From assembly GCF_002941025.1 (NCBI RefSeq), contig NZ_PTJS01000001.1, forward strand, positions 5,585,472-5,649,471: a stretch of DNA of 64,000 nt, given 5' to 3'. Shown here piece after piece: positions 1-64,000 of the stretch (positions are counted from its first letter, which is position 1; each line of letters starts with the position of its first letter). This stretch comes from Streptomyces sp. QL37 (lineage in GTDB: Bacteria; Actinomycetota; Actinomycetes; Streptomycetales; Streptomycetaceae). A model generated the notes under the pieces. It worked only from the letters and a program-made list of their open reading frames with translations. It was not told the origin of the DNA and did no database searches. A program made the position numbers and the translations under genes.

Positions 1-2
1 AG

Positions 3-163
3 CGAGATCACGTCGACGCGTGGCCGGGCGAAGCTCTGACCGTATGGATCGACGACGACTTCAGCAGCCTCGACTACGACTGGGCTGCGAACGCACCGCC
101 CGGGGAGTGGCGACTCTCCTCATCGAGCCTGATCCGTACGTGGGACTGCAGCCGGACATCTGA
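3..163 (+). pseudogene. 3' end of a HAD-like domain protein, interrupted by a -1 frameshift
   Basis: The window opens inside a gene. Reading from base 3 gives a stretch ending in VWIDDDF and then DYDWAA, which resembles the C-terminal part of the HAD-like proteins grouped with Swiss-Army-Knife RNA repair HAD domains. At about base 88 the frame must slip by one base, after which the text continues as ERTARGVATLLIEPDPYVG and stops at 161-163, exactly as the family usually ends. One base appears to be missing between WAA and ERTARG. Without that slip the original frame runs on into unrelated residues to base 386. Either the gene is a recent pseudogene or the base is a sequencing error. The 5' end lies outside the window. 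The family name is from memory; the frame change is seen directly. Confidence 0.6.
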
Positions 164-357
164 CAGAGGCTGCGTCGTGGGTGTCTCGGGTGCCGGCGGC
201 CGACGCCGCCTGAATGCTCCTGGCCTCGATCTCACCTTGTTGCGACCGTCGCATAGGCGGAACCAACGAGCCGTACCTCGCCTGTTGGGCCTCGGGGGTG
301 ACTCCGTTCAGGAGCTCGGGCCGGCGGAAGGCGGGCTCTGCAGCCTGGGGCCCGGGC

Positions 358-669
358 TCAATCGGGAGGCAGAGCCTCCCTCATAGCCTTCGTGGTGGCG
401 GTCGGGTCGTAGTCCTCGGAAACGCCTTCGACCAGGATGATGTCGCCTTCGATGTGCCGTGAGCGCAGCGGTGCGATCGCCTGGTAGGCGGGTGAGTCCC
501 ACCAGGCCCGCGCCTCGGCGATCCCGGGGAAGCAGATCACCACGACGTGTCCGGGCCAGTTGCCGCGGCCGCCGTACGGTTCGAAGGTGGCGGGTATGCG
601 CTCGATGTATTCGACGATCTCCGGGTGTGGTGCGGCCTCTTGCAGGTGAGCTATGGCGTAGGCGGGCAC
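358..669 (-). CDS. DUF1330 family protein
   Basis: A 103-residue protein starting PAYAIAHLQ, with the pattern of the DUF1330 family (ferredoxin-like small proteins of about 95-100 residues): an N-terminal beta strand, a central PYGGRGNWPG segment, then a hydrophobic strand VVVICFPG and a helix EARAWWDSPAYQAI. The GTG at 669 is chosen because AAGGA lies about five bases upstream; the longer open frame reaching 1029 has no family similarity before this point. The biochemical role of DUF1330 is not established. It sits alone, downstream of a 410-base stretch with no convincing gene. Confidence 0.75.
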   Translation of the reverse strand: MPAYAIAHLQEAAPHPEIVEYIERIPATFEPYGGRGNWPGHVVVICFPGIAEARAWWDSPAYQAIAPLRSRHIEGDIILVEGVSEDYDPTATTKAMREALPPD

Positions 670-1082
670 GGAGTCCTTACGGTCGGTCGGGCTGCACGAG
701 ACGGGCCGCACCGCTGAGCGGCAACGTGCTGAGGCGCGCCAGCGGGTGGGCGAAGTACAAGCGGCTCCAGGCAGGGCAGATCGCTGAGCGGTGTTCCGCA
801 AGGAAGCCGCGTCGAAGAACCGCCTCGTCGCTCTGATCACTATCGCGCTGGGGAAGGTGGTGGCTGCCGGACTGAAGCTGCCGACGGCTTCCGCCTTCGA
901 CACGATGACCTTCACGAGCCGCGTCGAGGTGAACACCTCGATCTGGTGCGGCATCCACGACCGGATGAGCCTTGCCGAGCGGGCAAGGATGCCGCGGCTG
1001 CCGGGTCGCGGGTTGTGCCACATGATCATGGCCGTGCGGTGCCGAGTGTGGATGCGATGTGACGAGGCGCGGTGGAGGGTTG
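670..1082. other. 413-base stretch without a convincing gene
   Basis: Several overlapping open frames cross this stretch on both strands, including a minus-strand frame containing FLAEHRSAICPAWSRLYF, but none shows a start with a ribosome-binding site or a recognisable family. It lies between two minus-strand genes and may be decayed coding DNA. Confidence 0.4.
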
Positions 1083-1484
1083 TCAGGCGTTCTCAGAACT
1101 GGACGGGGTGACCCACTCGACGAACTGGACGATCACGCCGTTGGGATCGGTGACCTGGAAGAGCCGCTCGCCCCAGGGTTCCTCGCGCAGAGGCATGGTG
1201 ATGTCCACGCCCTCGGCGCGCAGCCGCTTCTCCTCGTCCTCGATCCCGGCGGTGAGGGTGAAGGCGAGGATGAGGCCGGAGGCACGCTGGTCCCGCTGCT
1301 CGGGCGGCAGTATCTCGATGCCGCCGGCGAGCAGGACGATGTCGGCGGCCGCGTCCGGCCGGGAGAGCGAGGCGAAGCCGTCGGCGGCGGCCTGCTCGGT
1401 GTAGCCGAGGCGGGTGGTGAAGAACGCCTGGGAGGCGGCGACGTCGTCGACGGTGAGCGAGACGGTGGAGGCTGTGATCTGCAA
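1083..1484 (-). CDS. VOC (glyoxalase/bleomycin-resistance fold) family protein
   Basis: A 133-residue protein with two beta-alpha-beta-beta-beta halves typical of the vicinal oxygen chelate superfamily. The N-terminal half reads STVSLTVDDVAASQAFFTTRLGY and the C-terminal half ends LFQVTDPNGVIVQFVEWV, where the final Glu is a common metal ligand. A TTG codon at 1484 is the best start because GGAGA lies six bases before it and no ATG fits. The substrate cannot be read from sequence. It is transcribed away from the TetR gene at 1844, so it may be that regulator's target, with a small ORF of unclear status in between. Confidence 0.85.
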   Translation of the reverse strand: MQITASTVSLTVDDVAASQAFFTTRLGYTEQAAADGFASLSRPDAAADIVLLAGGIEILPPEQRDQRASGLILAFTLTAGIEDEEKRLRAEGVDITMPLREEPWGERLFQVTDPNGVIVQFVEWVTPSSSENA

Positions 1485-1542
1485 GGTGATTCTCCTCTGT
1501 GGTTTCCGGGAGGCGAAGGGACGGGTGCCGGGTGGGTGCAGG

Positions 1543-1749
1543 TCAGTAGCCGGAGCGGCGCGGCAGATTGCGGGCCTTCGGGGGAACTTGGCGGGGGGGG
1601 GGGGGGGTGGCGGGGGCCATGCGGGGGAAGGCGGGGGCGGGGAACCCGGGGGCCGGGGTGCGGCTGGTGCGCTCGGTCAGGACCAGGCCGATCTTGACGG
1701 GTGCGATTCGAACGGCGACAGGGCGGAGTTCGAGCATGGGCACATCCAT
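1543..1749 (-). CDS. Possible small protein of unknown function (68 aa) spanning a 15-G tract
   Basis: An open frame starting MDVPMLELRPVAV and ending NLPRRSGY. The middle is proline-rich because the frame reads through a run of 15 G on the plus strand (C on the coding strand). The start has only a weak TAAGA upstream. I do not recognise the family. The N-terminal 30 residues look more protein-like than the rest, so this may be a truncated or length-variable gene rather than a functional one. It lies between the VOC gene and the divergent TetR gene. Confidence 0.3.
   Translation of the reverse strand: MDVPMLELRPVAVRIAPVKIGLVLTERTSRTPAPGFPAPAFPRMAPATPPPPRQVPPKARNLPRRSGY
1593..1607. repeat. 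Homopolymeric G tract of 15 bases
   Basis: Fifteen consecutive G residues, followed by further G-rich sequence. Long homopolymers are prone to slipped-strand length change and to sequencing error. It lies inside the 68-aa open frame on the minus strand, so any change of length not divisible by three alters that frame. Confidence 0.9.
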
Positions 1750-1843
1750 TCTTAGTTTCGTGGAAAACTTGCGACGGACGTAAACTTAACCCGAACCGCA
1801 GTGGGGAGTCAACATATAAATGCCACGAGGGTAAGATTGCCTC
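1750..1843. promoter_or_regulatory. Divergent promoter region of the TetR gene
   Basis: AT-rich for this genome (for example the run around 1813-1820, acatataa). It contains the imperfect palindrome GTAAACTTAAC at about 1780-1790, in which 9 of 11 positions match its reverse complement. TetR-type regulators commonly bind such sites beside their own gene. No operator is proved. Confidence 0.35.
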
Positions 1844-2497
1844 ATGACTACAGACGGCACCTCGTCCGCACCCCCTGCCGGCCTGCGGGAATCGAAGAAG
1901 CAAGAGACCCGGCAGCTCATCTCCGACGTCGCCACCGGCTTGTTCCTCACCCAGGGCTTCGAGCGGACCACCATCGCCGAGATCGCCGCCGCCGCACGGG
2001 TGGCGAAGAAGACGGTGACCAACTACTTCCCACGCAAGGAGGACCTGGCCCTGGACCATCAGGACGCCTTCACCGCATCCCTGGCCCACACCGTGACGGG
2101 CCGTCGGGTCGGCGAGTCGGCTCTGTCGGCCCTGCGCCGCGCCTTCCTGGACGCGGCCACGGATGCCAACCCGGTCGCCGGGTTCTCCGGCCCCGACTTC
2201 GCCCGCATGGTCGCCGACAGCCCCACCCTCTCCACCCGCCTGCGCGATCTGCACGACCTGCGCGAGGCGGCCCTGGCCGATGCCCTGGCCGACGCCGTCG
2301 GCGCATCCCGCGGCGACATCGCCCCCCGCGCCGCCGCCGCCCTCCTCGGCTCCGTACACCGCACCCTGTTCCAGCGGATCCAGGAACTCACCCTCGTCGG
2401 CCAGGACAACGCCCGGATCTCCGCCACTGTCATCGCGGAGGCGGACACCGCCTTCGGCCTGTTGGAACCCTCGCTCGCCGACTATGCCGTGGCGTGA
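1844..2497 (+). CDS. TetR family transcriptional regulator
   Basis: 217 residues. The N-terminal DNA-binding domain (about residues 18-62) contains the TetR signature TIAEIAAAARVAKKTVTNYF followed by KEDLALDHQD. The usual VYYHF-type recognition-helix end is VTNYF here. The C-terminal ligand domain is divergent, as usual, so the effector cannot be predicted. GAGGG lies upstream of the ATG. It is transcribed away from the small ORF and VOC gene, and repression of that side and of itself is the expected arrangement. Confidence 0.88.
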   Translation: MTTDGTSSAPPAGLRESKKQETRQLISDVATGLFLTQGFERTTIAEIAAAARVAKKTVTNYFPRKEDLALDHQDAFTASLAHTVTGRRVGESALSALRRAFLDAATDANPVAGFSGPDFARMVADSPTLSTRLRDLHDLREAALADALADAVGASRGDIAPRAAAALLGSVHRTLFQRIQELTLVGQDNARISATVIAEADTAFGLLEPSLADYAVA

Positions 2498-3040
2498 GCC
2501 ACGCGTCGCTCGTCCGCGTTCCGGCACAGCCCGGACCCTGGCGGCAAACGTGATGCAGCAGAGACGCTCATGCTGTCCGAGTAGACACTGCGGCTCCTCC
2601 GGCCTGACCGCTGGTGGCGGAGGGCTCCGCGACAGCTCTCCGGAGGGGCAAGGCCCGTGAGCACTCGGCGACAGGCCCCGCTCGGATTGCTGCCCCTCGC
2701 ACGCACCCAGACGTTCAACGGCCCCACCATGGTCAGTGGTGGGGCGGCTGGCGGGCTTAGCGGCTTCGACCGCGTTCTTCGGACCTGCTGCCTATCGGTG
2801 GTGAGGTCGGAGGACGGATGACGTCGGACTCCGGCGAGACGCTCCTCAGGGTGCTTCGGCTGCGAGCTGCTTGCCTCCGCCGGTTCGGTTGAGCGGCGAT
2901 GTGCCAGTTGGGTCGGCCGTGATGCGGTCGGCGTGGTCGGGGAGGGCCGCGCAGAGGTCCTGTTCGAATCGGCGGGCGGTATCCGCTCGTGGGGCGCGGC
3001 GGGTCAGGTCTGCCAGGACAGGGGTGGCGGCCTGCTGGTA
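2498..3040. other. Intergenic or decayed stretch between TetR and the integrase remnant
   Basis: No complete gene is visible. It contains a strong hairpin at 2721-2745. Around 2890-3010 the minus strand reads DTARRFEQDLCAALPDHADRI, which looks coding but has no recognisable start or family. I saw no tRNA gene or obvious attachment-site repeat. Confidence 0.4.
2721..2745. terminator. Terminator-like hairpin downstream of the TetR gene
   Basis: A perfect 9-bp stem, GCCCCACCA paired with TGGTGGGGC, enclosing a 7-base loop, without a T run, as is common in Streptomyces. It lies 224 bases after the TetR stop, so its target transcript is uncertain. Confidence 0.5.
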
Positions 3041-3607
3041 GCCGGCCTGAAGGTGTCGGACATCGACTTCAAGGCCGGCAGCATTCGCGTGGAGCGGCAG
3101 CGGCTCCAGTCGGGGAAGGTCGGTCCGCCTAAGACCGCCAAGTCCCGGCGGACGGTTCCGGTCGGGGAGGTCGTCACCGACGCGCTCCTCGGGCACCTGG
3201 CCACGCGCCCGTCCACACAGTGGCTGTTCACGATGGAGGAGGGCGAGCCGCTCAACTATCGACGCTGGAAGACCGAGTGGAACTGCGCCCGCAAGGCGCT
3301 CCAGGCGGCGGAGAACGAGGCGGCCGAGCACGAGGGCCGCAAGCCCGTCGAACTGCCGCACATGGTGACCCACGACCTGCGGCACTTCTACGCCTCCGCG
3401 CTCATCGCGGGCGGGGCGAGCGTCAAGCAGGTCCAGCTGGTCCTCGGCCACGCGTCCGCCGTCATCACGCTGCGGATCTACGCGCACCTGTGGCCGGGGG
3501 AAGAAGACCGCACCCGGTCCGTGATGGACGCCGTGCTCGGCGGCCTGCGGACCGGGTGCGGACCGGTAGGAAGCCTGACCGGCGAAACTGCAGGTCAGAC
3601 GGCCTAG
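3041..3607 (+). pseudogene. Truncated tyrosine recombinase (phage-type integrase), catalytic C-terminus only
   Basis: Integrase similarity begins abruptly at AGLKVSDIDF and continues with VERQ, a K-beta region (PPKTAKSRRTVPV), the box II motif HDLRHFYAS, LGHASAVITLRIYAHLW with the nucleophile Tyr, and a normal C-terminus. The N-terminal SAM-like core-binding domain and the box I Arg that should precede GLKVSD are absent; the sequence just upstream is unrelated and glycine-rich. About 190 residues remain where an intact enzyme has roughly 380-450. Strand cleavage should therefore be impossible. It is a relic of an integrative element just before the conserved sodN region. Confidence 0.85.
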
Positions 3608-3614
3608 CCGGAGA

Positions 3615-4010
3615 TCAAGCCTTCTTGGTCTCCCAGAAGATCTTGTCGATCTGGGCGATCAGGTCCAGAGCCTTCTGGCCCGTGGCCGGGTCGTTCGAAC
3701 CCTTGGCCGCGGAGAGCGCCTTCAGGGTGTCGTTGACCAGCTGGTGCAGCTCCGGGTACTTCTCGAAGTGCGGGGGCTTGAAGTAGTCGCTCCAGAGCAC
3801 CGAGACGTGGTGCTTCGCGAGCTCGGCACGCTGTTCCTTGATCAGAACGGCGCGCGTGCGGAAGTCCGCGTCCTCATTGGCCTGGTACTTCTCCTGGACG
3901 GCCTTGACGGACTCCGCCTCGATGCGGGCCTGGGCCGGGTCGTACACGCCGCAGGGCAGGTCGCAGTGGGCGCTGACCTTCACCTTGGGGGCAAACAGGC
4001 GGGAAAGCAT
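3615..4010 (-). CDS. sodN: Nickel superoxide dismutase
   Basis: Cytoplasmic homohexameric enzyme that dismutates superoxide to oxygen and hydrogen peroxide. The 131-residue precursor carries the family hallmark: a 14-residue leader MLSRLFAPKVKVSA followed by HCDLPCGVYDPAQAR. After removal of the leader the new N-terminal His, with Cys2 and Cys6 of this nickel hook, binds the metal. The remaining four-helix bundle ends WETKKA. The leader must be removed by SodX, whose gene lies divergently 179 bases away. The GGAAGG ribosome site supports the ATG at 4010. In Streptomyces nickel availability controls this gene through the Nur system; I found no obvious Nur box here. Confidence 0.98.
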   Translation of the reverse strand: MLSRLFAPKVKVSAHCDLPCGVYDPAQARIEAESVKAVQEKYQANEDADFRTRAVLIKEQRAELAKHHVSVLWSDYFKPPHFEKYPELHQLVNDTLKALSAAKGSNDPATGQKALDLIAQIDKIFWETKKA

Positions 4011-4189
4011 GGAGCTGTCCTTCCTCGTGATCGTCTTCTCAGGTGGGACATTACTCCGTAGGGAGCCTGTTTTTGCGGCTGCCCCCTAGGGCTTAGGCCA
4101 AAAGTCCGGGGTGAGGATGAGACCGGCGGCCGAAATACGGAGCGTTGTGCGCTGCCGTGTGCTGGAGGATGGACCGGGAGGTGCCACAC

Positions 4190-4627
4190 ATGCCGGAAGC
4201 GGCACAGGAACCATGGAGCGGACGGGCGGCGCGCAAGGCGTTCCAGGTGGTGGAGGTGACGGGCCCGTCGATGGTGCCCACGCTCTACCACGGCGACTGG
4301 CTGCTCGTGCAGCGCGGGGCGCCGGTGCGCCCCGGGGACGTGGTGATCCTGCGTCACCCGTTGCAGCAGGACCTGCTGGTCGTCAAGCGGGCCACCGAGC
4401 GACGCGGCAGCGGCTGGTGGGTGCTGGGCGACAACTCGTACGCGGGCGGGGACAGCACGGACTACGGGGCGGTGCCCGAGGAGCTCGTGCTGGCCCGCGT
4501 CCGGGCCCGCTACCGGCCGCTGAGGAAGGATCAGCGCTCGGTGCTCGGGCTGCTGGGCTGGGCGGTCTCCGCGGTGCGCCGCGTCTCGCCCGAGCGGTCC
4601 GCCTCCAGCCGCTTGCGGGCCCGGTAG
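4190..4627 (+). CDS. sodX: Nickel superoxide dismutase maturation protease (S26 signal-peptidase-like)
   Basis: A 145-residue S26-family peptidase that trims the leader of pro-SodN. The catalytic Ser lies in VTGPSMVPTL and the general-base Lys in LLVVKRATER; the box E motif is GDNSYAGGDSTDYG. Unlike secretory signal peptidases it has no clear N-terminal membrane anchor, fitting a cytosolic substrate. The ATG at 4190 is preferred because AGGTG lies just upstream; an in-frame ATG at 4169 is possible. Its last 97 bases overlap the convergent CGNR gene. Confidence 0.92.
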   Translation: MPEAAQEPWSGRAARKAFQVVEVTGPSMVPTLYHGDWLLVQRGAPVRPGDVVILRHPLQQDLLVVKRATERRGSGWWVLGDNSYAGGDSTDYGAVPEELVLARVRARYRPLRKDQRSVLGLLGWAVSAVRRVSPERSASSRLRAR

Positions 4628-5160
4628 GCCGCGACGTTGGCGCGGGTCGCGCAGCGGTCGGAGCAGTAGCGCCGGGAGCGGTTGGTCGAGGTGTCGAGGT
4701 AGGCGTTGCGGCACGGAGCCGCCTCGCAGAGGCCGAGCCGGTCCACGCCGTGCGTGGTGAGGTGGAAGGCGAGGCCCATCGCCGCGATGGCGGCGAAGCC
4801 GGCCGTGGCGTTCGACGGGTGATCGGCCAGGTGCATGTGCCAGTCCGGCTTGCCGTCCTCGTCACGGGCGTCGTGGCCGGAGATCTGCGGGCTGACCGGG
4901 AACTCCAGCAACAGCGAGTTGAGCAGATCGACCGCGAGCGTCTCGTCGCCGCCGTCGGCCGCCTCGAACACCGCGCGCAACCGGGCCCGCACGGAGCGGA
5001 AGCGCGTCACATCGGCGTCCGTGGCCCGCCGGGCGGCCTGGGCGCTGGGGCCGAACAGCTCCCGGATGCAGTCGACGGTGGTGAGGGAGTCCTTGTTGCG
5101 GGCCGGCTCCTCGGTGTTGACCAGACGCACGGCGTAATCCGAGTAATAGGCCAGTTCCAC
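4531..5160 (-). CDS. CGNR zinc-finger domain protein (ABATE domain), probable transcriptional regulator
   Basis: 209 residues. The N-terminal ABATE-type domain (about 1-125) begins MELAYYSDYAVRLVNT. The C-terminal zinc finger includes CEAAPCRNAYLD, then RRYCSDRCATRANVAAYRARKR, the four-Cys pattern of CGNR proteins, proposed DNA-binding regulators of stress responses. The gene overlaps the 3' end of sodX convergently by 97 bases and is divergent from a methyltransferase. A perfect 7-bp inverted repeat at 5197-5216, just upstream of its start, is a plausible autoregulatory site. The ligand and target genes are unknown. Confidence 0.85.
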   Translation of the reverse strand: MELAYYSDYAVRLVNTEEPARNKDSLTTVDCIRELFGPSAQAARRATDADVTRFRSVRARLRAVFEAADGGDETLAVDLLNSLLLEFPVSPQISGHDARDEDGKPDWHMHLADHPSNATAGFAAIAAMGLAFHLTTHGVDRLGLCEAAPCRNAYLDTSTNRSRRYCSDRCATRANVAAYRARKRLEADRSGETRRTAETAQPSSPSTER

Positions 5161-5196
5161 TTGTAGTCCTTACGGCGTCGGTCTATGGTCGCTGTG

Positions 5197-5216
5197 TCGA
5201 CCAGTGTAATGGTCGA
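5197..5216. promoter_or_regulatory. Inverted repeat, candidate operator between CGNR and methyltransferase genes
   Basis: TCGACCA and TGGTCGA form a perfect 7-bp inverted repeat around a 6-base spacer, centred in the 88-base divergent intergenic region. Its position fits one regulator controlling both genes, the CGNR protein being the nearest candidate. This is inference from symmetry and position only. Confidence 0.45.
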
Positions 5217-5248
5217 GGGCGAACACTGAGTATTACGTGGAGGATGGG

Positions 5249-6010
5249 ATGGCGGAGACGGCTACGGGCACCGACTGGCAGTCCTGGCAGGCGAGCTGGG
5301 ACCGGCAGCAGGAGTGGTACATGCCGGACCGCGAGGAGCGGTTCCGGGTGATGCTGGACATGGTCGAGGCCTTCGTGGGGCCCGAACCGAGAGTGCTCGA
5401 CCTGGCGTGCGGTACGGGCAGTATCACGGACCGGCTCCTCAAGCGGTTCCCCGAGGCCACCAGCACCGGTGTCGACCTCGACCCCGCGCTGCTCGCCATC
5501 GCGCGTGGCACCTTCGAGGGGGACGACCGGGTCACCTTCGTGACCGCCGACCTGAAGGACGCCGCCTGGACCGAGCGGCTTCCGCACACGTCGTACGACG
5601 CCGTCCTCACGGCCACCGCCCTGCACTGGCTGCACAGCGAGCCCCTCGCCGCCCTGTACGGGCGGATCGGCGGACTGGTCAGGGACGGCGGGGTCTTCAT
5701 GAACGCCGACCACATGATCGACACCGACACCCCCCGCATCAACGCCGCCGAACGCGCCCACAGGCACGCGGCCATGGACCGGGCCAAGGCCGCCGGAGCC
5801 GTGGACTGGCGCGAGTGGTGGGCCCTGATGGCGAAGGACCCGGTCCTCGCGGGGCCCACCGCCGAGCGGTTCGAGATCTACGGTGAGCACGCCGACGGCG
5901 ACATGCCCTCCGTCCACTGGCACGCCCGCACCCTCCGCGAGGCCGGCTTCGGCGAGGCGCGCGCCGTCTGGGCGTCCCCGTCGGACAGCCTGGTCCTCGC
6001 CGTGAAGTAG
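5249..6010 (+). CDS. Class I SAM-dependent methyltransferase
   Basis: 253 residues with a Rossmann-type methyltransferase core. Motif I is [16 protein letters not shown] (about residues 50-65), the acidic SAM-ribose residue is in TGVDLDP, and post-I/II motifs follow ([22 protein letters not shown]). Such small enzymes methylate small molecules; the substrate cannot be inferred. The ATG at 5249 is preferred over the upstream GTG at 5237 because GGAGG lies six bases before it. It is divergent from the CGNR gene and converges on the ABC ATPase across a strong shared terminator. Confidence 0.88.
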
Positions 6011-6025
6011 GGCGCCGCCGAGAAC

Positions 6026-6070
6026 GGCGGAGAGGGCGGTACGGACCAGGTCCGTACCGCCCTCTCCGCC
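6026..6070. terminator. Bidirectional terminator, 21-bp perfect stem
   Basis: Bases 6026-6046 pair perfectly with 6050-6070 around a 3-base CAG loop. It lies between the convergent methyltransferase stop (6010) and ABC ATPase stop (6084), so it serves both strands. Confidence 0.9.
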
Positions 6071-6083
6071 ATCCGCGACGGTG

Positions 6084-6845
6084 CTACAGCACCTTCGACA
6101 GGAAGGACTTCGTCCGGTCGTGCTGCGGGTTCGTCAGCACGTCGCGCGGGTGGCCGGACTCGACCACGACGCCGTCGTCCATGAAGACCAGCGCGTCGCC
6201 GACCTCGCGGGCGAATCCCATCTCGTGGGTGACGACGATCATCGTCATGCCGTCCTCGGCCAGGCCGCGCATGACGTCGAGCACATCGCCGACCAGCTCG
6301 GGGTCGAGCGCCGACGTCGGCTCGTCGAAGAGCATCAGCTTCGGTTCCATGGCCAGGGCGCGGGCGATGGCCACCCGCTGCTGCTGTCCGCCGGAGAGCT
6401 GGGACGGGTAGTTCTTCGCCTTGTCGGACAGCCCGACCCGGTCCAGCAGCTGTTCCGCGCGCGCCCGGGCCACGGCCTTGGCCTCGCCCTTGACCTGGAT
6501 CGGCGCCTCCATGACGTTCTCGACCGCCGTCATGTGCGGGAACAGGTTGAAGCGCTGGAACACCATGCCGATGTCCCGGCGCTTCAGGGCGACCTCACTG
6601 TCCTTGAGCTCGTAGAGCTTGTCGCCCTTCTGCCGGTAGCCGACCAGGTCGCCGTCGACGTACAGCCGCCCGGCGTTGATCTGCTCCAGATGGTTGATGC
6701 ACCGCAGGAAGGTCGACTTTCCGGAGCCGGACGGGCCGATCAGGCAGAAGACCTCACGCGGGGCGACCTCCAGGTCGATGCCCTTGAGGATGTGTGCGGG
6801 GCCGAAGGACTTGTGTACGCCCTCGGCCTTCACCATGGCGGTCAT
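6084..6845 (-). CDS. Amino acid ABC transporter ATP-binding protein (GlnQ/PAAT type)
   Basis: 253 residues. Walker [11 protein letters not shown]-loop FNLFPH, ABC signature LSGGQQQR, Walker [15 protein letters not shown] and the switch His in [12 protein letters not shown] are all present and intact. It closely matches polar amino-acid uptake ATPases, which couple ATP hydrolysis to import. The ATG at 6845 overlaps the permease stop as ATGA, so translation is coupled. It is the last gene of a binding protein - permease - ATPase operon. Confidence 0.95.
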
Positions 6846-7783
6846 GCGGCACCTCCCTTCGGGCGTCCGAGCGACAGCATGTTCGCCCTGATCTTCTGGA
6901 ACGGGGTGTCCGGCAGGGTGCGGCTGGAGCCGCGGGCGTAGTACCGCTCCAGGTAGTACTGGCCGATGCTGAGCATCGAGGTGAGGATCATGTACCAGGC
7001 CGCGGCCAGGAACAGCATCTCCACGGTGGCCCCGGAGGTCTGCGAGACGTTCTGGGTCGAACGCAGCAGTTCGGTGTACTGGACGGCGACCGCCAGGGAC
7101 GAGGTCTTCAGCATGTTGATGACCTCGTTGCCCGTGGGCGGGACGATGACGCGCATCGCCTGAGGTACGACGATCCGGCGCAGCGTCTTGCCGTGGCTCA
7201 TGCCCAGGGCGTGCGCCGCCTCCGTCTGTCCCTCGTCGACCGACTGGAGGCCGGCCCGGCAGATCTCCGCCATGTACGCGGCCTCGTTGAGCCCGAGGCC
7301 GAGCAGCGCGCAGAGGAACGGCGTCATGAAGGACGACCACTCGTCCTTGTAGATCGGCCCGAGGTTGATGTACTCGAAGACGATGCCGAGGTTGAACCAG
7401 ACCAGCAGCTGTACGTAGACCGGGGTCCCGCGGAAGAACCAGATGTAGCCCCAGGCTATGGACGTCGTGACCGGGTTCTTCGAGAGCCGCATCACGGCGA
7501 GCACGATGCCCAGCACCACACCGATGATCATCGAGAGGACCGTGATGATGACGGTGTTCTTGACCCCTTCGAGGATCTGGTCGTCGAAGAAGTAGTCCGG
7601 GATCGCGTTCCAGTTGATGTCGCCCTGGGCGAACGCGTAGACGAGCGAGGCCAGCAGGCCGAGCGCGACGACCGCGGAGACGTACCGGCCGTAGTGACGA
7701 ACCGGGATGGCCTTGATCGCCTCCGGCCCCGCCGACGGGGTGGGCGGGGTGGCCGCCGGGTCCGTCTTCTTGATGTCAGTCAC
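6842..7783 (-). CDS. Amino acid ABC transporter permease (His/Glu/Gln/Arg/opine type)
   Basis: 313 residues with an Ala/Pro-rich cytoplasmic N-terminus, a first membrane segment near residues 35-50, and a five-helix core. The EAA loop that contacts the ATPase reads [22 protein letters not shown]. The start is GTG at 7783 with AAAGG upstream. A single permease gene implies a homodimer, or a partner encoded elsewhere. It lies between the solute-binding protein gene (30 bases upstream) and the ATPase gene (overlap of 4 bases). Confidence 0.93.
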
Positions 7784-7812
7784 AGATGTTGCCTTTCAGC
7801 GCCGGTCTCCGG

Positions 7813-8772
7813 TCAGGACCCGCCGTTGATCTTCGCCTCGGTGACCGCGCCGGCCTGGACGCCCCACTTGTCGATGATCTTCCCGTACTCACCGTTCTTG
7901 ATGACCGCGTTCAGGGCCGCCTCGATGGCCTTGGTGAGCTCGTCGTTGCCCTTGGCGACAGCGATGCCGTACGGGGCCGCCTCGACCTGCTCGCCGACCA
8001 GCTGGAAGTCCTTGCCGCCGCCCGAGGTCTTCACCGCGTACGCGGCGACCGGGAAGTCGGAGGAGCCCGCGTCGGCGCCGCCGCCGCGCAGCCGGGTCTG
8101 GGCCTCCAGGTCGTTGTCGAACGCCTGGACGGAGATCTTGCCCTTGCTGCCGCACTTGGCGCTCTCGGCCTTGGCGAGGTCGTGGGAGACCGTGCCCCGC
8201 TGCACGACCAGCTTCCTGCCGCAGAGGTCCGACCAGCTGCTGATGCCCTTGTCGTCGCCCTTCTTGGTGTAGATGGAGACGCCCGCGGTGAAGTAGTCGA
8301 TGAAGTCGACGCCCTCGCCGACCTTCTTCTTCGTCTCGGAGTCGACGCCTTCCTGGCGGTCCTTCGTGTCGGTCATGGCCGACATCGCGAGGTCGTAACG
8401 CTTCGAGCGCAGGCCGGTGAGCAGCGTGTCGAAGGTGCCGTTCTCGAAGACGAACTTCACGCCGAGCTGCTTGCCGAGGGCGTCCCCCAGGTCGGGGTCG
8501 ATGCCGACCGTCTTGCCGGACTCGTCCTTGAACTCGACCGGCGGGTAGGCGATGTCGGATCCGACCTTGATCTCGCCCTTGTCCTTGATGGACTGGGGGA
8601 GGAGGTCGGCGAGCGGCGCCTCCTCGGTGGAGGCCGCGCCCGACTCCTTCTTGCTCGCGCTGTCGGTCTGGTCGCCACAGGCGGTCAGCAGCAGTGTGCC
8701 GGCGACCGCGACTGCGCAGACCGCGGCAATCCGGGACTTCGCGGTCGTGCGACAGAGGGTGCTTGCGGTCAT
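7813..8772 (-). CDS. Amino acid ABC transporter substrate-binding lipoprotein
   Basis: 319 residues. A lipoprotein signal peptide ends in LLLTAC, so Cys would be lipidated and the protein anchored outside the membrane. A Ser/Glu-rich linker is followed by an SBP family 3 domain with KVGSDIAYPPVEF, the DLAMSAMTDT segment and DYFTAGVSIY. GGAGG lies eight bases before the ATG. The ligand is probably a polar amino acid, given the partner genes, but specificity is not readable. First gene of the operon; its promoter lies in the 520-base gap upstream. Confidence 0.94.
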   Translation of the reverse strand: MTASTLCRTTAKSRIAAVCAVAVAGTLLLTACGDQTDSASKKESGAASTEEAPLADLLPQSIKDKGEIKVGSDIAYPPVEFKDESGKTVGIDPDLGDALGKQLGVKFVFENGTFDTLLTGLRSKRYDLAMSAMTDTKDRQEGVDSETKKKVGEGVDFIDYFTAGVSIYTKKGDDKGISSWSDLCGRKLVVQRGTVSHDLAKAESAKCGSKGKISVQAFDNDLEAQTRLRGGGADAGSSDFPVAAYAVKTSGGGKDFQLVGEQVEAAPYGIAVAKGNDELTKAIEAALNAVIKNGEYGKIIDKWGVQAGAVTEAKINGGS

Positions 8773-9293
8773 GATCGAATCCTCCGGCGGTGAGGGAATG
8801 CTGGTGGGGTGGATGCGCACGCACCTTCGAGTGCCGCCACCTCGTGTGATTAGGGCATCTTGCCATTCGGACTCACCCAATCAGGGGGCCGGGCATGTCA
8901 AAATCGGGTAACGGGCGACCCCCGAACCTCAACGGGCCGATACGGCAAGGCCGGACCATCTGCTGGAAAGTGCGTGGCCCTCCGGAGAATCTCCGGTGCG
9001 TCTCGACCTACGGACGGCCTTTGTGGGCCTTAGTGGACTTGTCCAGATATTCGGCTATGAGTCATGTCACCGAGTCGATACCGACTCGTAAGAGGCCCGG
9101 TCCGTCCGGTAAGAAAGACCTTTACACCCCTCATCCGGGGCTCAGGGCGCGTGTGCGGCGCGCCCGCGCGTATGTGTCTCCCCTGCCGGAGCGGTCCAAC
9201 CGCTCAGTGCCGGGAACGTACGCGGTGCCCGCCCACCCCTCCTCAACCAGGAGTGGCCACCCTCAACTGATGAAGACTTAAGGGGTCAACACA
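8773..9293. promoter_or_regulatory. 521-base divergent intergenic region between the ABC operon and malic enzyme
   Basis: No gene is evident. It contains two perfect inverted repeats: CCGGAGA-A-TCTCCGG at 8982-8996, and CGAGTCG-ATAC-CGACTCG at 9071-9088. Either could be an operator or an mRNA hairpin for one of the divergent transcripts. I saw no match to a riboswitch class I know. Confidence 0.4.
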
Positions 9294-10529
<1,236 letters not shown>

Positions 10530-10543
10530 CGCCGTACGGGGCG

Positions 10544-10578
10544 GGGGAGCGGGGTCCGCCGTGCGGGCCCCGCTCCCC
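10544..10578 (+). terminator. Terminator after malic enzyme
   Basis: An 11-bp GC-only-type stem (GGGGAGCGGGG with CCCCGCTCCCC) and a 13-base loop, 14 bases after the malic enzyme stop. Confidence 0.85.
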
Positions 10579-10666
10579 GTTCCTCTCCCGGCGGTGGCGC
10601 GTGCGCGGCGCGTGTCACACTCTCGGACGGTTACGTCACGACGCGTCACGGCCTATCGTCATGGCC

Positions 10667-11632
10667 ATGTTCGCCGCCTACGCCGCACGCATCGACCGTG
10701 ACCAGCCCCTCGACGGCCTTGAGCTGGGCGAACGCCCCTCACCCGAGAGCCGCCCCGGCTGGACCACCGTCCAGGTCAAAGCCGCATCGCTCAACCACCA
10801 CGACCTCTGGTCCCTGCGGGGTGTGGGCCTCGCCGAGGACAAGCTGCCCATGATCCTCGGCTGCGACGCCGCCGGCATCGACCAGGACGGCAACGAGGTC
10901 GTCCTGCACTCCGTCATCGGCCAGACGGGACACGGCGTCGGCCCCGACGAACCGCGCTCCATCCTCACCGAGCGCTACCAGGGCACGTTCGCCGAGCAGG
11001 TCACCGTGCCCAGCTGGAACGTGCTGCCCAAGCCGGCGGAACTCACCTTCGAGCAGGCCGCCTGCCTGCCGACCGCCTGGCTGACCGCGTACCGGATGCT
11101 GTTCACCAACGCCGGTGTACGGCCCGGGGACTCCGTCCTCGTGCAGGGGGCGGGCGGCGGTGTGGCCACCGCCGCGATCGTGCTCGGCAAGGCCGCCGGA
11201 CTCCGGATGTTCGCCACCAGCCGCGACGAGGCCAAGCGCAAGCGGGCAGTCGAACTGGGAGCCGTCGAGGCCTACGAGCCCGGCGCCCGGCTGCCGAAGC
11301 GTGTCGACGCCGTCATCGAGACCGTCGGCGCGGCGACCTGGTCCCACTCGGTCAAGTCGCTGCGGCCCGGCGGCACCCTGGTCATCTCGGGCGCCACCAG
11401 CGGCGACCGGCCCTCGCACGCGGAGCTGACCCGGATCTTCTTCCTGGAACTCAGGATCGTCGGCTCCACGATGGGTTCCAAGGACGAGCTGGAGGACCTG
11501 CTGTCCTTCTGCGCGGCCACCGGGGTGCGGCCCGTGATCGACGAGACCCTGCCGCTGGACCGGGCCCGCGAGGGCTTCGAGCGGCTCGCCGCAGGAGACC
11601 TCTTCGGAAAGATCGTGCTCACCACGTCGTGA
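10667..11632 (+). CDS. Zinc-binding-type alcohol dehydrogenase/quinone oxidoreductase family protein
   Basis: 321-residue medium-chain dehydrogenase/reductase. The N-terminal GroES-like catalytic domain contains AASLNHHDLWSLRGVG and LGCDAAGID. The NADPH-binding domain has the glycine motif VQGAGGGVATAAIVLGK and ATSRDEAKRKRA. The usual catalytic zinc Cys and the four-Cys structural zinc lobe are absent, so it resembles quinone oxidoreductases rather than zinc alcohol dehydrogenases. The start is taken at MFAAYAARID (10667); upstream in-frame codons exist. Its stop overlaps the GNAT start as GTGA. Confidence 0.88.
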   Translation: MFAAYAARIDRDQPLDGLELGERPSPESRPGWTTVQVKAASLNHHDLWSLRGVGLAEDKLPMILGCDAAGIDQDGNEVVLHSVIGQTGHGVGPDEPRSILTERYQGTFAEQVTVPSWNVLPKPAELTFEQAACLPTAWLTAYRMLFTNAGVRPGDSVLVQGAGGGVATAAIVLGKAAGLRMFATSRDEAKRKRAVELGAVEAYEPGARLPKRVDAVIETVGAATWSHSVKSLRPGGTLVISGATSGDRPSHAELTRIFFLELRIVGSTMGSKDELEDLLSFCAATGVRPVIDETLPLDRAREGFERLAAGDLFGKIVLTTS

Positions 11633-12177
11633 AGCGGGAGCTCACGGAACTGCTGACGCCGGAAGGGCTGCTGCTGCGGTCCTGGCGGCCCGACGACGCC
11701 CCGGCGGTGCTCCGCGCGTTCGCGCCGGAGGAGATGTCACGTCAGACGGGACGGCCCGTCACGACCACCGCCGAGGCGCTGGACTGGATCGCGGGCAGGG
11801 AGGGCGAGCGGGCGGCCGGTACCGGATACACGTGGGCCGTCGTCCGTGACGGGGCCGCGCTCGGATCGGTGGCCGTGACGGCGGTGAACCACGCCCACGA
11901 CACCGGCTGGGTCTCCTACTGGACCACCGGGGCGGCCCGCGGCACCGGGGTCGCCACCGCGGGCGTGCGAGCGCTCGCCCGCTGGGCCTTCGAAGGCCTG
12001 GGCCTGCACCGGCTGGAACTCGGGCACCGGACGAACAATCCCGCCTCCTGCGCCGTGGCCCTGCGGGCAGGCTTCGCCGCCGAGGGCATCGAGCGGAAGA
12101 AGCTCCGCTACGGGGAGATCCGGTACGACGTGGAGCGCCATGCGCGGCTGGCCACCGATCATGTCAATCCCGGTTGA
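11629..12177 (+). CDS. GNAT family N-acetyltransferase (RimJ/RimL-like)
   Basis: 182 residues. The N-terminal strand LLLRSWRPDDAPAVLRAF, the central VSYWTTGAARGTGVATAGVRALARWAFE acetyl-CoA-binding helix (bearing the R/Q-x-x-G-x-G/A equivalent), and the closing HRLELGHRTNNPASCAVALRAGF are typical of GNAT enzymes that acetylate protein N-termini or small amines. The GTG start overlaps the oxidoreductase stop, so the two genes are co-translated. The acceptor is unknown. Confidence 0.9.
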   Translation: MKRELTELLTPEGLLLRSWRPDDAPAVLRAFAPEEMSRQTGRPVTTTAEALDWIAGREGERAAGTGYTWAVVRDGAALGSVAVTAVNHAHDTGWVSYWTTGAARGTGVATAGVRALARWAFEGLGLHRLELGHRTNNPASCAVALRAGFAAEGIERKKLRYGEIRYDVERHARLATDHVNPG

Positions 12178-12208
12178 CAGGGGTCGAGTGTCAACATAAG
12201 TTGACATC

Positions 12209-12418
12209 ATGACCGAAGCAACGGATCTCGCCGCGCGTGCCGGCGACCATGACCCCCGCGTCGGGCTGCGGGCGGTGGCAGCGCTGCGAAGGCTGCTCGA
12301 ACAACTCGAAGCCGTCCAGGTGAGGAGCGCCCGCGTCCAGGGCTGGTCGTGGCAGGAGATCGCTGCCGAGCTGGGTGTCAGCAGGCAGGCCGTGCACAAG
12401 AAGTACGGGAGGCATTGA
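12209..12418 (+). CDS. Small helix-turn-helix protein (sigma-region-4-like)
   Basis: 69 residues. The second half, GWSWQEIAAELGVSRQAVHKKYGR, is a helix-turn-helix close to those of sigma factor region 4 and related small regulators. The N-terminal half is helical and charged. The stop overlaps the start of the Clp-N domain gene as TGATG, so the two form a translationally coupled pair. The likely role is DNA-binding partner or regulator of the downstream protein; this is inferred from context. Confidence 0.8.
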   Translation: MTEATDLAARAGDHDPRVGLRAVAALRRLLEQLEAVQVRSARVQGWSWQEIAAELGVSRQAVHKKYGRH

Positions 12419-12990
12419 TGTTCGAGCGATTCACCGTGGGAGCCCGAGCCACCGTGACCGGCGCGGTGACCCACGCCGAGCGGGCCGGAGCGGACTCCGT
12501 CACCGAGGAGCACCTCCTGCTCTCCCTGCTGGACCAGGAGGGCAGTCGGGCGTCCTTCGCCGTCGCCGCCCTCGGACTCACCGACCGGCGCGCCTCCTTG
12601 GAGGACACGCTCCGTGAGGCCCGCCGCCGAGGCGGACTCACCAGGGCCGACGCGGAGGCACTCGCCGGCATCGGTATCGACATCACCGAGATCGTCGCCC
12701 GGGTCGAGGGTGCCCATGGCGAAGGGGTTCTCGCGGGTGATCGCGGGAACCGGCGCTGGTGGTCCGGGCGCCGACCCTTCACGAGTGGTGCCAAGAGCAT
12801 CCTGGAGAAGTCGTTGCGCATCGCCCTCGGCCGGCGTGACCGCTTCATCGGCGAGGAGCACCTGCTGCTGGCCCTCACCGCCTGCCCGGGCGTCGTCGCC
12901 GATGTGCTCGCCGACCACGGTGCCACTTACGCGACGGTGGAACGCGCGCTGTACGGCGACGGGGGGCAGGGTCGGGCCCGGGCGAGCTGA
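12418..12990 (+). CDS. Clp N-terminal domain protein (stand-alone, no ATPase)
   Basis: 190 residues with two Clp-N repeats: residues about 1-75 (FTVGARATVTGAVTHAERAG then VTEEHLLLSLLDQEGS) and about 115-185 (SGAKSILEKSLRIALGRRDRFIGEEHLLLALTACPG). These are the adaptor/substrate-binding repeats found at the front of ClpA/ClpC, but no AAA ATPase module follows. It may bind ClpC adaptors or substrates, or act with the small HTH protein whose gene it overlaps. GGGAGG precedes the ATG. Confidence 0.88.
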   Translation: MFERFTVGARATVTGAVTHAERAGADSVTEEHLLLSLLDQEGSRASFAVAALGLTDRRASLEDTLREARRRGGLTRADAEALAGIGIDITEIVARVEGAHGEGVLAGDRGNRRWWSGRRPFTSGAKSILEKSLRIALGRRDRFIGEEHLLLALTACPGVVADVLADHGATYATVERALYGDGGQGRARAS

Positions 12991-12999
12991 CCCGGCTCC

Positions 13000-13033
13000 A
13001 CGGTCCGGCCGGGGCGCCCTCCGGCCGGACCGT
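13000..13033. terminator. Bidirectional terminator
   Basis: A 13-bp perfect stem (ACGGTCCGGCCGG with its complement) around an 8-base loop, between the convergent Clp-N gene and PadR gene. Confidence 0.88.
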
Positions 13034-13041
13034 GCGCGGGG

Positions 13042-14016
13042 TCAGGGCGCCCCGGAGGAACCCTTCTTCTCATCGGCCGATGAGCGCAGCAGGGAGCCGA
13101 TGCGTGTCGCGGCCGAGGCCAGATGGCCGCGGGCCTCCGACAGTTGCGCCTCGGTGACGCCGTGGTCCCGGGCCGCGTCACGGATGTCGTCCCGGAACCG
13201 GTCCAGCAGGCGGTCCAGATCGCGGGCCGCGTCGCCGGTGGTCGTGGCATCGGCGGCCCACTCGACGTCCGGCTCCTCGGGTGCCGGACGGCTGTACGCC
13301 GGCCAGGCGCCGGTCCTGGCGAAGTTGCCCAGCTGGCCGGTGATCTCGGCCAGCCCGTCCCGCACCCCCGCGGGCCAGTCGCCCCGCGCGAAGTGTTCCT
13401 GCACCTGGCGCGCGGCGTGCTGCATCTGCTCCCGAGCCTTCTCGTGCGCCTCCTGGGCCTGACGGCGGGCCCGGTCCGCGTCCTCACGGGCCTTGCGGGA
13501 CTCGTCCTTCGCCCTGCGGGCCTGTTCCTTCCACTCCTGCTTGGCCTTGCGCAGCTCCTCCTTCGCCGTGCGCCACGCCTCCTTGTCCCCGAAACCGGGG
13601 TCCCAGCCGCTCCTGCCGCCGGAGGTGTGGCGGGACTCGGAGGCCGCCGCGCGCATCTCGCTGCGGAGCTGGCCTGCCGCTCCCCGCACATCGTCACGGA
13701 TCTCGGCAGCCAGTTCGGAGACGGATTCGCGGATCTCCAGCTCCAGATCGGCCAGTTCGCCGCCGCGGCCCGCCAGCTCGGCCCTCCCGGCGTCGGTGAT
13801 GGAGTAGACCTTGCGGCCGCCCTCGGTGGCATGGGTCACCAGGCCCTCGGCCTCCAGCTTGGCCAGCCGCGGATACACGGTGCCCGCCGACGGGGCGTAC
13901 AGCCCCTGGAAGCGCTCCTCCAGGAGCCGGATCACCTCGTACCCATGGCGCGGGGCCTCGTCCAGCAGCTTGAGGAGGTACAGCCGCAGACGGCCGTGAG
14001 CGAATACGGGAGGCAT
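13042..14016 (-). CDS. PadR family transcriptional regulator with long coiled-coil C-terminus
   Basis: 324 residues. The N-terminal winged-helix domain (about 1-85) reads YLLKLLDEAPRHGYEVIRLLEERFQG, then TVYPRLAKLEAEGLV and GRKVYSITDAGRAEL, the PadR signature. The rest is unusually long for the family: a highly charged helical region (about 95-215, rich in K/E/R/A and Q) likely to form a coiled coil, then a C-terminal helical domain. It starts one base after the DUF4097 stop and is in the same operon, a common regulator/DUF4097 arrangement in actinobacteria. Confidence 0.9.
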   Translation of the reverse strand: MPPVFAHGRLRLYLLKLLDEAPRHGYEVIRLLEERFQGLYAPSAGTVYPRLAKLEAEGLVTHATEGGRKVYSITDAGRAELAGRGGELADLELEIRESVSELAAEIRDDVRGAAGQLRSEMRAAASESRHTSGGRSGWDPGFGDKEAWRTAKEELRKAKQEWKEQARRAKDESRKAREDADRARRQAQEAHEKAREQMQHAARQVQEHFARGDWPAGVRDGLAEITGQLGNFARTGAWPAYSRPAPEEPDVEWAADATTTGDAARDLDRLLDRFRDDIRDAARDHGVTEAQLSEARGHLASAATRIGSLLRSSADEKKGSSGAP

Positions 14017-14017
14017 G

Positions 14018-14875
14018 TCAGAGCACCTTTCCGGTCGACTCGGCGCCCTGTGGATGGTCCTGGGCGGGTGGGCGGCGCAACAGGGCGATCGAACCCGAGA
14101 CGGTGGTCGCCTTCAGCTTCCCCGTGCCCGCGCCCAGTGTGCCGGTGATCTTCTTCGCGCCCCACTGGCCGCCCACGCGCAGGTCCTCGAAGGCGTTGGA
14201 GACGGTCCCGCTCGCGGTGTTCGCCTCGACCCTCGCGTCCGCCGGGTGCGGAAGCCGGATGGCGATCTCGCCGGATACCGAGGTCAGCCGGATGTCCGTC
14301 GGCTTCGGCGAGGTGTCGAGGTCCAGGACCATGTGGCCGGTGACGGACTCCGCCCGGACCGAGGTGCCGGCGCCCTCGACGACCGTCAGATCGCCTGACA
14401 CGGACTGGAAGCGGAGGTCTCCGGTGACGGTCTGGGCCTCCAGGCTGCCGGACACCGTCTCGGCCCGGACGACCCCGGAGAGGCCCACCAGGGTGCTGTC
14501 TCCCGAGATGCCGCGCAGCTCCGTGCGGCCCCGGATCCCCGAGACGACCGCCTCGGCTCCGATGACACCGACCTTCACCGCCGCGCCGGCCGGCACCGCC
14601 AGCGAGACCGCGGCGCTGCGGTGGGGCTCCCTGCGGTCGAGCCAGGTCAGAAGGCCCTGCCACGGCAGGTCCTCGTAGGTGACCGTGAGGGTCCCGCCCT
14701 CCAGGGTCACGACCAGAGGGGGCCCCTCGATCCCGGACACCTCCAGCCGGGCGGTCGGTTCGTCGGTGCCGACGACATTGATCATGCCGTCGACGAGGCG
14801 CACGTCGAGTGCTGTCACGGGGTCGTCGAAGGTGAGCTTCCGGGGCTCGGCGACGGTCCACGTCGACTCAGGCAT
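14018..14875 (-). CDS. DUF4097 family beta-helix protein
   Basis: 285 residues of the DUF4097 family: a right-handed beta-helix of short repeats built on the pattern x-V-x-G-D/S-L-x-x-x-x-V-S-G. Examples are AETVSGSLEAQTVTGDLRFQ and DIRLTSVSGEIAI. It has no signal peptide. The function is unproved; members accompany PspC- or PadR-type envelope-stress regulators. The start at 14875 has GGGAGGT seven bases upstream. It is the first gene of the operon with PadR, behind a candidate PadR operator at 14910-14943. Confidence 0.88.
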   Translation of the reverse strand: MPESTWTVAEPRKLTFDDPVTALDVRLVDGMINVVGTDEPTARLEVSGIEGPPLVVTLEGGTLTVTYEDLPWQGLLTWLDRREPHRSAAVSLAVPAGAAVKVGVIGAEAVVSGIRGRTELRGISGDSTLVGLSGVVRAETVSGSLEAQTVTGDLRFQSVSGDLTVVEGAGTSVRAESVTGHMVLDLDTSPKPTDIRLTSVSGEIAIRLPHPADARVEANTASGTVSNAFEDLRVGGQWGAKKITGTLGAGTGKLKATTVSGSIALLRRPPAQDHPQGAESTGKVL

Positions 14876-14909
14876 GGATCTGACCTCCCACTGGGTGGCG
14901 CGACGCAAC

Positions 14910-14943
14910 ATATCGCGTCTTCTTGAGAACACGATATATCGCG
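14910..14943. promoter_or_regulatory. Candidate PadR operator upstream of DUF4097-padR
   Basis: ATATCGCG occurs twice, at 14910-14917 and 14936-14943. The second copy overlaps the perfect palindrome CGATATATCG at 14932-14941. AT-rich palindromes are typical PadR sites and this one lies 35-70 bases before the operon start. Autoregulation by the PadR protein is the natural hypothesis. Confidence 0.5.
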
Positions 14944-15044
14944 GATCGGAGAAGTCAAGGGATGGCCTGAAGGGGGCACGGCGGGAGGGTGTGGGCGGGT
15001 CGCAAATGGTTCATACGCGAGCAAATTGACCTAGCGTGTGGGGC

Positions 15045-15908
15045 ATGACCGCGACATCCGTGGGCGCCCTGCTTCTGTGCCGCGCCGACCCCGAGACCGT
15101 ACGGCCCGTGGCCCATCTCCTGCGGGAGCGCATGCTGCTCGTGCCCGCCGGGGACGGCTGGAGCGTGCTCGTCCCCGAAGGGAAGCCCTGGCGGAAGGAC
15201 ACCCACGAAGGCCACGCAGGAGCAGCGGCCGACGGAGGCGCCGAGCCCGTCGACCGTGTCGTCGGCGGCTGGGCCACCGCCCTCGCCGTGGGCTCCACCT
15301 GGCCGGTGCTCGCCCTGTGGTGGGACGGCGACCGCTCCGGCTACACCCTCGCCTCGGGCTTCCGCCGCCCGGTCGGCTACACCTGGCTCGCCGACGGCAC
15401 CCCGGCCGCCGAGGAGGAAGCCATGCGGACGTCCGCCCTCAGGCTGGGCCTCGACCCCGTCACGGACGTCCAGGCCTTGGAGGTCCTCACCCGCGAGGAT
15501 CCGGGGAGCGACGCCGACGCCCGGCTGCGCGGCCTGCTCGCCGTGCTCACCAGGGCCGGGGTCGGCCTGCCGCCCGGTCTCACACCCGGCGAGCCCGCCG
15601 ACCGGCTGCGTTCGGTCGCGGGGATCCACCCGGAAGCGGAACAGATCGAATGGGCAGGCTGGCGGGACGCCGTGCGCGTCGAACTCGACGCCGTCGAGAG
15701 CGGCAGCCTCGGCCCCTGGATGCTCGGCCCGAGGGCCCGAGCGGTGGCCGCGGCGCAGGTCGCCACGGGTCTGCCGCTGACCCTGTGGGGTGCCCGCCGG
15801 CGCAGCGGAGGCTGGATCGCCGCGGGCCTCGTCCTTCTCGTGCAGGGCGTTCTGGGGCTCGCGTACAACCGCCTCAGGGGCGCGGGCGGCGGGAGCCCCG
15901 GACGGTGA
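15045..15908 (+). CDS. Conserved hypothetical protein with C-terminal membrane segment
   Basis: 287 residues starting MTATSVGALLLCRADPETVRPVA. The body is soluble and acidic, with AVGSTWPVLALWWDGDRSGYTLASGF and a segment WDGDR seen in related Streptomyces hypotheticals. Near the C-terminus one hydrophobic segment (SGGWIAAGLVLLVQGVLGLAY) is followed by a basic tail, suggesting a tail-anchored protein facing the cytoplasm. No function is recognised. The ATG has no strong ribosome site and lies seven bases after TAGCGT, so the mRNA may be leaderless. Its stop abuts the convergent small gene. Confidence 0.75.
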   Translation: MTATSVGALLLCRADPETVRPVAHLLRERMLLVPAGDGWSVLVPEGKPWRKDTHEGHAGAAADGGAEPVDRVVGGWATALAVGSTWPVLALWWDGDRSGYTLASGFRRPVGYTWLADGTPAAEEEAMRTSALRLGLDPVTDVQALEVLTREDPGSDADARLRGLLAVLTRAGVGLPPGLTPGEPADRLRSVAGIHPEAEQIEWAGWRDAVRVELDAVESGSLGPWMLGPRARAVAAAQVATGLPLTLWGARRRSGGWIAAGLVLLVQGVLGLAYNRLRGAGGGSPGR

Positions 15909-16091
15909 CTACTCGTCCTCGTCCTCGTCGTCCAGCCGGGCCAGCCAGGTCGCCAGGCGCTCGACGGGGACCTCGAAGTCGGGGTTGAGGTCGACGAACG
16001 TGCGGAGCTGCTCGGCGAGCCACTCGAAGGTGACCTCCTCCTCGCCGCGCCGCTTCTCCAGTTCCTCGATGCCACGGTCCGTGAAGTACAT
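15909..16091 (-). CDS. Small acidic conserved protein (DUF6104-like)
   Basis: A 60-residue protein, MYFTDRGIEELEKRRG, with WLAEQLRTFVDLNPDFEVPVERLATWLARL and a terminal Asp/Glu run. It is strongly conserved next to the oxoglutarate dehydrogenase gene in Streptomyces in my recollection, where it is named DUF6104. No catalytic motif is visible. A TATTCT hexamer six bases before the ATG and the absence of a ribosome site suggest a leaderless transcript. Confidence 0.8.
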   Translation of the reverse strand: MYFTDRGIEELEKRRGEEEVTFEWLAEQLRTFVDLNPDFEVPVERLATWLARLDDEDEDE

Positions 16092-16122
16092 ACGACCAGA
16101 ATAACGAGGCCGGAAAGCCCGA

Positions 16123-16159
16123 GGGCCCGGCCCCGCGAGATGCTCGCGGGACCGGGCCC
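16123..16159 (-). terminator. Terminator after the oxoglutarate dehydrogenase gene
   Basis: A long GC stem: GGGCCCGG pairs with CCGGGCCC and CCCGCGAG with CTCGCGGG around an ATG triloop, with one mismatched base on each side. It lies 22 bases beyond the stop of the upstream gene on the minus strand. Confidence 0.88.
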
Positions 16160-16181
16160 TTCGATGGCGTACAGCCGCTGA

Positions 16182-19100
16182 TCAGGCCTCGAAGACCTCG
16201 GCGACCAGCTGCGCCTGCTCGGCCTGGTGGCGCTTGGCCGAGCCGACCGCCGGGGACGAGCCGTGCGGACGCGAGATGCGACGCAGGCGCTCACCGTGCG
16301 GCACGTCGGAGCCGACGGCCAGGTCCAGGTGGTCGATCAGGTTGAGCGCGATGAACGGCCACGCACCCTGGTTCGCCGGCTCCTCCTGGGCCCAGAGGTA
16401 CTTCTCGGCGTTCGGGTACTTGGCGATCTCGGCCTGGATCTCCGCACCCGGCAGCGGGTACAGGCGCTCCAGACGGATGATCGCCGTCTCCGTGTCACCG
16501 CGCTTCTCGCGCTCGGCGTCCAGGTCGTAGTAGAGCTTGCCGGAGACGAAGACGACCTTGCGGACCGCCTCGGCCTTGACCGACTCGTCACCGATGACCG
16601 GACGGAAGCCGCCGGTGGTGAACTCCTCCACCTTCGAGGCGGCCGCCTTCAGGCGGAGCATCGACTTCGGGGTGAAGACGATCAGCGGCTTGTGGTGCGG
16701 GTTGTGCACCTGCCACCGCAGGAGGTGGAAGTAGTTCGAGGGGAGGGTCGGCATCGCGACCGTCATGTTGTCCTGCGCGCACATCTGCAGGAAACGCTCC
16801 GGGCGTGCGGACGAGTGGTCCGGGCCCTGGCCCTCGTAGCCGTGCGGCAGCAGCAGGGTGACGCCGGACGTCTGGCCCCACTTCTGCTCGGCCGAGGAGA
16901 TGAACTCGTCCACGACGGTCTGCGCGCCGTTGACGAAGTCACCGAACTGGGCCTCCCAGATGACCAGGGACTCCGGACGGGCCAGCGAGTAGCCGTACTC
17001 GAAGCCCATCGCCGCGTACTCGCTGAGCAGCGAGTCGTAGACGTTGTAACGGGCCTGGTCGTCGGAGAGGTAGAGCAGCGGGGTGTAGTCCTCGCCGGTC
17101 TTCTGGTCGACGAGCACCGCGTGGCGCTGGCCGAACGTGCCACGGCGGGTGTCCTGGCCGGCGAGCCTGACCGGGGTGCCCTCCATGAGCAGCGAGCCGA
17201 TGGCCAGGGTCTCGCCCATGCCCCAGTCGATCGTGCCGTTCTCCACGGAGGCGGCACGGCGCTGCATCTGCGGCAGGAGGCGCGGGTGCACGGTGATCCC
17301 GTCGGGGATGTTCACCTGCGACTCGGCGACCAGCTTCACGACCTCCGAGGACACCGCGGTGTTCACGGAGACCGGGAACTCCGCCTGCGCGTCCGGGACG
17401 TGCGGCTGGGACGGCGCCGAGGTGGCCTCGCGGACCTCCGCGAACACCTTCTCCAGCTGGCCCTGGAAGTCCTGGAGCGCCTGCTCGGCCTCTTCCAGCG
17501 TGATGTCGCCGCGACCGATGAGGGACTCGGTGTAGAGCTTGCGCACCGAGCGCTTCTTGTCGATCAGGGTGTACATCTGCGGGTTGGTGAACTCCGGGTT
17601 GTCGCCCTCGTTGTGACCGCGGCGGCGGTAGCAGATGAGGTCGATGACGACGTCCTTGTTGAACGTCTGCCGGTACTCGAAGGCGAGGCGCGCGACACGC
17701 ACCACGGCCTCCGGGTCGTCGCCGTTGACGTGGATGATCGGCGCCTCGATCATGCGCGCCACGTCCGTGGCGTACATCGAGGAGCGGGAGGACTCCGGGG
17801 CGGCGGTGAAGCCGACCTGGTTGTTGATCACCACGTGCACGGTGCCGCCGGTGCGGTAGCCGCGCAGCTGCGACATGTTGAGCGTCTCGGCGACGACGCC
17901 CTGGCCCGCGAAGGCCGCGTCGCCGTGGAGCGCGACGGGCAGGACCGTGAAGTCCGTGCCGCCCTTGTTGATGATGTCCTGCTTGGCGCGGGCGATGCCC
18001 TCGAGGACCGGGTCGACGGCCTCCAGGTGCGAGGGGTTGGCGGCCAGCGAGACCTTGATCTGCTCGCCGTCCAGACCGGTGAAGGTGCCCTCGGCGCCCA
18101 GGTGGTACTTGACGTCGCCGGAGCCGTGCATCGACCGCGGGTCGAGGTTGCCCTCGAACTCCCGGAAGATTTGCGCGTACGACTTGCCGACGATGTTCGC
18201 CAGGACGTTCAGCCGGCCGCGGTGGGCCATGCCGATGACGACCTCGTCGAGGCGGGCCTCGGCGGCGGAGTCGATGACCGCGTCGAGCAGCGGGATGACG
18301 GACTCGCCGCCCTCCAGCGAGAACCGCTTCTGGCCGACGTACTTGGTCTGCAGGAACGTCTCGAACGCCTCGGCGGCGTTGAGGCGGCGCAGGATCCGCA
18401 GCTGCTCCTCGCGCTCAGGAGCCGGGCGCGGACGCTCCACCCGGTCCTGGAGCCACTTGCGCTCCTTCGGCTCCTGGATGTGCATGAACTCGATGCCGGT
18501 GGTGCGGCAGTACGACTCGCGCAGGACGCCGAGGATGTCGCGGAGCTTCATCATCGTCTTGCCGGCGAAACCGCCGACCGCGAAGTCCCGCTCCAGGTCC
18601 CACAGGGTGAGGCCGTGCTCGGTGATGTCGAGGTCGGGGTGCTTGCGCTGGCGGTACTCCAGCGGGTCGGTGTCGGCCATCACGTGACCGCGGACCCGGT
18701 AGGAGTGGATCAGCTCGAAGACCCGCGCGGCCTTGGTGACGTCGTCGTCGTGCGAGGCGTCGATGTCCTTGAGCCAGCGGACCGGCTCGTAGGGGATGCG
18801 CAGCGCCTTGAAGATCTCGTCGTAGAAGTCGTTCTCGCCGAGCAGCAGCTGGGCCAGGACGCGCAGGAACTCGCCGGAGGCGGCGCCCTGGATGACCCGG
18901 TGGTCGTACGTCGAGGTCAGGGTCATGACCTTCGAGATGCCCAGCTTGTTCAGGGTGTCCTGGGAGGTGCCCTGGAACTCCGCCGGGTAGTCCATCGCGC
19001 CGACGCCCATGATGAGGCCCTGTCCGGGCATCAGGCGGGGCACCGAGTGGACGGTGCCGATGCCGCCGGGGTTGGTCAGCGAGGCGGTGACCCCGGAGAA

Positions 19101-20060
19101 GTCGTCCATGCCGAGCTTGCCGACGCGGGCCCTGCGGACGATGTCCTCGTAGGCCTGCCAGAACTCGAAGAAGTTGAGCGTCTCGGCCTTCTTGATGGCC
19201 GCGACGACCAGCTGGCGGTCGCCGTTCGGCTTCACCAGGTCGATGGCCAGACCGAGGTTGACGTGCTCGGGCTTGACCAGGGTCGGCTTGCCGTCCTTCA
19301 CCGCGAAGGAGTAGTTCATCGACGGCATGGCCTTGAGGGCCTGCACCATCGCGTACCCGATGAGGTGCGTGAAGGAGATCTTCCCGCCGCGGGCGCGCTT
19401 CAGGTGGTTGTTGATGACGATGCGGTTGTCGAAGAGCAGCTTCACCGGCACGGCGCGGACCGACGTGGCAGTCGGCAGCTCCAGGGAGGCGTTCATGTTC
19501 TTCGCGACGGCGGCGGACGGGCCGCGCAGCGTGACGAACTCCGGTCCGCCAGGGGCGTCGGCCGGGGCGTCCGCCTTCGTCGCCGCGGGGGCCGCCTTCG
19601 CGGGCGCGGCCTTCGCGGGAGCGGCGGGCGCGGCCGGCGCCTTCGCCGGGGCCGCCGGAGCGGCGGCCGCGGGCTTGGCCGGTGCCGCGGGGGGCGCGGC
19701 CGGAGCCGGCGTCGCGGCCTGTGCCGGAGCGGTGTTGTTCACGGTGTTCGCGGCGGTGGCGGCCGGGGCCGTGGTCACCGCTCCCGCAGGTGCGGGGACG
19801 GGCTTGTCCGCCGTGCCGGTCGTACCCGGCTTGTAGTCGGCGAAGAAGTCCCACCAGGCGCGGTCGACCGAATTGGGGTCCTGGAGGTACTGCTGGTAGA
19901 TCTCGTCGACGAGCCACTCATTGGGGCCGAAAGCGGCGGCCGGGTTGGACCCGGAGCCTGCTTCTTGATCGGTCGAGATGCTCGAGTTACTGGGGGACTG
20001 AGACGACACGGCGGCAACCGCCCTCTTCCGCTTCACAAGGTGATGGACAGCGGAAATCAA
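16182..20060 (-). CDS. kgd: Multifunctional 2-oxoglutarate decarboxylase/dehydrogenase E1 with fused succinyltransferase domain
   Basis: A 1292-residue TCA-cycle enzyme of the actinobacterial fused type. Order: short E1-type N-terminus ([25 protein letters not shown]); a Pro/Ala-rich linker (about 90-165); an E2-like acyltransferase domain (about 185-420) with [16 protein letters not shown] and [16 protein letters not shown]; then the thiamine-diphosphate E1 domain with [23 protein letters not shown] and [12 protein letters not shown]. It decarboxylates 2-oxoglutarate and transfers succinyl to CoA together with pyruvate dehydrogenase components. It has no lipoyl domain. The TTG at 20060 has GGAGG seven bases upstream; many annotations start at the in-frame GTG at 20009. 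Confidence 0.96.
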
Positions 20061-20268
20061 GGCTACGCCTCCCGAGCCGTTACGTGCAGGCCGGGCCGGT
20101 CTTCGTCGTGCACATCACATCTGAAGGCGGGTTTCGGCGCATGAAATGGCGGGAAACAAGCAGGGTTCCGCTGCCCTTCGGGTACGCGAGGCCTGCGCTC
20201 AGGCCCCCTGGACCGTATCGCTTTCCAGCAAGGTCGGGAGAACGGGGCCCTCCGCTTCGAACACGGGG

Positions 20269-21345
20269 TCAACCGTGCGCCTGGGTGTTCCCCGGAAGGG
20301 TGACCTGAATTCGGCAGCCACGGGCGGATTCGGCCACGCCGATGCGGCCGCCGTGCAGATCCACCGCCCAGCGGGCGATCGCGAGCCCGAGCCCCGTGCC
20401 ACCGTCGGAGCCCGGCCCGTGGGGGGAGGGCGCCTGGCCGCGGTTGAAGCGTTCGAAGACCCGGTGGCGCTCCGCCTCCGGGATGCCGGGCCCTTCGTCG
20501 ACGACCTCCAGCTCCAGCGACTCGGGGTACTCCCCGCGCCGCGCGAGCACGGTGACCCGCCCGTGCGGCGGGCTGTGCTTGACGGCGTTGTCGATGAGGT
20601 TGGCGACCACCTGGTGCAGGCGTTCCGCGTCCGCGTACGCCGTCAGCTCGGGCGGCGACACGTCGAGGTGCAGATGGACGTCCGTACGGGAGTGGTTGCC
20701 CGAGCCGGAGGAGAGCCGGCGCTGCGACGCGGCGAGATTGGCTTCCTTCAGCACGCCCGACAGATACGGCCAGACCTCGAAGCGGCGCGCCTTGATCGCC
20801 ACCACGCCGTTGTCCAGCCGGGAGAGGTCCAGCAGGGTCTCCACCAGTCTGCCGAGGCGTTCGGTCTGTTTCAGCGCCGTACGCATCGTCTCGGGATCCG
20901 CGGCGGACACCCCGTCCACCACGTTCTCCAGGACGGCTCTGAGCGCCGCGATCGGTGTGCGCAGCTCGTGGGAGACATTCGCCACCAGCTCCTTGCGGTG
21001 CCGGTCCTCCGCCTCCAGGTCGTCCGCCATGCGGTTGATCGTCTGCGCCAGGTCGCCGAGCTCGTCACGCCGCCCGGCGCCGCTCACCCGTCTCGTGTAG
21101 TCGCCGTGCGAGATCGACCGGGCGACCGCGCGCATCTCGTCCAGCGGCGCGGTCAGACCGTGCGCCACGAACTGGGTGATCAGCAGCGTGGCGATCACCG
21201 AGAAGACCGTGATGAACCGGAATTCGGTCCTGGTCCGCAGGGCGACGATCAGCAGTCCGGTCGTGATGAACACGGAGACCACCACGAGCGTGCCCAGCTT
21301 GGCCTTGATCGAGAAGGGCCGCAGTCCCGAGCCGGGCGGCGTCAT
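20269..21345 (-). CDS. Sensor histidine kinase
   Basis: 358 residues. Two adjacent membrane segments (about 14-32 and 40-62) leave almost no extracellular loop, so the signal is probably intramembrane or cytoplasmic. Then HAMP (about 62-115), the HisKA phosphorylation box LVANVSHELRTPIAAL, and a HATPase domain with N box NLIDNAVKH, G1 DEGPGIP and G2 GGTGLGLAI. Its start overlaps the response regulator stop as ATGA. The stimulus is unknown. Confidence 0.94.
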   Translation of the reverse strand: MTPPGSGLRPFSIKAKLGTLVVVSVFITTGLLIVALRTRTEFRFITVFSVIATLLITQFVAHGLTAPLDEMRAVARSISHGDYTRRVSGAGRRDELGDLAQTINRMADDLEAEDRHRKELVANVSHELRTPIAALRAVLENVVDGVSAADPETMRTALKQTERLGRLVETLLDLSRLDNGVVAIKARRFEVWPYLSGVLKEANLAASQRRLSSGSGNHSRTDVHLHLDVSPPELTAYADAERLHQVVANLIDNAVKHSPPHGRVTVLARRGEYPESLELEVVDEGPGIPEAERHRVFERFNRGQAPSPHGPGSDGGTGLGLAIARWAVDLHGGRIGVAESARGCRIQVTLPGNTQAHG

Positions 21346-22079
21346 GGCGCTGGTGTCTCCAGGGCGTAGCCGACGCCGTGCACGGTGCGGATCCGCTCGG
21401 CGCCGATCTTCCGGCGCAGAGCCTTGATGTGGCTGTCGACCGTACGGGTCCCGGAGGCGTCCGCCCAGTCCCAGACCTCGGCCAGCAGCTGCTCACGGGA
21501 CAGCACCGCGCGCGGTGTGTTGGCCAGGCAGACCAGCAGGTCGAACTCGGTCGGGGTGAGGTGGACGTCGTCGGCGCGCACCCTGACGCGGCGCTGCGCG
21601 TGGTCGATCTCCAGCTCGCCGAGGCGCAGGATGCCGCTGCGCGGCGTCACCGCGGCCAGCGCTGCCCGCTCCACCCGGCGCAGCAGCACGTGCACCCGCG
21701 CCGCCAGCTCCCGCATCGAGAACGGCTTGGTCATGTAGTCGTCGGCGCCGACCCCGAGCCCGACCAGCATGTCGGTCTCGTCGTCGCGTGCGGTGAGCAT
21801 CAGCACCGGCACGGGGCGCTGAGCCTGCACACGACGGCAGACCTCCAGGCCGTCGAAGCCGGGAAGCATGATGTCGAGCACCATCAGGTCGGGCTGCCAT
21901 GCCTCGGCCGCGTCCACGGCCGCGGGCCCGTCCAGTGCGGTCTGCACCAGGAAGCCCTCGGCCCGCAGACGGGCGGAAATGGCGTCGACGATTGTCGCGT
22001 CGTCCTCGACCACCAGCACCCGGCGCTGAGCCCCGGGGGTGGCCGCGACGCCGTTGTGGGTGGTGTGTGTCTGTTCCAT
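21342..22079 (-). CDS. OmpR/PhoB-type response regulator
   Basis: 245 residues. The receiver domain (about 18-130) has the acidic pocket VVEDDA, phospho-acceptor Asp in LMVLDIMLPGFDGLE, Thr in MLTARDDE and Lys in YMTKPFSMREL. The C-terminal winged helix includes VHLTPTEFDLLVCLA and RTVDSHIKALRRKIG. First gene of a two-gene operon with the histidine kinase. The start at MEQTHTTHNG matches related proteins; an ATG at 22112 is also open. Confidence 0.94.
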   Translation of the reverse strand: MEQTHTTHNGVAATPGAQRRVLVVEDDATIVDAISARLRAEGFLVQTALDGPAAVDAAEAWQPDLMVLDIMLPGFDGLEVCRRVQAQRPVPVLMLTARDDETDMLVGLGVGADDYMTKPFSMRELAARVHVLLRRVERAALAAVTPRSGILRLGELEIDHAQRRVRVRADDVHLTPTEFDLLVCLANTPRAVLSREQLLAEVWDWADASGTRTVDSHIKALRRKIGAERIRTVHGVGYALETPAP

Positions 22080-22311
22080 CGCCCCGCCCCTGCCCGTTCT
22101 CGCGGAGGCCATTCCCCCGGAGGCACGGTTATCGCTTGTGGATTTCGTCGGTGATCCCTTGTGCCGGTCAGCAGCGTAAAGGCACGAGGCGCCTCTCGGC
22201 TACGCAGGGTGTTGTCCGTCGTGAAGGTGTTACCCACGGGAAAGGAGACGGATCGGCGGACTTGCGCCTCCGATCGGCGGTCGGGCGGGGTCGCGGATAC
22301 CGGGTGGGGGT

Positions 22312-22995
22312 TCAGTCGTCCCGGAGTGCGAGATGGACCACGTCCGGCACACCTCGGGCAACCGCTACTTCTTCGGTCCTTACCGCGTGGAATCCGGCAT
22401 TCCGCAGAGCTTCACCGAACTCGGCGGACGGCTGCGCGGACCAGACGGCGAGGACTCCACCGGGCGTCAGGCGCGCGCGGCAGGCCGCGAGACCGGTGGG
22501 TGAATAGAGGTTTCCGTTGTCCTGGGTGACGGTCCAGTCGGGGCCGTTGTCGATGTCCAGGCACAGCGCGTCGTAACGCTCCGTGGTCGTACGGAGATGG
22601 GCGACGAGGTCCGTACGCAGGATCTCGGTCCGCGGATCCGCCAGCGCCGCCCCGGAGATCCGGCCGAGCGGCCCGTCCAGGTGCCAGTCCACGATGGCCT
22701 GCTCCCGCTCGACGACCGCGATCCGGCCCCATCGCGGCTCGGCGGAGGCCCGGACGAGTGAGAAGCCGACGCCGAGTCCGCCGATCAGCACCGACGGGTC
22801 CGGCCGGCCCGCGGGCAGCGCGGCGAGCGCGGCGTCGATCAGCAGACGTTCGGAGCGTCCGTCCGAGGTGTCCATCAGGAAGCACCCGTTGGCGATGATC
22901 TCGAAGTTGTCGCCGTGCTCGCGCAGGACGACTTCACCGAACGGCCCTTCGCGCCGGTCGAGGACGACGGGGCGGTGGGTGTCTGGGGCGTGCAT
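22312..22995 (-). CDS. Spermidine-synthase-like methyltransferase-fold protein
   Basis: 227 residues with a Rossmann-fold core of the spermine/spermidine synthase superfamily. It contains SVLIGGLGVGFSL (nucleotide-binding glycine motif), VVEREQAIVDWHL (acidic residue after strand 2), and DALCLDIDNGPDW at the site where polyamine synthases carry their catalytic Asp. An upstream strand region reads GEVVLREHGDNFEIIANG. Proteins of this type in actinobacteria are not proven polyamine synthases. The start has GGAGA nine bases upstream. No obvious operon partner. Confidence 0.8.
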   Translation of the reverse strand: MHAPDTHRPVVLDRREGPFGEVVLREHGDNFEIIANGCFLMDTSDGRSERLLIDAALAALPAGRPDPSVLIGGLGVGFSLVRASAEPRWGRIAVVEREQAIVDWHLDGPLGRISGAALADPRTEILRTDLVAHLRTTTERYDALCLDIDNGPDWTVTQDNGNLYSPTGLAACRARLTPGGVLAVWSAQPSAEFGEALRNAGFHAVRTEEVAVARGVPDVVHLALRDD

Positions 22996-23090
22996 GGTGG
23001 GGTCTCCGGTCTCCGGTCGGCGGCGGGTGGTTCTCCGGGCGTCCATCCTTCCTCGTCGCGAGCCCGCTGGACCAGCGGATTCGCCCGGCC

Positions 23091-23918
23091 TCACCCTCCG
23101 CGGCGCGGCGCCTTCGTCCCGTGGGCCGCGGTGTACTCGGTGGCCAGCCAGGGGCCGAGGTCCTCGATGAGCATCGCCAGTACGGCCGGATCGGGCGAGG
23201 GGGTGCGTGCCGTGACGGCGGCCGCGTGGACCTGCGCGGCGCGTTCCGGGGCGTCCGGGCGGAAGTGCGCGAACAGCCCGGCGGACCGCCGGAGATCGCT
23301 CGTCCAGCCGCCCCAGACCGGCATGACCAGCGTGAACGCGGACCGCACGAGACGGCGGGCGACGCGTCGGCTCAGTCTGAGGCGCGCCTCCGCGGTGACG
23401 GCCTCGGCGGCCTCGGCACGCCACCGGGGGAGCACGAGCTCCAGATCGCCGTTGGTCTCACGGGCGAGCAGCGACGTCGGCCGGTAGTGCGGCAGGCGCG
23501 TGGCCAGATCCTCGCCCAGCAGCGGGGTGCAGAGGCAGGCGACGAAGAAGCCGAAGTCATGGCGCTCCGCCTCGCTGAGCACGGCGCGGACGGGGGAGAG
23601 GAGCAGGCCGGCCCCGTCGATCACGGAGAAGGCGGCGTCCAGGGCGGCGGCCATCTCGTCGGCCGCCGTCCGGTCCGCGTCGGTGGGTTCGTCGTGCAGG
23701 ACGACCTGGAGGTCCAGGTCGGACACGCCGGGAATGGCCGTGCCCCTCGGGATGCTGCCGTAGAGGTAGGCGCTGTGCAGCCGGGCGGGGCCGAACGCGG
23801 CGGGGACGCCGACGCGGACCGCCTCGACCAGCGGGGCGAACGGTGCGGCCACGAGGCCGACGGACCCCTCGCGACGGATCGTCCCGTCCGTCGCGAGCCC
23901 CTTGTCGTCTCCGTACAT
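23091..23918 (-). CDS. Nucleotidyltransferase domain protein
   Basis: 275 residues. The Pol-beta-type nucleotidyltransferase motif is clear near residues 48-72: AYLYGSIPRGTAIPGVSDLDLQVVL, that is, GS followed by D-x-D, which binds the metal ions. The C-terminal two-thirds is helical and resembles substrate-binding parts of aminoglycoside adenylyltransferase-like proteins. The substrate is unknown. It is divergent from lon, whose regulatory sites lie in the shared 129-base intergenic region. Confidence 0.8.
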   Translation of the reverse strand: MYGDDKGLATDGTIRREGSVGLVAAPFAPLVEAVRVGVPAAFGPARLHSAYLYGSIPRGTAIPGVSDLDLQVVLHDEPTDADRTAADEMAAALDAAFSVIDGAGLLLSPVRAVLSEAERHDFGFFVACLCTPLLGEDLATRLPHYRPTSLLARETNGDLELVLPRWRAEAAEAVTAEARLRLSRRVARRLVRSAFTLVMPVWGGWTSDLRRSAGLFAHFRPDAPERAAQVHAAAVTARTPSPDPAVLAMLIEDLGPWLATEYTAAHGTKAPRRGG

Positions 23919-23955
23919 GCCCGGATCCTCGCAGGTGGGGGACGGGTGTTGCGGG

Positions 23956-23973
23956 TGATCGCTGAGAGCGAAC
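23956..23973 (+). promoter_or_regulatory. ClgR-type operator upstream of lon
   Basis: The 18 bases match at every position the corynebacterial ClgR consensus that I recall, WNNWCGCYNANRGCGWWS, with core CGC-T-GAG-A-GCG. ClgR activates clp and lon genes in actinobacteria, and the site lies 75-92 bases before the lon ATG. The consensus is from memory; the match is seen directly. Confidence 0.7.
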
Positions 23974-24006
23974 AGGGCGCGGGGAACATTCGCAGGCTCA
24001 CAAGCA

Positions 24007-24025
24007 TTGAGCCCACATAGCTCAA
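24007..24025 (+). promoter_or_regulatory. HAIR-type (HspR) operator upstream of lon
   Basis: TTGAGC, a 7-base spacer, then GCTCAA: the core and exact spacing of the HspR-associated inverted repeat (CTTGAGT-N7-ACTCAAG), with the outermost positions altered. HspR represses heat-shock genes, including lon, in Streptomyces. It sits 22-41 bases before the start, where binding would block transcription or initiation. Confidence 0.75.
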
Positions 24026-24047
24026 CTTGCCTGCTGAAGGGGAGATC

Positions 24048-26477
24048 ATGACTGCTGAGTCGAATGCGTCGAAGGCGTTCACGCCGATCGACCTGCCCGT
24101 GCTGCCGCTCGACGACGAGGTCGTGCTGCCCGGAATGGTGGTGCCGCTCGACCTGTCGGACGCGGAGGTGCGTGCCGCGGTGGAGGCCGCGCAGGCGGTC
24201 GCGCGGCCCGGAGGCGGCAAGCCCGAGGTGCTGCTCGTGCCGCGCATTGACGGGAACTACACCGGGACCGGTGTCCTGGGCACGGTCGAGCAGGTCGGCC
24301 GGCTCTCGGACGGTGACCCGGGCGCCCTCATCAGGGCGCGGGACCGTGTGCGGATCGGCGCCGGGACCAGCGGCCCCGGGAGCGCGCTGTGGGTGGAGGG
24401 CACCAGGATCGACGTTTCCGTGCCCGAGCCCCTGCCCGGCTCCGCCGCCGAGCTCGCCAAGGAGTACAAGGCGCTCGCCACCAGCTGGCTGAAGAAGCGC
24501 GGCGCCTGGCAGGTCGTGGACCGTGTCCAGCAGATCGAGGACATCTCCGCGCTCGCCGACAACTCCGGGTACTCGCCCTTCCTGACCACCGCCCAGAAGG
24601 TCCAGCTGCTGGAGACCGTGGACGCGGTCGCCCGTCTGAAGCTGGCCATCCAGTGGCTCGGCGAGCACCTCGCCGAGCAGGATGTCGCGGAGTCCATCGC
24701 GAAGGACGTCCAGGAGGGCGTCGACAAGCAGCAGCGCGAATTCCTGCTGCGGCGCCAGCTCGACGCCGTGCGCAAGGAGCTCTCCGAGCTCAACGGCGAC
24801 CCGGAGGACGAGTCCGACGACTACCGGGCCCGCGTCGAGGCCGCCGACCTGCCCGGGCACGTCCGCGAGGCCGCGCTCAAGGAGGTCGAGAAGCTGGAGC
24901 GCGCCTCGGACCAGAGCCCCGAGGGCTCCTGGATCCGGACCTGGCTGGACACCGTTCTCGAACTCCCCTGGACCGAGCGGACCGAGGACGCCTACGACAT
25001 CAAGGGCGCCCAGGAGGTCCTGGACGCCGAGCACGCCGGACTCCAGGACGTGAAGGAACGCATCACCGAGTACCTCGCGGTACGCAAGCGGCGTGCCGGG
25101 CGCGGACTGGGCGTGGTGGGCGGCCGGCGCGGCGGCGCCGTGCTGGCCCTGGTCGGCCCGCCCGGCGTCGGAAAGACGTCGCTCGGCGAGAGCGTCGCGC
25201 ACGCCATGGGCCGCAAGTTCGTCCGGGTCGCGCTCGGCGGTGTCCGCGACGAGGCCGAGATCCGGGGCCACCGGCGTACGTACGTCGGCGCGCTGCCCGG
25301 ACGCATCGTACGGGCGATCAAGGAGGCCGGTTCGATGAACCCGGTCGTCCTGCTCGACGAGATCGACAAGGTCGGTTCGGATTTCCGGGGCGACCCGGCG
25401 GCCGCCCTGCTCGAAGTGCTCGACCCGGCGCAGAACCACACCTTCCGTGACCACTACCTGGAGGTCGAACTCGACCTCAGTGACGTCGTGTTCCTGGCGA
25501 CGGCCAACGTCCTGGACGCCATTCCCGAGGCCCTGCTCGACCGCATGGAGCTGGTCACGCTGGACGGCTACACCGAGGACGAGAAGGTCGTCATCGCCCG
25601 GGACCACCTGCTCCCGCGTCAGCTGGAGCGGGCCGGTCTGGAGAAGGACGAGGTCGGGCTCGACGAGTCCGCGCTGCGCAAGCTGGCCGGCGAGTACACC
25701 CGCGAGGCCGGGGTGCGCAATCTGGAGCGGGCCGTCGCGCGGCTGCTCCGCAAGGTCGCGGCCCAGAACGAACTGGGCGAGCGGGACCTCCCGTTCACGG
25801 TGGCCGAGGAGGACCTGCGGGGTCTGATCGGCAGGCCGCACCACGTTCCCGAGTCCGCCCAGGACCCCGCCGAGCGCCGCACCGCGGTGCCGGGTGTGGC
25901 CACCGGGCTCGCGGTGACCGGAGCGGGCGGCGACGTGCTGTTCGTCGAGGCGTCGCTGGCCGACCCGGAGACCGGGGCGTCCGGACTGACCCTGACCGGT
26001 CAGCTCGGCGACGTGATGAAGGAGTCCGCGCAGATCGCCCTCAGTTTCCTGCGGTCGCACGGCGCGGAGCTGGAGCTGCCGGTCGCCGACCTCAAGGACC
26101 GGGGTGTGCACATCCACTTCCCGGCGGGCGCGGTCCCCAAGGACGGCCCGAGCGCCGGCATCACCCTGACGACGGCCCTGGCGTCGCTGCTCTCCGGACG
26201 GCTCGTCCGTACGGATGTGGCGATGACCGGTGAGGTGTCCCTGACCGGGCGGGTGCTGCCGATCGGCGGCCTCAAGCAGAAGCTGCTGGCGGCACACCGC
26301 GCGGGCATCACCACGGTGGTGATCCCCCAGCGCAACGAGGCCGACCTGGACGACGTCCCGGCCGAGGTGCTGGAGAAGCTGGACGTCCACCCGGTCACCG
26401 ACGTGCGCCAGGTGCTGGAGATCGCCCTCGCCCCGGCCTCGGCCAGGGCGCGGGAGAGGATCCCGGCCGCCGCGTAG
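24048..26477 (+). CDS. lon: ATP-dependent Lon protease
   Basis: 809 residues, usual length for LonA. N-terminal substrate-binding domain with [19 protein letters not shown]; long central helix (residues about 215-260, [18 protein letters not shown]); AAA module with Walker [17 protein letters not shown] and Walker [14 protein letters not shown]; protease domain with the Ser in [11 protein letters not shown] and Lys in [14 protein letters not shown] forming the catalytic dyad. It degrades misfolded and regulatory proteins in the cytoplasm. The ATG follows GAAGGGGAG. ClgR- and HspR-type operators lie upstream. An IS30 element is inserted 76 bases after the stop. Confidence 0.97.
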
Positions 26478-26553
26478 GCGTCATGCTGTGACGGGCGTGG
26501 CATCACGCCGACGGCCGGTACGGACGGCCCGTCTTCCTCCCCTTGAGTTCTAG

Positions 26554-26568
26554 TGGTTGTCGCAACAC
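26554..26568. repeat. Left terminal inverted repeat of the IS30 element
   Basis: TGGTTGTCGCAACAC. It matches the complement of the right end (27815-27829) at 12 of 15 positions, with the ten internal bases identical. Confidence 0.8.
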
Positions 26569-26586
26569 CCCAGTTCAGGGGATGCG

Positions 26587-27801
26587 ATGGACTTCAAGAT
26601 CCGGGACCGGTCCGCTATCCAGGGGCGCCGTCCCTTGTCCGAGGAACGGCGCCTCTACCTTCAGCTCATGCAGCAGGGTGTGAGCAACAGAGAGGCATGC
26701 CGGATCGTCGGCATCAACGAGAAGACCGGGCGGCGCTGGCGTAACGGCCGCGCTCCGTCCGGCGGGCACGTCGGGGCGTCACCGATCACCGCGGTGGCGC
26801 CTTTGCCCGGTCTCTCGCGGTATCTGCGCGAGAGCGACCGCATACACATCGCCGACCGGCTGCGGGAGAAGGCAACGGTCCGCGCGATAGCCGCCGAGCT
26901 CGGCCGCAGCCCGTCCACGGTCAGCCGGGAGATCCGCCGCAACCGTCACCCGGTCAACGGCCAGTACCGGCCGCACGCGGCCCAGGCCCGCGCCGATGCC
27001 CGCCGGCCCCGCCCGAAGCCCGGGAAGATCGGCCAGAACCCACAGCTGCGGGACTTCATCCAAAACCACCTGGACATTCGGTGGAGCCCTGAGCAGATCT
27101 GCCAGGCTCTGCGGGCACAGTTCCCCCAGCAGCCGGAGATGCACGTGGTCCACGAGACGGTCTACCAGGCCCTCTACGTCCAGGGGCGGGGCGAACTGCG
27201 CCGCGAGCTGGCCCGCGCCCTGCGATCGGGCCGTGCCCGGCGCAAACCCCGCCGCCAGGCCCAGCAGCGCCAGCCGCGGTTCGCCACTCCGATGGTCATG
27301 ATCAGCGAACGACCGGCGGAGGCGGAGGACCGGGCCGTCCCCGGCCATTGGGAGGGCGACCTCATCATCGGCAAGGACGGCAAGTCCGCCATCGGCACCC
27401 TGGTCGAGCGCGCCACCCGCTACGTCATGCTCCTGCACCTGCCCGGCGACCACGGCGCCGAAAGCGTCCGGGACGCCCTGGTCACCACGGTCCAGACCCT
27501 GCCCGCCCACCTCCGAAGGTCCCTGACCTGGGACCAGGGAAGCGAGATGGGCGCTCACGGCGCCTTCACCATCGCCACCGCCGTCCCGGTCTACTTCTGC
27601 GACCCCGCCAGCCCCTGGCAACGAGGCTCGAACGAAAACACCAACGGCCTGCTCCGCCAGTACTTCCCCAAAGGCACCGACCTCGCCGTCCACCCCCGCG
27701 AACACCTCGACGCCGTCGCTGCTGAGCTGAACGGCCGCCCACGCAAAACGCTCGGCTGGGAAACCCCAGCCGAGCGCCTGCATAAACTACTCGCGGCCTG
27801 A
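26587..27801 (+). CDS. IS30 family transposase
   Basis: 404 residues. The N-terminal part has two helix-turn-helix regions: QQGVSNREACRIVGINEKTGRRW and a second, ATVRAIAAELGRSPSTVSREIRRN, the IS30 HTH_38 signature. The catalytic core holds all three acidic residues: Asp in GHWEGDLIIGK, Asp in LTWDQGSEM and Glu in GSNENTNGLLRQYFPKGTDL. Nothing is truncated, so it may be active. AGGGG precedes the ATG at 26587. Confidence 0.96.
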   Translation: MDFKIRDRSAIQGRRPLSEERRLYLQLMQQGVSNREACRIVGINEKTGRRWRNGRAPSGGHVGASPITAVAPLPGLSRYLRESDRIHIADRLREKATVRAIAAELGRSPSTVSREIRRNRHPVNGQYRPHAAQARADARRPRPKPGKIGQNPQLRDFIQNHLDIRWSPEQICQALRAQFPQQPEMHVVHETVYQALYVQGRGELRRELARALRSGRARRKPRRQAQQRQPRFATPMVMISERPAEAEDRAVPGHWEGDLIIGKDGKSAIGTLVERATRYVMLLHLPGDHGAESVRDALVTTVQTLPAHLRRSLTWDQGSEMGAHGAFTIATAVPVYFCDPASPWQRGSNENTNGLLRQYFPKGTDLAVHPREHLDAVAAELNGRPRKTLGWETPAERLHKLLAA

Positions 27802-27814
27802 CCAACACGACCAC

Positions 27815-27829
27815 GTGTTGCGACGATCC
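27815..27829. repeat. Right terminal inverted repeat of the IS30 element
   Basis: GTGTTGCGACGATCC, complementary to the left end over its inner ten bases. Confidence 0.8.
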
Positions 27830-27876
27830 CTAGAAACCGCCCCCGGAAGGCGGGCCGTTCCGCGTGCCCGGAAGGT

Positions 27877-28650
27877 TCAGGGGCGGTAGACCGTGCCGGG
27901 TACGGGCTCCGCCGGGGCCATCAGCTGGGGGACCGTCACGAAGGTGTAGCCGTCCTTCAGCAGCGCGTCGATGATGCCCGGCACCGCGGGCACCGTGCCC
28001 TTGTAGATGTCGTGCAGCAGGATGATCCCGTCCCGGCCCGCCTGGTCGAGGGTCCGCTTCCTGATCAGCGCGGAGTCGTTCGTCGAGTAGTCCTTGGCCG
28101 TCGTGCTCCAGAGGATCTCGGAGAGCCCCAGCTCCTTGCTGATCCTGGAGACCGTGTCGTCGGTGCGGCCCTGCGGCGGACGCATCAGCCGAGGCTTCCT
28201 GCCCGTGATCTCCGCTATCGCGTCCTGGGTCTTCTCCAGTTCGGCGCGTATCTCGTCGGGCTTCTTGTCGGTCAGGATCTCGTGCGACCAGGTGTGGTTG
28301 GCGACCTCGTGGCCCTCGGCTGCGATGCGCCGCACGGTGTCGGGGTGTTCGAGCACGTGGTTCTTGCCGAGCAGGAAGAACGTGGCCGGCACCTTCTTCT
28401 CCTTGAGGATGTCCAGGAGGCGGGGGGTGTCCTTCCCGGGCCCGGCGTCGAACGTCAGGGCGATGCACTTGGCCTTGCGGCAGTCCGCCTGCCCGAAGGA
28501 GCCCTTGGCGTCGGAGGCGGCGTCGGCCCGCGCCGACCCGGGAGCCGTCGTCTCCATCGAGCAGCCGCCGAGAGAGAGCGTGAGCACCGTCACAAGAGCG
28601 GCGGCCAACCCCGTACCCCACGGAGTCGTCTTTCCGGGCACAACAGACAC
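27877..28650 (-). CDS. Polysaccharide deacetylase family lipoprotein (CE4/NodB)
   Basis: 257 residues. A signal peptide ends in SLGGCS, so it is probably a lipoprotein. The NodB domain has motif 1 ALTFDAGPGKDT, motif 2 HEVANHTWSH with both metal-binding His, motif 3 RPPQGRTDD, and a late GIILLHDI His. Motif 1 normally reads TFDDG; the second Asp, a metal ligand, is Ala here, a change shared by some actinobacterial relatives, so activity is not certain. A role in trimming acetyl groups from cell-wall glycans is expected. The start is GTG; another in-frame GTG lies 9 bases downstream. Confidence 0.88.
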   Translation of the reverse strand: MSVVPGKTTPWGTGLAAALVTVLTLSLGGCSMETTAPGSARADAASDAKGSFGQADCRKAKCIALTFDAGPGKDTPRLLDILKEKKVPATFFLLGKNHVLEHPDTVRRIAAEGHEVANHTWSHEILTDKKPDEIRAELEKTQDAIAEITGRKPRLMRPPQGRTDDTVSRISKELGLSEILWSTTAKDYSTNDSALIRKRTLDQAGRDGIILLHDIYKGTVPAVPGIIDALLKDGYTFVTVPQLMAPAEPVPGTVYRP

Positions 28651-28757
28651 AGCGCATCACTTCCCCACGGCTCGGCCGCACACCGGTGGTGTGGCACGCC
28701 AGGACTATACATAGTGTGTATACGCATAGTGCATAGCGGGGTGGAGGGCAGCACCGA

Positions 28758-28789
28758 GCCCCGGTGACCTGGAGCTTCGTCACCGGGGC
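28758..28789 (-). terminator. Terminator after the GH25 lysozyme gene
   Basis: An 11-bp perfect stem (GCCCCGGTGAC with GTCACCGGGGC) and a 10-base loop, 22 bases past the lysozyme stop on the minus strand. Confidence 0.85.
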
Positions 28790-28811
28790 CCGGGGCCGAT
28801 GTCGTGCCGGC

Positions 28812-29657
28812 TCAGCCGTTCGCGAGTGCCACCACGCGGTCGAGCGCACCGTTGAAGTGGTTGTGGTCGCCGACCGTCGGGCCCGACGACGTGTACTGCC
28901 ACATCGTGTAGTAGCCCCACCCGGCCGGGAGTTCACCGACCGTGGTGTTGTAGCGGGCCACCCAGAGCGGGTTGGTGGCGCCGAAGCCGGCGTTGTTGCC
29001 CGTGCAGTCCTTCCACCAGCTCGTGGCGGTGTAGATCACCGCGTCCCGTCCGGTCCGCGCCTTGTAGGTGTTCACGAAGTCGCGGATCCAGGCGACCATG
29101 CCGGCCTGGGTCTTGCCGTAGCACTGCGCGCCGTACGGATTCCACTCGATGTCCAGCACGCCGGGCAGCGTCCTGCCGTCCCTGGACCAGCCGCCGCCGT
29201 TGTCCACGAAGTAGTTCGCCTGGGCCGCGCCGCTGGTCGTGTCCGGGGTGGCGAAGTGGTAGGTGCCCCGGATCATGCCGACGTTGTACGAGCCCGTGTA
29301 CTGCTGCGTGAAGTACGTGTTCTTGTAGTACGTCCCCTCCGTGGCCTTGACGTAGGCCCACTTCACGCCGCTGTTCCACAGGGTCGACCAGGCGACGTTG
29401 CCCTGGTGGCTGCTGACGTCCACGCCTTCGGTCTGGACGGCGTTCGTCCCCGTGGGAGTGGAGCGCCCCTGGCCGTCGTGGGCGATGACACCCTGGCCCA
29501 TCCGGGCCGTACCCCGTTCGGGAACGGTCGCGGCGTCCGCCGCGGACGCGGCGCCGGGCAGTGTGACCAGGAGGGCGAGGGCGGCGAGGAGTGTGCCCGC
29601 CGCGAAGAGGCGGGGGCGGCGGGCTGAAGCTGCGGATCCGGATCTGAGCACGGGCAT
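28812..29657 (-). CDS. Secreted GH25 lysozyme (Chalaropsis/cellosyl type)
   Basis: 281 residues. A Sec signal peptide with twin positive region (SARRPRLF), hydrophobic core and cleavage near ASA-ADA. The catalytic domain (about 75-281) starts TEGVDVSSHQGNVAWSTLW, with the Asp of VDVSSHQG and the Asp/Glu of VLDIEWNPYG forming the GH25 active site, and ends YTMWQYTSSG. It cleaves the glycan strands of peptidoglycan outside the cell. GGAGG lies seven bases before the ATG. Monocistronic, with its own terminator. Confidence 0.95.
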   Translation of the reverse strand: MPVLRSGSAASARRPRLFAAGTLLAALALLVTLPGAASAADAATVPERGTARMGQGVIAHDGQGRSTPTGTNAVQTEGVDVSSHQGNVAWSTLWNSGVKWAYVKATEGTYYKNTYFTQQYTGSYNVGMIRGTYHFATPDTTSGAAQANYFVDNGGGWSRDGRTLPGVLDIEWNPYGAQCYGKTQAGMVAWIRDFVNTYKARTGRDAVIYTATSWWKDCTGNNAGFGATNPLWVARYNTTVGELPAGWGYYTMWQYTSSGPTVGDHNHFNGALDRVVALANG

Positions 29658-29893
29658 TGCGTGCCTCCGAGGGCTCGGTGGGGGAGCTCATGGCCCAGGA
29701 GCGGGTGCGGGACGCTCCTGCGGTGCGTGTGCCGTGGTGTGGACATGCCACCCAGGGCACTCACGAAGCTACGCACGTAGACCCGCCCTCCGGAAGGGGG
29801 CCTGGCCGGTGCCGGAGGTCTACGCCTGCGAAATACTGGCCGAGCTGCGGCGATGGCCGGAGTTGAAGGAAACTTTCATCGGCGGGAAAGCGT

Positions 29894-30391
29894 ATGAGGG
29901 GTGCTGACGTGCACGGGAGCGGAAGCGGCGGTGGACCCGGTGCGACGGCCGGGAGTGGTGTGGACCATGAATTCCTGGCCCTGGAGCGGGAGTTGGCTGT
30001 CTTCTTGCGCCGGGCGCGGGCCAATTCGGGGGAAATGGCCCGCGAGGTCCATCCGGATCTGGAGGCCGCGGCCTACGGGCTCCTCGTACGGCTGGAGTCC
30101 GCGGGGCGGCAGCGTGCCACCGATCTCGCCGCCTACTTCGGCGTGGGCAAGGCGACCGTGAGCCGTCAGCTGCGCGCCCTGGAGGGCCTCGGCCTGGTGG
30201 CGCGGGAGACCGATCCGGCGGACGGCCGCGCCTCGCTGGTCCGCCTCACCGAGGAGGGCCTCGCGCGCTTCCGCAGTGTCCGTGACGCGCGCCGGGGCCG
30301 TTACGCCCTCAAGCTCGCCGACTGGGACCGGGCCGAGGTCGCGGAACTGGCGCGGCTGCTCCACCACTTCAACGAGCGCGCCGAGGACTGA
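29894..30391 (+). CDS. MarR family transcriptional regulator
   Basis: 165 residues. The winged helix-turn-helix reads RATDLAAYFGVGKATVSRQLRALEGLGLVARETDPADGRASLVRLTEEG, the MarR signature including the wing D-x-R-A/G motif, flanked by dimerisation helices. The Gly/Ser-rich N-terminus makes the start uncertain: ATG at 29894, or GTG at 29909 with GAGGGG eight bases upstream. It is divergent from the lysozyme gene across 236 bases. The effector is unknown. Confidence 0.88.
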   Translation: MRGADVHGSGSGGGPGATAGSGVDHEFLALERELAVFLRRARANSGEMAREVHPDLEAAAYGLLVRLESAGRQRATDLAAYFGVGKATVSRQLRALEGLGLVARETDPADGRASLVRLTEEGLARFRSVRDARRGRYALKLADWDRAEVAELARLLHHFNERAED

Positions 30392-30425
30392 GCCGCCGGG
30401 CCGCGAAGTGCGCGGGCGGCGGCCC

Positions 30426-31211
30426 TCACAGCTCCACCAGAACCGCTGTCGCGTCGTCATGCGTCTTGCCGCGGCGCAGATGCACCCGGCCGGTGTCCGC
30501 CCGCTCCAGCTCCCTGACCCGGCCGATCAGCCCCTGCGGCCCCTCCTTGCGGAGCACCTCCAGGGCGGCCGTCCAGTCGCCCTCCCGGAACTTCTCCGTC
30601 CAGCGGCTCGCCCCGTCGGTCAGCGCCGCGAGTGCCCGGACCTCGGCCCGCGGCGTCTCGCCGGTCACGGCGCGTGACGTGACCGAGGGGTCCGCGGCGG
30701 CGGTGAAGAAGCCGCCCTCCTTGTTCCGTACGCGCGCGTCCGCGATCTCCTCCGAGGCGAGCGAGCCGGGCGGCAGCCGGTCGATCCGGTCGTCGAGCAG
30801 CGGCCGGACCGTGCCGTCGGGCGCCTCCACGAGCAGCGCCGAGTCGGAGAGCACCAGGTGCTCGACCCGCTCGTCGTCCCAACGCGCCAGGACCACGGTT
30901 GCCTGAGGCGTACGCGGGTGAGAAAGGTCACACAGGGAACGGTGCGTGTCGGCGGTGCGCCGGATGGACATCGAGAGGACCTCGGCCAGTGTCAGATCCC
31001 GCCGCGAAGCGGACAGTTCGGCCAGGGCCCCTCCGAGCCGCGCCGTGAACCACGGAACCGAGTGCACGCAGCCGTCACTGCCGGAGGGAGGTGTGACGCC
31101 GTCGAGCAGAACGAGGGCACCGCCCTGGCCTGCCGCGGGCGCGGCGGCCGACACCCAGTCCTCGTTGGGGCGTTCGGGGCTGCCGGGCTCGGTGGCGAGT
31201 TCGATACGCAT
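30426..31211 (-). CDS. PP2C-type protein phosphatase-like protein
   Basis: 261 residues resembling the PP2C/SpoIIE superfamily. PNEDWVS at residues 15-21 carries the first metal Asp; ALVLLDGVTPP is the second (LDG for the usual DGMGG); ALTDGASRW is the third; and the closing KTHDDATAVLV supplies the final Asp pair. Several spacings are looser than in Stp-type enzymes. It probably dephosphorylates Ser/Thr on a cytoplasmic partner. It is transcribed away from the conservon across 358 bases. Confidence 0.8.
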   Translation of the reverse strand: MRIELATEPGSPERPNEDWVSAAAPAAGQGGALVLLDGVTPPSGSDGCVHSVPWFTARLGGALAELSASRRDLTLAEVLSMSIRRTADTHRSLCDLSHPRTPQATVVLARWDDERVEHLVLSDSALLVEAPDGTVRPLLDDRIDRLPPGSLASEEIADARVRNKEGGFFTAAADPSVTSRAVTGETPRAEVRALAALTDGASRWTEKFREGDWTAALEVLRKEGPQGLIGRVRELERADTGRVHLRRGKTHDDATAVLVEL

Positions 31212-31569
31212 CCGGCCAGTCTGCACGATGTCTTCACGGACCCCCCGCAATACCGCGGTTGGCCCGTACCAGCAGGTCAGATGGCGCCCCTGCGCGCGAT
31301 CCAGGGCTCCGCGCATATGCGGGCGGGCATACTGCCAAAGCCTGGCCCGAAGTTCCACCCGGCGGCCCATGCATGGCCTGCGGCCCCTGTGGGGAGACTT
31401 GTTCGCCAACTCCGGAGTGATGTTCACTCGTTCGAGTGGCGGAGCGGTTGATGCACGGCTCCCTCCCAAAAGCGCTGGAATGGTCGGAAGCCGTACGGCG
31501 CACACCAGGGCGGGGCGCCCACTCACGTGACCGTGCGTCACCTCTGCTTCAAGGGCGGACGAGTCAAGA
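31212..31569. promoter_or_regulatory. Divergent promoter region between PP2C-like gene and conservon
   Basis: No gene fits this 358-base stretch. It contains a cluster of palindromes at 31415-31438, including a BldD-like site. Confidence 0.4.
31415..31438 (+). promoter_or_regulatory. BldD-like operator cluster upstream of cvnA
   Basis: AGTGA, a 3-base spacer, then TCACT at 31416-31428 matches the two BldD half-sites (AGTgA and TCACc/t) as I recall them. It overlaps a second palindrome, CACTCG-TT-CGAGTG at 31425-31438. BldD with cyclic-di-GMP represses developmental genes in Streptomyces, and conservon genes are among its reported kinds of target. The site is about 140 bases before cvnA. Confidence 0.5.
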
Positions 31570-34506
31570 TTGCGAGCACCGGTGCAGAAGAAGCGGCCTC
31601 GGAGCAAGGACAGCGCGCGCGAGGAGTCCGGGGCGATGCCTCCGGCAGCGGGTGCCTCCAAGCGGACCGTGCGGGTACGCAGCCGGCTCGTCGCCGGCGT
31701 CGCCGTCGTGGGGATCACCGTCATCGCGGCGGGTGCCCCGGCGGCCCTCGGCGCATCCTCCGATCTCAACGAGTCCCAGCGACTGGTCACGCTCGCCGAG
31801 CTGAACCAGCAGGCGATCACCCTCGCGCACTCCCTCGCGGACGAACGCGACGAGGTCACCGCCCACATCGCGGGCGGCCGTGAGGACGACGACAGCACCT
31901 CCGGCGCGACGAGCACCGCGGCCCGCGTCGACCAGCAGGTGGACGAGATCCGGGAGGCCGCACCGGCGGCGCTCCGCCGGGACCTCGCCGCCGTCCCCTC
32001 GCTGCGCAGGACCGCCCTCACCGGCAAGGGCTCCGCGATGGAGGCCTACCAGGCGTACTCCGAGGTGATCGCCAAGCTCCACGGCATCGCCGACGAGCTC
32101 GCCGAGAAGACCCCGCCGCGTGCCGCCGACGCCACCCGGGCCCCGCTCGCCCTCGGCGGTGCCGTGGAGCAGGCCTCCGCCACCAGGGGGCTGCTCCTGG
32201 CCGCGCTCGCCGTGCCCGGCACCAAGCCGCAGCAGCAGATCGACCCCTTCACCGGCCTGCCCGTGCAGACCCAGGACGAGGGTGCCGGCGAGGACGACCG
32301 CAACCGCGACGAGCTGAGCGCCGCCGCCCAGCAGGCGCGGGTGCGCGAGCTGGCCTCCCTCGCCGATTTCGACCAGGCGGCCGGCCCCTCCGCCCGGGAC
32401 CGGCTCGCCTCCACGGTGACCGGACCGGAGGTCACCAGCGCGGAGAAGTACCTCACCCGGTTCACCGACCGGCCCGAGCTGTCCGACTCCGACCGGGAGG
32501 CCGACCCCAAGAAGGTCGGGGCGGCGCTCTCCGCCCGGATCGACCGCATGCGCGGAGTCGAGTCCGCGCTGGGCACGGCGCAGGTGAAGCGTCTGGAGGG
32601 GCTGCGCGACGACGACGTCACCGCGCTGGAACTCCGCCTCGCCCTCCTCGGCGGCTGCTTCCTGATCGCCATCGGTGTCTCCACCGCCGTCGCCCGCACC
32701 CTCACCCAGCCGCTCGCCGTCCTGCGGATCGGGGCCGGCCGTATCGCCGCCGAGCCCGAGACCGCCGAACCGGTGCGCTACACCGGGCGCAACGACGAGT
32801 TCGCGCAGGTCGTACGGTCCATCAACGCCCTCCACGGCAAGCTGCACGGACTGCACCACGACGTCACCGGCCGGCTGGAGGGCCTGCAGACCGAGCGCGG
32901 CGAACTGATCGCCGGCCGCGAGGCCCTCACGCTCCAGCGTGCCGAACTCCAGGTCAAGGTGGCGGAGCTCGGAAAGCAGCTCGAACGGCTGCGGAACACC
33001 GTCCACCACACCTTCGTCAACCTCTCGCTGCGTACGCTCGGGCTCGTCGAGCGCCAGCTCGGCGTCATCGAGGGCCTGGAGGAGCGCGAGCAGGATCCGG
33101 AACGCCTCGCGACCCTCTTCAAGCTGGACCACATGGCCACCGTCATGCGGCGCCACAGCGAGAACATGCTGGTCCTCGCGGGAACCGACCACAACCAGGG
33201 CCACGCGGGCCCGATCCCGCTCGTCGACGTACTGCGCGCCGCGGTCAGCGAGATCGAGCGGTACGAGCGGGTCACCATCCAGTCCCTGCCGCCGCACGCC
33301 CAGATCGCGGGCTTCGCCGCCGACGACCTGAGCCACCTCGTCGCCGAACTCCTGGAGAACGCGACCTCCTTCTCCCCGCCCGACTCCCATGTCGAGCTCT
33401 CCGGCTGGCTGCTGGAGACCGGGGAGGTGATGCTCTCCGTGCAGGACGAGGGCATCGGCATGTCGGCGGTCCGGATGAGCGAACTCAATGCCAGGCTGGC
33501 CGACCCGGCGTCCTTCGAAGCGGGCGAACAGGCCGCGGACGGGGCCGGGCTCGGTCTTCAGGTGACCTCGCTGCTGGCGGCCCGCCACGGCGTGCGGGTG
33601 CAGCTGCGCGAACAGAAGGGGAGCGGGGTGACCGCGGTCGTCGTCCTTCCGCAGGCGCTGCTGCCCAAGACGCCGCCCGTGGCCTCCCCGCCGCCCGTTC
33701 CGCTGCCCGGGGACGCACCCACGCTGAACCTCCCGGGATCGGTCGCCGAGGCCAACTCGAACGCGTTGCCGCCCCGTTCGGCCACCCCCGCCGAGGACCC
33801 GCTGATCGCGGCCGCCGAGCGGACCCTCCAGACGGCGGCCCCGCAGCCCTCGGCTCCGGAGCAGCCGGCGGCCCCGCAGCCCGCCGCTCCGGAGCAGCCG
33901 GCAGCCCCGCAGCACGCCGCTCCGGAGCAGGCCGCACCCGCCGCGGCCGAGCCCGTGGTGGAGCCGGCGTCGGCACCCGTGCCGGACGCCGGCCCCGCGG
34001 CCGGACCGGGCGCCGCCGAGGAGCCCGAGTCCGAGTCCGAGACCACGATGCAGGTCAGGCTGCCCGCGCAGCAGGACGCGCCGAGCCCGTACGCCATCGG
34101 TCCCGACCGTCACGAGCGTGCCGTCGACACCAGCCCCGCGCCCGCGCCCGGAGCCCCGGCCGCCGAGCCCGCCGCCGATGCCCTTCCCGGCCCCCGGCAG
34201 CCGCTGACCGGACTGGGCGAGGAGGTGCCCGACCCGGCGCCGCTGCCCGAGCGCCTCACGGACAAGGGACTGCCCAAGCGCACCCCGAGGATCGCGGCAC
34301 CGCCGGCGGCCCCGGCCACCGAGCGCAAGGGCACCCTCGACAAGGAGGCCCTGCGCCGCCGGCTCGGCGGGTTCCACCAGGGCGCGAAGGACGGCCGCCG
34401 CGACGTCGAGGCGGAGATCGCCGAGACCGGCACACAGACCGACCACGACCGTACCGACGGTCGAATCGATGAGACGGGGGACACAGTCGAGGAGGCACGC
34501 AGTTGA
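31570..34506 (+). CDS. cvnA: Conservon sensor histidine kinase-like protein CvnA
   Basis: About 978 residues. A membrane segment (about 38-60) precedes a large extracytoplasmic helical sensor domain of the nitrate/nitrite-sensing type, a second membrane segment (about 360-382), HAMP, and a HATPase-like domain with LVAELLENATSFSPPDSHVEL, VQDEGIGMS and GAGLGLQVTSLLA. Beyond residue 700 the tail is a long Pro/Ala-rich, probably disordered region with repeats of PAAPEQ, ending in a basic patch RRRLGGF. CvnA anchors the CvnB-C-D complex to the membrane. The start is unsure: TTG 31570, GTG 31582 or ATG 31636. The stop overlaps cvnB as TTGA. Confidence 0.93.
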   Translation: MRAPVQKKRPRSKDSAREESGAMPPAAGASKRTVRVRSRLVAGVAVVGITVIAAGAPAALGASSDLNESQRLVTLAELNQQAITLAHSLADERDEVTAHIAGGREDDDSTSGATSTAARVDQQVDEIREAAPAALRRDLAAVPSLRRTALTGKGSAMEAYQAYSEVIAKLHGIADELAEKTPPRAADATRAPLALGGAVEQASATRGLLLAALAVPGTKPQQQIDPFTGLPVQTQDEGAGEDDRNRDELSAAAQQARVRELASLADFDQAAGPSARDRLASTVTGPEVTSAEKYLTRFTDRPELSDSDREADPKKVGAALSARIDRMRGVESALGTAQVKRLEGLRDDDVTALELRLALLGGCFLIAIGVSTAVARTLTQPLAVLRIGAGRIAAEPETAEPVRYTGRNDEFAQVVRSINALHGKLHGLHHDVTGRLEGLQTERGELIAGREALTLQRAELQVKVAELGKQLERLRNTVHHTFVNLSLRTLGLVERQLGVIEGLEEREQDPERLATLFKLDHMATVMRRHSENMLVLAGTDHNQGHAGPIPLVDVLRAAVSEIERYERVTIQSLPPHAQIAGFAADDLSHLVAELLENATSFSPPDSHVELSGWLLETGEVMLSVQDEGIGMSAVRMSELNARLADPASFEAGEQAADGAGLGLQVTSLLAARHGVRVQLREQKGSGVTAVVVLPQALLPKTPPVASPPPVPLPGDAPTLNLPGSVAEANSNALPPRSATPAEDPLIAAAERTLQTAAPQPSAPEQPAAPQPAAPEQPAAPQHAAPEQAAPAAAEPVVEPASAPVPDAGPAAGPGAAEEPESESETTMQVRLPAQQDAPSPYAIGPDRHERAVDTSPAPAPGAPAAEPAADALPGPRQPLTGLGEEVPDPAPLPERLTDKGLPKRTPRIAAPPAAPATERKGTLDKEALRRRLGGFHQGAKDGRRDVEAEIAETGTQTDHDRTDGRIDETGDTVEEARS

Positions 34507-34982
34507 CCGCATCCAGCACATTCGGGCTGAGCGCCGAGGCCCGGAACCTGCACTGGTTGCTGAGCAACCTCGTGGAGGAGGTGCCAGGGGTCCACTCGGT
34601 CACCGTCGTCTCGTCCGACGGACTGATGCTGCTCTCCTCCGACCCCGGTCTCGCGACGGCCGAGGCCGGAGGACGGCGGACGGGCCCCAGGGGTTCCAGC
34701 GCCGACCTCGCCACCATCGTCTCCGGCATCGGGTCCCTCACGATCGGCGCCGCCAAGCTGATGGACGGCGGTGGCGTCAAGCAGACGATGGTCGCCATGG
34801 ACGAGGGCAGCGTCTTCGTCATGTCGATCAGCGACGGTTCCCTGCTCGGTGTGCACGCCACCCCCGACTGCGACATGAGCGTCATCGCCTACCACATGGC
34901 GCTCTTCGTCGGCCGCGCCGGACACGTACTCACCCCCGAACTCCGCAGTGAGCTGCGCAAATCGATGGAGAGCACCCAGTGA
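34503..34982 (+). CDS. cvnB: Roadblock/LC7 domain protein CvnB
   Basis: 159 residues with one roadblock/LC7 fold: LHWLLSNLVEEVPGVHSVTVVSSDGLML, then ATIVSGIGSLTIGAAKLMDGG and FVMSISDGSLLGVHA. Such proteins act as GTPase regulators or scaffolds and in conservons bridge CvnA and CvnD. The TTG start has GGAGG seven bases upstream and overlaps the cvnA stop; its own stop overlaps cvnC as GTGA. Confidence 0.95.
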   Translation: MTASSTFGLSAEARNLHWLLSNLVEEVPGVHSVTVVSSDGLMLLSSDPGLATAEAGGRRTGPRGSSADLATIVSGIGSLTIGAAKLMDGGGVKQTMVAMDEGSVFVMSISDGSLLGVHATPDCDMSVIAYHMALFVGRAGHVLTPELRSELRKSMESTQ

Positions 34983-35392
34983 CGTCAGCTGCTGAACCCG
35001 TACGAAAACTCCCGGTCCGCGGTGCCGACCGCAGAGTCGCACGGGTCCGTCCGTACTCCCTCACCGGAGGCCGCACCCGCTTCGGCCACGTCCTGCTCGT
35101 CGAGACGTTCGTCGCGGCGCTGGACGCCCCCGAGGAGCGCCGCGAGCTCACGAACGGCAACCTCGCCTCGCGCGTCATGCCCGAGCTCCACGCCATCGTC
35201 GAACTCTGCCGCCGTATGCGTACGGTCGCGGAGATCTCCGCCCTGCTGAAGATGCCGCTCGGCGTGGTCCGTGTGCTGCTCAGCGACTTGGCCGACCAGG
35301 GAAAGATCCGCGTCTACGGAACCGGTCACGGCACCGGCCAGCCCGACCGCGCGCTGCTCGAAAGGGTGCTCAATGGACTCCGCCGTCTCTGA
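34979..35392 (+). CDS. cvnC: DUF742 protein CvnC
   Basis: 137 residues of the DUF742 family. It opens with the family phrase VRPYSLTGGRTRFGH and continues with a winged-helix-like part, ELHAIVELCRRMRTVAEISALLKMPLGVVRVLLSDLADQGKIRVY. The predicted helix-turn-helix has not been shown to bind DNA; in conservons it is part of the membrane-associated complex. It overlaps cvnB by 4 bases and cvnD by 20 bases. Confidence 0.95.
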   Translation: MTSAAEPVRKLPVRGADRRVARVRPYSLTGGRTRFGHVLLVETFVAALDAPEERRELTNGNLASRVMPELHAIVELCRRMRTVAEISALLKMPLGVVRVLLSDLADQGKIRVYGTGHGTGQPDRALLERVLNGLRRL

Positions 35393-36023
35393 GGCGCCGC
35401 TCTTCACTCCGCGTCAGCGAGGGCCGCAGGAGCGGCCCGAGGAGCCGGTGCAGACCTGGCAGCTCGACCACACCCGCGCGCCGATCGCCACCAAGATCGT
35501 GGTCGCGGGCGGGTTCGGCGTGGGCAAGACGACCTTCGTCGGCTCGGTCTCCGAGATAACCCCGCTGCAGACCGAAGCGCTGATGACGCAGGCCAGCGAG
35601 GAGACCGACGACCTCTCGGCCACGCCCGACAAGGTCACCACGACCGTCGCCATGGACTTCGGCCGTCTCACACTGGACGACGACCTCGTCCTGTACGTCT
35701 TCGGGACACCCGGCCAGCAGCGGTTCTGGTTCATGTGGGACGACCTGGTGCGCGGCGCGATCGGCGCCGTCGTCCTGGCCGACACGCGCCGCCTCGCCGA
35801 CTGCTTCGCCGCGCTCGACTACTTCGAGAGCTGCGGCCTTCCCTACATCGTGGCCGTCAACCACTTCGAGGGGACGACCGGTTACGAGGAGGAGGACGTC
35901 AGGGAGGCCCTGACCATAGCTCCGCACGTGCCTGTTGTGATCATGGACGCGCGTAAGAGGATCACCGTCGTCGAGTCGCTGCTCGCCCTGGTGGGCCACG
36001 CACTCGATGTCGCCCCCGAGTAA
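35373..36023 (+). CDS. cvnD: Ras-like GTPase CvnD
   Basis: 216 residues. The P-loop is VAGGFGVGKTTFVGS; the switch II region reads VFGTPGQQRFWFMWDDL, a DxxG equivalent with Thr-Pro-Gly; and the NKxD position reads AVNHFE, the conservon-type variant. It is the nucleotide-dependent switch of the CvnA-D signalling complex. It starts inside the end of cvnC. It is followed 37 bases later by the flavoprotein gene, probably in the same transcript. Confidence 0.95.
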   Translation: MDSAVSEAPLFTPRQRGPQERPEEPVQTWQLDHTRAPIATKIVVAGGFGVGKTTFVGSVSEITPLQTEALMTQASEETDDLSATPDKVTTTVAMDFGRLTLDDDLVLYVFGTPGQQRFWFMWDDLVRGAIGAVVLADTRRLADCFAALDYFESCGLPYIVAVNHFEGTTGYEEEDVREALTIAPHVPVVIMDARKRITVVESLLALVGHALDVAPE

Positions 36024-36060
36024 CGACAGACGCGCCCAGTACACGTAACGGAGAACCGCG

Positions 36061-37302
36061 ATGCGGAAGATACTCATAGTCGGAGCCGGCCAGTCCGGTC
36101 TCCAGCTCGCCCTCGGACTGCAGTCCAACGGGTACGAAGTCACCCTGATGTCCAACCGCACCGCGGACGAGATCCGGTCCGGCCGGGTCATGTCGACGCA
36201 GTGCATGTTCCACACGGCTCTCCAGCACGAGCGCGACCTCCAGCTCAACTTCTGGGAGTCACAGGCTCCGAAGATCGAGGGCGTCGGCGTCTCGGTCGCC
36301 GGGCCCGACTCCTCACGGGTCATCGACTGGGTCGGCAAGCTGGACGGCTTCGCCCAGTCCGTCGACCAGCGCGTGAAGATGGCCGGCTGGATGGAGACGT
36401 TCGCCCAGCGCGGCGGACAGCTCGTCATCCACGGTGCGGCGGTCTCCGACCTGGACTACTTCTCCCGCACCTACGACCTGGTGATGGTCTCGGCGGGCAA
36501 GGGCGAGCTCGTCTCCATGTTCGGCCGGGACGCCTCCCGTTCGCCGTACGACGCCCCGCAGCGCGCACTGGCCGTCGCCTACGTGCACGGACTGGGACCG
36601 CGCCCGGAGCACCCGGAGTTCGACGCCGTGCGGTGCAACCTGGTCCCGGGCGTCGGCGAGCTCTTCATCATGCCGACCCTGACGACCACGGGCCGCGCGG
36701 ACATCCTGTTCTGGGAGGGCATCCCCGGTGGCCCCCTCGACGCCTTCCAGGGCATCAAGGACCCCTCGGAGCACCTGGCCAAGACGCTGGAGCTGATGGA
36801 GCGCTACACCCCGTGGGAGTACGCACGCGCCACCAAGGTCGAGCTGACCGACGCCAACGCCACGCTGGCGGGCCGTTACGCCCCGACCGTGCGCAAGCCC
36901 GTCGGCCGGCTGCCCGGAGGCGGCCTCGTCCTCGGTGTGGGGGACGTGGTCGTCGCCAACGACCCGATCACCGGCCAGGGCTCCAACACCGCGTCCAAGT
37001 GCGCGCACTCCTATCTGCACTCGATCCTGGCCCACGGCGACCGGCCGTTCGACGAGGAGTGGATGGAGGCCACGTTCGAGCGGCACTGGGAGAACACCCA
37101 GCACGTCGTGAAGTGGACGAACGCGATGCTCGCGCCGCCGCCGGAGCACGTGCTGAACCTGATCGGCGCCTCCGGCCAGCTCCAGCCTGCCGCCGACCGG
37201 TTCGCCAACGGGTTCAACGACCCGGCGGACTTCGACAACTTCTTCTTCGAGCCCGAGAAGACGAACGCCTACCTCGCCTCGCTGACGGGCGCTCAGGGCT
37301 GA
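36061..37302 (+). CDS. Styrene monooxygenase StyA-like FAD-dependent oxidoreductase
   Basis: 413 residues resembling the oxygenase of two-component styrene/indole monooxygenases. The FAD motif is ILIVGAGQSGLQLALGL; a second FAD-contacting motif late in the chain is VVVANDPITGQGSNTASKC; the family phrase MSTQCMFHTALQHERDL is in the substrate region. It uses reduced FAD from a separate reductase, which is not in this window, to epoxidise aromatic vinyl or indole-like compounds; the true substrate is unknown. Placement right after cvnD is a recurrent conservon association and suggests the signalling unit controls it. Confidence 0.9.
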   Translation: MRKILIVGAGQSGLQLALGLQSNGYEVTLMSNRTADEIRSGRVMSTQCMFHTALQHERDLQLNFWESQAPKIEGVGVSVAGPDSSRVIDWVGKLDGFAQSVDQRVKMAGWMETFAQRGGQLVIHGAAVSDLDYFSRTYDLVMVSAGKGELVSMFGRDASRSPYDAPQRALAVAYVHGLGPRPEHPEFDAVRCNLVPGVGELFIMPTLTTTGRADILFWEGIPGGPLDAFQGIKDPSEHLAKTLELMERYTPWEYARATKVELTDANATLAGRYAPTVRKPVGRLPGGGLVLGVGDVVVANDPITGQGSNTASKCAHSYLHSILAHGDRPFDEEWMEATFERHWENTQHVVKWTNAMLAPPPEHVLNLIGASGQLQPAADRFANGFNDPADFDNFFFEPEKTNAYLASLTGAQG

Positions 37303-37316
37303 CGCCCGCGCGCGGG

Positions 37317-37361
37317 GAACCGGGCCTTCACGTCCGTCACGCGGGCACGGGGGCCCGGTTC
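37317..37361. terminator. Bidirectional terminator
   Basis: GAACCGGGCC at 37317-37326 pairs with GGCCCGGTTC at 37352-37361 around a 25-base loop. It lies between the convergent flavoprotein and NlpC/P60 genes, abutting the latter's stop. Confidence 0.75.
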
Positions 37362-38513
37362 TCATGCGTCCGGGGCGTCGTACCCCGTGTCTGCCCCCGA
37401 GGTGGCGCCCTCGGGCAGCTCGGGGAGGGTGTACGTGCTGAGCGGCTCGCCGCCCGGGTCGGGGCGTACGGCCCCCAGCAGCGGGTTCGACGCCAGTGGC
37501 GAGACCTTCACCGTGGCACCGGGCCGGGGGGCGTGCACCACGAGACCGTCGCCGATGTAGAGCGCGACGTGGGTCGCCTCCGGGAAGTAGACCACCAGGT
37601 CGCCGGGGCGCAGCGAGCCGACCGGCACCTTCGGGAGCTGCCGCCACTGCTCCTGCGACGTGCGCGGAATGGTCCGGCCCGCCGTGGACCAGGCCTGGGA
37701 GGTGAGCCCGGAGCAGTCGTACGACTCCGGCCCCTCCGCGCCCCAGACGTAGGGCTTGCCGATCTGCTCGACGGCGTAGCGGACCGCCTCCCCGCCCTCC
37801 TCGGACGGCGGGCGGACGGAGCTGAGCGCTCCCGACGCGGTCAGCGCGTCCTGGGCGGCTCCGATGTTCTTCTCCTCCAGCCGCGCCACAGCGGCGAGCT
37901 GCTCGGCCGAGAGCGAGGCCAGCATCGCCTCGATGCCCTTCAGCCGGGACTGCACGGTGTCGCGCTGCTTCTTCTGCCGCTCGGCCAGCACCCGCTGCCG
38001 CTCCTGCGCCGCGCGGGACTTCGCCGCCAGGACCTCGGCGCGCTTCTCCGCACCGGTGAGCCGGTCGACCACGGCCGACCGGCCGGCCTGGGCACGCTCG
38101 ATGACATGGCTCTGCTCCAGGGCGCGGGCCGGATCGTCGGCCAGCAGCAGCCTCATGTACACGGAGAAGTCGGTGCTCCCCTGGTACTGGTCGCGCGCCA
38201 GACGACCGGCGTCCCGGCGCCCCGAGTTCAGTGCTCTCCGGGCCGTGGCCAGCTGGGTGCGGAGCTTCTTGGCCTCGGCGGTCCGCTTCCTCAGCTGTTC
38301 CTCGGTGCCGTTGTAGAGCTCACCGGCCTCCTCGGCCTTCCGGTAGAGCGTCTGCAACTGCTTCAGGAGTCCGGCGACGCTCCCCGGCGCCCCGGCGGCC
38401 GGGGCGGGTGCCGGCTCCGGCCCCGGTCCCGATGGCTCCGCGACGGCGGGGGAGGCGGCGAGGACCGCGGCCAGAGCCGCGGTGCAGAGGGTGCGCGCGA
38501 ACCTGCGTGACAC
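37362..38513 (-). CDS. Secreted NlpC/P60 (C40) cell-wall endopeptidase with coiled coil
   Basis: 383 residues. A signal peptide (TLCTAALAAVLAASPAVA) is followed by a Pro/Ala linker, a long coiled coil (about 50-225, including QQ-type heptads such as AAQERQRVLAERQKKQRD), and the C-terminal NlpC/P60 domain. The catalytic Cys is in ESYDCSGLTSQAW, His in ATHVALYIGDG and a third residue in VVHAPRPG. It cleaves stem-peptide bonds of peptidoglycan, like RipA of mycobacteria. The GTG start has GGAGGTG five bases upstream. A perfect 12-bp palindrome lies 29 bases before the start. Confidence 0.94.
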   Translation of the reverse strand: MSRRFARTLCTAALAAVLAASPAVAEPSGPGPEPAPAPAAGAPGSVAGLLKQLQTLYRKAEEAGELYNGTEEQLRKRTAEAKKLRTQLATARRALNSGRRDAGRLARDQYQGSTDFSVYMRLLLADDPARALEQSHVIERAQAGRSAVVDRLTGAEKRAEVLAAKSRAAQERQRVLAERQKKQRDTVQSRLKGIEAMLASLSAEQLAAVARLEEKNIGAAQDALTASGALSSVRPPSEEGGEAVRYAVEQIGKPYVWGAEGPESYDCSGLTSQAWSTAGRTIPRTSQEQWRQLPKVPVGSLRPGDLVVYFPEATHVALYIGDGLVVHAPRPGATVKVSPLASNPLLGAVRPDPGGEPLSTYTLPELPEGATSGADTGYDAPDA

Positions 38514-38541
38514 GACATCACCTCCGGTGACAGGGGTGAGA

Positions 38542-38553
38542 CCGATTAATCGG
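38542..38553. promoter_or_regulatory. Perfect palindrome upstream of the NlpC/P60 gene
   Basis: CCGATTAATCGG, a 12-bp perfect palindrome with an unusually AT-rich centre, lies within the 152-base gap between two minus-strand genes. It could be an operator or part of the promoter. I looked for a cyclic-di-AMP riboswitch here and did not see its conserved blocks. Confidence 0.4.
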
Positions 38554-38665
38554 ACTACCCCACAAGTGCTCGGATCTCGTCCATCCGGTCACTCGGCCCC
38601 GGGTGATGCAAGGACCGCAGGGCGTGCCGCCCGGGGGACACCCCGAACGGTGGACGACTGAGAAG

Positions 38666-41221
38666 TCACTCCACGGGGAACGCGTAGAAAGCCCGCTCGC
38701 GCTGCACGACGGCGGTCCTCCCGGTGGCCAGCACCCTGTACGGCGTGCCGGCCGCGCCGCCCTCCGGGTCCTGGGCACCGATGTCCTGGAACTTCCACAG
38801 CCGGCGCCCGTCCGCCGTGGCGAACGCGGTCACCTGGGAGGTGTTCGCGGCGAGCAGTGTCTTCCCGCCACCGCTCAGCGTGAGCTTGGGGGCGTCGCCA
38901 CCGAGCGGAACCTCGGTGGACCGCCGCCAGACCTGCTTTCCGGTCGCCCGCTCCACCGCGCCGACCTCCTGGTTGCGATTGGTGGTGTGGAGCAGCGTCC
39001 CGGCCGGGACGGGCGTGCCGAAGACGGACGACCCGGTGGCGTTCAGCGTCCAGACCGGCTTTCCCGTGCCCGTGTCGAAGGCCTGGAGATCGTCGCCCAC
39101 CGCGCCGTACAGCCGCCCGTCCCCGTCACCGGCCGCCCCGCCGCCGGGCGCGACGCTGCCGAACTGACGGGTCCACAGCTGCTTGCCCGTGGTGCGGTCG
39201 AAGCAGCGGAACGACGCCTTGCCCTTGGCCGCCGCCGTGTCGGCGGGGGTGAGCGTGCCCGGCTCCTGGCGTACGACGATGTCGGTGTCCCTGACGGCGA
39301 TCAGCCGGTGGACCGGGGTGCCGGGCGCCCGGCCTGCGGGGACGGAGACGCGCCAGAGCTCCTCGCGCCGCACGATGTCGTACGCGAAGAAGTACGCCTT
39401 GACGACCTGCCTGTCCTTGCCGGGCTTCTTGCCCTTCTTCGGCTTCGGCGCCTTCTCGGTGACGGTGTGGGAGCCGCTGAACCAGAGGACGGAGCCGGAC
39501 AGTCCGGTGAGAGTGGCCACCTTCATGTTCGGTACGCCGGTGAACTGGTCCACGAAGCGCACCCGGTGCACGATCCGGCCGTCCTTCGGCGACAGCCAGA
39601 GGAATTCGGTGGGGCTCGCCAGGAAGCAGAGGCTGTCCCCGGCCGCCAGGACCGCCTGGGCGCCCGCGGCGTCGGCGCGCTCCCAGATCTTCCGCCCGGT
39701 CCGGAGGTCCACGGCGGTCGCCCCGGCCGTGTCCGTCAGCACCAGCAGCCGGTCCCGCCAGATGCCCGCGGTGCGCGGCGCCGGCGCGGCGGCCGGGTGG
39801 GTGTACATCCACCGGGGATCCGGCGCCCGGCCGGGGATCGTGGGGCGGGGCTCGGCGGCCGGCTTGTCGTCGGCCGCCGACGCGCGCTCGTCGGACCCGA
39901 GGGCGGAGACGGCCGCTCCGCCCAGGACCAGCCCGGCCGCCCCGGCGGCGACGGCGGTGAGCAGCGCGCGCCGGCTGGTGGCCGGGGCGGCCGCGGGGCC
40001 CGGTGCGGTCGTCGGCGCGGCGGCGGGCGGAGCCTGGGGGAACGGCGCGGATACGGCGGGCGTGCCCTGCGGTGCGGCTGCCGGGTAGGTGTACGGGTAC
40101 GGCTGGGCGGGTGCGGACGGCGGGGGTACGGTCGTGGCCGCCTCCTGGGGGACGGCGAGCTGGGTCGTCGCCCGGTCGGAACGCGGTGCGTGCGTCCCGG
40201 TCCCCAGGAAACGGGTGGTCCGGCTGTCCTCGCCGATGTCGCCGCTGCCCCGTCCCCCGCCCGTGGGCACCGCGTCGGTGGGCTCGGCGTCGTCCCGCAC
40301 GGGGGCCCCGGCCGTCTCCTCACGGACCGGCGCCTCCAGCGCCCGCACCCGCGCCGCCTGGTCCTTCACGGCGGCCGACAGCGGCGCGGGGAGCCAGCCG
40401 CCCTTGGCGAGGCCCGCCGCGCCCTCCAGCGCCAGTTCGGCGGCGGCCGATCCGGCACCGGGCCGGTCGTCCGGGTCCTTCGCCAGGCAGCGCGCGATCA
40501 GCGCGCGCAGATCGCCGGGTACGGCGCCGAGTTCGGCGGGCCCGTGCGCGATCCGCTCGGCGGCCTCCTCCGCGGGGCCGTCGGCGAGCGGGGTCGTCCC
40601 CGTCGCCGCGTACGCCAGCAGCAGGCCCAGGACGAACAGGTCGGACGCCGGGCCGACTTCTCTGCCCTCGACCTGTTCGGGGGTGAGGTAGCCCAGCCGT
40701 ACGGACAGTTGCCCGCCCTCCCGGGCCTCGGCGGAGGCGGCGGCGCCCAGAGGCCCGAACGCGGTCAGCCGGGGGCCGTCCTCGGCCAGCAGCACCGTCT
40801 CCGGTGCCAGCCCCTGGAGCACGGCCCCGGTGGCATGGACCCGGGAGAGCGTCTCGGCCAGACCCGCGCCCAGTATCCGTACGGCACGCTCGGGCAGCGG
40901 GCCGGCCAGGCCGATCGCCTCGGCGAGCGTCACCGCGGGCACGTAGGCCGTGGCCGTCCACAGGCTGTCGTCGTCCTGCGAGGCGAGCGGCGGCTGCACC
41001 CATCCGCCGGCCAGCCGCTCCGCGGTGCGGGCCTCGGACAGGAAGCGGCGCCGGAAGGCGGGTGCGGAGGCGAGGGCGGGCCGGGCGGCCGTCACCACGG
41101 CGAGATCGTCGCGGTCCTCGCCCCGGGCCAGGAAGTGCACGGCGCTCGCGCTCGTGCGGAGGCGCGCCAGCGCGGTGTACGGGCCGAAGCGGCGTGGATC
41201 GTCCTGACGCAGCGCCTCCAT
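38666..41221 (-). CDS. Pseudokinase-PQQ beta-propeller membrane protein
   Basis: 851 residues. Residues about 1-260 follow a Ser/Thr kinase fold (RFGPYTALARLRTSASAVHFLA, then LSVRLGYLTPEQVEG, SDLFVLGLLLAYAATGTTPL, CLAKDPDDRPGAG). But the active site is gone: the ATP-binding Lys is missing (DDLAVVTAAR), HRDLKPxN reads LQGLAPET and DFG reads AFG. A Pro-rich linker leads to one membrane segment (SRRALLTAVAAGAAGLVLGGAAVSAL, about 420-445), then an extracellular PQQ/BamB-like beta-propeller with repeated blades such as DLRTGRKIWER, DRTTGKQLWTR and DTGTGKPVWTL. It is probably a signalling scaffold or receptor rather than an enzyme. Confidence 0.88.
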   Translation of the reverse strand: MEALRQDDPRRFGPYTALARLRTSASAVHFLARGEDRDDLAVVTAARPALASAPAFRRRFLSEARTAERLAGGWVQPPLASQDDDSLWTATAYVPAVTLAEAIGLAGPLPERAVRILGAGLAETLSRVHATGAVLQGLAPETVLLAEDGPRLTAFGPLGAAASAEAREGGQLSVRLGYLTPEQVEGREVGPASDLFVLGLLLAYAATGTTPLADGPAEEAAERIAHGPAELGAVPGDLRALIARCLAKDPDDRPGAGSAAAELALEGAAGLAKGGWLPAPLSAAVKDQAARVRALEAPVREETAGAPVRDDAEPTDAVPTGGGRGSGDIGEDSRTTRFLGTGTHAPRSDRATTQLAVPQEAATTVPPPSAPAQPYPYTYPAAAPQGTPAVSAPFPQAPPAAAPTTAPGPAAAPATSRRALLTAVAAGAAGLVLGGAAVSALGSDERASAADDKPAAEPRPTIPGRAPDPRWMYTHPAAAPAPRTAGIWRDRLLVLTDTAGATAVDLRTGRKIWERADAAGAQAVLAAGDSLCFLASPTEFLWLSPKDGRIVHRVRFVDQFTGVPNMKVATLTGLSGSVLWFSGSHTVTEKAPKPKKGKKPGKDRQVVKAYFFAYDIVRREELWRVSVPAGRAPGTPVHRLIAVRDTDIVVRQEPGTLTPADTAAAKGKASFRCFDRTTGKQLWTRQFGSVAPGGGAAGDGDGRLYGAVGDDLQAFDTGTGKPVWTLNATGSSVFGTPVPAGTLLHTTNRNQEVGAVERATGKQVWRRSTEVPLGGDAPKLTLSGGGKTLLAANTSQVTAFATADGRRLWKFQDIGAQDPEGGAAGTPYRVLATGRTAVVQRERAFYAFPVE

Positions 41222-41292
41222 GGCGCACCCCCCTTGTGACCGTGCCCTCGGCACCTGACCGCAGATCTTACGGGCGGGGGTCGCGATACCGC

Positions 41293-41568
41293 TCAGGACC
41301 CGCTGCGGGGCTTGGTCCAGGGCCACTTGGGCGCGAAACGCTCACGGCCCCCGGGGGCGTACTCGTACACCCAGCCGCGCTGCAGCCCGAGGCGCTTCGA
41401 ATAACCCGCCGGAGCGCGCCGGTACGCGTACACGGTGGCGGGCCCGCCGTCGGCGTCCGGCACCGGGACCTCGTACCACTTGGGCGGATGACCGGTCGGG
41501 CCGAGCAGGACGGGCAGCACCCGGCCGTCCAGGGGGCCGCCGCGGAAGGGCGTGTTCTCGCTTTTCAC
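41293..41568 (-). CDS. Small conserved hypothetical protein
   Basis: A 91-residue protein, MKSENTPFRGGPLDGRVLPVLLG, with WYEVPVPDADGGPATVYAYRRAP and GWVYEYAPGGRERFAPKWPW. It is rich in aromatic residues and glycine, with no signal peptide or membrane segment. The phrase GGPLDGR is typical of a widespread small actinobacterial family of unknown function. It stands alone between the pseudokinase gene and a TetR gene. Confidence 0.75.
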   Translation of the reverse strand: MKSENTPFRGGPLDGRVLPVLLGPTGHPPKWYEVPVPDADGGPATVYAYRRAPAGYSKRLGLQRGWVYEYAPGGRERFAPKWPWTKPRSGS

Positions 41569-41620
41569 CGGGCCAGTCTGACCCAGGCGGCTGCCGGGAC
41601 GCCTGTCCGGCCCCGCGGGA

Positions 41621-42382
41621 TCAGCCGGGCGGCAGCAGGTGCGCGGCCCGGCCGGCCACCGGGATGATCAGTGTCGCGAGCCGCCCGGCGGGGCCGTCGG
41701 CGGTCTCCTGGCTCAGCAGCTCCGCCACCACGGCCTCCGTCTCCTCGTCCGAGGCCGCCGTGGCCGCGAGCAGGGCCATCAGGTGGTCGACCAGCCAGCC
41801 CCGCAGGTCCGAGGCGGCCGGCTGCTTCTCCTCGTCCAGCCAGATCAGGGACGCCGCCTCCACGGCCGCGATCCAGGTGCGCACCATCATCCGCAGGCGT
41901 GGTCCGGCGGGTTCCTGTCCCGGGCCGTCGCCCCTGCCCAGGTGGAGCAGGATCTGCTCGGCCGCCGACCTGCGCACACCGTCCACGATGGTGGAGGTGC
42001 GCGAGGTCTCGGCCACACTGCCCCCGCGCAGCAAGGCGCTGAACCCGGCGTCGTGCTGGTCGACGAAGCCGAGGTAGCGGTCCAGGACCCGGCTGACCCG
42101 CTCGGTGGGCGGCCCGACGGCGGGTTCCGCGAAGCAGAGCGTCAGCTGCTCGGCGGCCGACCCGAGGGCTGCCTCGTACAACTGCTGCCTGCCTCCGGGG
42201 AAGTAGCGGTAGACGAGCGGGCGGGAGACCCCGGCGGCGGCCGCGACCTCGTCGATCGACACGTCGTCGGGTGCCCGGTGGGCGAAGAGCGTGAGCGCCG
42301 CGCCCAGCAGTTGGGCGCGGCGCTCCTCGACACCGAGCCGTCGGTATGCGCGGGCCGGCGGTGCTGCGGGTGCGGAGGTCAT
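41621..42382 (-). CDS. TetR family transcriptional regulator
   Basis: 253 residues. The N-terminal HTH reads DDVSIDEVAAAAGVSRPLVYRYFPGGRQQLYEAAL, with the canonical VYRYF. The C-terminal domain is long and includes MMVRTWIAAVEAASLIWLDE. The start at MTSAPAAPPAR is preferred over an upstream in-frame codon. It lies 40 bases downstream of, and probably co-transcribed with, an AurF-like diiron oxygenase gene, so it is likely the regulator of the two divergent diiron genes next to it. Confidence 0.9.
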   Translation of the reverse strand: MTSAPAAPPARAYRRLGVEERRAQLLGAALTLFAHRAPDDVSIDEVAAAAGVSRPLVYRYFPGGRQQLYEAALGSAAEQLTLCFAEPAVGPPTERVSRVLDRYLGFVDQHDAGFSALLRGGSVAETSRTSTIVDGVRRSAAEQILLHLGRGDGPGQEPAGPRLRMMVRTWIAAVEAASLIWLDEEKQPAASDLRGWLVDHLMALLAATAASDEETEAVVAELLSQETADGPAGRLATLIIPVAGRAAHLLPPG

Positions 42383-42422
42383 ACCCCGAAGCCTAAGGCC
42401 GGCCGGCACATGGGGGGCGGCG

Positions 42423-43358
42423 TCAGGCCAGCAGACCCGAGCTCTTCCACAGCCTGCGTCCCACCCCGTTGAGCACCCCGATGTCGTCGAAGAAGTCCGT
42501 GAGCCGCTTCGCTCCCGTCTGCATGACCTCCGCCCGGTGGCCGCTCGCCCTCACCTGTGCGACGGCCTCGTGGCGGTCCAGGCCCACGTTCTCGTACACC
42601 TGCGGGTTGACGAAGCAGACGGAGAACACGCGTGCCGCCTCACCGCAGTTCAGCCGGGTGAGCCTGCGCTGCCACGGGGGAGCGGTGACCATCTGGCGGC
42701 GCAGCTCCTCGCGTGCGTAGCGCACGTGCCGCGCCTCCTCGACCACATGGATGCGGGTCACTCCGCGTACGAGCGGCTGGACGCGCTCGTCGGGGAAGGT
42801 CAGCCGCTGCATCCAGTCCAGGATCTCCTCGCCGAGCAGGGTCGCGGCGAACGAACCGGGGGTGGTGGAGACGGTCTTCAGCACCCGCGCCAGGTTGTGG
42901 TAGCGCCGGGGGACCGGGTAGGCGGGCGCGCCGCCCCACTCGATCATGCGGGCGAACATCATGGAGTGCCGGCACTCGTCGGCTATCTCGGTGAGGGCGT
43001 AGCGGACGTGCTTGCTGGTCACGGACTTGTCGTAGATGTGCCGGACGAGCAGCTGCATCAGGATGATCTCGAACCAGATCCCCAGCGAGGCCAGGGAGGC
43101 CGCCTCGTGGCGGGCCAGGTCCATCCGCTGATCCTCGGACATCTTCCGCCACAGCGGGGTGTCGTAGAGGGAGACCAGCTCGGGCGGCCAGAACCACTTG
43201 CCGTCCTCGACGGCCGAATCCCAGTCGAGCTCGGTGTCCGGGTCGAAGGAGTGCTTGGCCGATGCCTCGAGCAGGCGGGCCGCCACCTGTTCGCGGTCCT
43301 TGAGGGGACCGAGCGCGTCGCGCAGCGCCTGAATGTCCTCGTCGGTCACGGTCGTCAC
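42423..43358 (-). CDS. AurF-like diiron oxygenase
   Basis: 311 residues of the AurF/p-aminobenzoate N-oxygenase-like ferritin fold. Diiron ligands are visible on four helices: Glu in WFEIILMQLL, E-x-x-x-H in TEIADECRHSMMF, Glu in LLGEEILDW and E-x-x-x-H in VVEEARHVRYAREEL. AurF-type enzymes oxidise aryl amines or other small molecules with O2; the substrate here is unknown. It is divergent, across 189 bases, from another diiron protein and followed by a TetR gene, forming a compact oxidation module. Confidence 0.9.
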   Translation of the reverse strand: MTTVTDEDIQALRDALGPLKDREQVAARLLEASAKHSFDPDTELDWDSAVEDGKWFWPPELVSLYDTPLWRKMSEDQRMDLARHEAASLASLGIWFEIILMQLLVRHIYDKSVTSKHVRYALTEIADECRHSMMFARMIEWGGAPAYPVPRRYHNLARVLKTVSTTPGSFAATLLGEEILDWMQRLTFPDERVQPLVRGVTRIHVVEEARHVRYAREELRRQMVTAPPWQRRLTRLNCGEAARVFSVCFVNPQVYENVGLDRHEAVAQVRASGHRAEVMQTGAKRLTDFFDDIGVLNGVGRRLWKSSGLLA

Positions 43359-43547
43359 GGCTGAAGGCCTCTCGCAGAGGGGTTACCGGCGGTCAAGTTT
43401 CCGCTCACGAATTATGAGACTGCCTGTCAGCAAGGGAGTCAATCCCTCGTGCGCGACTTGTTGACCGCGCGTCTACCAACGTGTGAACCTGCCAACTGAC
43501 GTCAGCACCACGGAATGCACGATCCTCGCCGGGCGAAGGAGCTGTCC

Positions 43548-44657
43548 GTGTCGACACACGACCTCTACACCACCCCGCCGGCCGCCCCGACATGGCAGGT
43601 GCCTGCCACGGGAGCGGCCCGGTTCAGCTGGGACTACGACGACGGCCGCGAGCGCCTCCTCGCCCTCTACCAGAAGGGCAAGGACAAGCAGTGGGACGGC
43701 AACAAGCGCATCGACTGGAGCCTGGAGGTCGACCCCGCCGACCCGCTCGGCACCCCGGACGAGGCCCTGACGCTGTACGGCACGCCGCACTGGGCGAAGA
43801 TGACCGAGCGGGACCGCGGTGAACTCCGCAAGCACTACACCTCCTGGCAGTTCAGCCAGTTCCTCCACGGCGAGCAGGGCGCCATGGTCTGCGCCGCGCG
43901 GATCGTGGAGTCGGTCCCCGACCTCGACGCGAAGTTCTACTCCGCGACCCAGACCATGGACGAGGCGCGGCACGCGGAGATCTACGGCCGGTTCCTGCAC
44001 GAGAAGATCGGGATGCTCTACCCGGTCAACGACAACCTCCAGGGGCTGCTCGGCGACACCCTGCGCGACTCCCGCTGGGACATGCCCTACCTCGGCATGC
44101 AGGTCCTCATCGAAGGGCTCGCGCTCGCCGCGTTCGGCATGATCCGCGACACGACCACCAGGCCGCTGCCCAAACAGATCCTCGCCTACGTCATGCAGGA
44201 CGAGGCCCGGCACGTGGCCTTCGGGCGGATGGCGCTGCGCGACTACTACAAACAGCTGAGCGACGCCGAACTGCGCGAGCGCGAGGAGTTCGTCATCGAG
44301 GGCTGCCACCTCATGCGCGACCGCCTCAGCGGCGTCGAGGTCCTGGAGAACTTCGGCATCGGCAAGCAGGAGGCCAAGGACCTCTCCGAGCACTCGGAGT
44401 ACCTCCAGCTCTTCCGCAAGCTGCTCTTCAGCCGGATCGTCCCCTGTGTGAAGGACATAGGCCTCTGGGGCGAGCGGCTCCAGAAGGCCTACGTCGACAT
44501 GGGGGTCTTCGAGCTGGGTGACTCGAATCTGGACCTCCTGATGGCCCAGGACGAGGAGATCGCCGAGCAGCTGGACCGGGAGCGCTTCGAAGCGGAGGAG
44601 CGGGAGCGGGTCGCCGAGGTCGCGGAGGCCATCGCGGAGGGCGGGACGGACGGCTGA
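43548..44657 (+). CDS. Ferritin-like diiron protein, putative monooxygenase
   Basis: 369 residues. Diiron ligands appear as Glu in FLHGEQGAMV, E-x-x-H in TMDEARHAEIY, Glu in VLIEGLALAAF and E-x-x-H in MQDEARHVAFGRM, a ribonucleotide-reductase-R2-like or AurF-like four-helix core. The C-terminal part is helical and acidic. The GTG at 43548 has AAGGAG six bases upstream. It is divergent from the AurF-like gene, which suggests shared regulation; whether the two form one pathway is unproved. Confidence 0.88.
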   Translation: MSTHDLYTTPPAAPTWQVPATGAARFSWDYDDGRERLLALYQKGKDKQWDGNKRIDWSLEVDPADPLGTPDEALTLYGTPHWAKMTERDRGELRKHYTSWQFSQFLHGEQGAMVCAARIVESVPDLDAKFYSATQTMDEARHAEIYGRFLHEKIGMLYPVNDNLQGLLGDTLRDSRWDMPYLGMQVLIEGLALAAFGMIRDTTTRPLPKQILAYVMQDEARHVAFGRMALRDYYKQLSDAELREREEFVIEGCHLMRDRLSGVEVLENFGIGKQEAKDLSEHSEYLQLFRKLLFSRIVPCVKDIGLWGERLQKAYVDMGVFELGDSNLDLLMAQDEEIAEQLDRERFEAEERERVAEVAEAIAEGGTDG

Positions 44658-44677
44658 ACGGAGACAGCGGTGCGGAC

Positions 44678-44992
44678 TCAGCCCTCCTCGGGGATCTCGA
44701 TGGTCCTGCCGTTCTCGTCGAGGGTCCGGGTCTGCCAGTACGTGTACCACTTGTCGTCCACGTGCCCGGGAACCTTGCCCTCCGGGTAGCGGGCGTAGCC
44801 CTTGGGCGGCTCCTCGTCGTCGGACACGCACGCGCTGCCGGCGCTGCCCACGTGCAGGACCGGGTATTCGCCGCCCCCGCACACGGCGTCCTGCGTCGAG
44901 CAGGCGGTGGTGAACAGGGCCACGGTGACGCCTGCCAGGGCGAGCCCGAGCGTGGTGCGTGACGGGACGTGGAGTCGGTTGGCCGTGCGCAT
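44678..44992 (-). CDS. Small predicted lipoprotein
   Basis: 104 residues. A lipoprotein signal peptide, TLGLALAGVTVALFTTACST, places the lipidated Cys near residue 31. The mature part is about 75 residues with two further Cys (AVCGGGEYPV and SACVSDDEEPPKGY) that could form a disulfide, then KVPGHVDDKWYTYWQTRTL. The function is unknown. The ATG has GAGGGAG upstream. It is divergent from the ADP-ribosylglycohydrolase gene across a perfect 8-bp inverted repeat. Confidence 0.82.
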   Translation of the reverse strand: MRTANRLHVPSRTTLGLALAGVTVALFTTACSTQDAVCGGGEYPVLHVGSAGSACVSDDEEPPKGYARYPEGKVPGHVDDKWYTYWQTRTLDENGRTIEIPEEG

Positions 44993-45072
44993 GGCGGGGC
45001 TCCCTCTGGTGGGTGACTGACGCTGCCAAGCCTGCCGTGGCCGGCGAGGAGGATCGTGAGCATCCGTACTCA

Positions 45073-45094
45073 TATCCGGTGTACGTACCGGATA
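45073..45094. promoter_or_regulatory. Perfect inverted repeat, candidate operator
   Basis: TATCCGGT and ACCGGATA form a perfect 8-bp inverted repeat around the 6-base spacer GTACGT, midway between the divergent lipoprotein and ADP-ribosylglycohydrolase starts. The 22-bp length and symmetry fit a homodimeric repressor site. The regulator is unknown. Confidence 0.5.
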
Positions 45095-45114
45095 CGCGGG
45101 CGGAGGATGACGCC

Positions 45115-46005
45115 ATGAACTCCCCTACCGGCCACGGTGACTCAGCAGCGGCCCGCCGCAGCCTCGAAGCGCTCGCCCTCGGCGACGCCTTCGGGGAGCG
45201 GTGGTTCCCGCTCTTCCGGCCGCCCCGGCAGGCCTACGCCGAGGTCCGGGCACGCCGCACCCCGCACGAGCCCGTGTGGCACTGGACCGACGACACCGCG
45301 CTGGCGCTGGCCCTGCAACGGGTCCTCGACGAGTACGGACAGGTCGAGCAGGACCGGCTCGCCCTGTACTACGCCCTGGCCTTCGACGCCGACCAGGCCC
45401 GTGGTTACGGCCACGGCATGCACATGCTGCTGCCGGCGCTGCTGGCCTCGCCGGCCGACTGGCGCACCCTCGCGCCGGGGCTCTTCGAGGGCGGCAGCCT
45501 CGGCAACGGAGCGGCGATGCGGGTCGCACCGCTCGGAGCGCGCTTCCACTCGGACCTCGGACACGTCACCGACCAGGCCGTGCTCTCGGCCGTCGTCACC
45601 CACGCCCACCCGGAGGGCGTCGCCGGCGCGGTGGCGGTCGCGGTCGCCGCGGCGCTGTCGGTGCGCGGGGAGTTCACCCTGGAGGCGGTCGCCGGACACA
45701 CGCCGGAGGGACCCGTGCGCGACGGCGTGCTCCGTGCGGCGGAGGTGCCGTTCGCCACCGAGCCGTGGAAGGCCGCCGACCTCCTGGGCAACGGGAGCCG
45801 GATCAGGGCCGACGACACCGTGCCGTTCGCTCTGTGGACCGCTGCCCGGCACCCCGGCGACCTGGAGGCCGCCCTGTGGTCGACGGCGGAGGGCTTCGGG
45901 GACGTGGACACCACGTGTGCGATCACCGGGGGCGTCGTCGGGGCGGCGACCGGGGTGGAGGGTGTCCCCGCCGAGTGGCGGCTCCGGCGGGAACCCCTGA
46001 GCTGA
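45115..46005 (+). CDS. ADP-ribosylglycohydrolase family protein
   Basis: 296 residues of the DraG/ARH fold. Metal-binding residues are visible: EALALGDAFGERW at the N-terminus, WTDDTALALAL (the paired Asp), GNGAAMRVAPLGA, and late GFGDVDTTCAITGGVVGA (D-x-D-T). These enzymes remove ADP-ribose from proteins, nucleic acids or small molecules. GGAGG lies upstream of the ATG at 45115. Its stop lies three bases from that of the convergent amidase gene. No ADP-ribosyltransferase is seen nearby. Confidence 0.92.
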   Translation: MNSPTGHGDSAAARRSLEALALGDAFGERWFPLFRPPRQAYAEVRARRTPHEPVWHWTDDTALALALQRVLDEYGQVEQDRLALYYALAFDADQARGYGHGMHMLLPALLASPADWRTLAPGLFEGGSLGNGAAMRVAPLGARFHSDLGHVTDQAVLSAVVTHAHPEGVAGAVAVAVAAALSVRGEFTLEAVAGHTPEGPVRDGVLRAAEVPFATEPWKAADLLGNGSRIRADDTVPFALWTAARHPGDLEAALWSTAEGFGDVDTTCAITGGVVGAATGVEGVPAEWRLRREPLS

Positions 46006-46008
46006 CGG

Positions 46009-47085
46009 TCAGCCGAGCCGGCGCGGCGGTCCCGGCGCCGGCAGGACGCGTTCCACCGCGCACGCGATGCCGAGCAGCGCCGCGTCCGTCCCCCGGTCGG
46101 TCACCAGCTGGAGACCGGCCGGGCAGCCGTCCCGGGTGAAGCCCGCCGGCACGCTCGCCGCCGGATGGCCGCTGAGGTTGAACGCCCAGGTCAGCGCCGT
46201 GGAGAAGACGTCCCCAGGACCCTCGTGACCGTGCGGCGGGTTGGGCGTCACCGGGGTCAGGAGCAGGGGCGTACGGGCGAAGAAGGCGTCGAGGGCGCGG
46301 TCGTTGGCGGCCCGCAGTGCCCGGGTGGCGGGGGTCGTCGTCCCGCCGCGTACCGCCGTCCACGTCTCCGCCGGGTCGAGCAGCGTGACGGGGTCACGGA
46401 CCAGGCGGATCACCCCGGCCTCCGCCAGCCGCTCCACCGCGGCCCCCACCACCCCGGCCACCTCCGGTTCCACGGACGCGAAGCCCAGGTCCGGGCTGTA
46501 GGCGGCCGGGACCGGAAGCAGCGCCGGCCGGGGCGCGCAGCCGTCCAGCACATGGCGCAGGTACGTCCCCGCCCGTGCCGCCGAGCTCGCCAGCACGCCG
46601 GGGGACGCGAGGCCCGTGCGGTCGGGGGAGGGCAGCAGCCCTTGCGTCGTCTTCAGGCCGAACACTCCGCACCACGCCGCCGGGATCCGTACCGAGCCCG
46701 CTCCGTCGCTGCCCGTCGCCAGCTCCACCATGCCCGCGGCGACCGCCACGGCGGATCCCGCCGACGATCCGCCGGGAGTCCGGTCCGGGCGCCACGGGTT
46801 GACCGTACGGCCGTGCGCCCCCCGCCCCCAGGTCTGCCACCGGGTGCCGGGGCCCGGTACGGAGGTCGATCCGACCGGTACGCCGCCCGCGGCGGCCAGC
46901 CGGCGGGCGGCGTACGAGCGGATGCCCGCGCGGCCCTTCACGGCGAACGGCAGCCCGGCGAGCGGGAGACGGGCCGCGGCCTCCGCCCCGGCCCGTGCCT
47001 CCTCGTGCCAGACCTCCGTGAACGCGCGGAGTTCCGGGTCAAGTTCGTCGATCCGGGCGAGCGCCGCCGCCACCGCTGATGTCAT
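46009..47085 (-). CDS. Amidase signature family protein
   Basis: 358 residues, shorter than most amidases (about 450-480). The Ser-Ser-Lys triad is visible: Lys in [11 protein letters not shown], the cis-Ser in [16 protein letters not shown] and the nucleophile Ser in [16 protein letters not shown]. The family motif GSDTGGS is GSDGAGS here. It hydrolyses a C-N amide bond of unknown substrate. It starts just downstream of the penicillin-binding protein gene and may be in the same transcript. Confidence 0.9.
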
Positions 47086-47090
47086 GGGCG

Positions 47091-48554
47091 TCAGTCTCGG
47101 GCCTCCAGCGCCGCCTCCATCACCGCGCGGGCGATCGGAGCCGCGTTGCCGCCACCGCTGACGTCGGCCCGGTCGGCGGCCGCGTCCTCCACCACCACCG
47201 CCACGGCCACCGCCGGGCGGCCGGAGTCCGGTGCCTGCGCCCAGGCGATGAACCAGGCGTACGGCGTACCGGAGTTGTCGACCCCGTGCTGCGCCGTGCC
47301 CGTCTTGCCGCCGACCGTCACCCCGTCGATCGCCGCGTTCGTGCCGGTGCCGTCCTCCACGACGTCGACCATCATCCGCTGGAGCCACCGGGCCGTCGTG
47401 GGGCTCATGGCCTGGTGGTACGAGTCCGAACCCTGCTGCCGGACCGTGTCGCCGTCGTCGGTGGTCACCCGGTCCACCAGGTGGGGGCGCCTGAGGTCGC
47501 CGCCGTTCGCGACCGCCGAGGCCACCATGGCCATCTGGAGCGGGGTCGCCGTCGTGTCGAACTGGCCGATCGAGGACTGGGCCAGCTGGTCGTCGCTCAT
47601 GTCGGAGTCGAAATTGCTGCGGGCCACCCGGGAGGGGATCTTCAGGTCGTCGTCGTTGAAACCGAACCTGTCCACCGCCTCCAGCATCCCGTCCAGCCCC
47701 ACCTCGACGCCGAGGTGCGCCATCACCGTGTTGCAGGAGACCCGGATCGCCTCCGCCAGTGACGCCTTCTCACAGCCGCGCGCCTCGTTGGGCAGCACGG
47801 TCGAGGTGCCGGGCAGGACGTAGGGGGACGGGGTGTCGGTCTCCGCGTCCGGATCGGTGACCACCTCCGCGTCCAGCGCGGCGGCCGCCGTCACGATCTT
47901 GAAGGCCGAACCGGGCGGATACGTCTGCCGGATGGCCCGGTTGAGCATCGGCCGGCTCTGCGCGCGGTTGAGCCGCGCCCAGGCGTCCGTGACGGCGGAG
48001 CCGGTGCCGGAGAGGACCTCGGGATCGTACGAGGGGGAGGAGACCAGCGCCAGGATGCGGCCGGTCGCGGGGTCGAGGGCGGCGACCGCGCCGCGCCTGC
48101 CGTCCAGGCCCTCGTACGCCGCGCGTTGCATCGAGTCCTCGATGGTGGTGACGACGTCGCCGCCGGGCTGCCGGCTGCGGGTGATGTCCCCCCAGAGCGG
48201 GAGCGGGGCCAGGATTGGGTCGGTGCCGGAGAGGACGCCGTCCTCGGCGTTCTCCAGCAGGGTGGTGCCGTACGTCTGCGAGGCGTAGCCCGTCACCGGC
48301 GCGTACAGCGGCCCGTGGCGGTAGGTGCGCTCGTACGCGAGCTGCTCGCCGGTGTCCTTCGACCCGGTGACGGGTTCGTCGCCCACCAGGATGTTGCCGC
48401 GCGGCTGGTCGTAACGGTCGATGGTGGTGCGGCGGTTGGCGGGGTTGGTGGTGAGTTCGCCGGCCTCGAAGAGCTGGACACGGGCGGCGTTCGCCAGCAG
48501 GGCGAGGAGCAGGAGCAGGCAGAATCCGGCGGCGTGCCGGATGTGGCGGATCAC
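47091..48554 (-). CDS. pbpA: Class B penicillin-binding protein (PbpA-type transpeptidase)
   Basis: 487 residues. One N-terminal membrane anchor ([17 protein letters not shown]), a short dimerisation region with the [17 protein letters not shown] motif, and a transpeptidase domain with SxxK in [13 protein letters not shown], SxN in [11 protein letters not shown] and KTG in [11 protein letters not shown]. It cross-links peptidoglycan in the periplasmic-equivalent space. Its GTG start overlaps the FtsW/RodA-family gene stop as GTGA, so the glycosyltransferase and transpeptidase partners are made together. Confidence 0.93.
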
Positions 48555-49915
48555 TGTCCCTCCCCGGCCGGCACGGTCTCCGTGTCGGGGGCGGGTGTGC
48601 GGGCCACGTCGCTGACCCGGATGAGCAGCGCCACGATGATCCAGTTGGTGACCACGGACGACCCGCCCTGGGCCAGGAACGGCATCGCCATCCCGGTCAG
48701 CGGGATCAGCCCCATCACCCCGCCCGCGATCACGAAGACCTGGAGCGCCAGGATCGAGGCGAGGCCGACCGACAGGAGCCGCCCGAAGGGGTCCCGCAGG
48801 GCCAGGCCCGCACGGAAGCCGCGGGCGACGAGCAGGGCGTACAGCAGGAAGATCGCGGTGAGCCCGGCCAGGCCGAGCTCCTCGCCCGCGGTGGCCAGGA
48901 TGAAGTCGGACTTGGCGGCGAAGCCGATGAGGATGGAGTGGCCGAGCCCGAGACCGGTGCCGAGCATGCCGCCCGCCGCGAACGCGAAGAGGGACTGCGC
49001 GAGCTGGCTCGGTCCCTGGCCCGCGTCGATCGTGGCGTACGGGTCCAGCCAGTCCTCCACCCTGCTGTGCACATGGGGTTCGAACGAGCCGACGGCGAAG
49101 GCGCCGGCCGCCGCGAGGAGCAGCCCGACCGCGATCCACCCGGTCCTGCCGGTGGCCACGTAGAGCAGGATCACGAAGAGGCCGAAGAAGAGCAGCGAGG
49201 TGCCCAGGTCCCGTTCGAGGACGAGTACGCCGACGCTGAGCAGCCAGATCGCGACGATCGGGCCCAGTACCCGGCCGGTGGGGAACTGGAGCTTCCAGAT
49301 CCTGCGGCCGGTGTAGGCGAGCGCGTTGCGGTTCGCCGCGAGGTACGCGGCGAAGAAGACGGCGAGCAGGATCTTGGCGAACTCGCCCGGCTGGAAGGAG
49401 AATCCGCCGATCCTGATCCAGATCTTGGCCCCGTTCACCGCCGGGAAGAAGATCGGCACGATCATCAGGACGAGGGCGGCGGCGACCGACAGATAGGCGT
49501 ACCGCTGGAGCACCCGGTGGTCGCGCAGGAACACCACCACCGCGATGAAGAACGCGACCCCGAGGGTGGACCAGATCAGCTGTGTCGTGGCCGCCCGGTC
49601 GCTCGGGGTCTCCAGGTCGAGCCGGTAGATCAGCACCAGGCCCAGCCCGTTGAGCAGCACGGCGATGGGCAGCAGCAGCGGATCGGCGAACGGGGCCCGG
49701 AAGCGGACCGCGAGATGGGCGAGCAGGGCGAGGAGCCCGAGACCGGCGCCGTACCCGGCGACATCGGGGGGCACGGCGTCGTTCCGGGCGAGGCCGACGG
49801 CGGCGTAGCCGTAGACGGAGATGAGCACGGCCCCGATCAGGAGCGAGAGCTCGACCCCGCGCCGCTTGGGCAGGCGTAGCTCGGGCGGGCGCGCCTCCGC
49901 CGTCGTTGCGGTCAT
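48551..49915 (-). CDS. FtsW/RodA/SpoVE family peptidoglycan glycosyltransferase
   Basis: 454 residues with about ten to twelve membrane segments. SEDS-family marks include the region NRNALAYTGRRIWKLQFPTGRVLGPI, LVLERDLGTSLLFFGLF, TAGEELGLAGLTAIFLLYALLVARG, and the C-terminal TGMAMPFLAQGGSSVVTNW. It polymerises lipid II glycan with the PBP whose gene overlaps its end. This pair is not in the main division cluster, so it may serve sporulation or a special growth stage. The ATG at 49915 is preceded by a weak ribosome site. Confidence 0.93.
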   Translation of the reverse strand: MTATTAEARPPELRLPKRRGVELSLLIGAVLISVYGYAAVGLARNDAVPPDVAGYGAGLGLLALLAHLAVRFRAPFADPLLLPIAVLLNGLGLVLIYRLDLETPSDRAATTQLIWSTLGVAFFIAVVVFLRDHRVLQRYAYLSVAAALVLMIVPIFFPAVNGAKIWIRIGGFSFQPGEFAKILLAVFFAAYLAANRNALAYTGRRIWKLQFPTGRVLGPIVAIWLLSVGVLVLERDLGTSLLFFGLFVILLYVATGRTGWIAVGLLLAAAGAFAVGSFEPHVHSRVEDWLDPYATIDAGQGPSQLAQSLFAFAAGGMLGTGLGLGHSILIGFAAKSDFILATAGEELGLAGLTAIFLLYALLVARGFRAGLALRDPFGRLLSVGLASILALQVFVIAGGVMGLIPLTGMAMPFLAQGGSSVVTNWIIVALLIRVSDVARTPAPDTETVPAGEGQ

Positions 49916-49994
49916 GCCCCGCAACGTAGCAAGAGGCGGGTGTTATTTCCCTTATGTCAGCTTCGTGGCACTCCTTGGCCGCTCCCGCCCCACT

Positions 49995-50315
49995 TCAGCG
50001 CTGGTACGGGTTCTGGCCGCCGGGAGGCGCGTAGCCGGGCTGCTGCTGTGCGGAGCCGTACGGATTGCCGTCCTGGCCGCCCTGGGCCTGCGCCAGCAGC
50101 TGGTCGGCCTGCTCCTTCGGTATCTGCCGCTCGCCGCCGCAGAAGGTGCACTGCGTCGCGTACTTCGTCGAGAACGGGAACAGCGGCACGAAGAACAGCG
50201 TGAACTTGGTGACCCGCTTGCGCAGGGTGTGCGCCGCTGGATTGCCGCACCAGCCGCACACCATCGTCAGGACCGCCAGCTGGTAGAGATAGCCCTTGGT
50301 ACCGAAAATGATCAT
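49995..50315 (-). CDS. Zinc-ribbon domain protein
   Basis: 106 residues. A short hydrophobic N-terminus (MIIFGTKGYLYQLAVLTM) leads into CGWCG and later CTFCGGERQIP, the two Cys pairs of a zinc ribbon. The segment between them, KFTLFFVPLFPF, is hydrophobic, and the C-terminal tail is Gln/Gly/Pro/Tyr-rich. Conserved in Streptomyces; function unknown. Its start overlaps the HEAT-repeat gene stop as ATGA. Confidence 0.85.
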   Translation of the reverse strand: MIIFGTKGYLYQLAVLTMVCGWCGNPAAHTLRKRVTKFTLFFVPLFPFSTKYATQCTFCGGERQIPKEQADQLLAQAQGGQDGNPYGSAQQQPGYAPPGGQNPYQR

Positions 50316-52432
50316 GATGTGGTTCCTTTCCCCGTGTCTCCCAGAAGTGCCCGCCGGCAGAGCGCCAGCAGCTTCTCGTCCTCATAAGTGTCGTGACTGC
50401 CGTATCCGCCGTCCATCGCGTTGTGACGGCGTACGGAGAGGAGCTCGGCACGCAGCACCTGTGCCGCGTCCGACCCTGCACCAGTCGGGCCCATCCGCGC
50501 CAGACATTCCGCGACCCGGACTCTGACGTGACGGTTCTTCTCCCACGCCGAGAGGAGCACCGGCACGGATTCACCGGTGCGCCCCGACACCTCCCAGAGG
50601 GCGATCGCGGCGTCGACCCGGAGCCACAGCTCCTCGTGCGCCAGCAGGCCCCGCAGCCTCGGCGCCACCGCCTCGGCCCGCCTCCCCAGCCCGCCCAGCG
50701 CGCTCGCCGCCGCCCGGCAGTCGTGCACCTGCTCCGCCCGCAGCCCTTCGGCCAGCACCGGCAGGACCGTGTCCGCGTCGCCCGTGACCGCCCACAGGGC
50801 CTCCGCGGCCTCCGTCGCCGCCGCGGTCCCGGGGCGCCGGATCAGCCGCCGCAGCTCCGGAACGGCACAGTGGGCCGCCGGCCCGAACGACCTCAGCGCC
50901 CGCAGAGCCGCCGTACGCAGCCACTCGCCCCGGTACTCGGGCGCCCCCCGCAGCACCCGCAGCACCTCCGGGGCGGCCTCGCCCGCGCGCAGCGCCGTCA
51001 GCCCGGCGAGCAGCGGGCTCGCCCGGTCGTACGCCCCCTCGTCCAGGCCGACCTCGCCCAGCCTGCGCCGCAGCGCCCCCGCGAGGGGGGCCGCCGCGTC
51101 ACCGAGGCACCGGATCGCGAACCCCACGTCGTGCGGGACTTCCGGCCGCTCCAGGGCCGCCGCCAGCGCGGGCAGCGCCCGGGCGTCGCCCAGCCGGGAC
51201 AGCGCCTTCACCGCCGACCCCAGGCCGGGCGGCCCGCTCGCCCACTTCTTCACCCACGCCCCGGGATCCGCCGCCACCCGCGCGGCGAGGGCGTCGGCCG
51301 CCGGCGCCGCCAGTCCGAACAGCTCCTCCAGCACGTGCGAGGCGGCCTCGGCGAGCCGGGGCTCCGGATCCGAGAGCTGCACGCCGACGAGCCCCACCAG
51401 GCCCTCGTACGAACCGCGCCAGGCCCGGATCAGCCCACCGCTCATCCGCACGGCGTCGATGCGCTGCCAGGGGTCCGGGCTGCACAGCTGGTCCGCCAGC
51501 AGCGCCGTGCGGTCGACGACACGGTCGTCCAGGCCGACGTGGAGCGTCCGCAGCAGGTCGGCGGCCCACGGAGTGCTGCGCCCGGAGGACTCCTCGGCCG
51601 ACAGCTCCCGCAGCTGGCCCACCAGCGTCGGTGAGGTGGCCCGGTCCGCCCCGGCGTCGTCACCGCCCGGCGCCTTCGCGGCCGGCGGTTCCGGCCGCGA
51701 AGGCCGGGAGCGCAGCTCCCGGAGCAGCCCCGACACCACCCGTACGACATCGGCGGGCAGCGCGTCCGGGGCGCATCTGGCCAGCTGGGCGAGGGCCGCG
51801 AGCCGCAGCCCGGGCGGATACGCCTCGGCGGCGAGCCGGCTCAGCCAGTCGGCCGCCCGTCCCGCCAGCGGCCGGTGGCGCAGGGCGAGCCGGCCCGCGG
51901 CCTCGACGAGCGCGAGCCGCACCTCGTCGTCCGCCTCCACCGGCAGCCGCTCCCGCAGCAGCGCGAGCACCCTGCCCGGCCGGCCGTGCAGGGTGGCCAG
52001 GGCGAGGGGTGCGGCGAGCCGCACGCCCGGGTCCTCGTCGGCCACCAGCTCGAAGAACACCGCGGATCCGGCGGCCACGGCGGCCGCGGCCATCGCGTAG
52101 TTCGCCACGCCCTCGATCTCGTCGTCGTCCAGCTCGTTCTCGTCGTCCTCGTCCAGATCGATGCCGCCGATGCTGGTGAGCAGCTCGACGATGCCGCCGC
52201 GGTCCCGTATCCCCGGGTCCACGGCCAGCTCGAAGAGGAACGGGATGCACGCGAGCGTGCAGGCGTACACATCGCCCTGGTGGTGCACCGCGCCGTACAT
52301 GCCGTCGAGCGCGCTCTCCCGCTCCGCCGGATCGGCGGAGGCGAGTCCGTACAGGAGCCCCGGCACGTCGTCGGCCGGGCCGTAGGCATGCTCCATCGAG
52401 GCCCAGTCGACCTCGTCGATCCCCGTGAACAC
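50312..52432 (-). CDS. Large HEAT-repeat (PBS-lyase-type) protein
   Basis: 706 residues made almost entirely of alpha-helical HEAT-like repeats of roughly 30-40 residues, for example ALSRLGDARALPALAAALERPEVPHDVG, AALRALRSFGPAAHCAVPELRRLI and AASALGGLGRRAEAVAPRLRGLLAHEEL. An acidic insert, LDEDDENELDDDEIEG, lies near residue 120. Such solenoids are protein-binding scaffolds; no catalytic site is visible. The GTG at 52432 follows GGGAGGG. It is co-transcribed with the zinc-ribbon gene. Confidence 0.88.
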   Translation of the reverse strand: MFTGIDEVDWASMEHAYGPADDVPGLLYGLASADPAERESALDGMYGAVHHQGDVYACTLACIPFLFELAVDPGIRDRGGIVELLTSIGGIDLDEDDENELDDDEIEGVANYAMAAAAVAAGSAVFFELVADEDPGVRLAAPLALATLHGRPGRVLALLRERLPVEADDEVRLALVEAAGRLALRHRPLAGRAADWLSRLAAEAYPPGLRLAALAQLARCAPDALPADVVRVVSGLLRELRSRPSRPEPPAAKAPGGDDAGADRATSPTLVGQLRELSAEESSGRSTPWAADLLRTLHVGLDDRVVDRTALLADQLCSPDPWQRIDAVRMSGGLIRAWRGSYEGLVGLVGVQLSDPEPRLAEAASHVLEELFGLAAPAADALAARVAADPGAWVKKWASGPPGLGSAVKALSRLGDARALPALAAALERPEVPHDVGFAIRCLGDAAAPLAGALRRRLGEVGLDEGAYDRASPLLAGLTALRAGEAAPEVLRVLRGAPEYRGEWLRTAALRALRSFGPAAHCAVPELRRLIRRPGTAAATEAAEALWAVTGDADTVLPVLAEGLRAEQVHDCRAAASALGGLGRRAEAVAPRLRGLLAHEELWLRVDAAIALWEVSGRTGESVPVLLSAWEKNRHVRVRVAECLARMGPTGAGSDAAQVLRAELLSVRRHNAMDGGYGSHDTYEDEKLLALCRRALLGDTGKGTTS

Positions 52433-52652
52433 GCCACACCCTCCCCGTGTCCTTGACCGGCCGGCGCATGGGGGCGGCGTCGGTCGGTCTTCCCTCTGCG
52501 CCCCGGACGCGGCGGAGCCGTGCCCGCGAAGCAGCGTCTGCGCCGAGTGTGCACCACGTCCAGGACGATCCACCCTCCACTTGCGGCCTTTCCTGGCCGT
52601 GCCTGCCCGGGGCTGTGGAAGTACTGTGCGTGCCCTGTACCCTCCGTCCCTC

Positions 52653-53546
52653 TCAATCCTCCGGCAGGGACCGGGCCTGCCCGGGATCGGTGAGCGGAGC
52701 GAGCAGGTCCCCGTGCCTTTCCAACCGCTCGGTCATGTCGCCGGCGAGGAAGAGGAGATCGCCCGGCGCCCCGCAGGTCTCGATCTCGTCCCAGGTGACG
52801 GGTGCGGACACGGTCGGGCTGCCCTTCGCCCGCAGGGTGTAGGGCGCCGCGGTGGTCTTCGCGGCGGCGTTCTGGCTGAAATCCACGAACACCTTCCCCG
52901 GACGCAACGCGCGCGTCATCCGGTGCACGGCCAGGTCGGGCAGCGCCCCCTGCGCCTCCACCGCCAGTCTCTTCGCGTACGCCGTCACGTCCTCGGACGG
53001 GGTGGGTTCCAGGGGGACGAGCAGATGCAGCCCCTTCGAGCCGGAGGTCTTCCCGTACGAGGACAGCCCGTCCTCGGCCAGCCGCTCCCGCAGCCAGAGG
53101 GCGACCGTGCAGCACTCGACGACACCCGCGGGCGGTCCGGGGTCCAGGTCGAACACCATCCGGTCGGCCACGGCCGGGGCGTCCTGCCGCCACTGGTGGG
53201 TGTGGAACTCCACCACCAGGTTCGCCGCCCACATCAGCGACGGAAGGTCCTGTGCGAGCACCTGCCGGGCACCGGGGTCGTCGCTGCGGGGGACCGGGGC
53301 CGTGCGAACCCAGTCGGGCGTACCGGGCGGCGGATTCTTGGTGAAGAAACGCAGTCCCTCCGGCCCGTCCGGATACCGGAGGAAGGACAGCGGACGGTCG
53401 CGCAGGTGCGGCAGCATCGCGTCCGCCGCCGTGGCCGCGTAGTAGTGCAGCACCTCGCCCTTGGTCGTACCGGTGGCCGGGTACAGCACCTTGTCGAGAT
53501 TGCTGAGCGCCAGGCGCCGCCCCTCCACCTCTGTGATCGGCGTCAT
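52653..53546 (-). CDS. ligD: Non-homologous end-joining DNA polymerase (LigD polymerase domain)
   Basis: 297 residues, a stand-alone LigD-type primase-polymerase. Catalytic acids lie in MVFDLDPGPP (D-x-D) and late in KVFVDFSQN; KTSGSKGLHLLVPL is the nucleotide-binding segment; the N-terminal LSNLDKVLYPATGTTKGEVLHYY is the family start. It fills gaps with preference for ribonucleotides during Ku-dependent double-strand-break repair. No ligase or nuclease domain is fused, so an ATP-dependent ligase must come from elsewhere. It is divergent from ku by only 59 bases. Confidence 0.95.
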   Translation of the reverse strand: MTPITEVEGRRLALSNLDKVLYPATGTTKGEVLHYYAATAADAMLPHLRDRPLSFLRYPDGPEGLRFFTKNPPPGTPDWVRTAPVPRSDDPGARQVLAQDLPSLMWAANLVVEFHTHQWRQDAPAVADRMVFDLDPGPPAGVVECCTVALWLRERLAEDGLSSYGKTSGSKGLHLLVPLEPTPSEDVTAYAKRLAVEAQGALPDLAVHRMTRALRPGKVFVDFSQNAAAKTTAAPYTLRAKGSPTVSAPVTWDEIETCGAPGDLLFLAGDMTERLERHGDLLAPLTDPGQARSLPED

Positions 53547-53605
53547 ACGATAAGAATCACATGAAATCGCATGAATGCGGTCGTGGCGGGCGTAAGGGGT
53601 GAACG

Positions 53606-54697
53606 GTGAGGTCCATCTGGAACGGCTCCATCTCGTTCGGTCTGGTCAGCATCCCGGTCAAGCTCATGAACGCCACGGAGAACCACGCGATCTCCTTCCG
53701 GCAGATCCACGTCGAGGACGGGGGCCGGATCCGCTACCGCAAGGTCTGCGAGCTGGACGAGGAGGAGGTACCGGCCTCCGAGACCGTCAAGGCGTACGAG
53801 GACGCCGACGGCACGGTGATCCCCGTGACCGACGAGGACCTGGCCTCGCTCCCGCTCCCCACGGCCAAGACGATCGAGATCGAGGGCTTCGTGCCGTCCT
53901 CGGCCATCGACCCTCTCCAGCTGGACTCGGCCTACTACCTCTCGGCCAACGGTGTCCCCGCCGCCAAGCCGTACGCCCTGCTGCGCGAGGCCCTCAGGCG
54001 CAGCGGCAAGGTCGCCGTCGCGAAGTACGCCCTGCGCGGGCGGGAGCGGCTCGGCATGCTGCGGGTCTCCGGCGACGTGATCGCGATGCACGGCCTGCTG
54101 TGGCCGGACGAGATCCGCGCGCCGGAAGGCGTGGCCCCGGAGGCCGGCGTCAAGGTGCGCGACGCGGAGCTGGACCTGGCGGACGCGCTGATGAACACCC
54201 TCGGCGACGCCGACATGGACACGCTCCACGACGACTACCGCGAGGCGGTCGAGGAACTGGTCGCGGCGAAGGCGGCCGGCGAGCCCGTGGCGGAGGAGGC
54301 GGCGGAGGAGCCCGAGGGCAAGGTGATCGACCTGATGGCGGCGCTGGAGAGCAGCGTGCGGGCGGCGAAGGAGTCCCACGGGGAGGACGGCGGTGAGGTC
54401 GCGGACGTCCACCACATCGGCTCCGGCCGGGGCGGCGGGGCGAAGAAGACCGGGGCGTCCTCGAAACGGGCCCCTTCGAAGAAGGCGGCACCGAGGAAGG
54501 CGGCAGCGAAGAAGGCGGCGGGGAAGAAGGCGGCGGGGAAGAGTACGGCCGCTGAGAAGACCGCCACGAAGAAGACGGCCGCCGGGAAGACCGCGGACAA
54601 GCCGGCCGCCAAGAAGTCCGCGGCGAAGAAGTCCGCGGCGAAGAAGTCCGCGGCGAAGAAGGCGTCCCCCGGCACGCGGAAGCGCACCTCGGCCTGA
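53606..54697 (+). CDS. ku: Ku DNA end-binding protein with Lys/Ala-rich tail
   Basis: 363 residues. The Ku core (about 1-260) reads SIWNGSISFGLVSIPVKLMNATE, CELDEEEVP, YYLSANGVPAAKPYALL and LGDADMDTLHDDYREAVEEL. It encircles broken DNA ends as a homodimer and recruits LigD. The last 90 residues form an extended basic tail of repeated AAKK units (three perfect 15-base DNA repeats at about 54616-54660), a histone-H1-like tail seen in actinobacterial Ku that promotes DNA binding and bridging. The GTG start follows AAGGGG. Confidence 0.96.
   Translation: MRSIWNGSISFGLVSIPVKLMNATENHAISFRQIHVEDGGRIRYRKVCELDEEEVPASETVKAYEDADGTVIPVTDEDLASLPLPTAKTIEIEGFVPSSAIDPLQLDSAYYLSANGVPAAKPYALLREALRRSGKVAVAKYALRGRERLGMLRVSGDVIAMHGLLWPDEIRAPEGVAPEAGVKVRDAELDLADALMNTLGDADMDTLHDDYREAVEELVAAKAAGEPVAEEAAEEPEGKVIDLMAALESSVRAAKESHGEDGGEVADVHHIGSGRGGGAKKTGASSKRAPSKKAAPRKAAAKKAAGKKAAGKSTAAEKTATKKTAAGKTADKPAAKKSAAKKSAAKKSAAKKASPGTRKRTSA
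54616..54660 (+). repeat. Three 15-base tandem repeats encoding SAAKK in Ku
   Basis: The unit tccgcggcgaagaag occurs three times in direct succession, encoding SAAKK each time. Perfect repetition at DNA level indicates recent expansion by slippage. Confidence 0.85.
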
Positions 54698-54729
54698 CGC
54701 GTCACCGCGCCGGCCGAGGCCCGCCGTCC

Positions 54730-56394
54730 TCAGCGCGCGGACGCCGGCTTCAGCGGATCCGGCAGCGTGGGCAGGTCCAGTCCGTACGGGTCCCTCTCGA
54801 TCACGTAGGTGCAACTCGTGTACGAGTAGCCCGGCGTGACGCTGGATCCGGAGGCGTAACTGTCGGCGGCCGCCGTCGCCCCCGAGCCGTGCTTGTACAG
54901 GAAGTGGTAGTCGCCCGCCGGGAGCCGCAGCCGCGTCTTCGGGTACGACGTGCCGCTCGCCCCGCAGGCCCCCGCGGCGCCGGTGGCCTCGCTGCTGAAC
55001 CGCTCGCAGCTGCCGCAGGCCTTCAGCTTCACCGTGCCGGTGACCGGGCCCGTGTAGAGCACCTCGACGTCGTTGGGGGCGCCGTTGCTGATGACGAGTT
55101 CCATGCGGACGCCACCCGGCTTGCCGCTCCCGGGCAGTCTTCCGCCGGCCGAGGGCCGGACCTCGGCTATCTCGGCCGCCGTGGCGATGTCCCGGGCGTG
55201 CCGCCCGCGTCCGTCCTCCTCGTAGGTGTCCGCGAAGTCCGTCAGCGTCTGCCGGGCCTCGGCGAACCGCTTGTCCTTGAACTCGTCCACGCCGCAGGCG
55301 TACACCCCGTCCCGTACGCCCGCCTCGGCCTGCCGCCCCAGAGAGGGCACGGAGGTCTCGGGGAGCTCCGCGACCACGGTGCTCGTCCGCCGCAGCCGAT
55401 CGGTCACAGCGCAGGGCTCGGCGCCCTTCAAGCCGGAGAGCTGCTGTCGTATCGTCCGGCTGACGGCCGGGCCCACCTGTCCGGCCTGCGAGGACTCGGG
55501 GAACGTGCGCAGCAGTGTGCCCAGCTCCTTGCTGCCGGAATCGGGCCCCGTACCCGCCAGGCGGGAGACGCCGCAGCCGTACAGCGACTCCGCGAGCGGG
55601 GTGTCGGGCCAGCCGGCGAGACCGCCGAGCAGCTTCCGGTCCACCGTGCCGGGGAGTGTGCGCAGATAGGTCAGCGGCTCGACCGCCTCGCAGTGCTTCT
55701 TCGCGCGGTACGGCGTGGCGACGGCCTCGTAGTAGCTCTTCAGACGCCCGGGTACGAGGGCGGCGGCGCGCGATCCGGGGTGGTCCTCGCCCAGTTCCCG
55801 GTAGAGCGTGAGCGCGTAGCGGTAGTCGGGCCCGGAGAGGAGGAACGAGCTCTTCGCCGCCTCCGCGACGAGATCGTCCCCCTCCTCCAGACGGTCGAGG
55901 AGCGCCTGCTCCACGGCCTCGTCCCGCGCGGAGCCGTAGGCCACCGTCCCGGTGAGCGGCACGGCCAGCAGGAGCAGCCCGAGCACCACTGCCAGGACGG
56001 GCCGGGGCCACCGGCCGAAGTCCGCGCGCAGGGCGAGGCGGGCCGCGTCGGCTCCGGCGAGGACGAGCAGCACGAGATAGGCGGCGACGAGGGCGGCGGG
56101 CACCCCGTCCGGGTCCGCGGGCAGCGCGACGAGCAGGAGGACGCCCGTCGCGGCCCAGCTCACCGCCGCCCGGCCCCAGCGGCGCAGCAGGACGTGGCCG
56201 AGTCCCAGGCCGGAGAGGCTGAGCAGTCCGGCGGCGGCGGCCCGCAGTGTGGCCCCCGGGGGCGGCGGGCCGGCTGCCGGAGGCCGGGCGGGAGGCGGAG
56301 GAGGACCGCCGGCCCCCCACGTCTGCTCCGGTCCCGGCTCCGGCCCGGCCCCGGGTCTCGGCTCGGGCATGCCCGACTGATCACGTGACTCCAT
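54730..56394 (-). CDS. Membrane protein with solute-exposed helical and C-terminal domains, function unknown
   Basis: 554 residues. A Pro/Gly-rich cytoplasmic start (about 1-50) is followed by about four membrane segments (55-160). A long helical part then resembles tetratricopeptide-type repeats, with YALTLYRELGEDHPGS and FAEARQTLTDFADTYEEDGRG, interspersed with single Cys residues. The last 120 residues form a beta-rich domain with paired Cys (KACGSCERF, GACGASGTSY, SYTSCTYVI). I do not recognise a named family. It converges on ku and is divergent from the riboswitch-controlled glyA. Confidence 0.75.
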   Translation of the reverse strand: MESRDQSGMPEPRPGAGPEPGPEQTWGAGGPPPPPARPPAAGPPPPGATLRAAAAGLLSLSGLGLGHVLLRRWGRAAVSWAATGVLLLVALPADPDGVPAALVAAYLVLLVLAGADAARLALRADFGRWPRPVLAVVLGLLLLAVPLTGTVAYGSARDEAVEQALLDRLEEGDDLVAEAAKSSFLLSGPDYRYALTLYRELGEDHPGSRAAALVPGRLKSYYEAVATPYRAKKHCEAVEPLTYLRTLPGTVDRKLLGGLAGWPDTPLAESLYGCGVSRLAGTGPDSGSKELGTLLRTFPESSQAGQVGPAVSRTIRQQLSGLKGAEPCAVTDRLRRTSTVVAELPETSVPSLGRQAEAGVRDGVYACGVDEFKDKRFAEARQTLTDFADTYEEDGRGRHARDIATAAEIAEVRPSAGGRLPGSGKPGGVRMELVISNGAPNDVEVLYTGPVTGTVKLKACGSCERFSSEATGAAGACGASGTSYPKTRLRLPAGDYHFLYKHGSGATAAADSYASGSSVTPGYSYTSCTYVIERDPYGLDLPTLPDPLKPASAR

Positions 56395-56487
56395 CACGGC
56401 CCCCCACCGCCGAACCTCGTCAGGTCCCCGGGAGGCTGCCCGGTTTCGTGCCCGTTCACGCGTCCTTGCGGACGTTGGCGCCGGTAT

Positions 56488-56512
56488 GGTGCGGGATGCC
56501 GCGACCGGCGCG
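56488..56512 (+). repeat. Partial duplicate of the ZTP aptamer 5' strand
   Basis: Twenty-five bases match the 5' part of the downstream aptamer (56544-56568) at 22 positions, with an offset of 56 bases. The unit includes GCCGCGACCGGCGCG against GCCGCGACTGGCGCG. The rest of an aptamer does not follow it. Confidence 0.7.
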
Positions 56513-56541
56513 CGTGCTGTCGGAACGCATCGCCCCGCAGT

Positions 56542-56666
56542 AAGGTGCGGAGTGCCGCGACTGGCGCGTACCCGGCAGGGTGCTCCGTGGAAACGACCAC
56601 GAGGAAGCGGCAAACCCCGGGCACGCCCCGGGGTGTCATCGCCGGAGGCCGTCCGCCTGGGCAGTC
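56542..56666 (+). ncRNA. ZTP (pfl) riboswitch upstream of glyA
   Basis: Conserved blocks of the ZTP/ZMP aptamer are present in order: CGCGACTGGCG at 56556-56566, a purine-rich GTGGAAAC/ACCAC hairpin and GAGGAAGCGG at 56587-56610, a GC hairpin (CCCCGGG with CCCGGGG), and the 3' pseudoknot block CCGCCTGGGCA at 56653-56663. The class senses the purine intermediate ZMP/ZTP, which signals shortage of 10-formyl-tetrahydrofolate, and turns on one-carbon genes such as glyA. Exact ends are approximate. Confidence 0.85.
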
Positions 56667-56698
56667 CGGGTCCATGTCGCCCCGTGCGACCGACCCGG
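56666..56698 (+). promoter_or_regulatory. Candidate ribosome-site-sequestering hairpin of the ZTP riboswitch
   Basis: CCGGGTC at 56666-56672 pairs with GACCCGG at 56692-56698, with an inner GTCGC/GCGAC stem. The 3' strand runs into GGGAGGA, the glyA ribosome site, and the 5' strand adjoins the aptamer's 3' block. This geometry suits translational control. Confidence 0.55.
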
Positions 56699-56708
56699 GA
56701 GGAACCCC

Positions 56709-58004
56709 GTGGCCGTACTGCCGTCCGATGCACGCCGTCCCGCTCCGACCCGCCCCGCCCTGGCGGCGGCCGATCCGGAACTCGCCGCCCTGGTGGACGC
56801 CGAGGAGCGGCTCCAGGCGGACACCCTGCGCCTGATCCCCAGCGAGAACTACGTGTCGGCCGCCGTGCTGGAGGCCTCCGGCACCGTCCTGCAGAACAAG
56901 TACTCCGAGGGCTACCCGGGCAAGCGGTACTACGAGGGCCAGCAGGTCATCGACCAGGTGGAGACCCTCGCCGTCGAGCGGGCCAGGTCGCTGTTCGGGA
57001 TGGACCACGCCAACGTCCAGCCCTACTCCGGCTCCCCGGCCAACCTCGCCGTCTACCTGGCGTTCCTGGAGCCCGGCGACACCGTCCTCGGGATGTCGCT
57101 GCCGATGGGCGGCCACCTCACCCACGGCTGGGGCGTCTCGGCCACCGGCACGTGGTTCCGGGGCGTGCGCTACGGGGTGCGGCGCGACACCGGTCGCATC
57201 GATCTGGACGAGGTGCGCGACCTGGCACGTGCCGAACGGCCCAAGCTGATCTTCTGCGGCGGCACCGCCGTGCCCCGGGTGATCGACTTCGCCGGCTTCG
57301 CGGAGATCGCCCGGGAGGTCGGCGCGGTGCTGGTCGCCGACGTCGCCCATGTCGCGGGCCTGATCGCCGGAGGCGCGCACCCCTCGCCCGCCCCGTACGC
57401 CGATGTGGTGTCGACGACCACCCACAAGACCCTCCGCGGGCCGCGCGGGGCGATGCTGCTGACCCGGGCCGAGCACGCCAAGGCAGTCGACCGCGCCGTC
57501 TTCCCCGGCCTCCAGGGCGGCCCGCACAACCAGACGACCGCCGCCATCGCCGTCGCCCTGAAGGAGGCGGCCGGGGCGGACTTCGCGGCCTACGCCCACC
57601 AGGTCGTCGCCAACGCCCGTGCGCTGGGCGAGGAACTCGCGGCACGCGGCTTCGACCTCGTCTCCGGCGGTACGGACAACCACCTGCTGCTGGCCGACCT
57701 CACGGGCAAGGGCGTCTCCGGGAAGACCGCGGCCAAGGCGCTCGACCGGGCGGGGATCGTCGTCAACTACAACACCGTTCCGTACGACCCCCGTAAGCCC
57801 TTCGACCCGTCCGGCATCCGTATCGGCACACCCGCCCTGACGTCCCGGTCCATCCCCGCCTCCGAGATGGGAGCGGTCGCGCAGTGGATCGATCTTGTGG
57901 TCGATGCCGCTCGTACAGGTGATGAAACGACAGTTTCCAAGGTCAGGGAGGAAGTCAGGACCATGATGGAGGCCTATCCGGCGCCGGGTCTCCCCCTGGC
58001 CTGA
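56709..58004 (+). CDS. glyA: Serine hydroxymethyltransferase
   Basis: 431 residues. This PLP enzyme converts serine and tetrahydrofolate to glycine and 5,10-methylene-tetrahydrofolate, the main source of one-carbon units. Motifs: LIPSENYVSAAVLEASG, NKYSEGYPGKRYYEG, the PLP-binding Lys in DVVSTTTHKTLRGPRGAML, and a C-terminal GIRIGTPALTSRS. The position normally SGAQAN reads SGSPAN. The GTG start at 56709 has GGAGGA immediately upstream, at the edge of a hairpin. A ZTP riboswitch in the leader places it under purine/folate status control. Confidence 0.96.
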   Translation: MAVLPSDARRPAPTRPALAAADPELAALVDAEERLQADTLRLIPSENYVSAAVLEASGTVLQNKYSEGYPGKRYYEGQQVIDQVETLAVERARSLFGMDHANVQPYSGSPANLAVYLAFLEPGDTVLGMSLPMGGHLTHGWGVSATGTWFRGVRYGVRRDTGRIDLDEVRDLARAERPKLIFCGGTAVPRVIDFAGFAEIAREVGAVLVADVAHVAGLIAGGAHPSPAPYADVVSTTTHKTLRGPRGAMLLTRAEHAKAVDRAVFPGLQGGPHNQTTAAIAVALKEAAGADFAAYAHQVVANARALGEELAARGFDLVSGGTDNHLLLADLTGKGVSGKTAAKALDRAGIVVNYNTVPYDPRKPFDPSGIRIGTPALTSRSIPASEMGAVAQWIDLVVDAARTGDETTVSKVREEVRTMMEAYPAPGLPLA

Positions 58005-58012
58005 CCGGGGCG

Positions 58013-58052
58013 CCGGAGCAGTCCGGGGCACGACGGGCCCGGACTGCTCCGG
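58013..58052 (+). terminator. Terminator after glyA
   Basis: A 15-bp perfect stem (CCGGAGCAGTCCGGG with its complement) and a 10-base loop, eight bases after the glyA stop. Confidence 0.9.
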
Positions 58053-58161
58053 AACGCCGGGCTCCCGACTCCGCGCGCCCGCTCTGCGCCCTGTGCGAGG
58101 GCCGGCCAGCCGTACAGGCTGGGGGAGCAAGGACGTCGGCGGGGTGAACAGAGGGGGCACG

Positions 58162-59337
58162 ATGCAGGATCTCAAGGTCACGTCATGGCAGCTCTTCGGG
58201 CACGACCGGCTCTACGTGAACCTGCCGGACGGCACCGCGATCGGATGGGCGGACCGGGGCAGCGGCACGATCACCGTCCTCCACCCGCGTTACCGCGACG
58301 CCGTGACCGACGCGCTCGCGCGCCAGGTCCCGGACCTGCCGGCCCTCGTCGGCGAGGAGGTCGCGGCCGGACCGCATACCCCGCCCGTGCCGCCTCCGGT
58401 CCCGCGGATCCCGCCCATGCGGGGGATGCGGAAGAGGGGGGCCGCGCAGGAGGCGCCGCCCGTGCGGGGGCCGGCGCCGACGGCGGAGCCGAGGAGGGCG
58501 GCGGTGCCGGAGGCGGCGCCCGCGCCGGGGGTGGCACCCGTGCCGGAAGCGGTGCCTGCGGCGGATGTGGCACCCGTGTCGGAAGCGGTGCCTGCGGCGG
58601 ATGTGGCGCACGTGCCCGAGGCGGTGCCCGCCCCGGAGACGGCGCCCGTGCCCGAGGCGGTGGCCGGTCCGACACCGGTGCCGGAGCGGCGCCGGAGGCC
58701 GGCCGTCCTCCCCGCGCTGACACCCGCGACCGACCTCGCGTCCAGGCGGCCGGGCACCGGACTCCGCGAGCAGCTCGGCGAATCCGGGACCGGCGCGCTC
58801 GTCCGGGCAGCCACCGGCGCGCTGCGGCGGCACAAGGACCCGGACCCGCGGCGCGGAGCCCTCGCGGGGGAGCGGCGGGTCGGGGCCGAGCTCAAGCGGC
58901 TGACCCGGCACGGCTGGAGGGTCCTGCACTCCGTGCCCCTGCCGGACGGCACGGAGATCGGCCACCTGCTCATCGGGCCCGGCGGCGTGTTCGCGGTGAG
59001 CACCGACCACCGTCCCGGGGCATCGGTACGGATCGGGGACGGCACCCTGCGGATCGACGACGGCGCCCCGCAGCCCTACGAGCTCGACGGCGGGCCGGGC
59101 GCCCGGCGGGCCCGGGCCGCGCTGGAGGCGTACTGCGCCTTCGACGTGCCCGTACAGACCGTGCTCGTGTTCACCGGCGTCACGGCGCTGGAGGTGGCCT
59201 CCGCCCCGGCCGGTATCCGCGTCTTCCGGGAGCGCCAGGTGTCCGTCCTCGCCCCGCTGACGGGCGCGTTCACCCCCACCCAGGTGGAGAGGGTCTACGA
59301 CGTCGCGCGGAACGGGGAGGCCTGGCTGGACGCGTGA
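58162..59337 (+). CDS. NERD (nuclease-related) domain protein
   Basis: 391 residues. The N-terminus, MQDLKVTSWQLFGHDRLYVNL, is a conserved short domain. A low-complexity linker (about 85-190) consists of degenerate Val/Pro/Glu/Ala repeats such as VPEAVPAADVAPV. The NERD domain (about 235-350) reads GERRVGAELKRLTRHGWRVLHSVPLPDGTEIGHLLIGPGGVFAVST, with the Glu/Asp and Gln-x-Lys-like positions of restriction-endonuclease-fold proteins; the usual final Lys position is TDHR here, so nuclease activity is uncertain. GAGGGGG precedes the ATG. Confidence 0.85.
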   Translation: MQDLKVTSWQLFGHDRLYVNLPDGTAIGWADRGSGTITVLHPRYRDAVTDALARQVPDLPALVGEEVAAGPHTPPVPPPVPRIPPMRGMRKRGAAQEAPPVRGPAPTAEPRRAAVPEAAPAPGVAPVPEAVPAADVAPVSEAVPAADVAHVPEAVPAPETAPVPEAVAGPTPVPERRRRPAVLPALTPATDLASRRPGTGLREQLGESGTGALVRAATGALRRHKDPDPRRGALAGERRVGAELKRLTRHGWRVLHSVPLPDGTEIGHLLIGPGGVFAVSTDHRPGASVRIGDGTLRIDDGAPQPYELDGGPGARRARAALEAYCAFDVPVQTVLVFTGVTALEVASAPAGIRVFRERQVSVLAPLTGAFTPTQVERVYDVARNGEAWLDA

Positions 59338-59411
59338 GTCCGGGGCGCTGCCGGTAGATTCCCCGGTGCTGCCGCAAGGCCGGCACCCGTACCGCCGAAG
59401 GGGAAGCCACC

Positions 59412-60374
59412 ATGAAGCTCCGCTGTGCCGTGCTCGACGACTACCAGTCCGTGGCGGCCACCGCCGCCGACTGGTCACCCGTCGCCGACGACGTCGACGT
59501 GGTCAGCTTCGCCGAGCACTGCGCTACGGAGGACGAACTCGCGGCCCGTCTGGCCGAGTTCGACATCGTCGTCACCCTCCGGGAGCGCGTGCCGTTCCCC
59601 GCGACGCTGATCGAGCGGCTGCCCCGGCTCCGCCTGCTCGTCGCCTCCGGCATGCGCAACACCTCCATCGACTACGCGGCGGCCGAACGCCACGGGGTCA
59701 CCGTCTGCGGCACCGCGAGCACGGCGACCCCGCCCGTGGAGCTCACCTGGGCACTGCTGCTCGGGCTGGCACGGGGCATCGTGACCGAGGCCAACTCCCT
59801 CCGGGAGGGCGGCCCCTGGCAGTCCACCGTCGGAGCCGATCTGCACGGGCGCAGACTCGGCGTCCTCGGGCTGGGGAAGATCGGCAGCCGTGTGGCCGCG
59901 GTCGGCCGGGCCTTCGGCATGGACGTGGTGGCCTGGAGCCGCAACCTCACCCCGGAGCGAGCCCAGGAGGCCGGCGTGGGCCTCGCCGCGTCCAAGGAAG
60001 AACTGCTGAAGACCAGCGACTTCGTCTCCGTACACCTGGTGCTGAGCGAGCGTACGCGGGGCCTGCTGGGAGCCCGGGGGCTCGGACTGATGCGGCCCGG
60101 CAGCTTCCTGGTCAACACCTCCCGGGCCGCGATCGTCGACCAGGAGGCGCTGCTCGACGTACTGCGCCGAGGGGCCATCGCGGGGGCGGCCGTCGACGTG
60201 TTCGACGTCGAGCCGCTCCCGGCGGGCCACCCGATGCGGAGCGCGCCGCGCCTCCTGGCGACACCGCACCTGGGCTATGTGTCGCAGGCCAACTACGCGG
60301 CGTACTACGGGGACGCGGTCGAGGACATCCGCGCCTACCTCGACGGCGAGCCCGTCCGCAGGCTCGGCCGATGA
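59412..60374 (+). CDS. D-2-hydroxyacid dehydrogenase family protein
   Basis: 320 residues. The NAD-binding motif is LGVLGLGKIGSRVAAVGRAFGM; catalytic residues are Arg in LVNTSRAAIVD, Glu in VDVFDVEPLP and His in LLATPHLGYVSQANY, as in phosphoglycerate/formate dehydrogenase relatives. It reduces a 2-keto acid or oxidises a 2-hydroxy acid; the substrate is not identifiable, though its position after glyA (serine metabolism) is suggestive only. It is followed by the SUMF1-like gene. Confidence 0.92.
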   Translation: MKLRCAVLDDYQSVAATAADWSPVADDVDVVSFAEHCATEDELAARLAEFDIVVTLRERVPFPATLIERLPRLRLLVASGMRNTSIDYAAAERHGVTVCGTASTATPPVELTWALLLGLARGIVTEANSLREGGPWQSTVGADLHGRRLGVLGLGKIGSRVAAVGRAFGMDVVAWSRNLTPERAQEAGVGLAASKEELLKTSDFVSVHLVLSERTRGLLGARGLGLMRPGSFLVNTSRAAIVDQEALLDVLRRGAIAGAAVDVFDVEPLPAGHPMRSAPRLLATPHLGYVSQANYAAYYGDAVEDIRAYLDGEPVRRLGR

Positions 60375-60429
60375 CCGATTAGCTTGTGCACGGGGGCACT
60401 TCGGCTCTCCGTACAGGAAGGCCCACCGC

Positions 60430-61128
60430 GTGCACACGCCCACCGACGACGAGACGGCCTCCCGCATGGTCCGGATACCGGCCGGCACCGTGGATCTGCG
60501 CGACGACCGGCGGGGCGCACGGTGGCAGGTGGAGATCGAGCCCTTCCTCCTCGGCCGCCACCCCGTCACCACCGCCCGACAGCACCACGCCGTCACGGGG
60601 GAGGAGCTCGCACCCACCGAGCCGGGCGGTGCCGTGCCCGTGACGAACATCAGCTGGCTCGGCGCCGTCGACCTGTGCAACCTCTTCTCGGCCCGCTCCG
60701 GACTCGACCCGGTCTACTCCCGTGACACCCGGACCGGCGAGGTGACCCGCGACCCGGCCTCCGACGGCTACCGCCTGCCCACGGAGGCGGAGTGGCAGTA
60801 CGCCTGCAAGGCGGGGACCACGGGATACCGCTACGGCGAGATCGACGCCATCGCCTGGTACGACGGGAACTCCGGCGGCCGGATCCACGAGGCCGGCTCC
60901 AAGGCGCCCAACCCGTGGGGCCTGCACGACATGCTGGGCAACGTCTGGGAGTGGTGCTGGGACCTCTACGACGCGGAGGTCTACGGCGAGTACCGCACCT
61001 TCCGCGGCGGCGGCTGGGCCGAGCCGGAGCGCGGCTGCGGAGCCACGGTGCGCCGCCGGAGCCACCCCACGTTCGCGATCGACGACCTCGGCCTCCGGCT
61101 GGCCCGCAACCTGCCGGGGCGCGGGTAG
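60430..61128 (+). CDS. SUMF1/EgtB/PvdO-family protein
   Basis: 232 residues of the formylglycine-generating-enzyme-like fold. Family phrases: VRIPAGTVDLRDD, FLLGRHPVTTARQ, YRLPTEAEWQYACKAGT, NPWGLHDMLGNVWEWCWDLYD, YRTFRGGGWAEPERGCGATVRR and a closing DLGLRLAR. True FGEs use two nearby C-terminal Cys; only one (ERGCGAT) is at that place, so sulfatase activation is not predicted. The real substrate is unknown. The GTG start has AAGG eight bases upstream. Confidence 0.9.
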   Translation: MHTPTDDETASRMVRIPAGTVDLRDDRRGARWQVEIEPFLLGRHPVTTARQHHAVTGEELAPTEPGGAVPVTNISWLGAVDLCNLFSARSGLDPVYSRDTRTGEVTRDPASDGYRLPTEAEWQYACKAGTTGYRYGEIDAIAWYDGNSGGRIHEAGSKAPNPWGLHDMLGNVWEWCWDLYDAEVYGEYRTFRGGGWAEPERGCGATVRRRSHPTFAIDDLGLRLARNLPGRG

Positions 61129-61191
61129 CGGAAAACCCTGCGACCGATCGAAAGCGCGTGCGGTAGGTTCCTGTCACTCGAAGGGGGCGAA

Positions 61192-61923
61192 GTGACGAAG
61201 CTCAACCAGATCATCGCCGTGGAGAAGGGTGTCAAGAGCAAGTCGCTCCAGGACATCACCGCGGCCCACCACAAGGTGCAGAAGCCGGCGCTGCTGGCAG
61301 GCATCTCGCGTACGTACCAGCCGAAGGACGAAGAGGGCGAGCAGCTCCCGCCCGAGTCCGCACGGGTGCAGATCAAGGCCGAGGAGGCGCTGCGTGAGAT
61401 GTCCGCGTCGCTGACCCGGCTGTTCGACGTGACCGCGACGAAGGACTGGGCGAACTGCTCGGCCCGCGCGGACGTCACCGTGGACGGGCGTACGGTCGTC
61501 AGCGAAGTCCCGGTCAGCTACCTGCTCTTCCTGGAGAAGCAGCTCACCGACCTCCACACCTTCGTCAAGAAGCTCCCGGTCCTTGACGCCGCCGAGTCCT
61601 GGTCGCAGGACCCGTCGACGGACCTCTGGAAGACGGAGCCGGTACGCACGATCCGGACGAAGAAGGTCCCCCGCAACCACGTCAAGGCCGAGGCGACCGA
61701 CAAGCACCCGGCGCAGGTCGACGTGTACTACGAGGACGTGCCCATCGGGTACTGGACGACCGTGAAGTTCTCCGGAGCGCTTCCGGCGCGACGGGTAAAC
61801 GAGCTGCTGGAGCGGGTCGAGAAGCTCCAGCACGCGGTGAAGTTCGCCCGCGAGGAGGCGAACGGCGCCGAGGTCACCGACCGGAGGGTCGGGGACGCGG
61901 TGTTCGGCTACCTGTTCGGCTGA
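61192..61923 (+). CDS. Conserved actinobacterial protein of unknown function (I believe named DUF7873) beside the tRNA-like RNA array
   Basis: 243 residues, Lys- and Glu-rich, with no signal peptide or membrane segment. It begins MTKLNQIIAVEKGVKSKSLQDI, a charged helical start. A central part reads RLFDVTATKDWANCSARADV, then VPVSYLLFLEKQLTDLHTFVKKLP. A beta-rich part, PVRTIRTKKVPRNHVKAEAT, leads to QVDVYYEDVPIGYWTTVKFSGALPARRV, and a C-terminal coiled coil RVNELLERVEKLQHAVKFAREEAN ends in GYLFG. It has no TROVE/Ro60 features, nuclease motif or helix-turn-helix I can name. GAAGGGGGCGAA precedes the GTG start. Its mRNA probably continues into, or stops just before, two permuted tRNA-like RNAs, its most interesting context. 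Confidence 0.8.
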   Translation: MTKLNQIIAVEKGVKSKSLQDITAAHHKVQKPALLAGISRTYQPKDEEGEQLPPESARVQIKAEEALREMSASLTRLFDVTATKDWANCSARADVTVDGRTVVSEVPVSYLLFLEKQLTDLHTFVKKLPVLDAAESWSQDPSTDLWKTEPVRTIRTKKVPRNHVKAEATDKHPAQVDVYYEDVPIGYWTTVKFSGALPARRVNELLERVEKLQHAVKFAREEANGAEVTDRRVGDAVFGYLFG

Positions 61924-61952
61924 CGCCGGACGTGAGGCGGCACCCCCAGAAC

Positions 61953-61977
61953 GCCCCCGCGCCAATGCCGTGGGGGC
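61953..61977 (+). terminator. Hairpin just downstream of the unknown-function gene
   Basis: GCCCCC pairs with GGGGGC around a 13-base loop, 30 bases past the stop. It may end the mRNA or be the first hairpin of the RNA array. Confidence 0.45.
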
Positions 61978-61993
61978 TGCGCACCCTGCACGA

Positions 61994-62048
61994 GGCGGAA
62001 TGAGGTCCGCCCCGTGTGATGAGCGCAAGCTGAAACTGAACGTTCAGC
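61994..62048 (+). other. Two small hairpins leading into the tRNA-like array
   Basis: GGCGGA/TCCGCC (61994-62011, 6-base loop) and GCTGAA/TTCAGC (62029-62048, 8-base loop) are consecutive perfect 6-bp stems. The second ends exactly where the outer helix of the first tRNA-like element begins. Confidence 0.5.
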
Positions 62049-62143
62049 CTGAAGACGCGGTAACGGTGGAGGTTCGAGTCCTCCCCCCGGCACCACTTGC
62101 CGGGGTGGCCCAACATGGCAGAGGCAGCCGCGATCAATCTCAG
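62049..62143 (+). ncRNA. Circularly permuted tRNA-like RNA 1
   Basis: Order along the DNA: anticodon-type 3' strand CGCGGT (62056-62061), short variable loop, T-arm GGAGG-TTCGAGT-CCTCC (62068-62084, canonical TTCRA loop), acceptor 3' strand CCCCGGC (62085-62091), the 7-base linker ACCACTT that begins with an encoded ACCA, acceptor 5' strand GCCGGGG (62099-62105, perfect 7-bp complement), TG at positions 8-9, a 3-bp D-arm GCC/GGC with GG in the loop (62108-62125), then the matching anticodon-type 5' strand GCCGCG (62127-62132). An outer CTGA/TCAG helix may close it. The folded core is 77 bases, the size of a tRNA. Whether it is charged, spliced or a tRNA mimic is unknown. Confidence 0.75.
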
Positions 62144-62195
62144 ACTCTCGCTCCAGCTTCAGTATCGCCGCCGATTGCCAGATCGACCGAGTACG

Positions 62196-62290
62196 GACGA
62201 ACACCGTTGAATGCTGGTTCGAATCCGGCCTGCGCCTCTACGCGGCGCGGTAGTTCAAAGGCAGAACGCGACGGTATGACGACTGATCCG
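62196..62290 (+). ncRNA. Circularly permuted tRNA-like RNA 2
   Basis: Same plan as element 1 with unrelated helix sequences: anticodon-type strand ACCGT (62203-62207), 5-base variable loop, T-arm GCTGG-TTCGAAT-CCGGC (62213-62229), acceptor 3' strand CTGCGCC (62230-62236), the 7-base linker TCTACGC, acceptor 5' strand GGCGCGG (62244-62250; seven pairs including one G-U), TA, D-arm GTTC-AAAGGCA-GAAC (62253-62267), three bases, then ACGGT (62271-62275), a perfect complement of ACCGT. The core is 73 bases. GACGAA just upstream (62196-62201) resembles the Ro-binding motif of bacterial Y RNAs as I recall it. No CCA is encoded. Confidence 0.75.
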
Positions 62291-62301
62291 CACTCTTAAA
62301 C

Positions 62302-62332
62302 GGCGCTGGCAAGCGCAATTGGGTGGCAACCC
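62302..62332 (+). other. Two hairpins with GGCA loops after the tRNA-like elements
   Basis: GCGCT-GGCA-AGCGC and GGGT-GGCA-ACCC lie close together, each a perfect short stem capped by the same tetranucleotide. They may belong to the same transcript as the tRNA-like RNAs. Confidence 0.45.
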
Positions 62333-62334
62333 CA

Positions 62335-62368
62335 GGGGCCCGGGAGCTGGATACGACTCCCGGGCTCC
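62335..62368 (+). terminator. Terminator-like hairpin ending the RNA array
   Basis: A 12-bp stem (core CCCGGGAG with CTCCCGGG, extended by further pairs including one G-U) and a 10-base loop. It is the strongest hairpin in the region and lies after all tRNA-like parts. Confidence 0.6.
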
Positions 62369-62583
62369 GCCACGCCCGGGCCGGTCCGGTTGCGGGGGTC
62401 GGTAGGAAGCCACGGACAGGAAGCTGACTCATATGTCCGGTATGCGTGTCCGTATCTGCCCACCCACCGGGGCGCAGAGCTAGGGGGCGACCGCGACCGG
62501 CGCACGGCGGCGGTGCACGCGCTGGTCCCCGGTCCCGTTTCCCCTGGCCCGGTTGTGGCACGCGCGCCGGTTCCTCGACGAGG

Positions 62584-62997
62584 TCAGATCTTGATGGCCG
62601 TGATTCGGTTTCCGCACAGTGCGGTGAGGTCTTCCGGGTCGGAGGTGAGCACGGTGACCTGCCCGGGTGAGGCGAGGGCGGTCGCGCCGAGTATGGCGTC
62701 GATGGCGTACTTGTGGCCGGCGAGGCCCGCGTCGGCGAGCAGGGCGGAGGCGTGGCGTGCGATCTCCTCGGTCACCGGCTCGACGACGAGTCGGGAGAGG
62801 GTCCACTCCAGGGCGGGACGGTTGACGCGAGGGTGGGTCACTTCCACGAGGATGGCCGCGGATGTGATCACGCGCAGATCGTCGGCCCGGGCGAGTGCGA
62901 GCCAGGCGGTGACGCTGCGATCGCGGAGCACTGCCTTGGCCAGCCCTTCGCTGTCGAGAACGAGCGTGCCGCCCGGGGCGGCTGAGGGGCGCGTCAT
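62584..62997 (-). CDS. PIN domain ribonuclease toxin (VapC-type)
   Basis: 137 residues with the four acidic PIN positions: Asp in LVLDSEGLAKAV, Glu in SAAILVEVTHP, Asp in KYAIDAILGATAL and Asp in LTSDPEDL. PIN toxins cut RNA, often tRNA or rRNA, when freed from their antitoxin. The ATG overlaps the antitoxin stop as ATGA, the usual antitoxin-first order. It lies about 215 bases from the tRNA-like array, facing it. Confidence 0.9.
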   Translation of the reverse strand: MTRPSAAPGGTLVLDSEGLAKAVLRDRSVTAWLALARADDLRVITSAAILVEVTHPRVNRPALEWTLSRLVVEPVTEEIARHASALLADAGLAGHKYAIDAILGATALASPGQVTVLTSDPEDLTALCGNRITAIKI

Positions 62998-63260
62998 GCC
63001 GCGTCGGACCCGTTCTGGGCCCGCTGCCGCCCGCGTGCCTCCTGGAGCTGCTCGCGGAGCGCCTGGATCTCGCCCTCGGAGATGGGGCCGTGCCCGGCCT
63101 CGCCGACCTTGATGAGCTCGTTGAGGTTGTCGCGCTCGATCTGCCGGGCGACGGCAGCCGCCACGTACGCGGACAGGCCGGAGGGGCCGCTCCGGGCCTT
63201 GGCGGCTTCGGCGATGTCGCGCGGCATGGTGATGGAGTACTTACCGGTAGGCTCGCTCAT
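62994..63260 (-). CDS. Antitoxin of the PIN toxin (ribbon-helix-helix type)
   Basis: 88 residues. The N-terminal part, KYSITMPRDIAEAAKARSGPSGLSAYVAAAVARQIERD, fits a ribbon-helix-helix DNA-binding domain; the C-terminal half is helical and charged and would bind the toxin. TAGGAT lies seven bases before the ATG and there is no ribosome site, suggesting a leaderless mRNA and autoregulation at the promoter. Confidence 0.82.
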   Translation of the reverse strand: MSEPTGKYSITMPRDIAEAAKARSGPSGLSAYVAAAVARQIERDNLNELIKVGEAGHGPISEGEIQALREQLQEARGRQRAQNGSDAA

Positions 63261-63446
63261 GCTGTTTATCCTACCGTCGATCCTCCATGCGACGCCGGAG
63301 CAGGCAGCCTCTGGCAGCGGTCGCGGAGCTTGCGCCTCCGCCCCCCCCGCCTGCCCTGGCCGAACTCAATTACCGGGACCCCGACCCGCCTGGAGCTCAT
63401 CGCCGCCGACTGCACCACCCAGGAGCGTGTACGCCGTGAACCGGTG

Positions 63447-63752
63447 TCACAAATTGGCGGAACTGCGGTGTACTTGGCGGGCTGCCTCGCGGATGGCCTC
63501 GGCGTAGGGGGAGTCGAAGGCGCGTGTCTCCGGAGACAGGTCGCCGAACGGCACGAGCGCCGCGTGGGAGTCGTCGACCGACTGCATCCAGGCGGACCAG
63601 GCGTTGTGAACGTCCTCGTCGGTGACCTGCTCCCCCTTGGCTTCCAGAAGTACGGCGTAGATGCGGAACAAGGCAGCGGCGTCCGCAGGAGGTGCCGCGT
63701 CAGGAGGCAGGCAGGCGCGGATCAGGTCGGCGAGGGGATCGAGGTAGGTCAT
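63447..63752 (-). CDS. Small protein of unknown function (I believe DUF7701-like)
   Basis: 101 residues, MTYLDPLADLIRACLPPDAAPP, with ALFRIYAVLLEAKGEQVTDEDVHNAWSAWM, then HAALVPFGDLSPETRAFDSPYAEAIREAARQVH. It is helical and acidic, recurrent in Streptomyces with Asp/Glu at fixed places. The start overlaps the upstream membrane protein gene stop (ATG/TGA share two bases), so the pair is coupled. No function is known. Confidence 0.75.
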   Translation of the reverse strand: MTYLDPLADLIRACLPPDAAPPADAAALFRIYAVLLEAKGEQVTDEDVHNAWSAWMQSVDDSHAALVPFGDLSPETRAFDSPYAEAIREAARQVHRSSANL

Positions 63753-64000
63753 ACGGTCAGTGTGCCCGCGAACAGCAGCAGGTGTGCCATGACGAACACC
63801 AGCGGTACGACGCGCTCGGAGGCCCCCAACTCCGCGTAACGCTTGCGCCATACGATGATCGGATCGCTTGTCAGGGCCTCCCATTCGTCGGAGAAGATCT
63901 TGACCTCAAGACGCTCCTCGATCTTGCTTATGCCCTTGAACTTCGCAGTGTTGAGGTCTCGGTAGCTGCGGAGCTGAAGCCACCAGGTGGCCGACAGGGT
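63749..64000 (-). CDS. C-terminus of a RipA-like octameric membrane protein (partial)
   Basis: The gene enters from the right window edge; 83 residues are visible. They read LSATWWLQLRSYRDLNTAKFKGI, EERLEVKIFSDEWEAL, WRKRYAELGASERVVPLVFV and a final membrane segment VFVMAHLLLFAGTLTV. This matches, in my recollection, the end of RipA-family octameric membrane proteins found in many bacteria and sometimes in accessory operons. It is translationally coupled to the small downstream gene. Confidence 0.7.
   Translation of the reverse strand, partial: TLSATWWLQLRSYRDLNTAKFKGISKIEERLEVKIFSDEWEALTSDPIIVWRKRYAELGASERVVPLVFVMAHLLLFAGTLTV

Follow-up and report, generated by a model that had tools for sequence, protein, structure and literature searches.

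In the permuted tRNA genes known from some algae and archaea, the 3' half of the tRNA comes first and is followed by a linker and then the 5' half. A similar order is seen in two-piece tmRNA, where a linker separates the acceptor 3' strand, which comes first, from its 5' partner, the acceptor being of the alanine type with a G-U third pair. Bacterial Y RNAs of the YrlA type (RF02553; structure 6CU1), whose protein partner is Ro60/Rsr, also carry a circularly permuted tRNA-like module, attached on its anticodon side. The match between Y RNA and tRNA has been described as a circular permutation in the ARTEMIS paper (PMC11472068). For the tRNA-like domain of YrlA, competitive inhibition of an anticodon nuclease has been suggested, and in Deinococcus structured RNA is degraded with the help of the Y RNA, by which Rsr is tethered to PNPase (PMC7790460). 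Two kinds of large, structured phage RNAs, GOLLD and ROOL, often lie near tRNA islands; GOLLD is often longer than 800 nt, and no protein partner is reported for ROOL in the same source (PMC12286853).

This study focused on a 64-kb stretch of Streptomyces DNA (hereafter the window, meaning the whole stretch analysed), in which a first-pass annotation had described two tandem, independent, permuted tRNA-like RNAs. Both elements are present, with compensated helices, but they are not independent: comparison of loci shows them to be arms of a single predicted structured RNA of about 380 nt, which contains two circularly permuted tRNA-like modules. Like YrlA, this RNA has a permuted module attached on the anticodon side, but it carries two modules instead of one, is about 380 nt long, and has DUF7873 in place of Ro60; two long-range helices (P3 and P4) and a 3' hairpin, whose loop is YGGATAYG, are not part of the YrlA model. 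With permuted tRNA genes it shares the order of 3' half, linker and 5' half, but there is no anticodon loop to restore, the module sits inside a larger RNA, and one copy is dispensable. The order of the acceptor strands also resembles that of two-piece tmRNA, a candidate that was rejected because both modules have C-G as their third acceptor pair, there are two modules, and no tmRNA was called. The Rfam models of GOLLD and ROOL gave no match in the window and 11 viral loci, and, unlike ROOL, the RNA has a constant protein-gene neighbour. It appears, from its sequence and predicted fold, to be an undescribed relative of the bacterial Y RNAs in which Ro60 has been swapped for another partner. 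What is new is the combination, the tRNA-like module itself being already known.

Layout of the RNA and its permuted modules

All features lie on the forward strand. The conserved neighbour of the RNA is the DUF7873 gene (PF25283; 61192..61923; 243 aa; Pfam E 3.7e-122), and the whole structured RNA was placed at 61994..62373 from a conserved block in 81 aligned loci and a consensus fold, its ends being estimated from conservation. In the block, with motifs assigned by eye, CTGAA-type repeats are followed by module 1, TCGCTCYAG, ATCGACYG, module 2, TTAAACG and finally the 3' hairpin. At its 5' end, a hairpin with the loop ATGAG/TTGAG (61994..62011) was predicted by single-sequence folding and is absent from the 13-sequence consensus fold; hairpins that look similar by eye occur in the phage loci.

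Module 1 (62056..62132) was found by direct reading, by a module scan and with the YrlA model. It consists of a T-stem, GGAGG/CCTCC (62068-62084), an acceptor in which the 3' strand CCCCGGC (62085-62091) is followed by the 7-nt linker ACCACTT (62092-62098) and the 5' strand GCCGGGG (62099-62105), a D-arm (62108-62125), and an anticodon-type stem, CGCGG/CCGCG (62056-62060/62128-62132). Module 2 (62203..62275), which was found in the same ways and also by covariation, has the T-stem GCTGG/CCGGC (62213-62229), the acceptor CTGCGCC/GGCGCGG (62230-62236 and 62244-62250) around a linker of 7 nt (62237-62243), the D-arm GTTC/GAAC (62253-62267), and the anticodon-type stem ACCGTTG/CGACGGT (62203-62209/62269-62275). 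Both share the 7-bp acceptor and the features of a tRNA elbow, with the T-loop TTCRA and GG in the D-loop, and in both the core sequence occupies the position of the anticodon loop. Direct reading bears out the T-arm-first order and the 7 of 7 acceptor pairs that the first-pass annotation had given for each element. Its judgement that chance is unlikely also holds: a scan of both strands of the window (T-loop TTCRA, T-stem 5/5, linker 3-15) found two places with 7/7 acceptor pairs, and no further permuted module, whereas 100 first-order Markov resamples gave 0.03 such places on average and never more than 1. The linker of exactly 7 bases is correct for both modules of the window but is no rule, its length varying from 4 to 47 nt across 66 two-module loci and reaching 49 nt in one further locus (L099) and near 200 nt in another (L086, an insertion at about 7041-7215 inside the module-2 linker), so that the acceptor strands tolerate a large excursion.

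Outside the modules, helix P4 (62176..62181 with 62306..62311) was predicted by the consensus fold and by pairing counts, and the long-range helix P3 (62189..62197 with 62287-62295) closes module 2. The 3' strand of P3 is directly followed by the conserved motif TTAAACG (62296-62302), the two together spanning 62287..62302. The 3'-terminal hairpin (62335..62369), with its conserved loop YGGATAYG (CTGGATACGA in the window), was recognised by conservation, by eye, and in both the consensus and the single-sequence folds. A possible crossing pairing was also seen by eye, between GAGC in the 5' part and GCTC after module 1, with the variants GAGT/ACTC in L099, GAGG/CCTC in L108 and GACC/GGTC in L086.

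ARAGORN called neither a tRNA nor a tmRNA at either module, its sole call in the window being an ordinary tRNA-Leu at 56267. Two reading frames overlap the RNA and are probably not genes: one of 109 aa at 61970-62299 of the window, and ORF 145 annotated in phage Mimi (L102:6145-6354), which overlaps the 3' part. Elsewhere in the window, an NLPC-P60 RNA (38520-38617, reverse strand; RF03033, 86.7 bits) was a routine match. The earlier lead to YrlA proved sound, this being the best Rfam family for both modules at a relaxed threshold (module 1, 27.7 bits at 62045-62150, E 0.00098; module 2, 27.6 bits at 62190-62297, E 0.001). In phage Mimi, module 2 matched at 32.9 bits (E 2e-05) and module 1 at only 18.6 bits (E 0.27). 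Neither window module reaches the Rfam gathering threshold of 69 bits, a strict one, since the YrlA-like RNA that lies beside the TROVE (Ro60) gene of the same genome (L001:525-626, ending about 60 nt before the TROVE start codon) also misses it, at 63.2 bits.

Comparative support for the structure

The check named in the first-pass annotation, covariation among homologues found downstream of relatives of the 61192-61923 gene, came out in favour of the fold. In an alignment of 22 module-2 units (A3), 86.0% of cells were paired, compared to 61.4% in shuffles, and the covariation score was 0.697 against 0.231, a value reached by none of 500 shuffles; sliding the partners by 1-3 columns lowered it to 0.115-0.221. 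Among the helices that had been listed for this check, the anticodon-type stem was poor, with only 52.7% of its cells paired in this mixed alignment. It is unpaired in both modules of the consensus fold of 13 sequences (A4), and in module 2 of Streptomyces it was barely above shuffles (5.94 against 5.53, maximum 5.82). The T-stem, acceptor and D-arm formed part of the search by which the loci were found and so are not independent evidence, but P3 was not used in this way.

P3 shows changes on both sides in all nine of its pairs, with 90.2% of cells paired (A3). In a separate count using 19 of 23 loci, 6 of them Streptomyces (L062, L098, L106 and L108 were dropped for want of the TTAAACG anchor), there were 18 distinct strand pairs, and the mean run was 7.84 compared to 5.69 when partners were exchanged, the maximum of 500 shuffles being 6.47. 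For P4, a count in 19 chosen loci gave modest support (6.68, compared to 5.85 in shuffles, the maximum of 500 being 6.56). In the A4 consensus fold, 40 of the 81 predicted pairs change on both sides. Both alignments, of 22 and 13 loci, were chosen and are not random samples, and some loci are near-duplicates (L088 of L087, L100 of L085, L104 of L092). The folding energy of the single sequence was unremarkable (z -1.47), and 9 of 100 shuffles folded equally well; support for the predicted structure is comparative, not energetic.

When the strict module scan was applied to 108 loci, 67 had two or more modules and 39 had one, while the two with none (L094 and L095) had RNAs that were recovered by the covariance model alone. 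The scan gave a spurious third module in L007 and L102, and L007 was omitted from the block set and the linker counts. Because its numbering shifts where a locus has a single module, the mean values it gave for module 1 are mixed and were set aside. The modules differ in their constancy. Module 2 lies downstream of DUF7873 in all 81 aligned loci (80 Streptomyces loci and the window). For module 1, 77 of the 81 loci examined could be assigned from the spacing of flanking motifs (four were unassigned, and some sequences were viewed), and in 29 of the 77 it is replaced by a short hairpin. Comparison across loci thus shows module 1 to be dispensable, at least as judged from sequence, with module 2 retained where module 1 has been lost. 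These 29 Streptomyces loci represent a natural experiment on the purpose of a tRNA mimic.

The DUF7873 gene and its linkage to the RNA

The ORF at 61192-61923 matches DUF7873 over its full length (407.1 bits, cut-off 27), and the closest named protein among the matches listed, from Streptomyces silvae, is 98% identical. No match to the family was found in NCBIfam, PADLOC or PDB sequences, and PHROGs searches with 34 members gave only three weak hits, each for a single member. An AlphaFold2 model made from 25 sequences (mean pLDDT 90.8, pTM 0.73) had no convincing match in a comparison with structure libraries, where no known RNA-binding or catalytic fold was recognised; in the viral structure library it was paired with a crAss-like phage protein, A0A7M1RW91 (E 0.021, probability 1.00, TMt 0.57). 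As no known RNA-binding fold was matched, the sole pointer to RNA binding by DUF7873 is its linkage to the RNA. In a protein tree, rooted at the midpoint and with several long branches, the 15 sampled Streptomyces rows fall on one branch (98/87), beside three IMG/VR contigs and within the viral diversity. Among open-licence PMC articles, no paper contained the word DUF7873, and none of the matches listed described the RNA.

DUF7873 occurs frequently in public genomes, with at least 593 pattern matches, at least 566 of them confirmed, and the best 80 loci are all from Streptomyces. In a sample of 150 Streptomyces genomes the gene was present in 70 and absent from 80. A covariance model of the RNA (R1), run on the same sample, matched in all 70 DUF7873-positive genomes, on the same contig and strand and 137-342 nt downstream of the gene, at 48.8-138.3 bits (the window RNA having the top score), one of these matches (G305) spanning model positions 23-133 only. 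In the 80 genomes lacking the gene there was no full-length match above 43.6 bits among the matches listed. Across 296 genomes sampled from the phylum, DUF7873 occurred in six, all Streptomyces; a Nonomuraea record also has it. Beyond these, it was detected in 73 phage records, 20 IMG/VR contigs and four plasmid records. The length of one of these four, 11.85 Mb, makes it more probably a chromosome. DNA searches with the RNA alone returned the same four plasmid records; the phage records that they returned, 7 and 4, all come from phages that carry DUF7873. The gene-RNA pair is carried by phages of Arthrobacter, Gordonia, Rhodococcus and Pseudanabaena, and more weakly recognised in phages of Rhizobium, Klebsiella and Vibrio. 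Altogether 29 viral or plasmid loci (L082-L110) were compared with R1; 13 belong to its training alignment and so match by construction, and ten more scored at least 58 bits. Five others (L107, L109, L108, L097 and L093) matched weakly, at 32-42 bits, scores that tandem tRNA genes can equal; they were counted as members because they are sited beside DUF7873. L101 holds only the end of the DUF7873 gene, at a contig end, and no full RNA. These comparisons show the predicted RNA to be constantly linked to DUF7873 and carried by both Streptomyces and large phages.

In eight named phage loci, the region that follows the DUF7873 gene has hardly any annotated genes or none, and it is this gap that contains the permuted modules; tRNA genes occur in seven of the eight stretches. 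At least two tRNA genes were found in 19 of the 29 viral or plasmid stretches. The tie to phage tRNAs is not general, since nine stretches have no tRNA gene (L082, L083, L084, L089, L091, L093, L096, L106 and L110), and the single ARAGORN call in L086 is a false-looking tRNA-Ser (6788-6877) that overlaps the RNA itself.

The patchy occurrence in 70 of 150 genomes, and carriage by phages and plasmid records, could indicate a defence or mobile cassette, acting in toxin-antitoxin or anti-phage roles in Streptomyces and in counter-defence in phages. The flanks of the Streptomyces loci are unrelated between loci, a similar upstream or downstream flank being found in a median of 1 of 64 other loci (means 2.7 and 5.0), although this comparison was made without a control gene. 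Of the window neighbours, an FGE-sulfatase gene recurs in 7 of 80 loci and a PIN gene in one. The latter, a PIN-domain gene with a small, antitoxin-looking gene upstream (62584-63260, reverse strand), adjoins the RNA; because it is found in only one of the 80 other loci, it is not part of the cassette. Further along, at 63447-63884 (reverse strand), is a gene for a DUF7701 protein (E 8.7e-39). Given the lack of a PADLOC match and of a recognised catalytic fold, the cassette reading is a possible but rather doubtful one, and it is compatible with the RNA and protein forming a ribonucleoprotein (RNP).

The constant position of the RNA, downstream of the gene and on its strand in 70 of 70 genomes, together with a promoter-like conserved stretch seen by eye upstream of the gene, might also suggest that the RNA is part of the DUF7873 mRNA and acts in cis, as a regulator in its 3' region. 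This is unlikely. In two viral loci the arrangement differs, the RNA being upstream of the gene in L094 and on the opposite strand in L095, so that it does not depend on a 3' UTR position, and the flanking genes are not conserved.

Relation to Ro60 and tRNA genes, and a proposed role

The YrlA-like module raises the question of whether this is an ordinary YrlA-type Y RNA acting with a Ro60 protein encoded elsewhere in the genome. The genome of the window does carry a TROVE gene, with its own YrlA-like RNA, 1.1 Mb from the DUF7873 locus. The constant neighbour of the RNA is nevertheless the DUF7873 gene and not Ro60. TROVE was present in 42 of the 70 DUF7873-positive and 39 of the 80 DUF7873-negative genomes, which is no association (Fisher p 0.19), and was found in the record of one viral locus, a Rhizobium phage, among the 25 of the 29 viral or plasmid loci for which it was sought (L095, L100, L101 and L110 were left out). 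That phage, RHph_TM21B (L107/L121), has both systems: its TROVE gene lies about 5 kb downstream of DUF7873 and is preceded by several apparent Y RNA-type hairpins and YrlA-type modules. Among 14 named control genomes, Deinobacterium chartae gave the sole match for DUF7873, and also for TROVE. R1 itself picked up at least 32 module-only matches (model positions about 43-106), scoring up to 55 bits; among the 32 listed, 19 were within 2 kb of a TROVE match and on the same strand, and 13 were not. Evidently the 19 matches near TROVE represent YrlA RNAs that accompany Ro60; they provide a useful positive control. While the permuted module and the Rfam assignment are those expected of YrlA, the window RNA scores far below the TROVE-adjacent RNA of the same genome (27.7 against 63.2 bits), and its second module, P3, P4 and 3' hairpin lie outside the YrlA model. 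The comparison shows the predicted RNA to be independent of Ro60, and an ordinary Ro60-bound Y RNA is a quite improbable explanation.

Less probable again, and very unlikely, is that these are permuted tRNA genes whose transcript is cut and joined into working tRNAs. The order of parts would fit, and among two-module loci the module-1 linker has CCA at positions 2-4, like a tRNA 3' end, in 19 of the 48 from Streptomyces and 7 of the 18 of phage type, but in module 2 the figures are 0 of 48 and 2 of 18, the linker starting instead with TCT in 40 of 48 and 12 of 18. Core sequence, P3 and P4 occupy the anticodon-loop side, module 1 is missing in over a third of the assignable loci (29 of 77), no tRNA was called by ARAGORN, and the archaeal or algal splicing route for permuted tRNAs is not known from bacteria. 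A degenerate tandem tRNA array, with halves of neighbouring tRNAs imitating a permuted module, can be dismissed: such arrays do produce background with R1 (five of six background places checked hold at least two tRNA-Asn genes and the sixth a tRNA-Lys, with matches of about 41-44 bits and tandem tRNA-Asn genes reaching 43.6 bits), but the window RNA scores 138.3 bits, P3 covaries although it is part of no tRNA, which contradicts an array, and the outer tRNA halves that would be required were not found by ARAGORN in the window. One clear case of such mimicry in the covariance search is a row of four tandem tRNA-Asn genes at G395:C1:141200-141900 (L127).

The best explanation overall, and one we consider somewhat better than an even prospect, is that the locus encodes a two-component RNP made up of a tRNA-mimic RNA and DUF7873. 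That the protein and the RNA form an RNP at all is likely, given their linkage, and tRNA mimicry is probably its working principle. DUF7873 would be a dedicated RNA-binding partner that holds the core, made up of P3, P4 and the 3' hairpin, and the modules would present tRNA-like elbows to a tRNA-handling enzyme. By analogy with YrlA, the RNA most probably offers tRNA-like arms on a protein-bound core, whether to recruit such an enzyme or to occupy it. The particle might recruit a tRNA enzyme, much as PNPase is recruited by the Deinococcus Y RNA; a rather more doubtful role is that of a decoy, which would divert tRNA-directed nucleases from the tRNAs of phage and host. That the pair often sits within tRNA arrays of phages is consistent with a function connected to tRNAs. 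More broadly, it is an evenly balanced proposition that this is an undescribed class of RNP, in which a Ro60-independent, two-armed tRNA-mimic RNA and its dedicated protein, DUF7873, used by large phages and often placed within their tRNA arrays, have passed into Streptomyces as a mobile cassette, and capture or misdirect enzymes that process or cleave tRNAs.

If this proves to be true, the link between Ro60 and the permuted tRNA fold of Y RNAs is not obligatory: in phages and bacteria the fold has been reused, doubled and paired with a different protein. In tRNA-rich phage genomes, the gap behind DUF7873, for the most part without annotation, would gain a testable function, and the DUF7873 family its first testable role.
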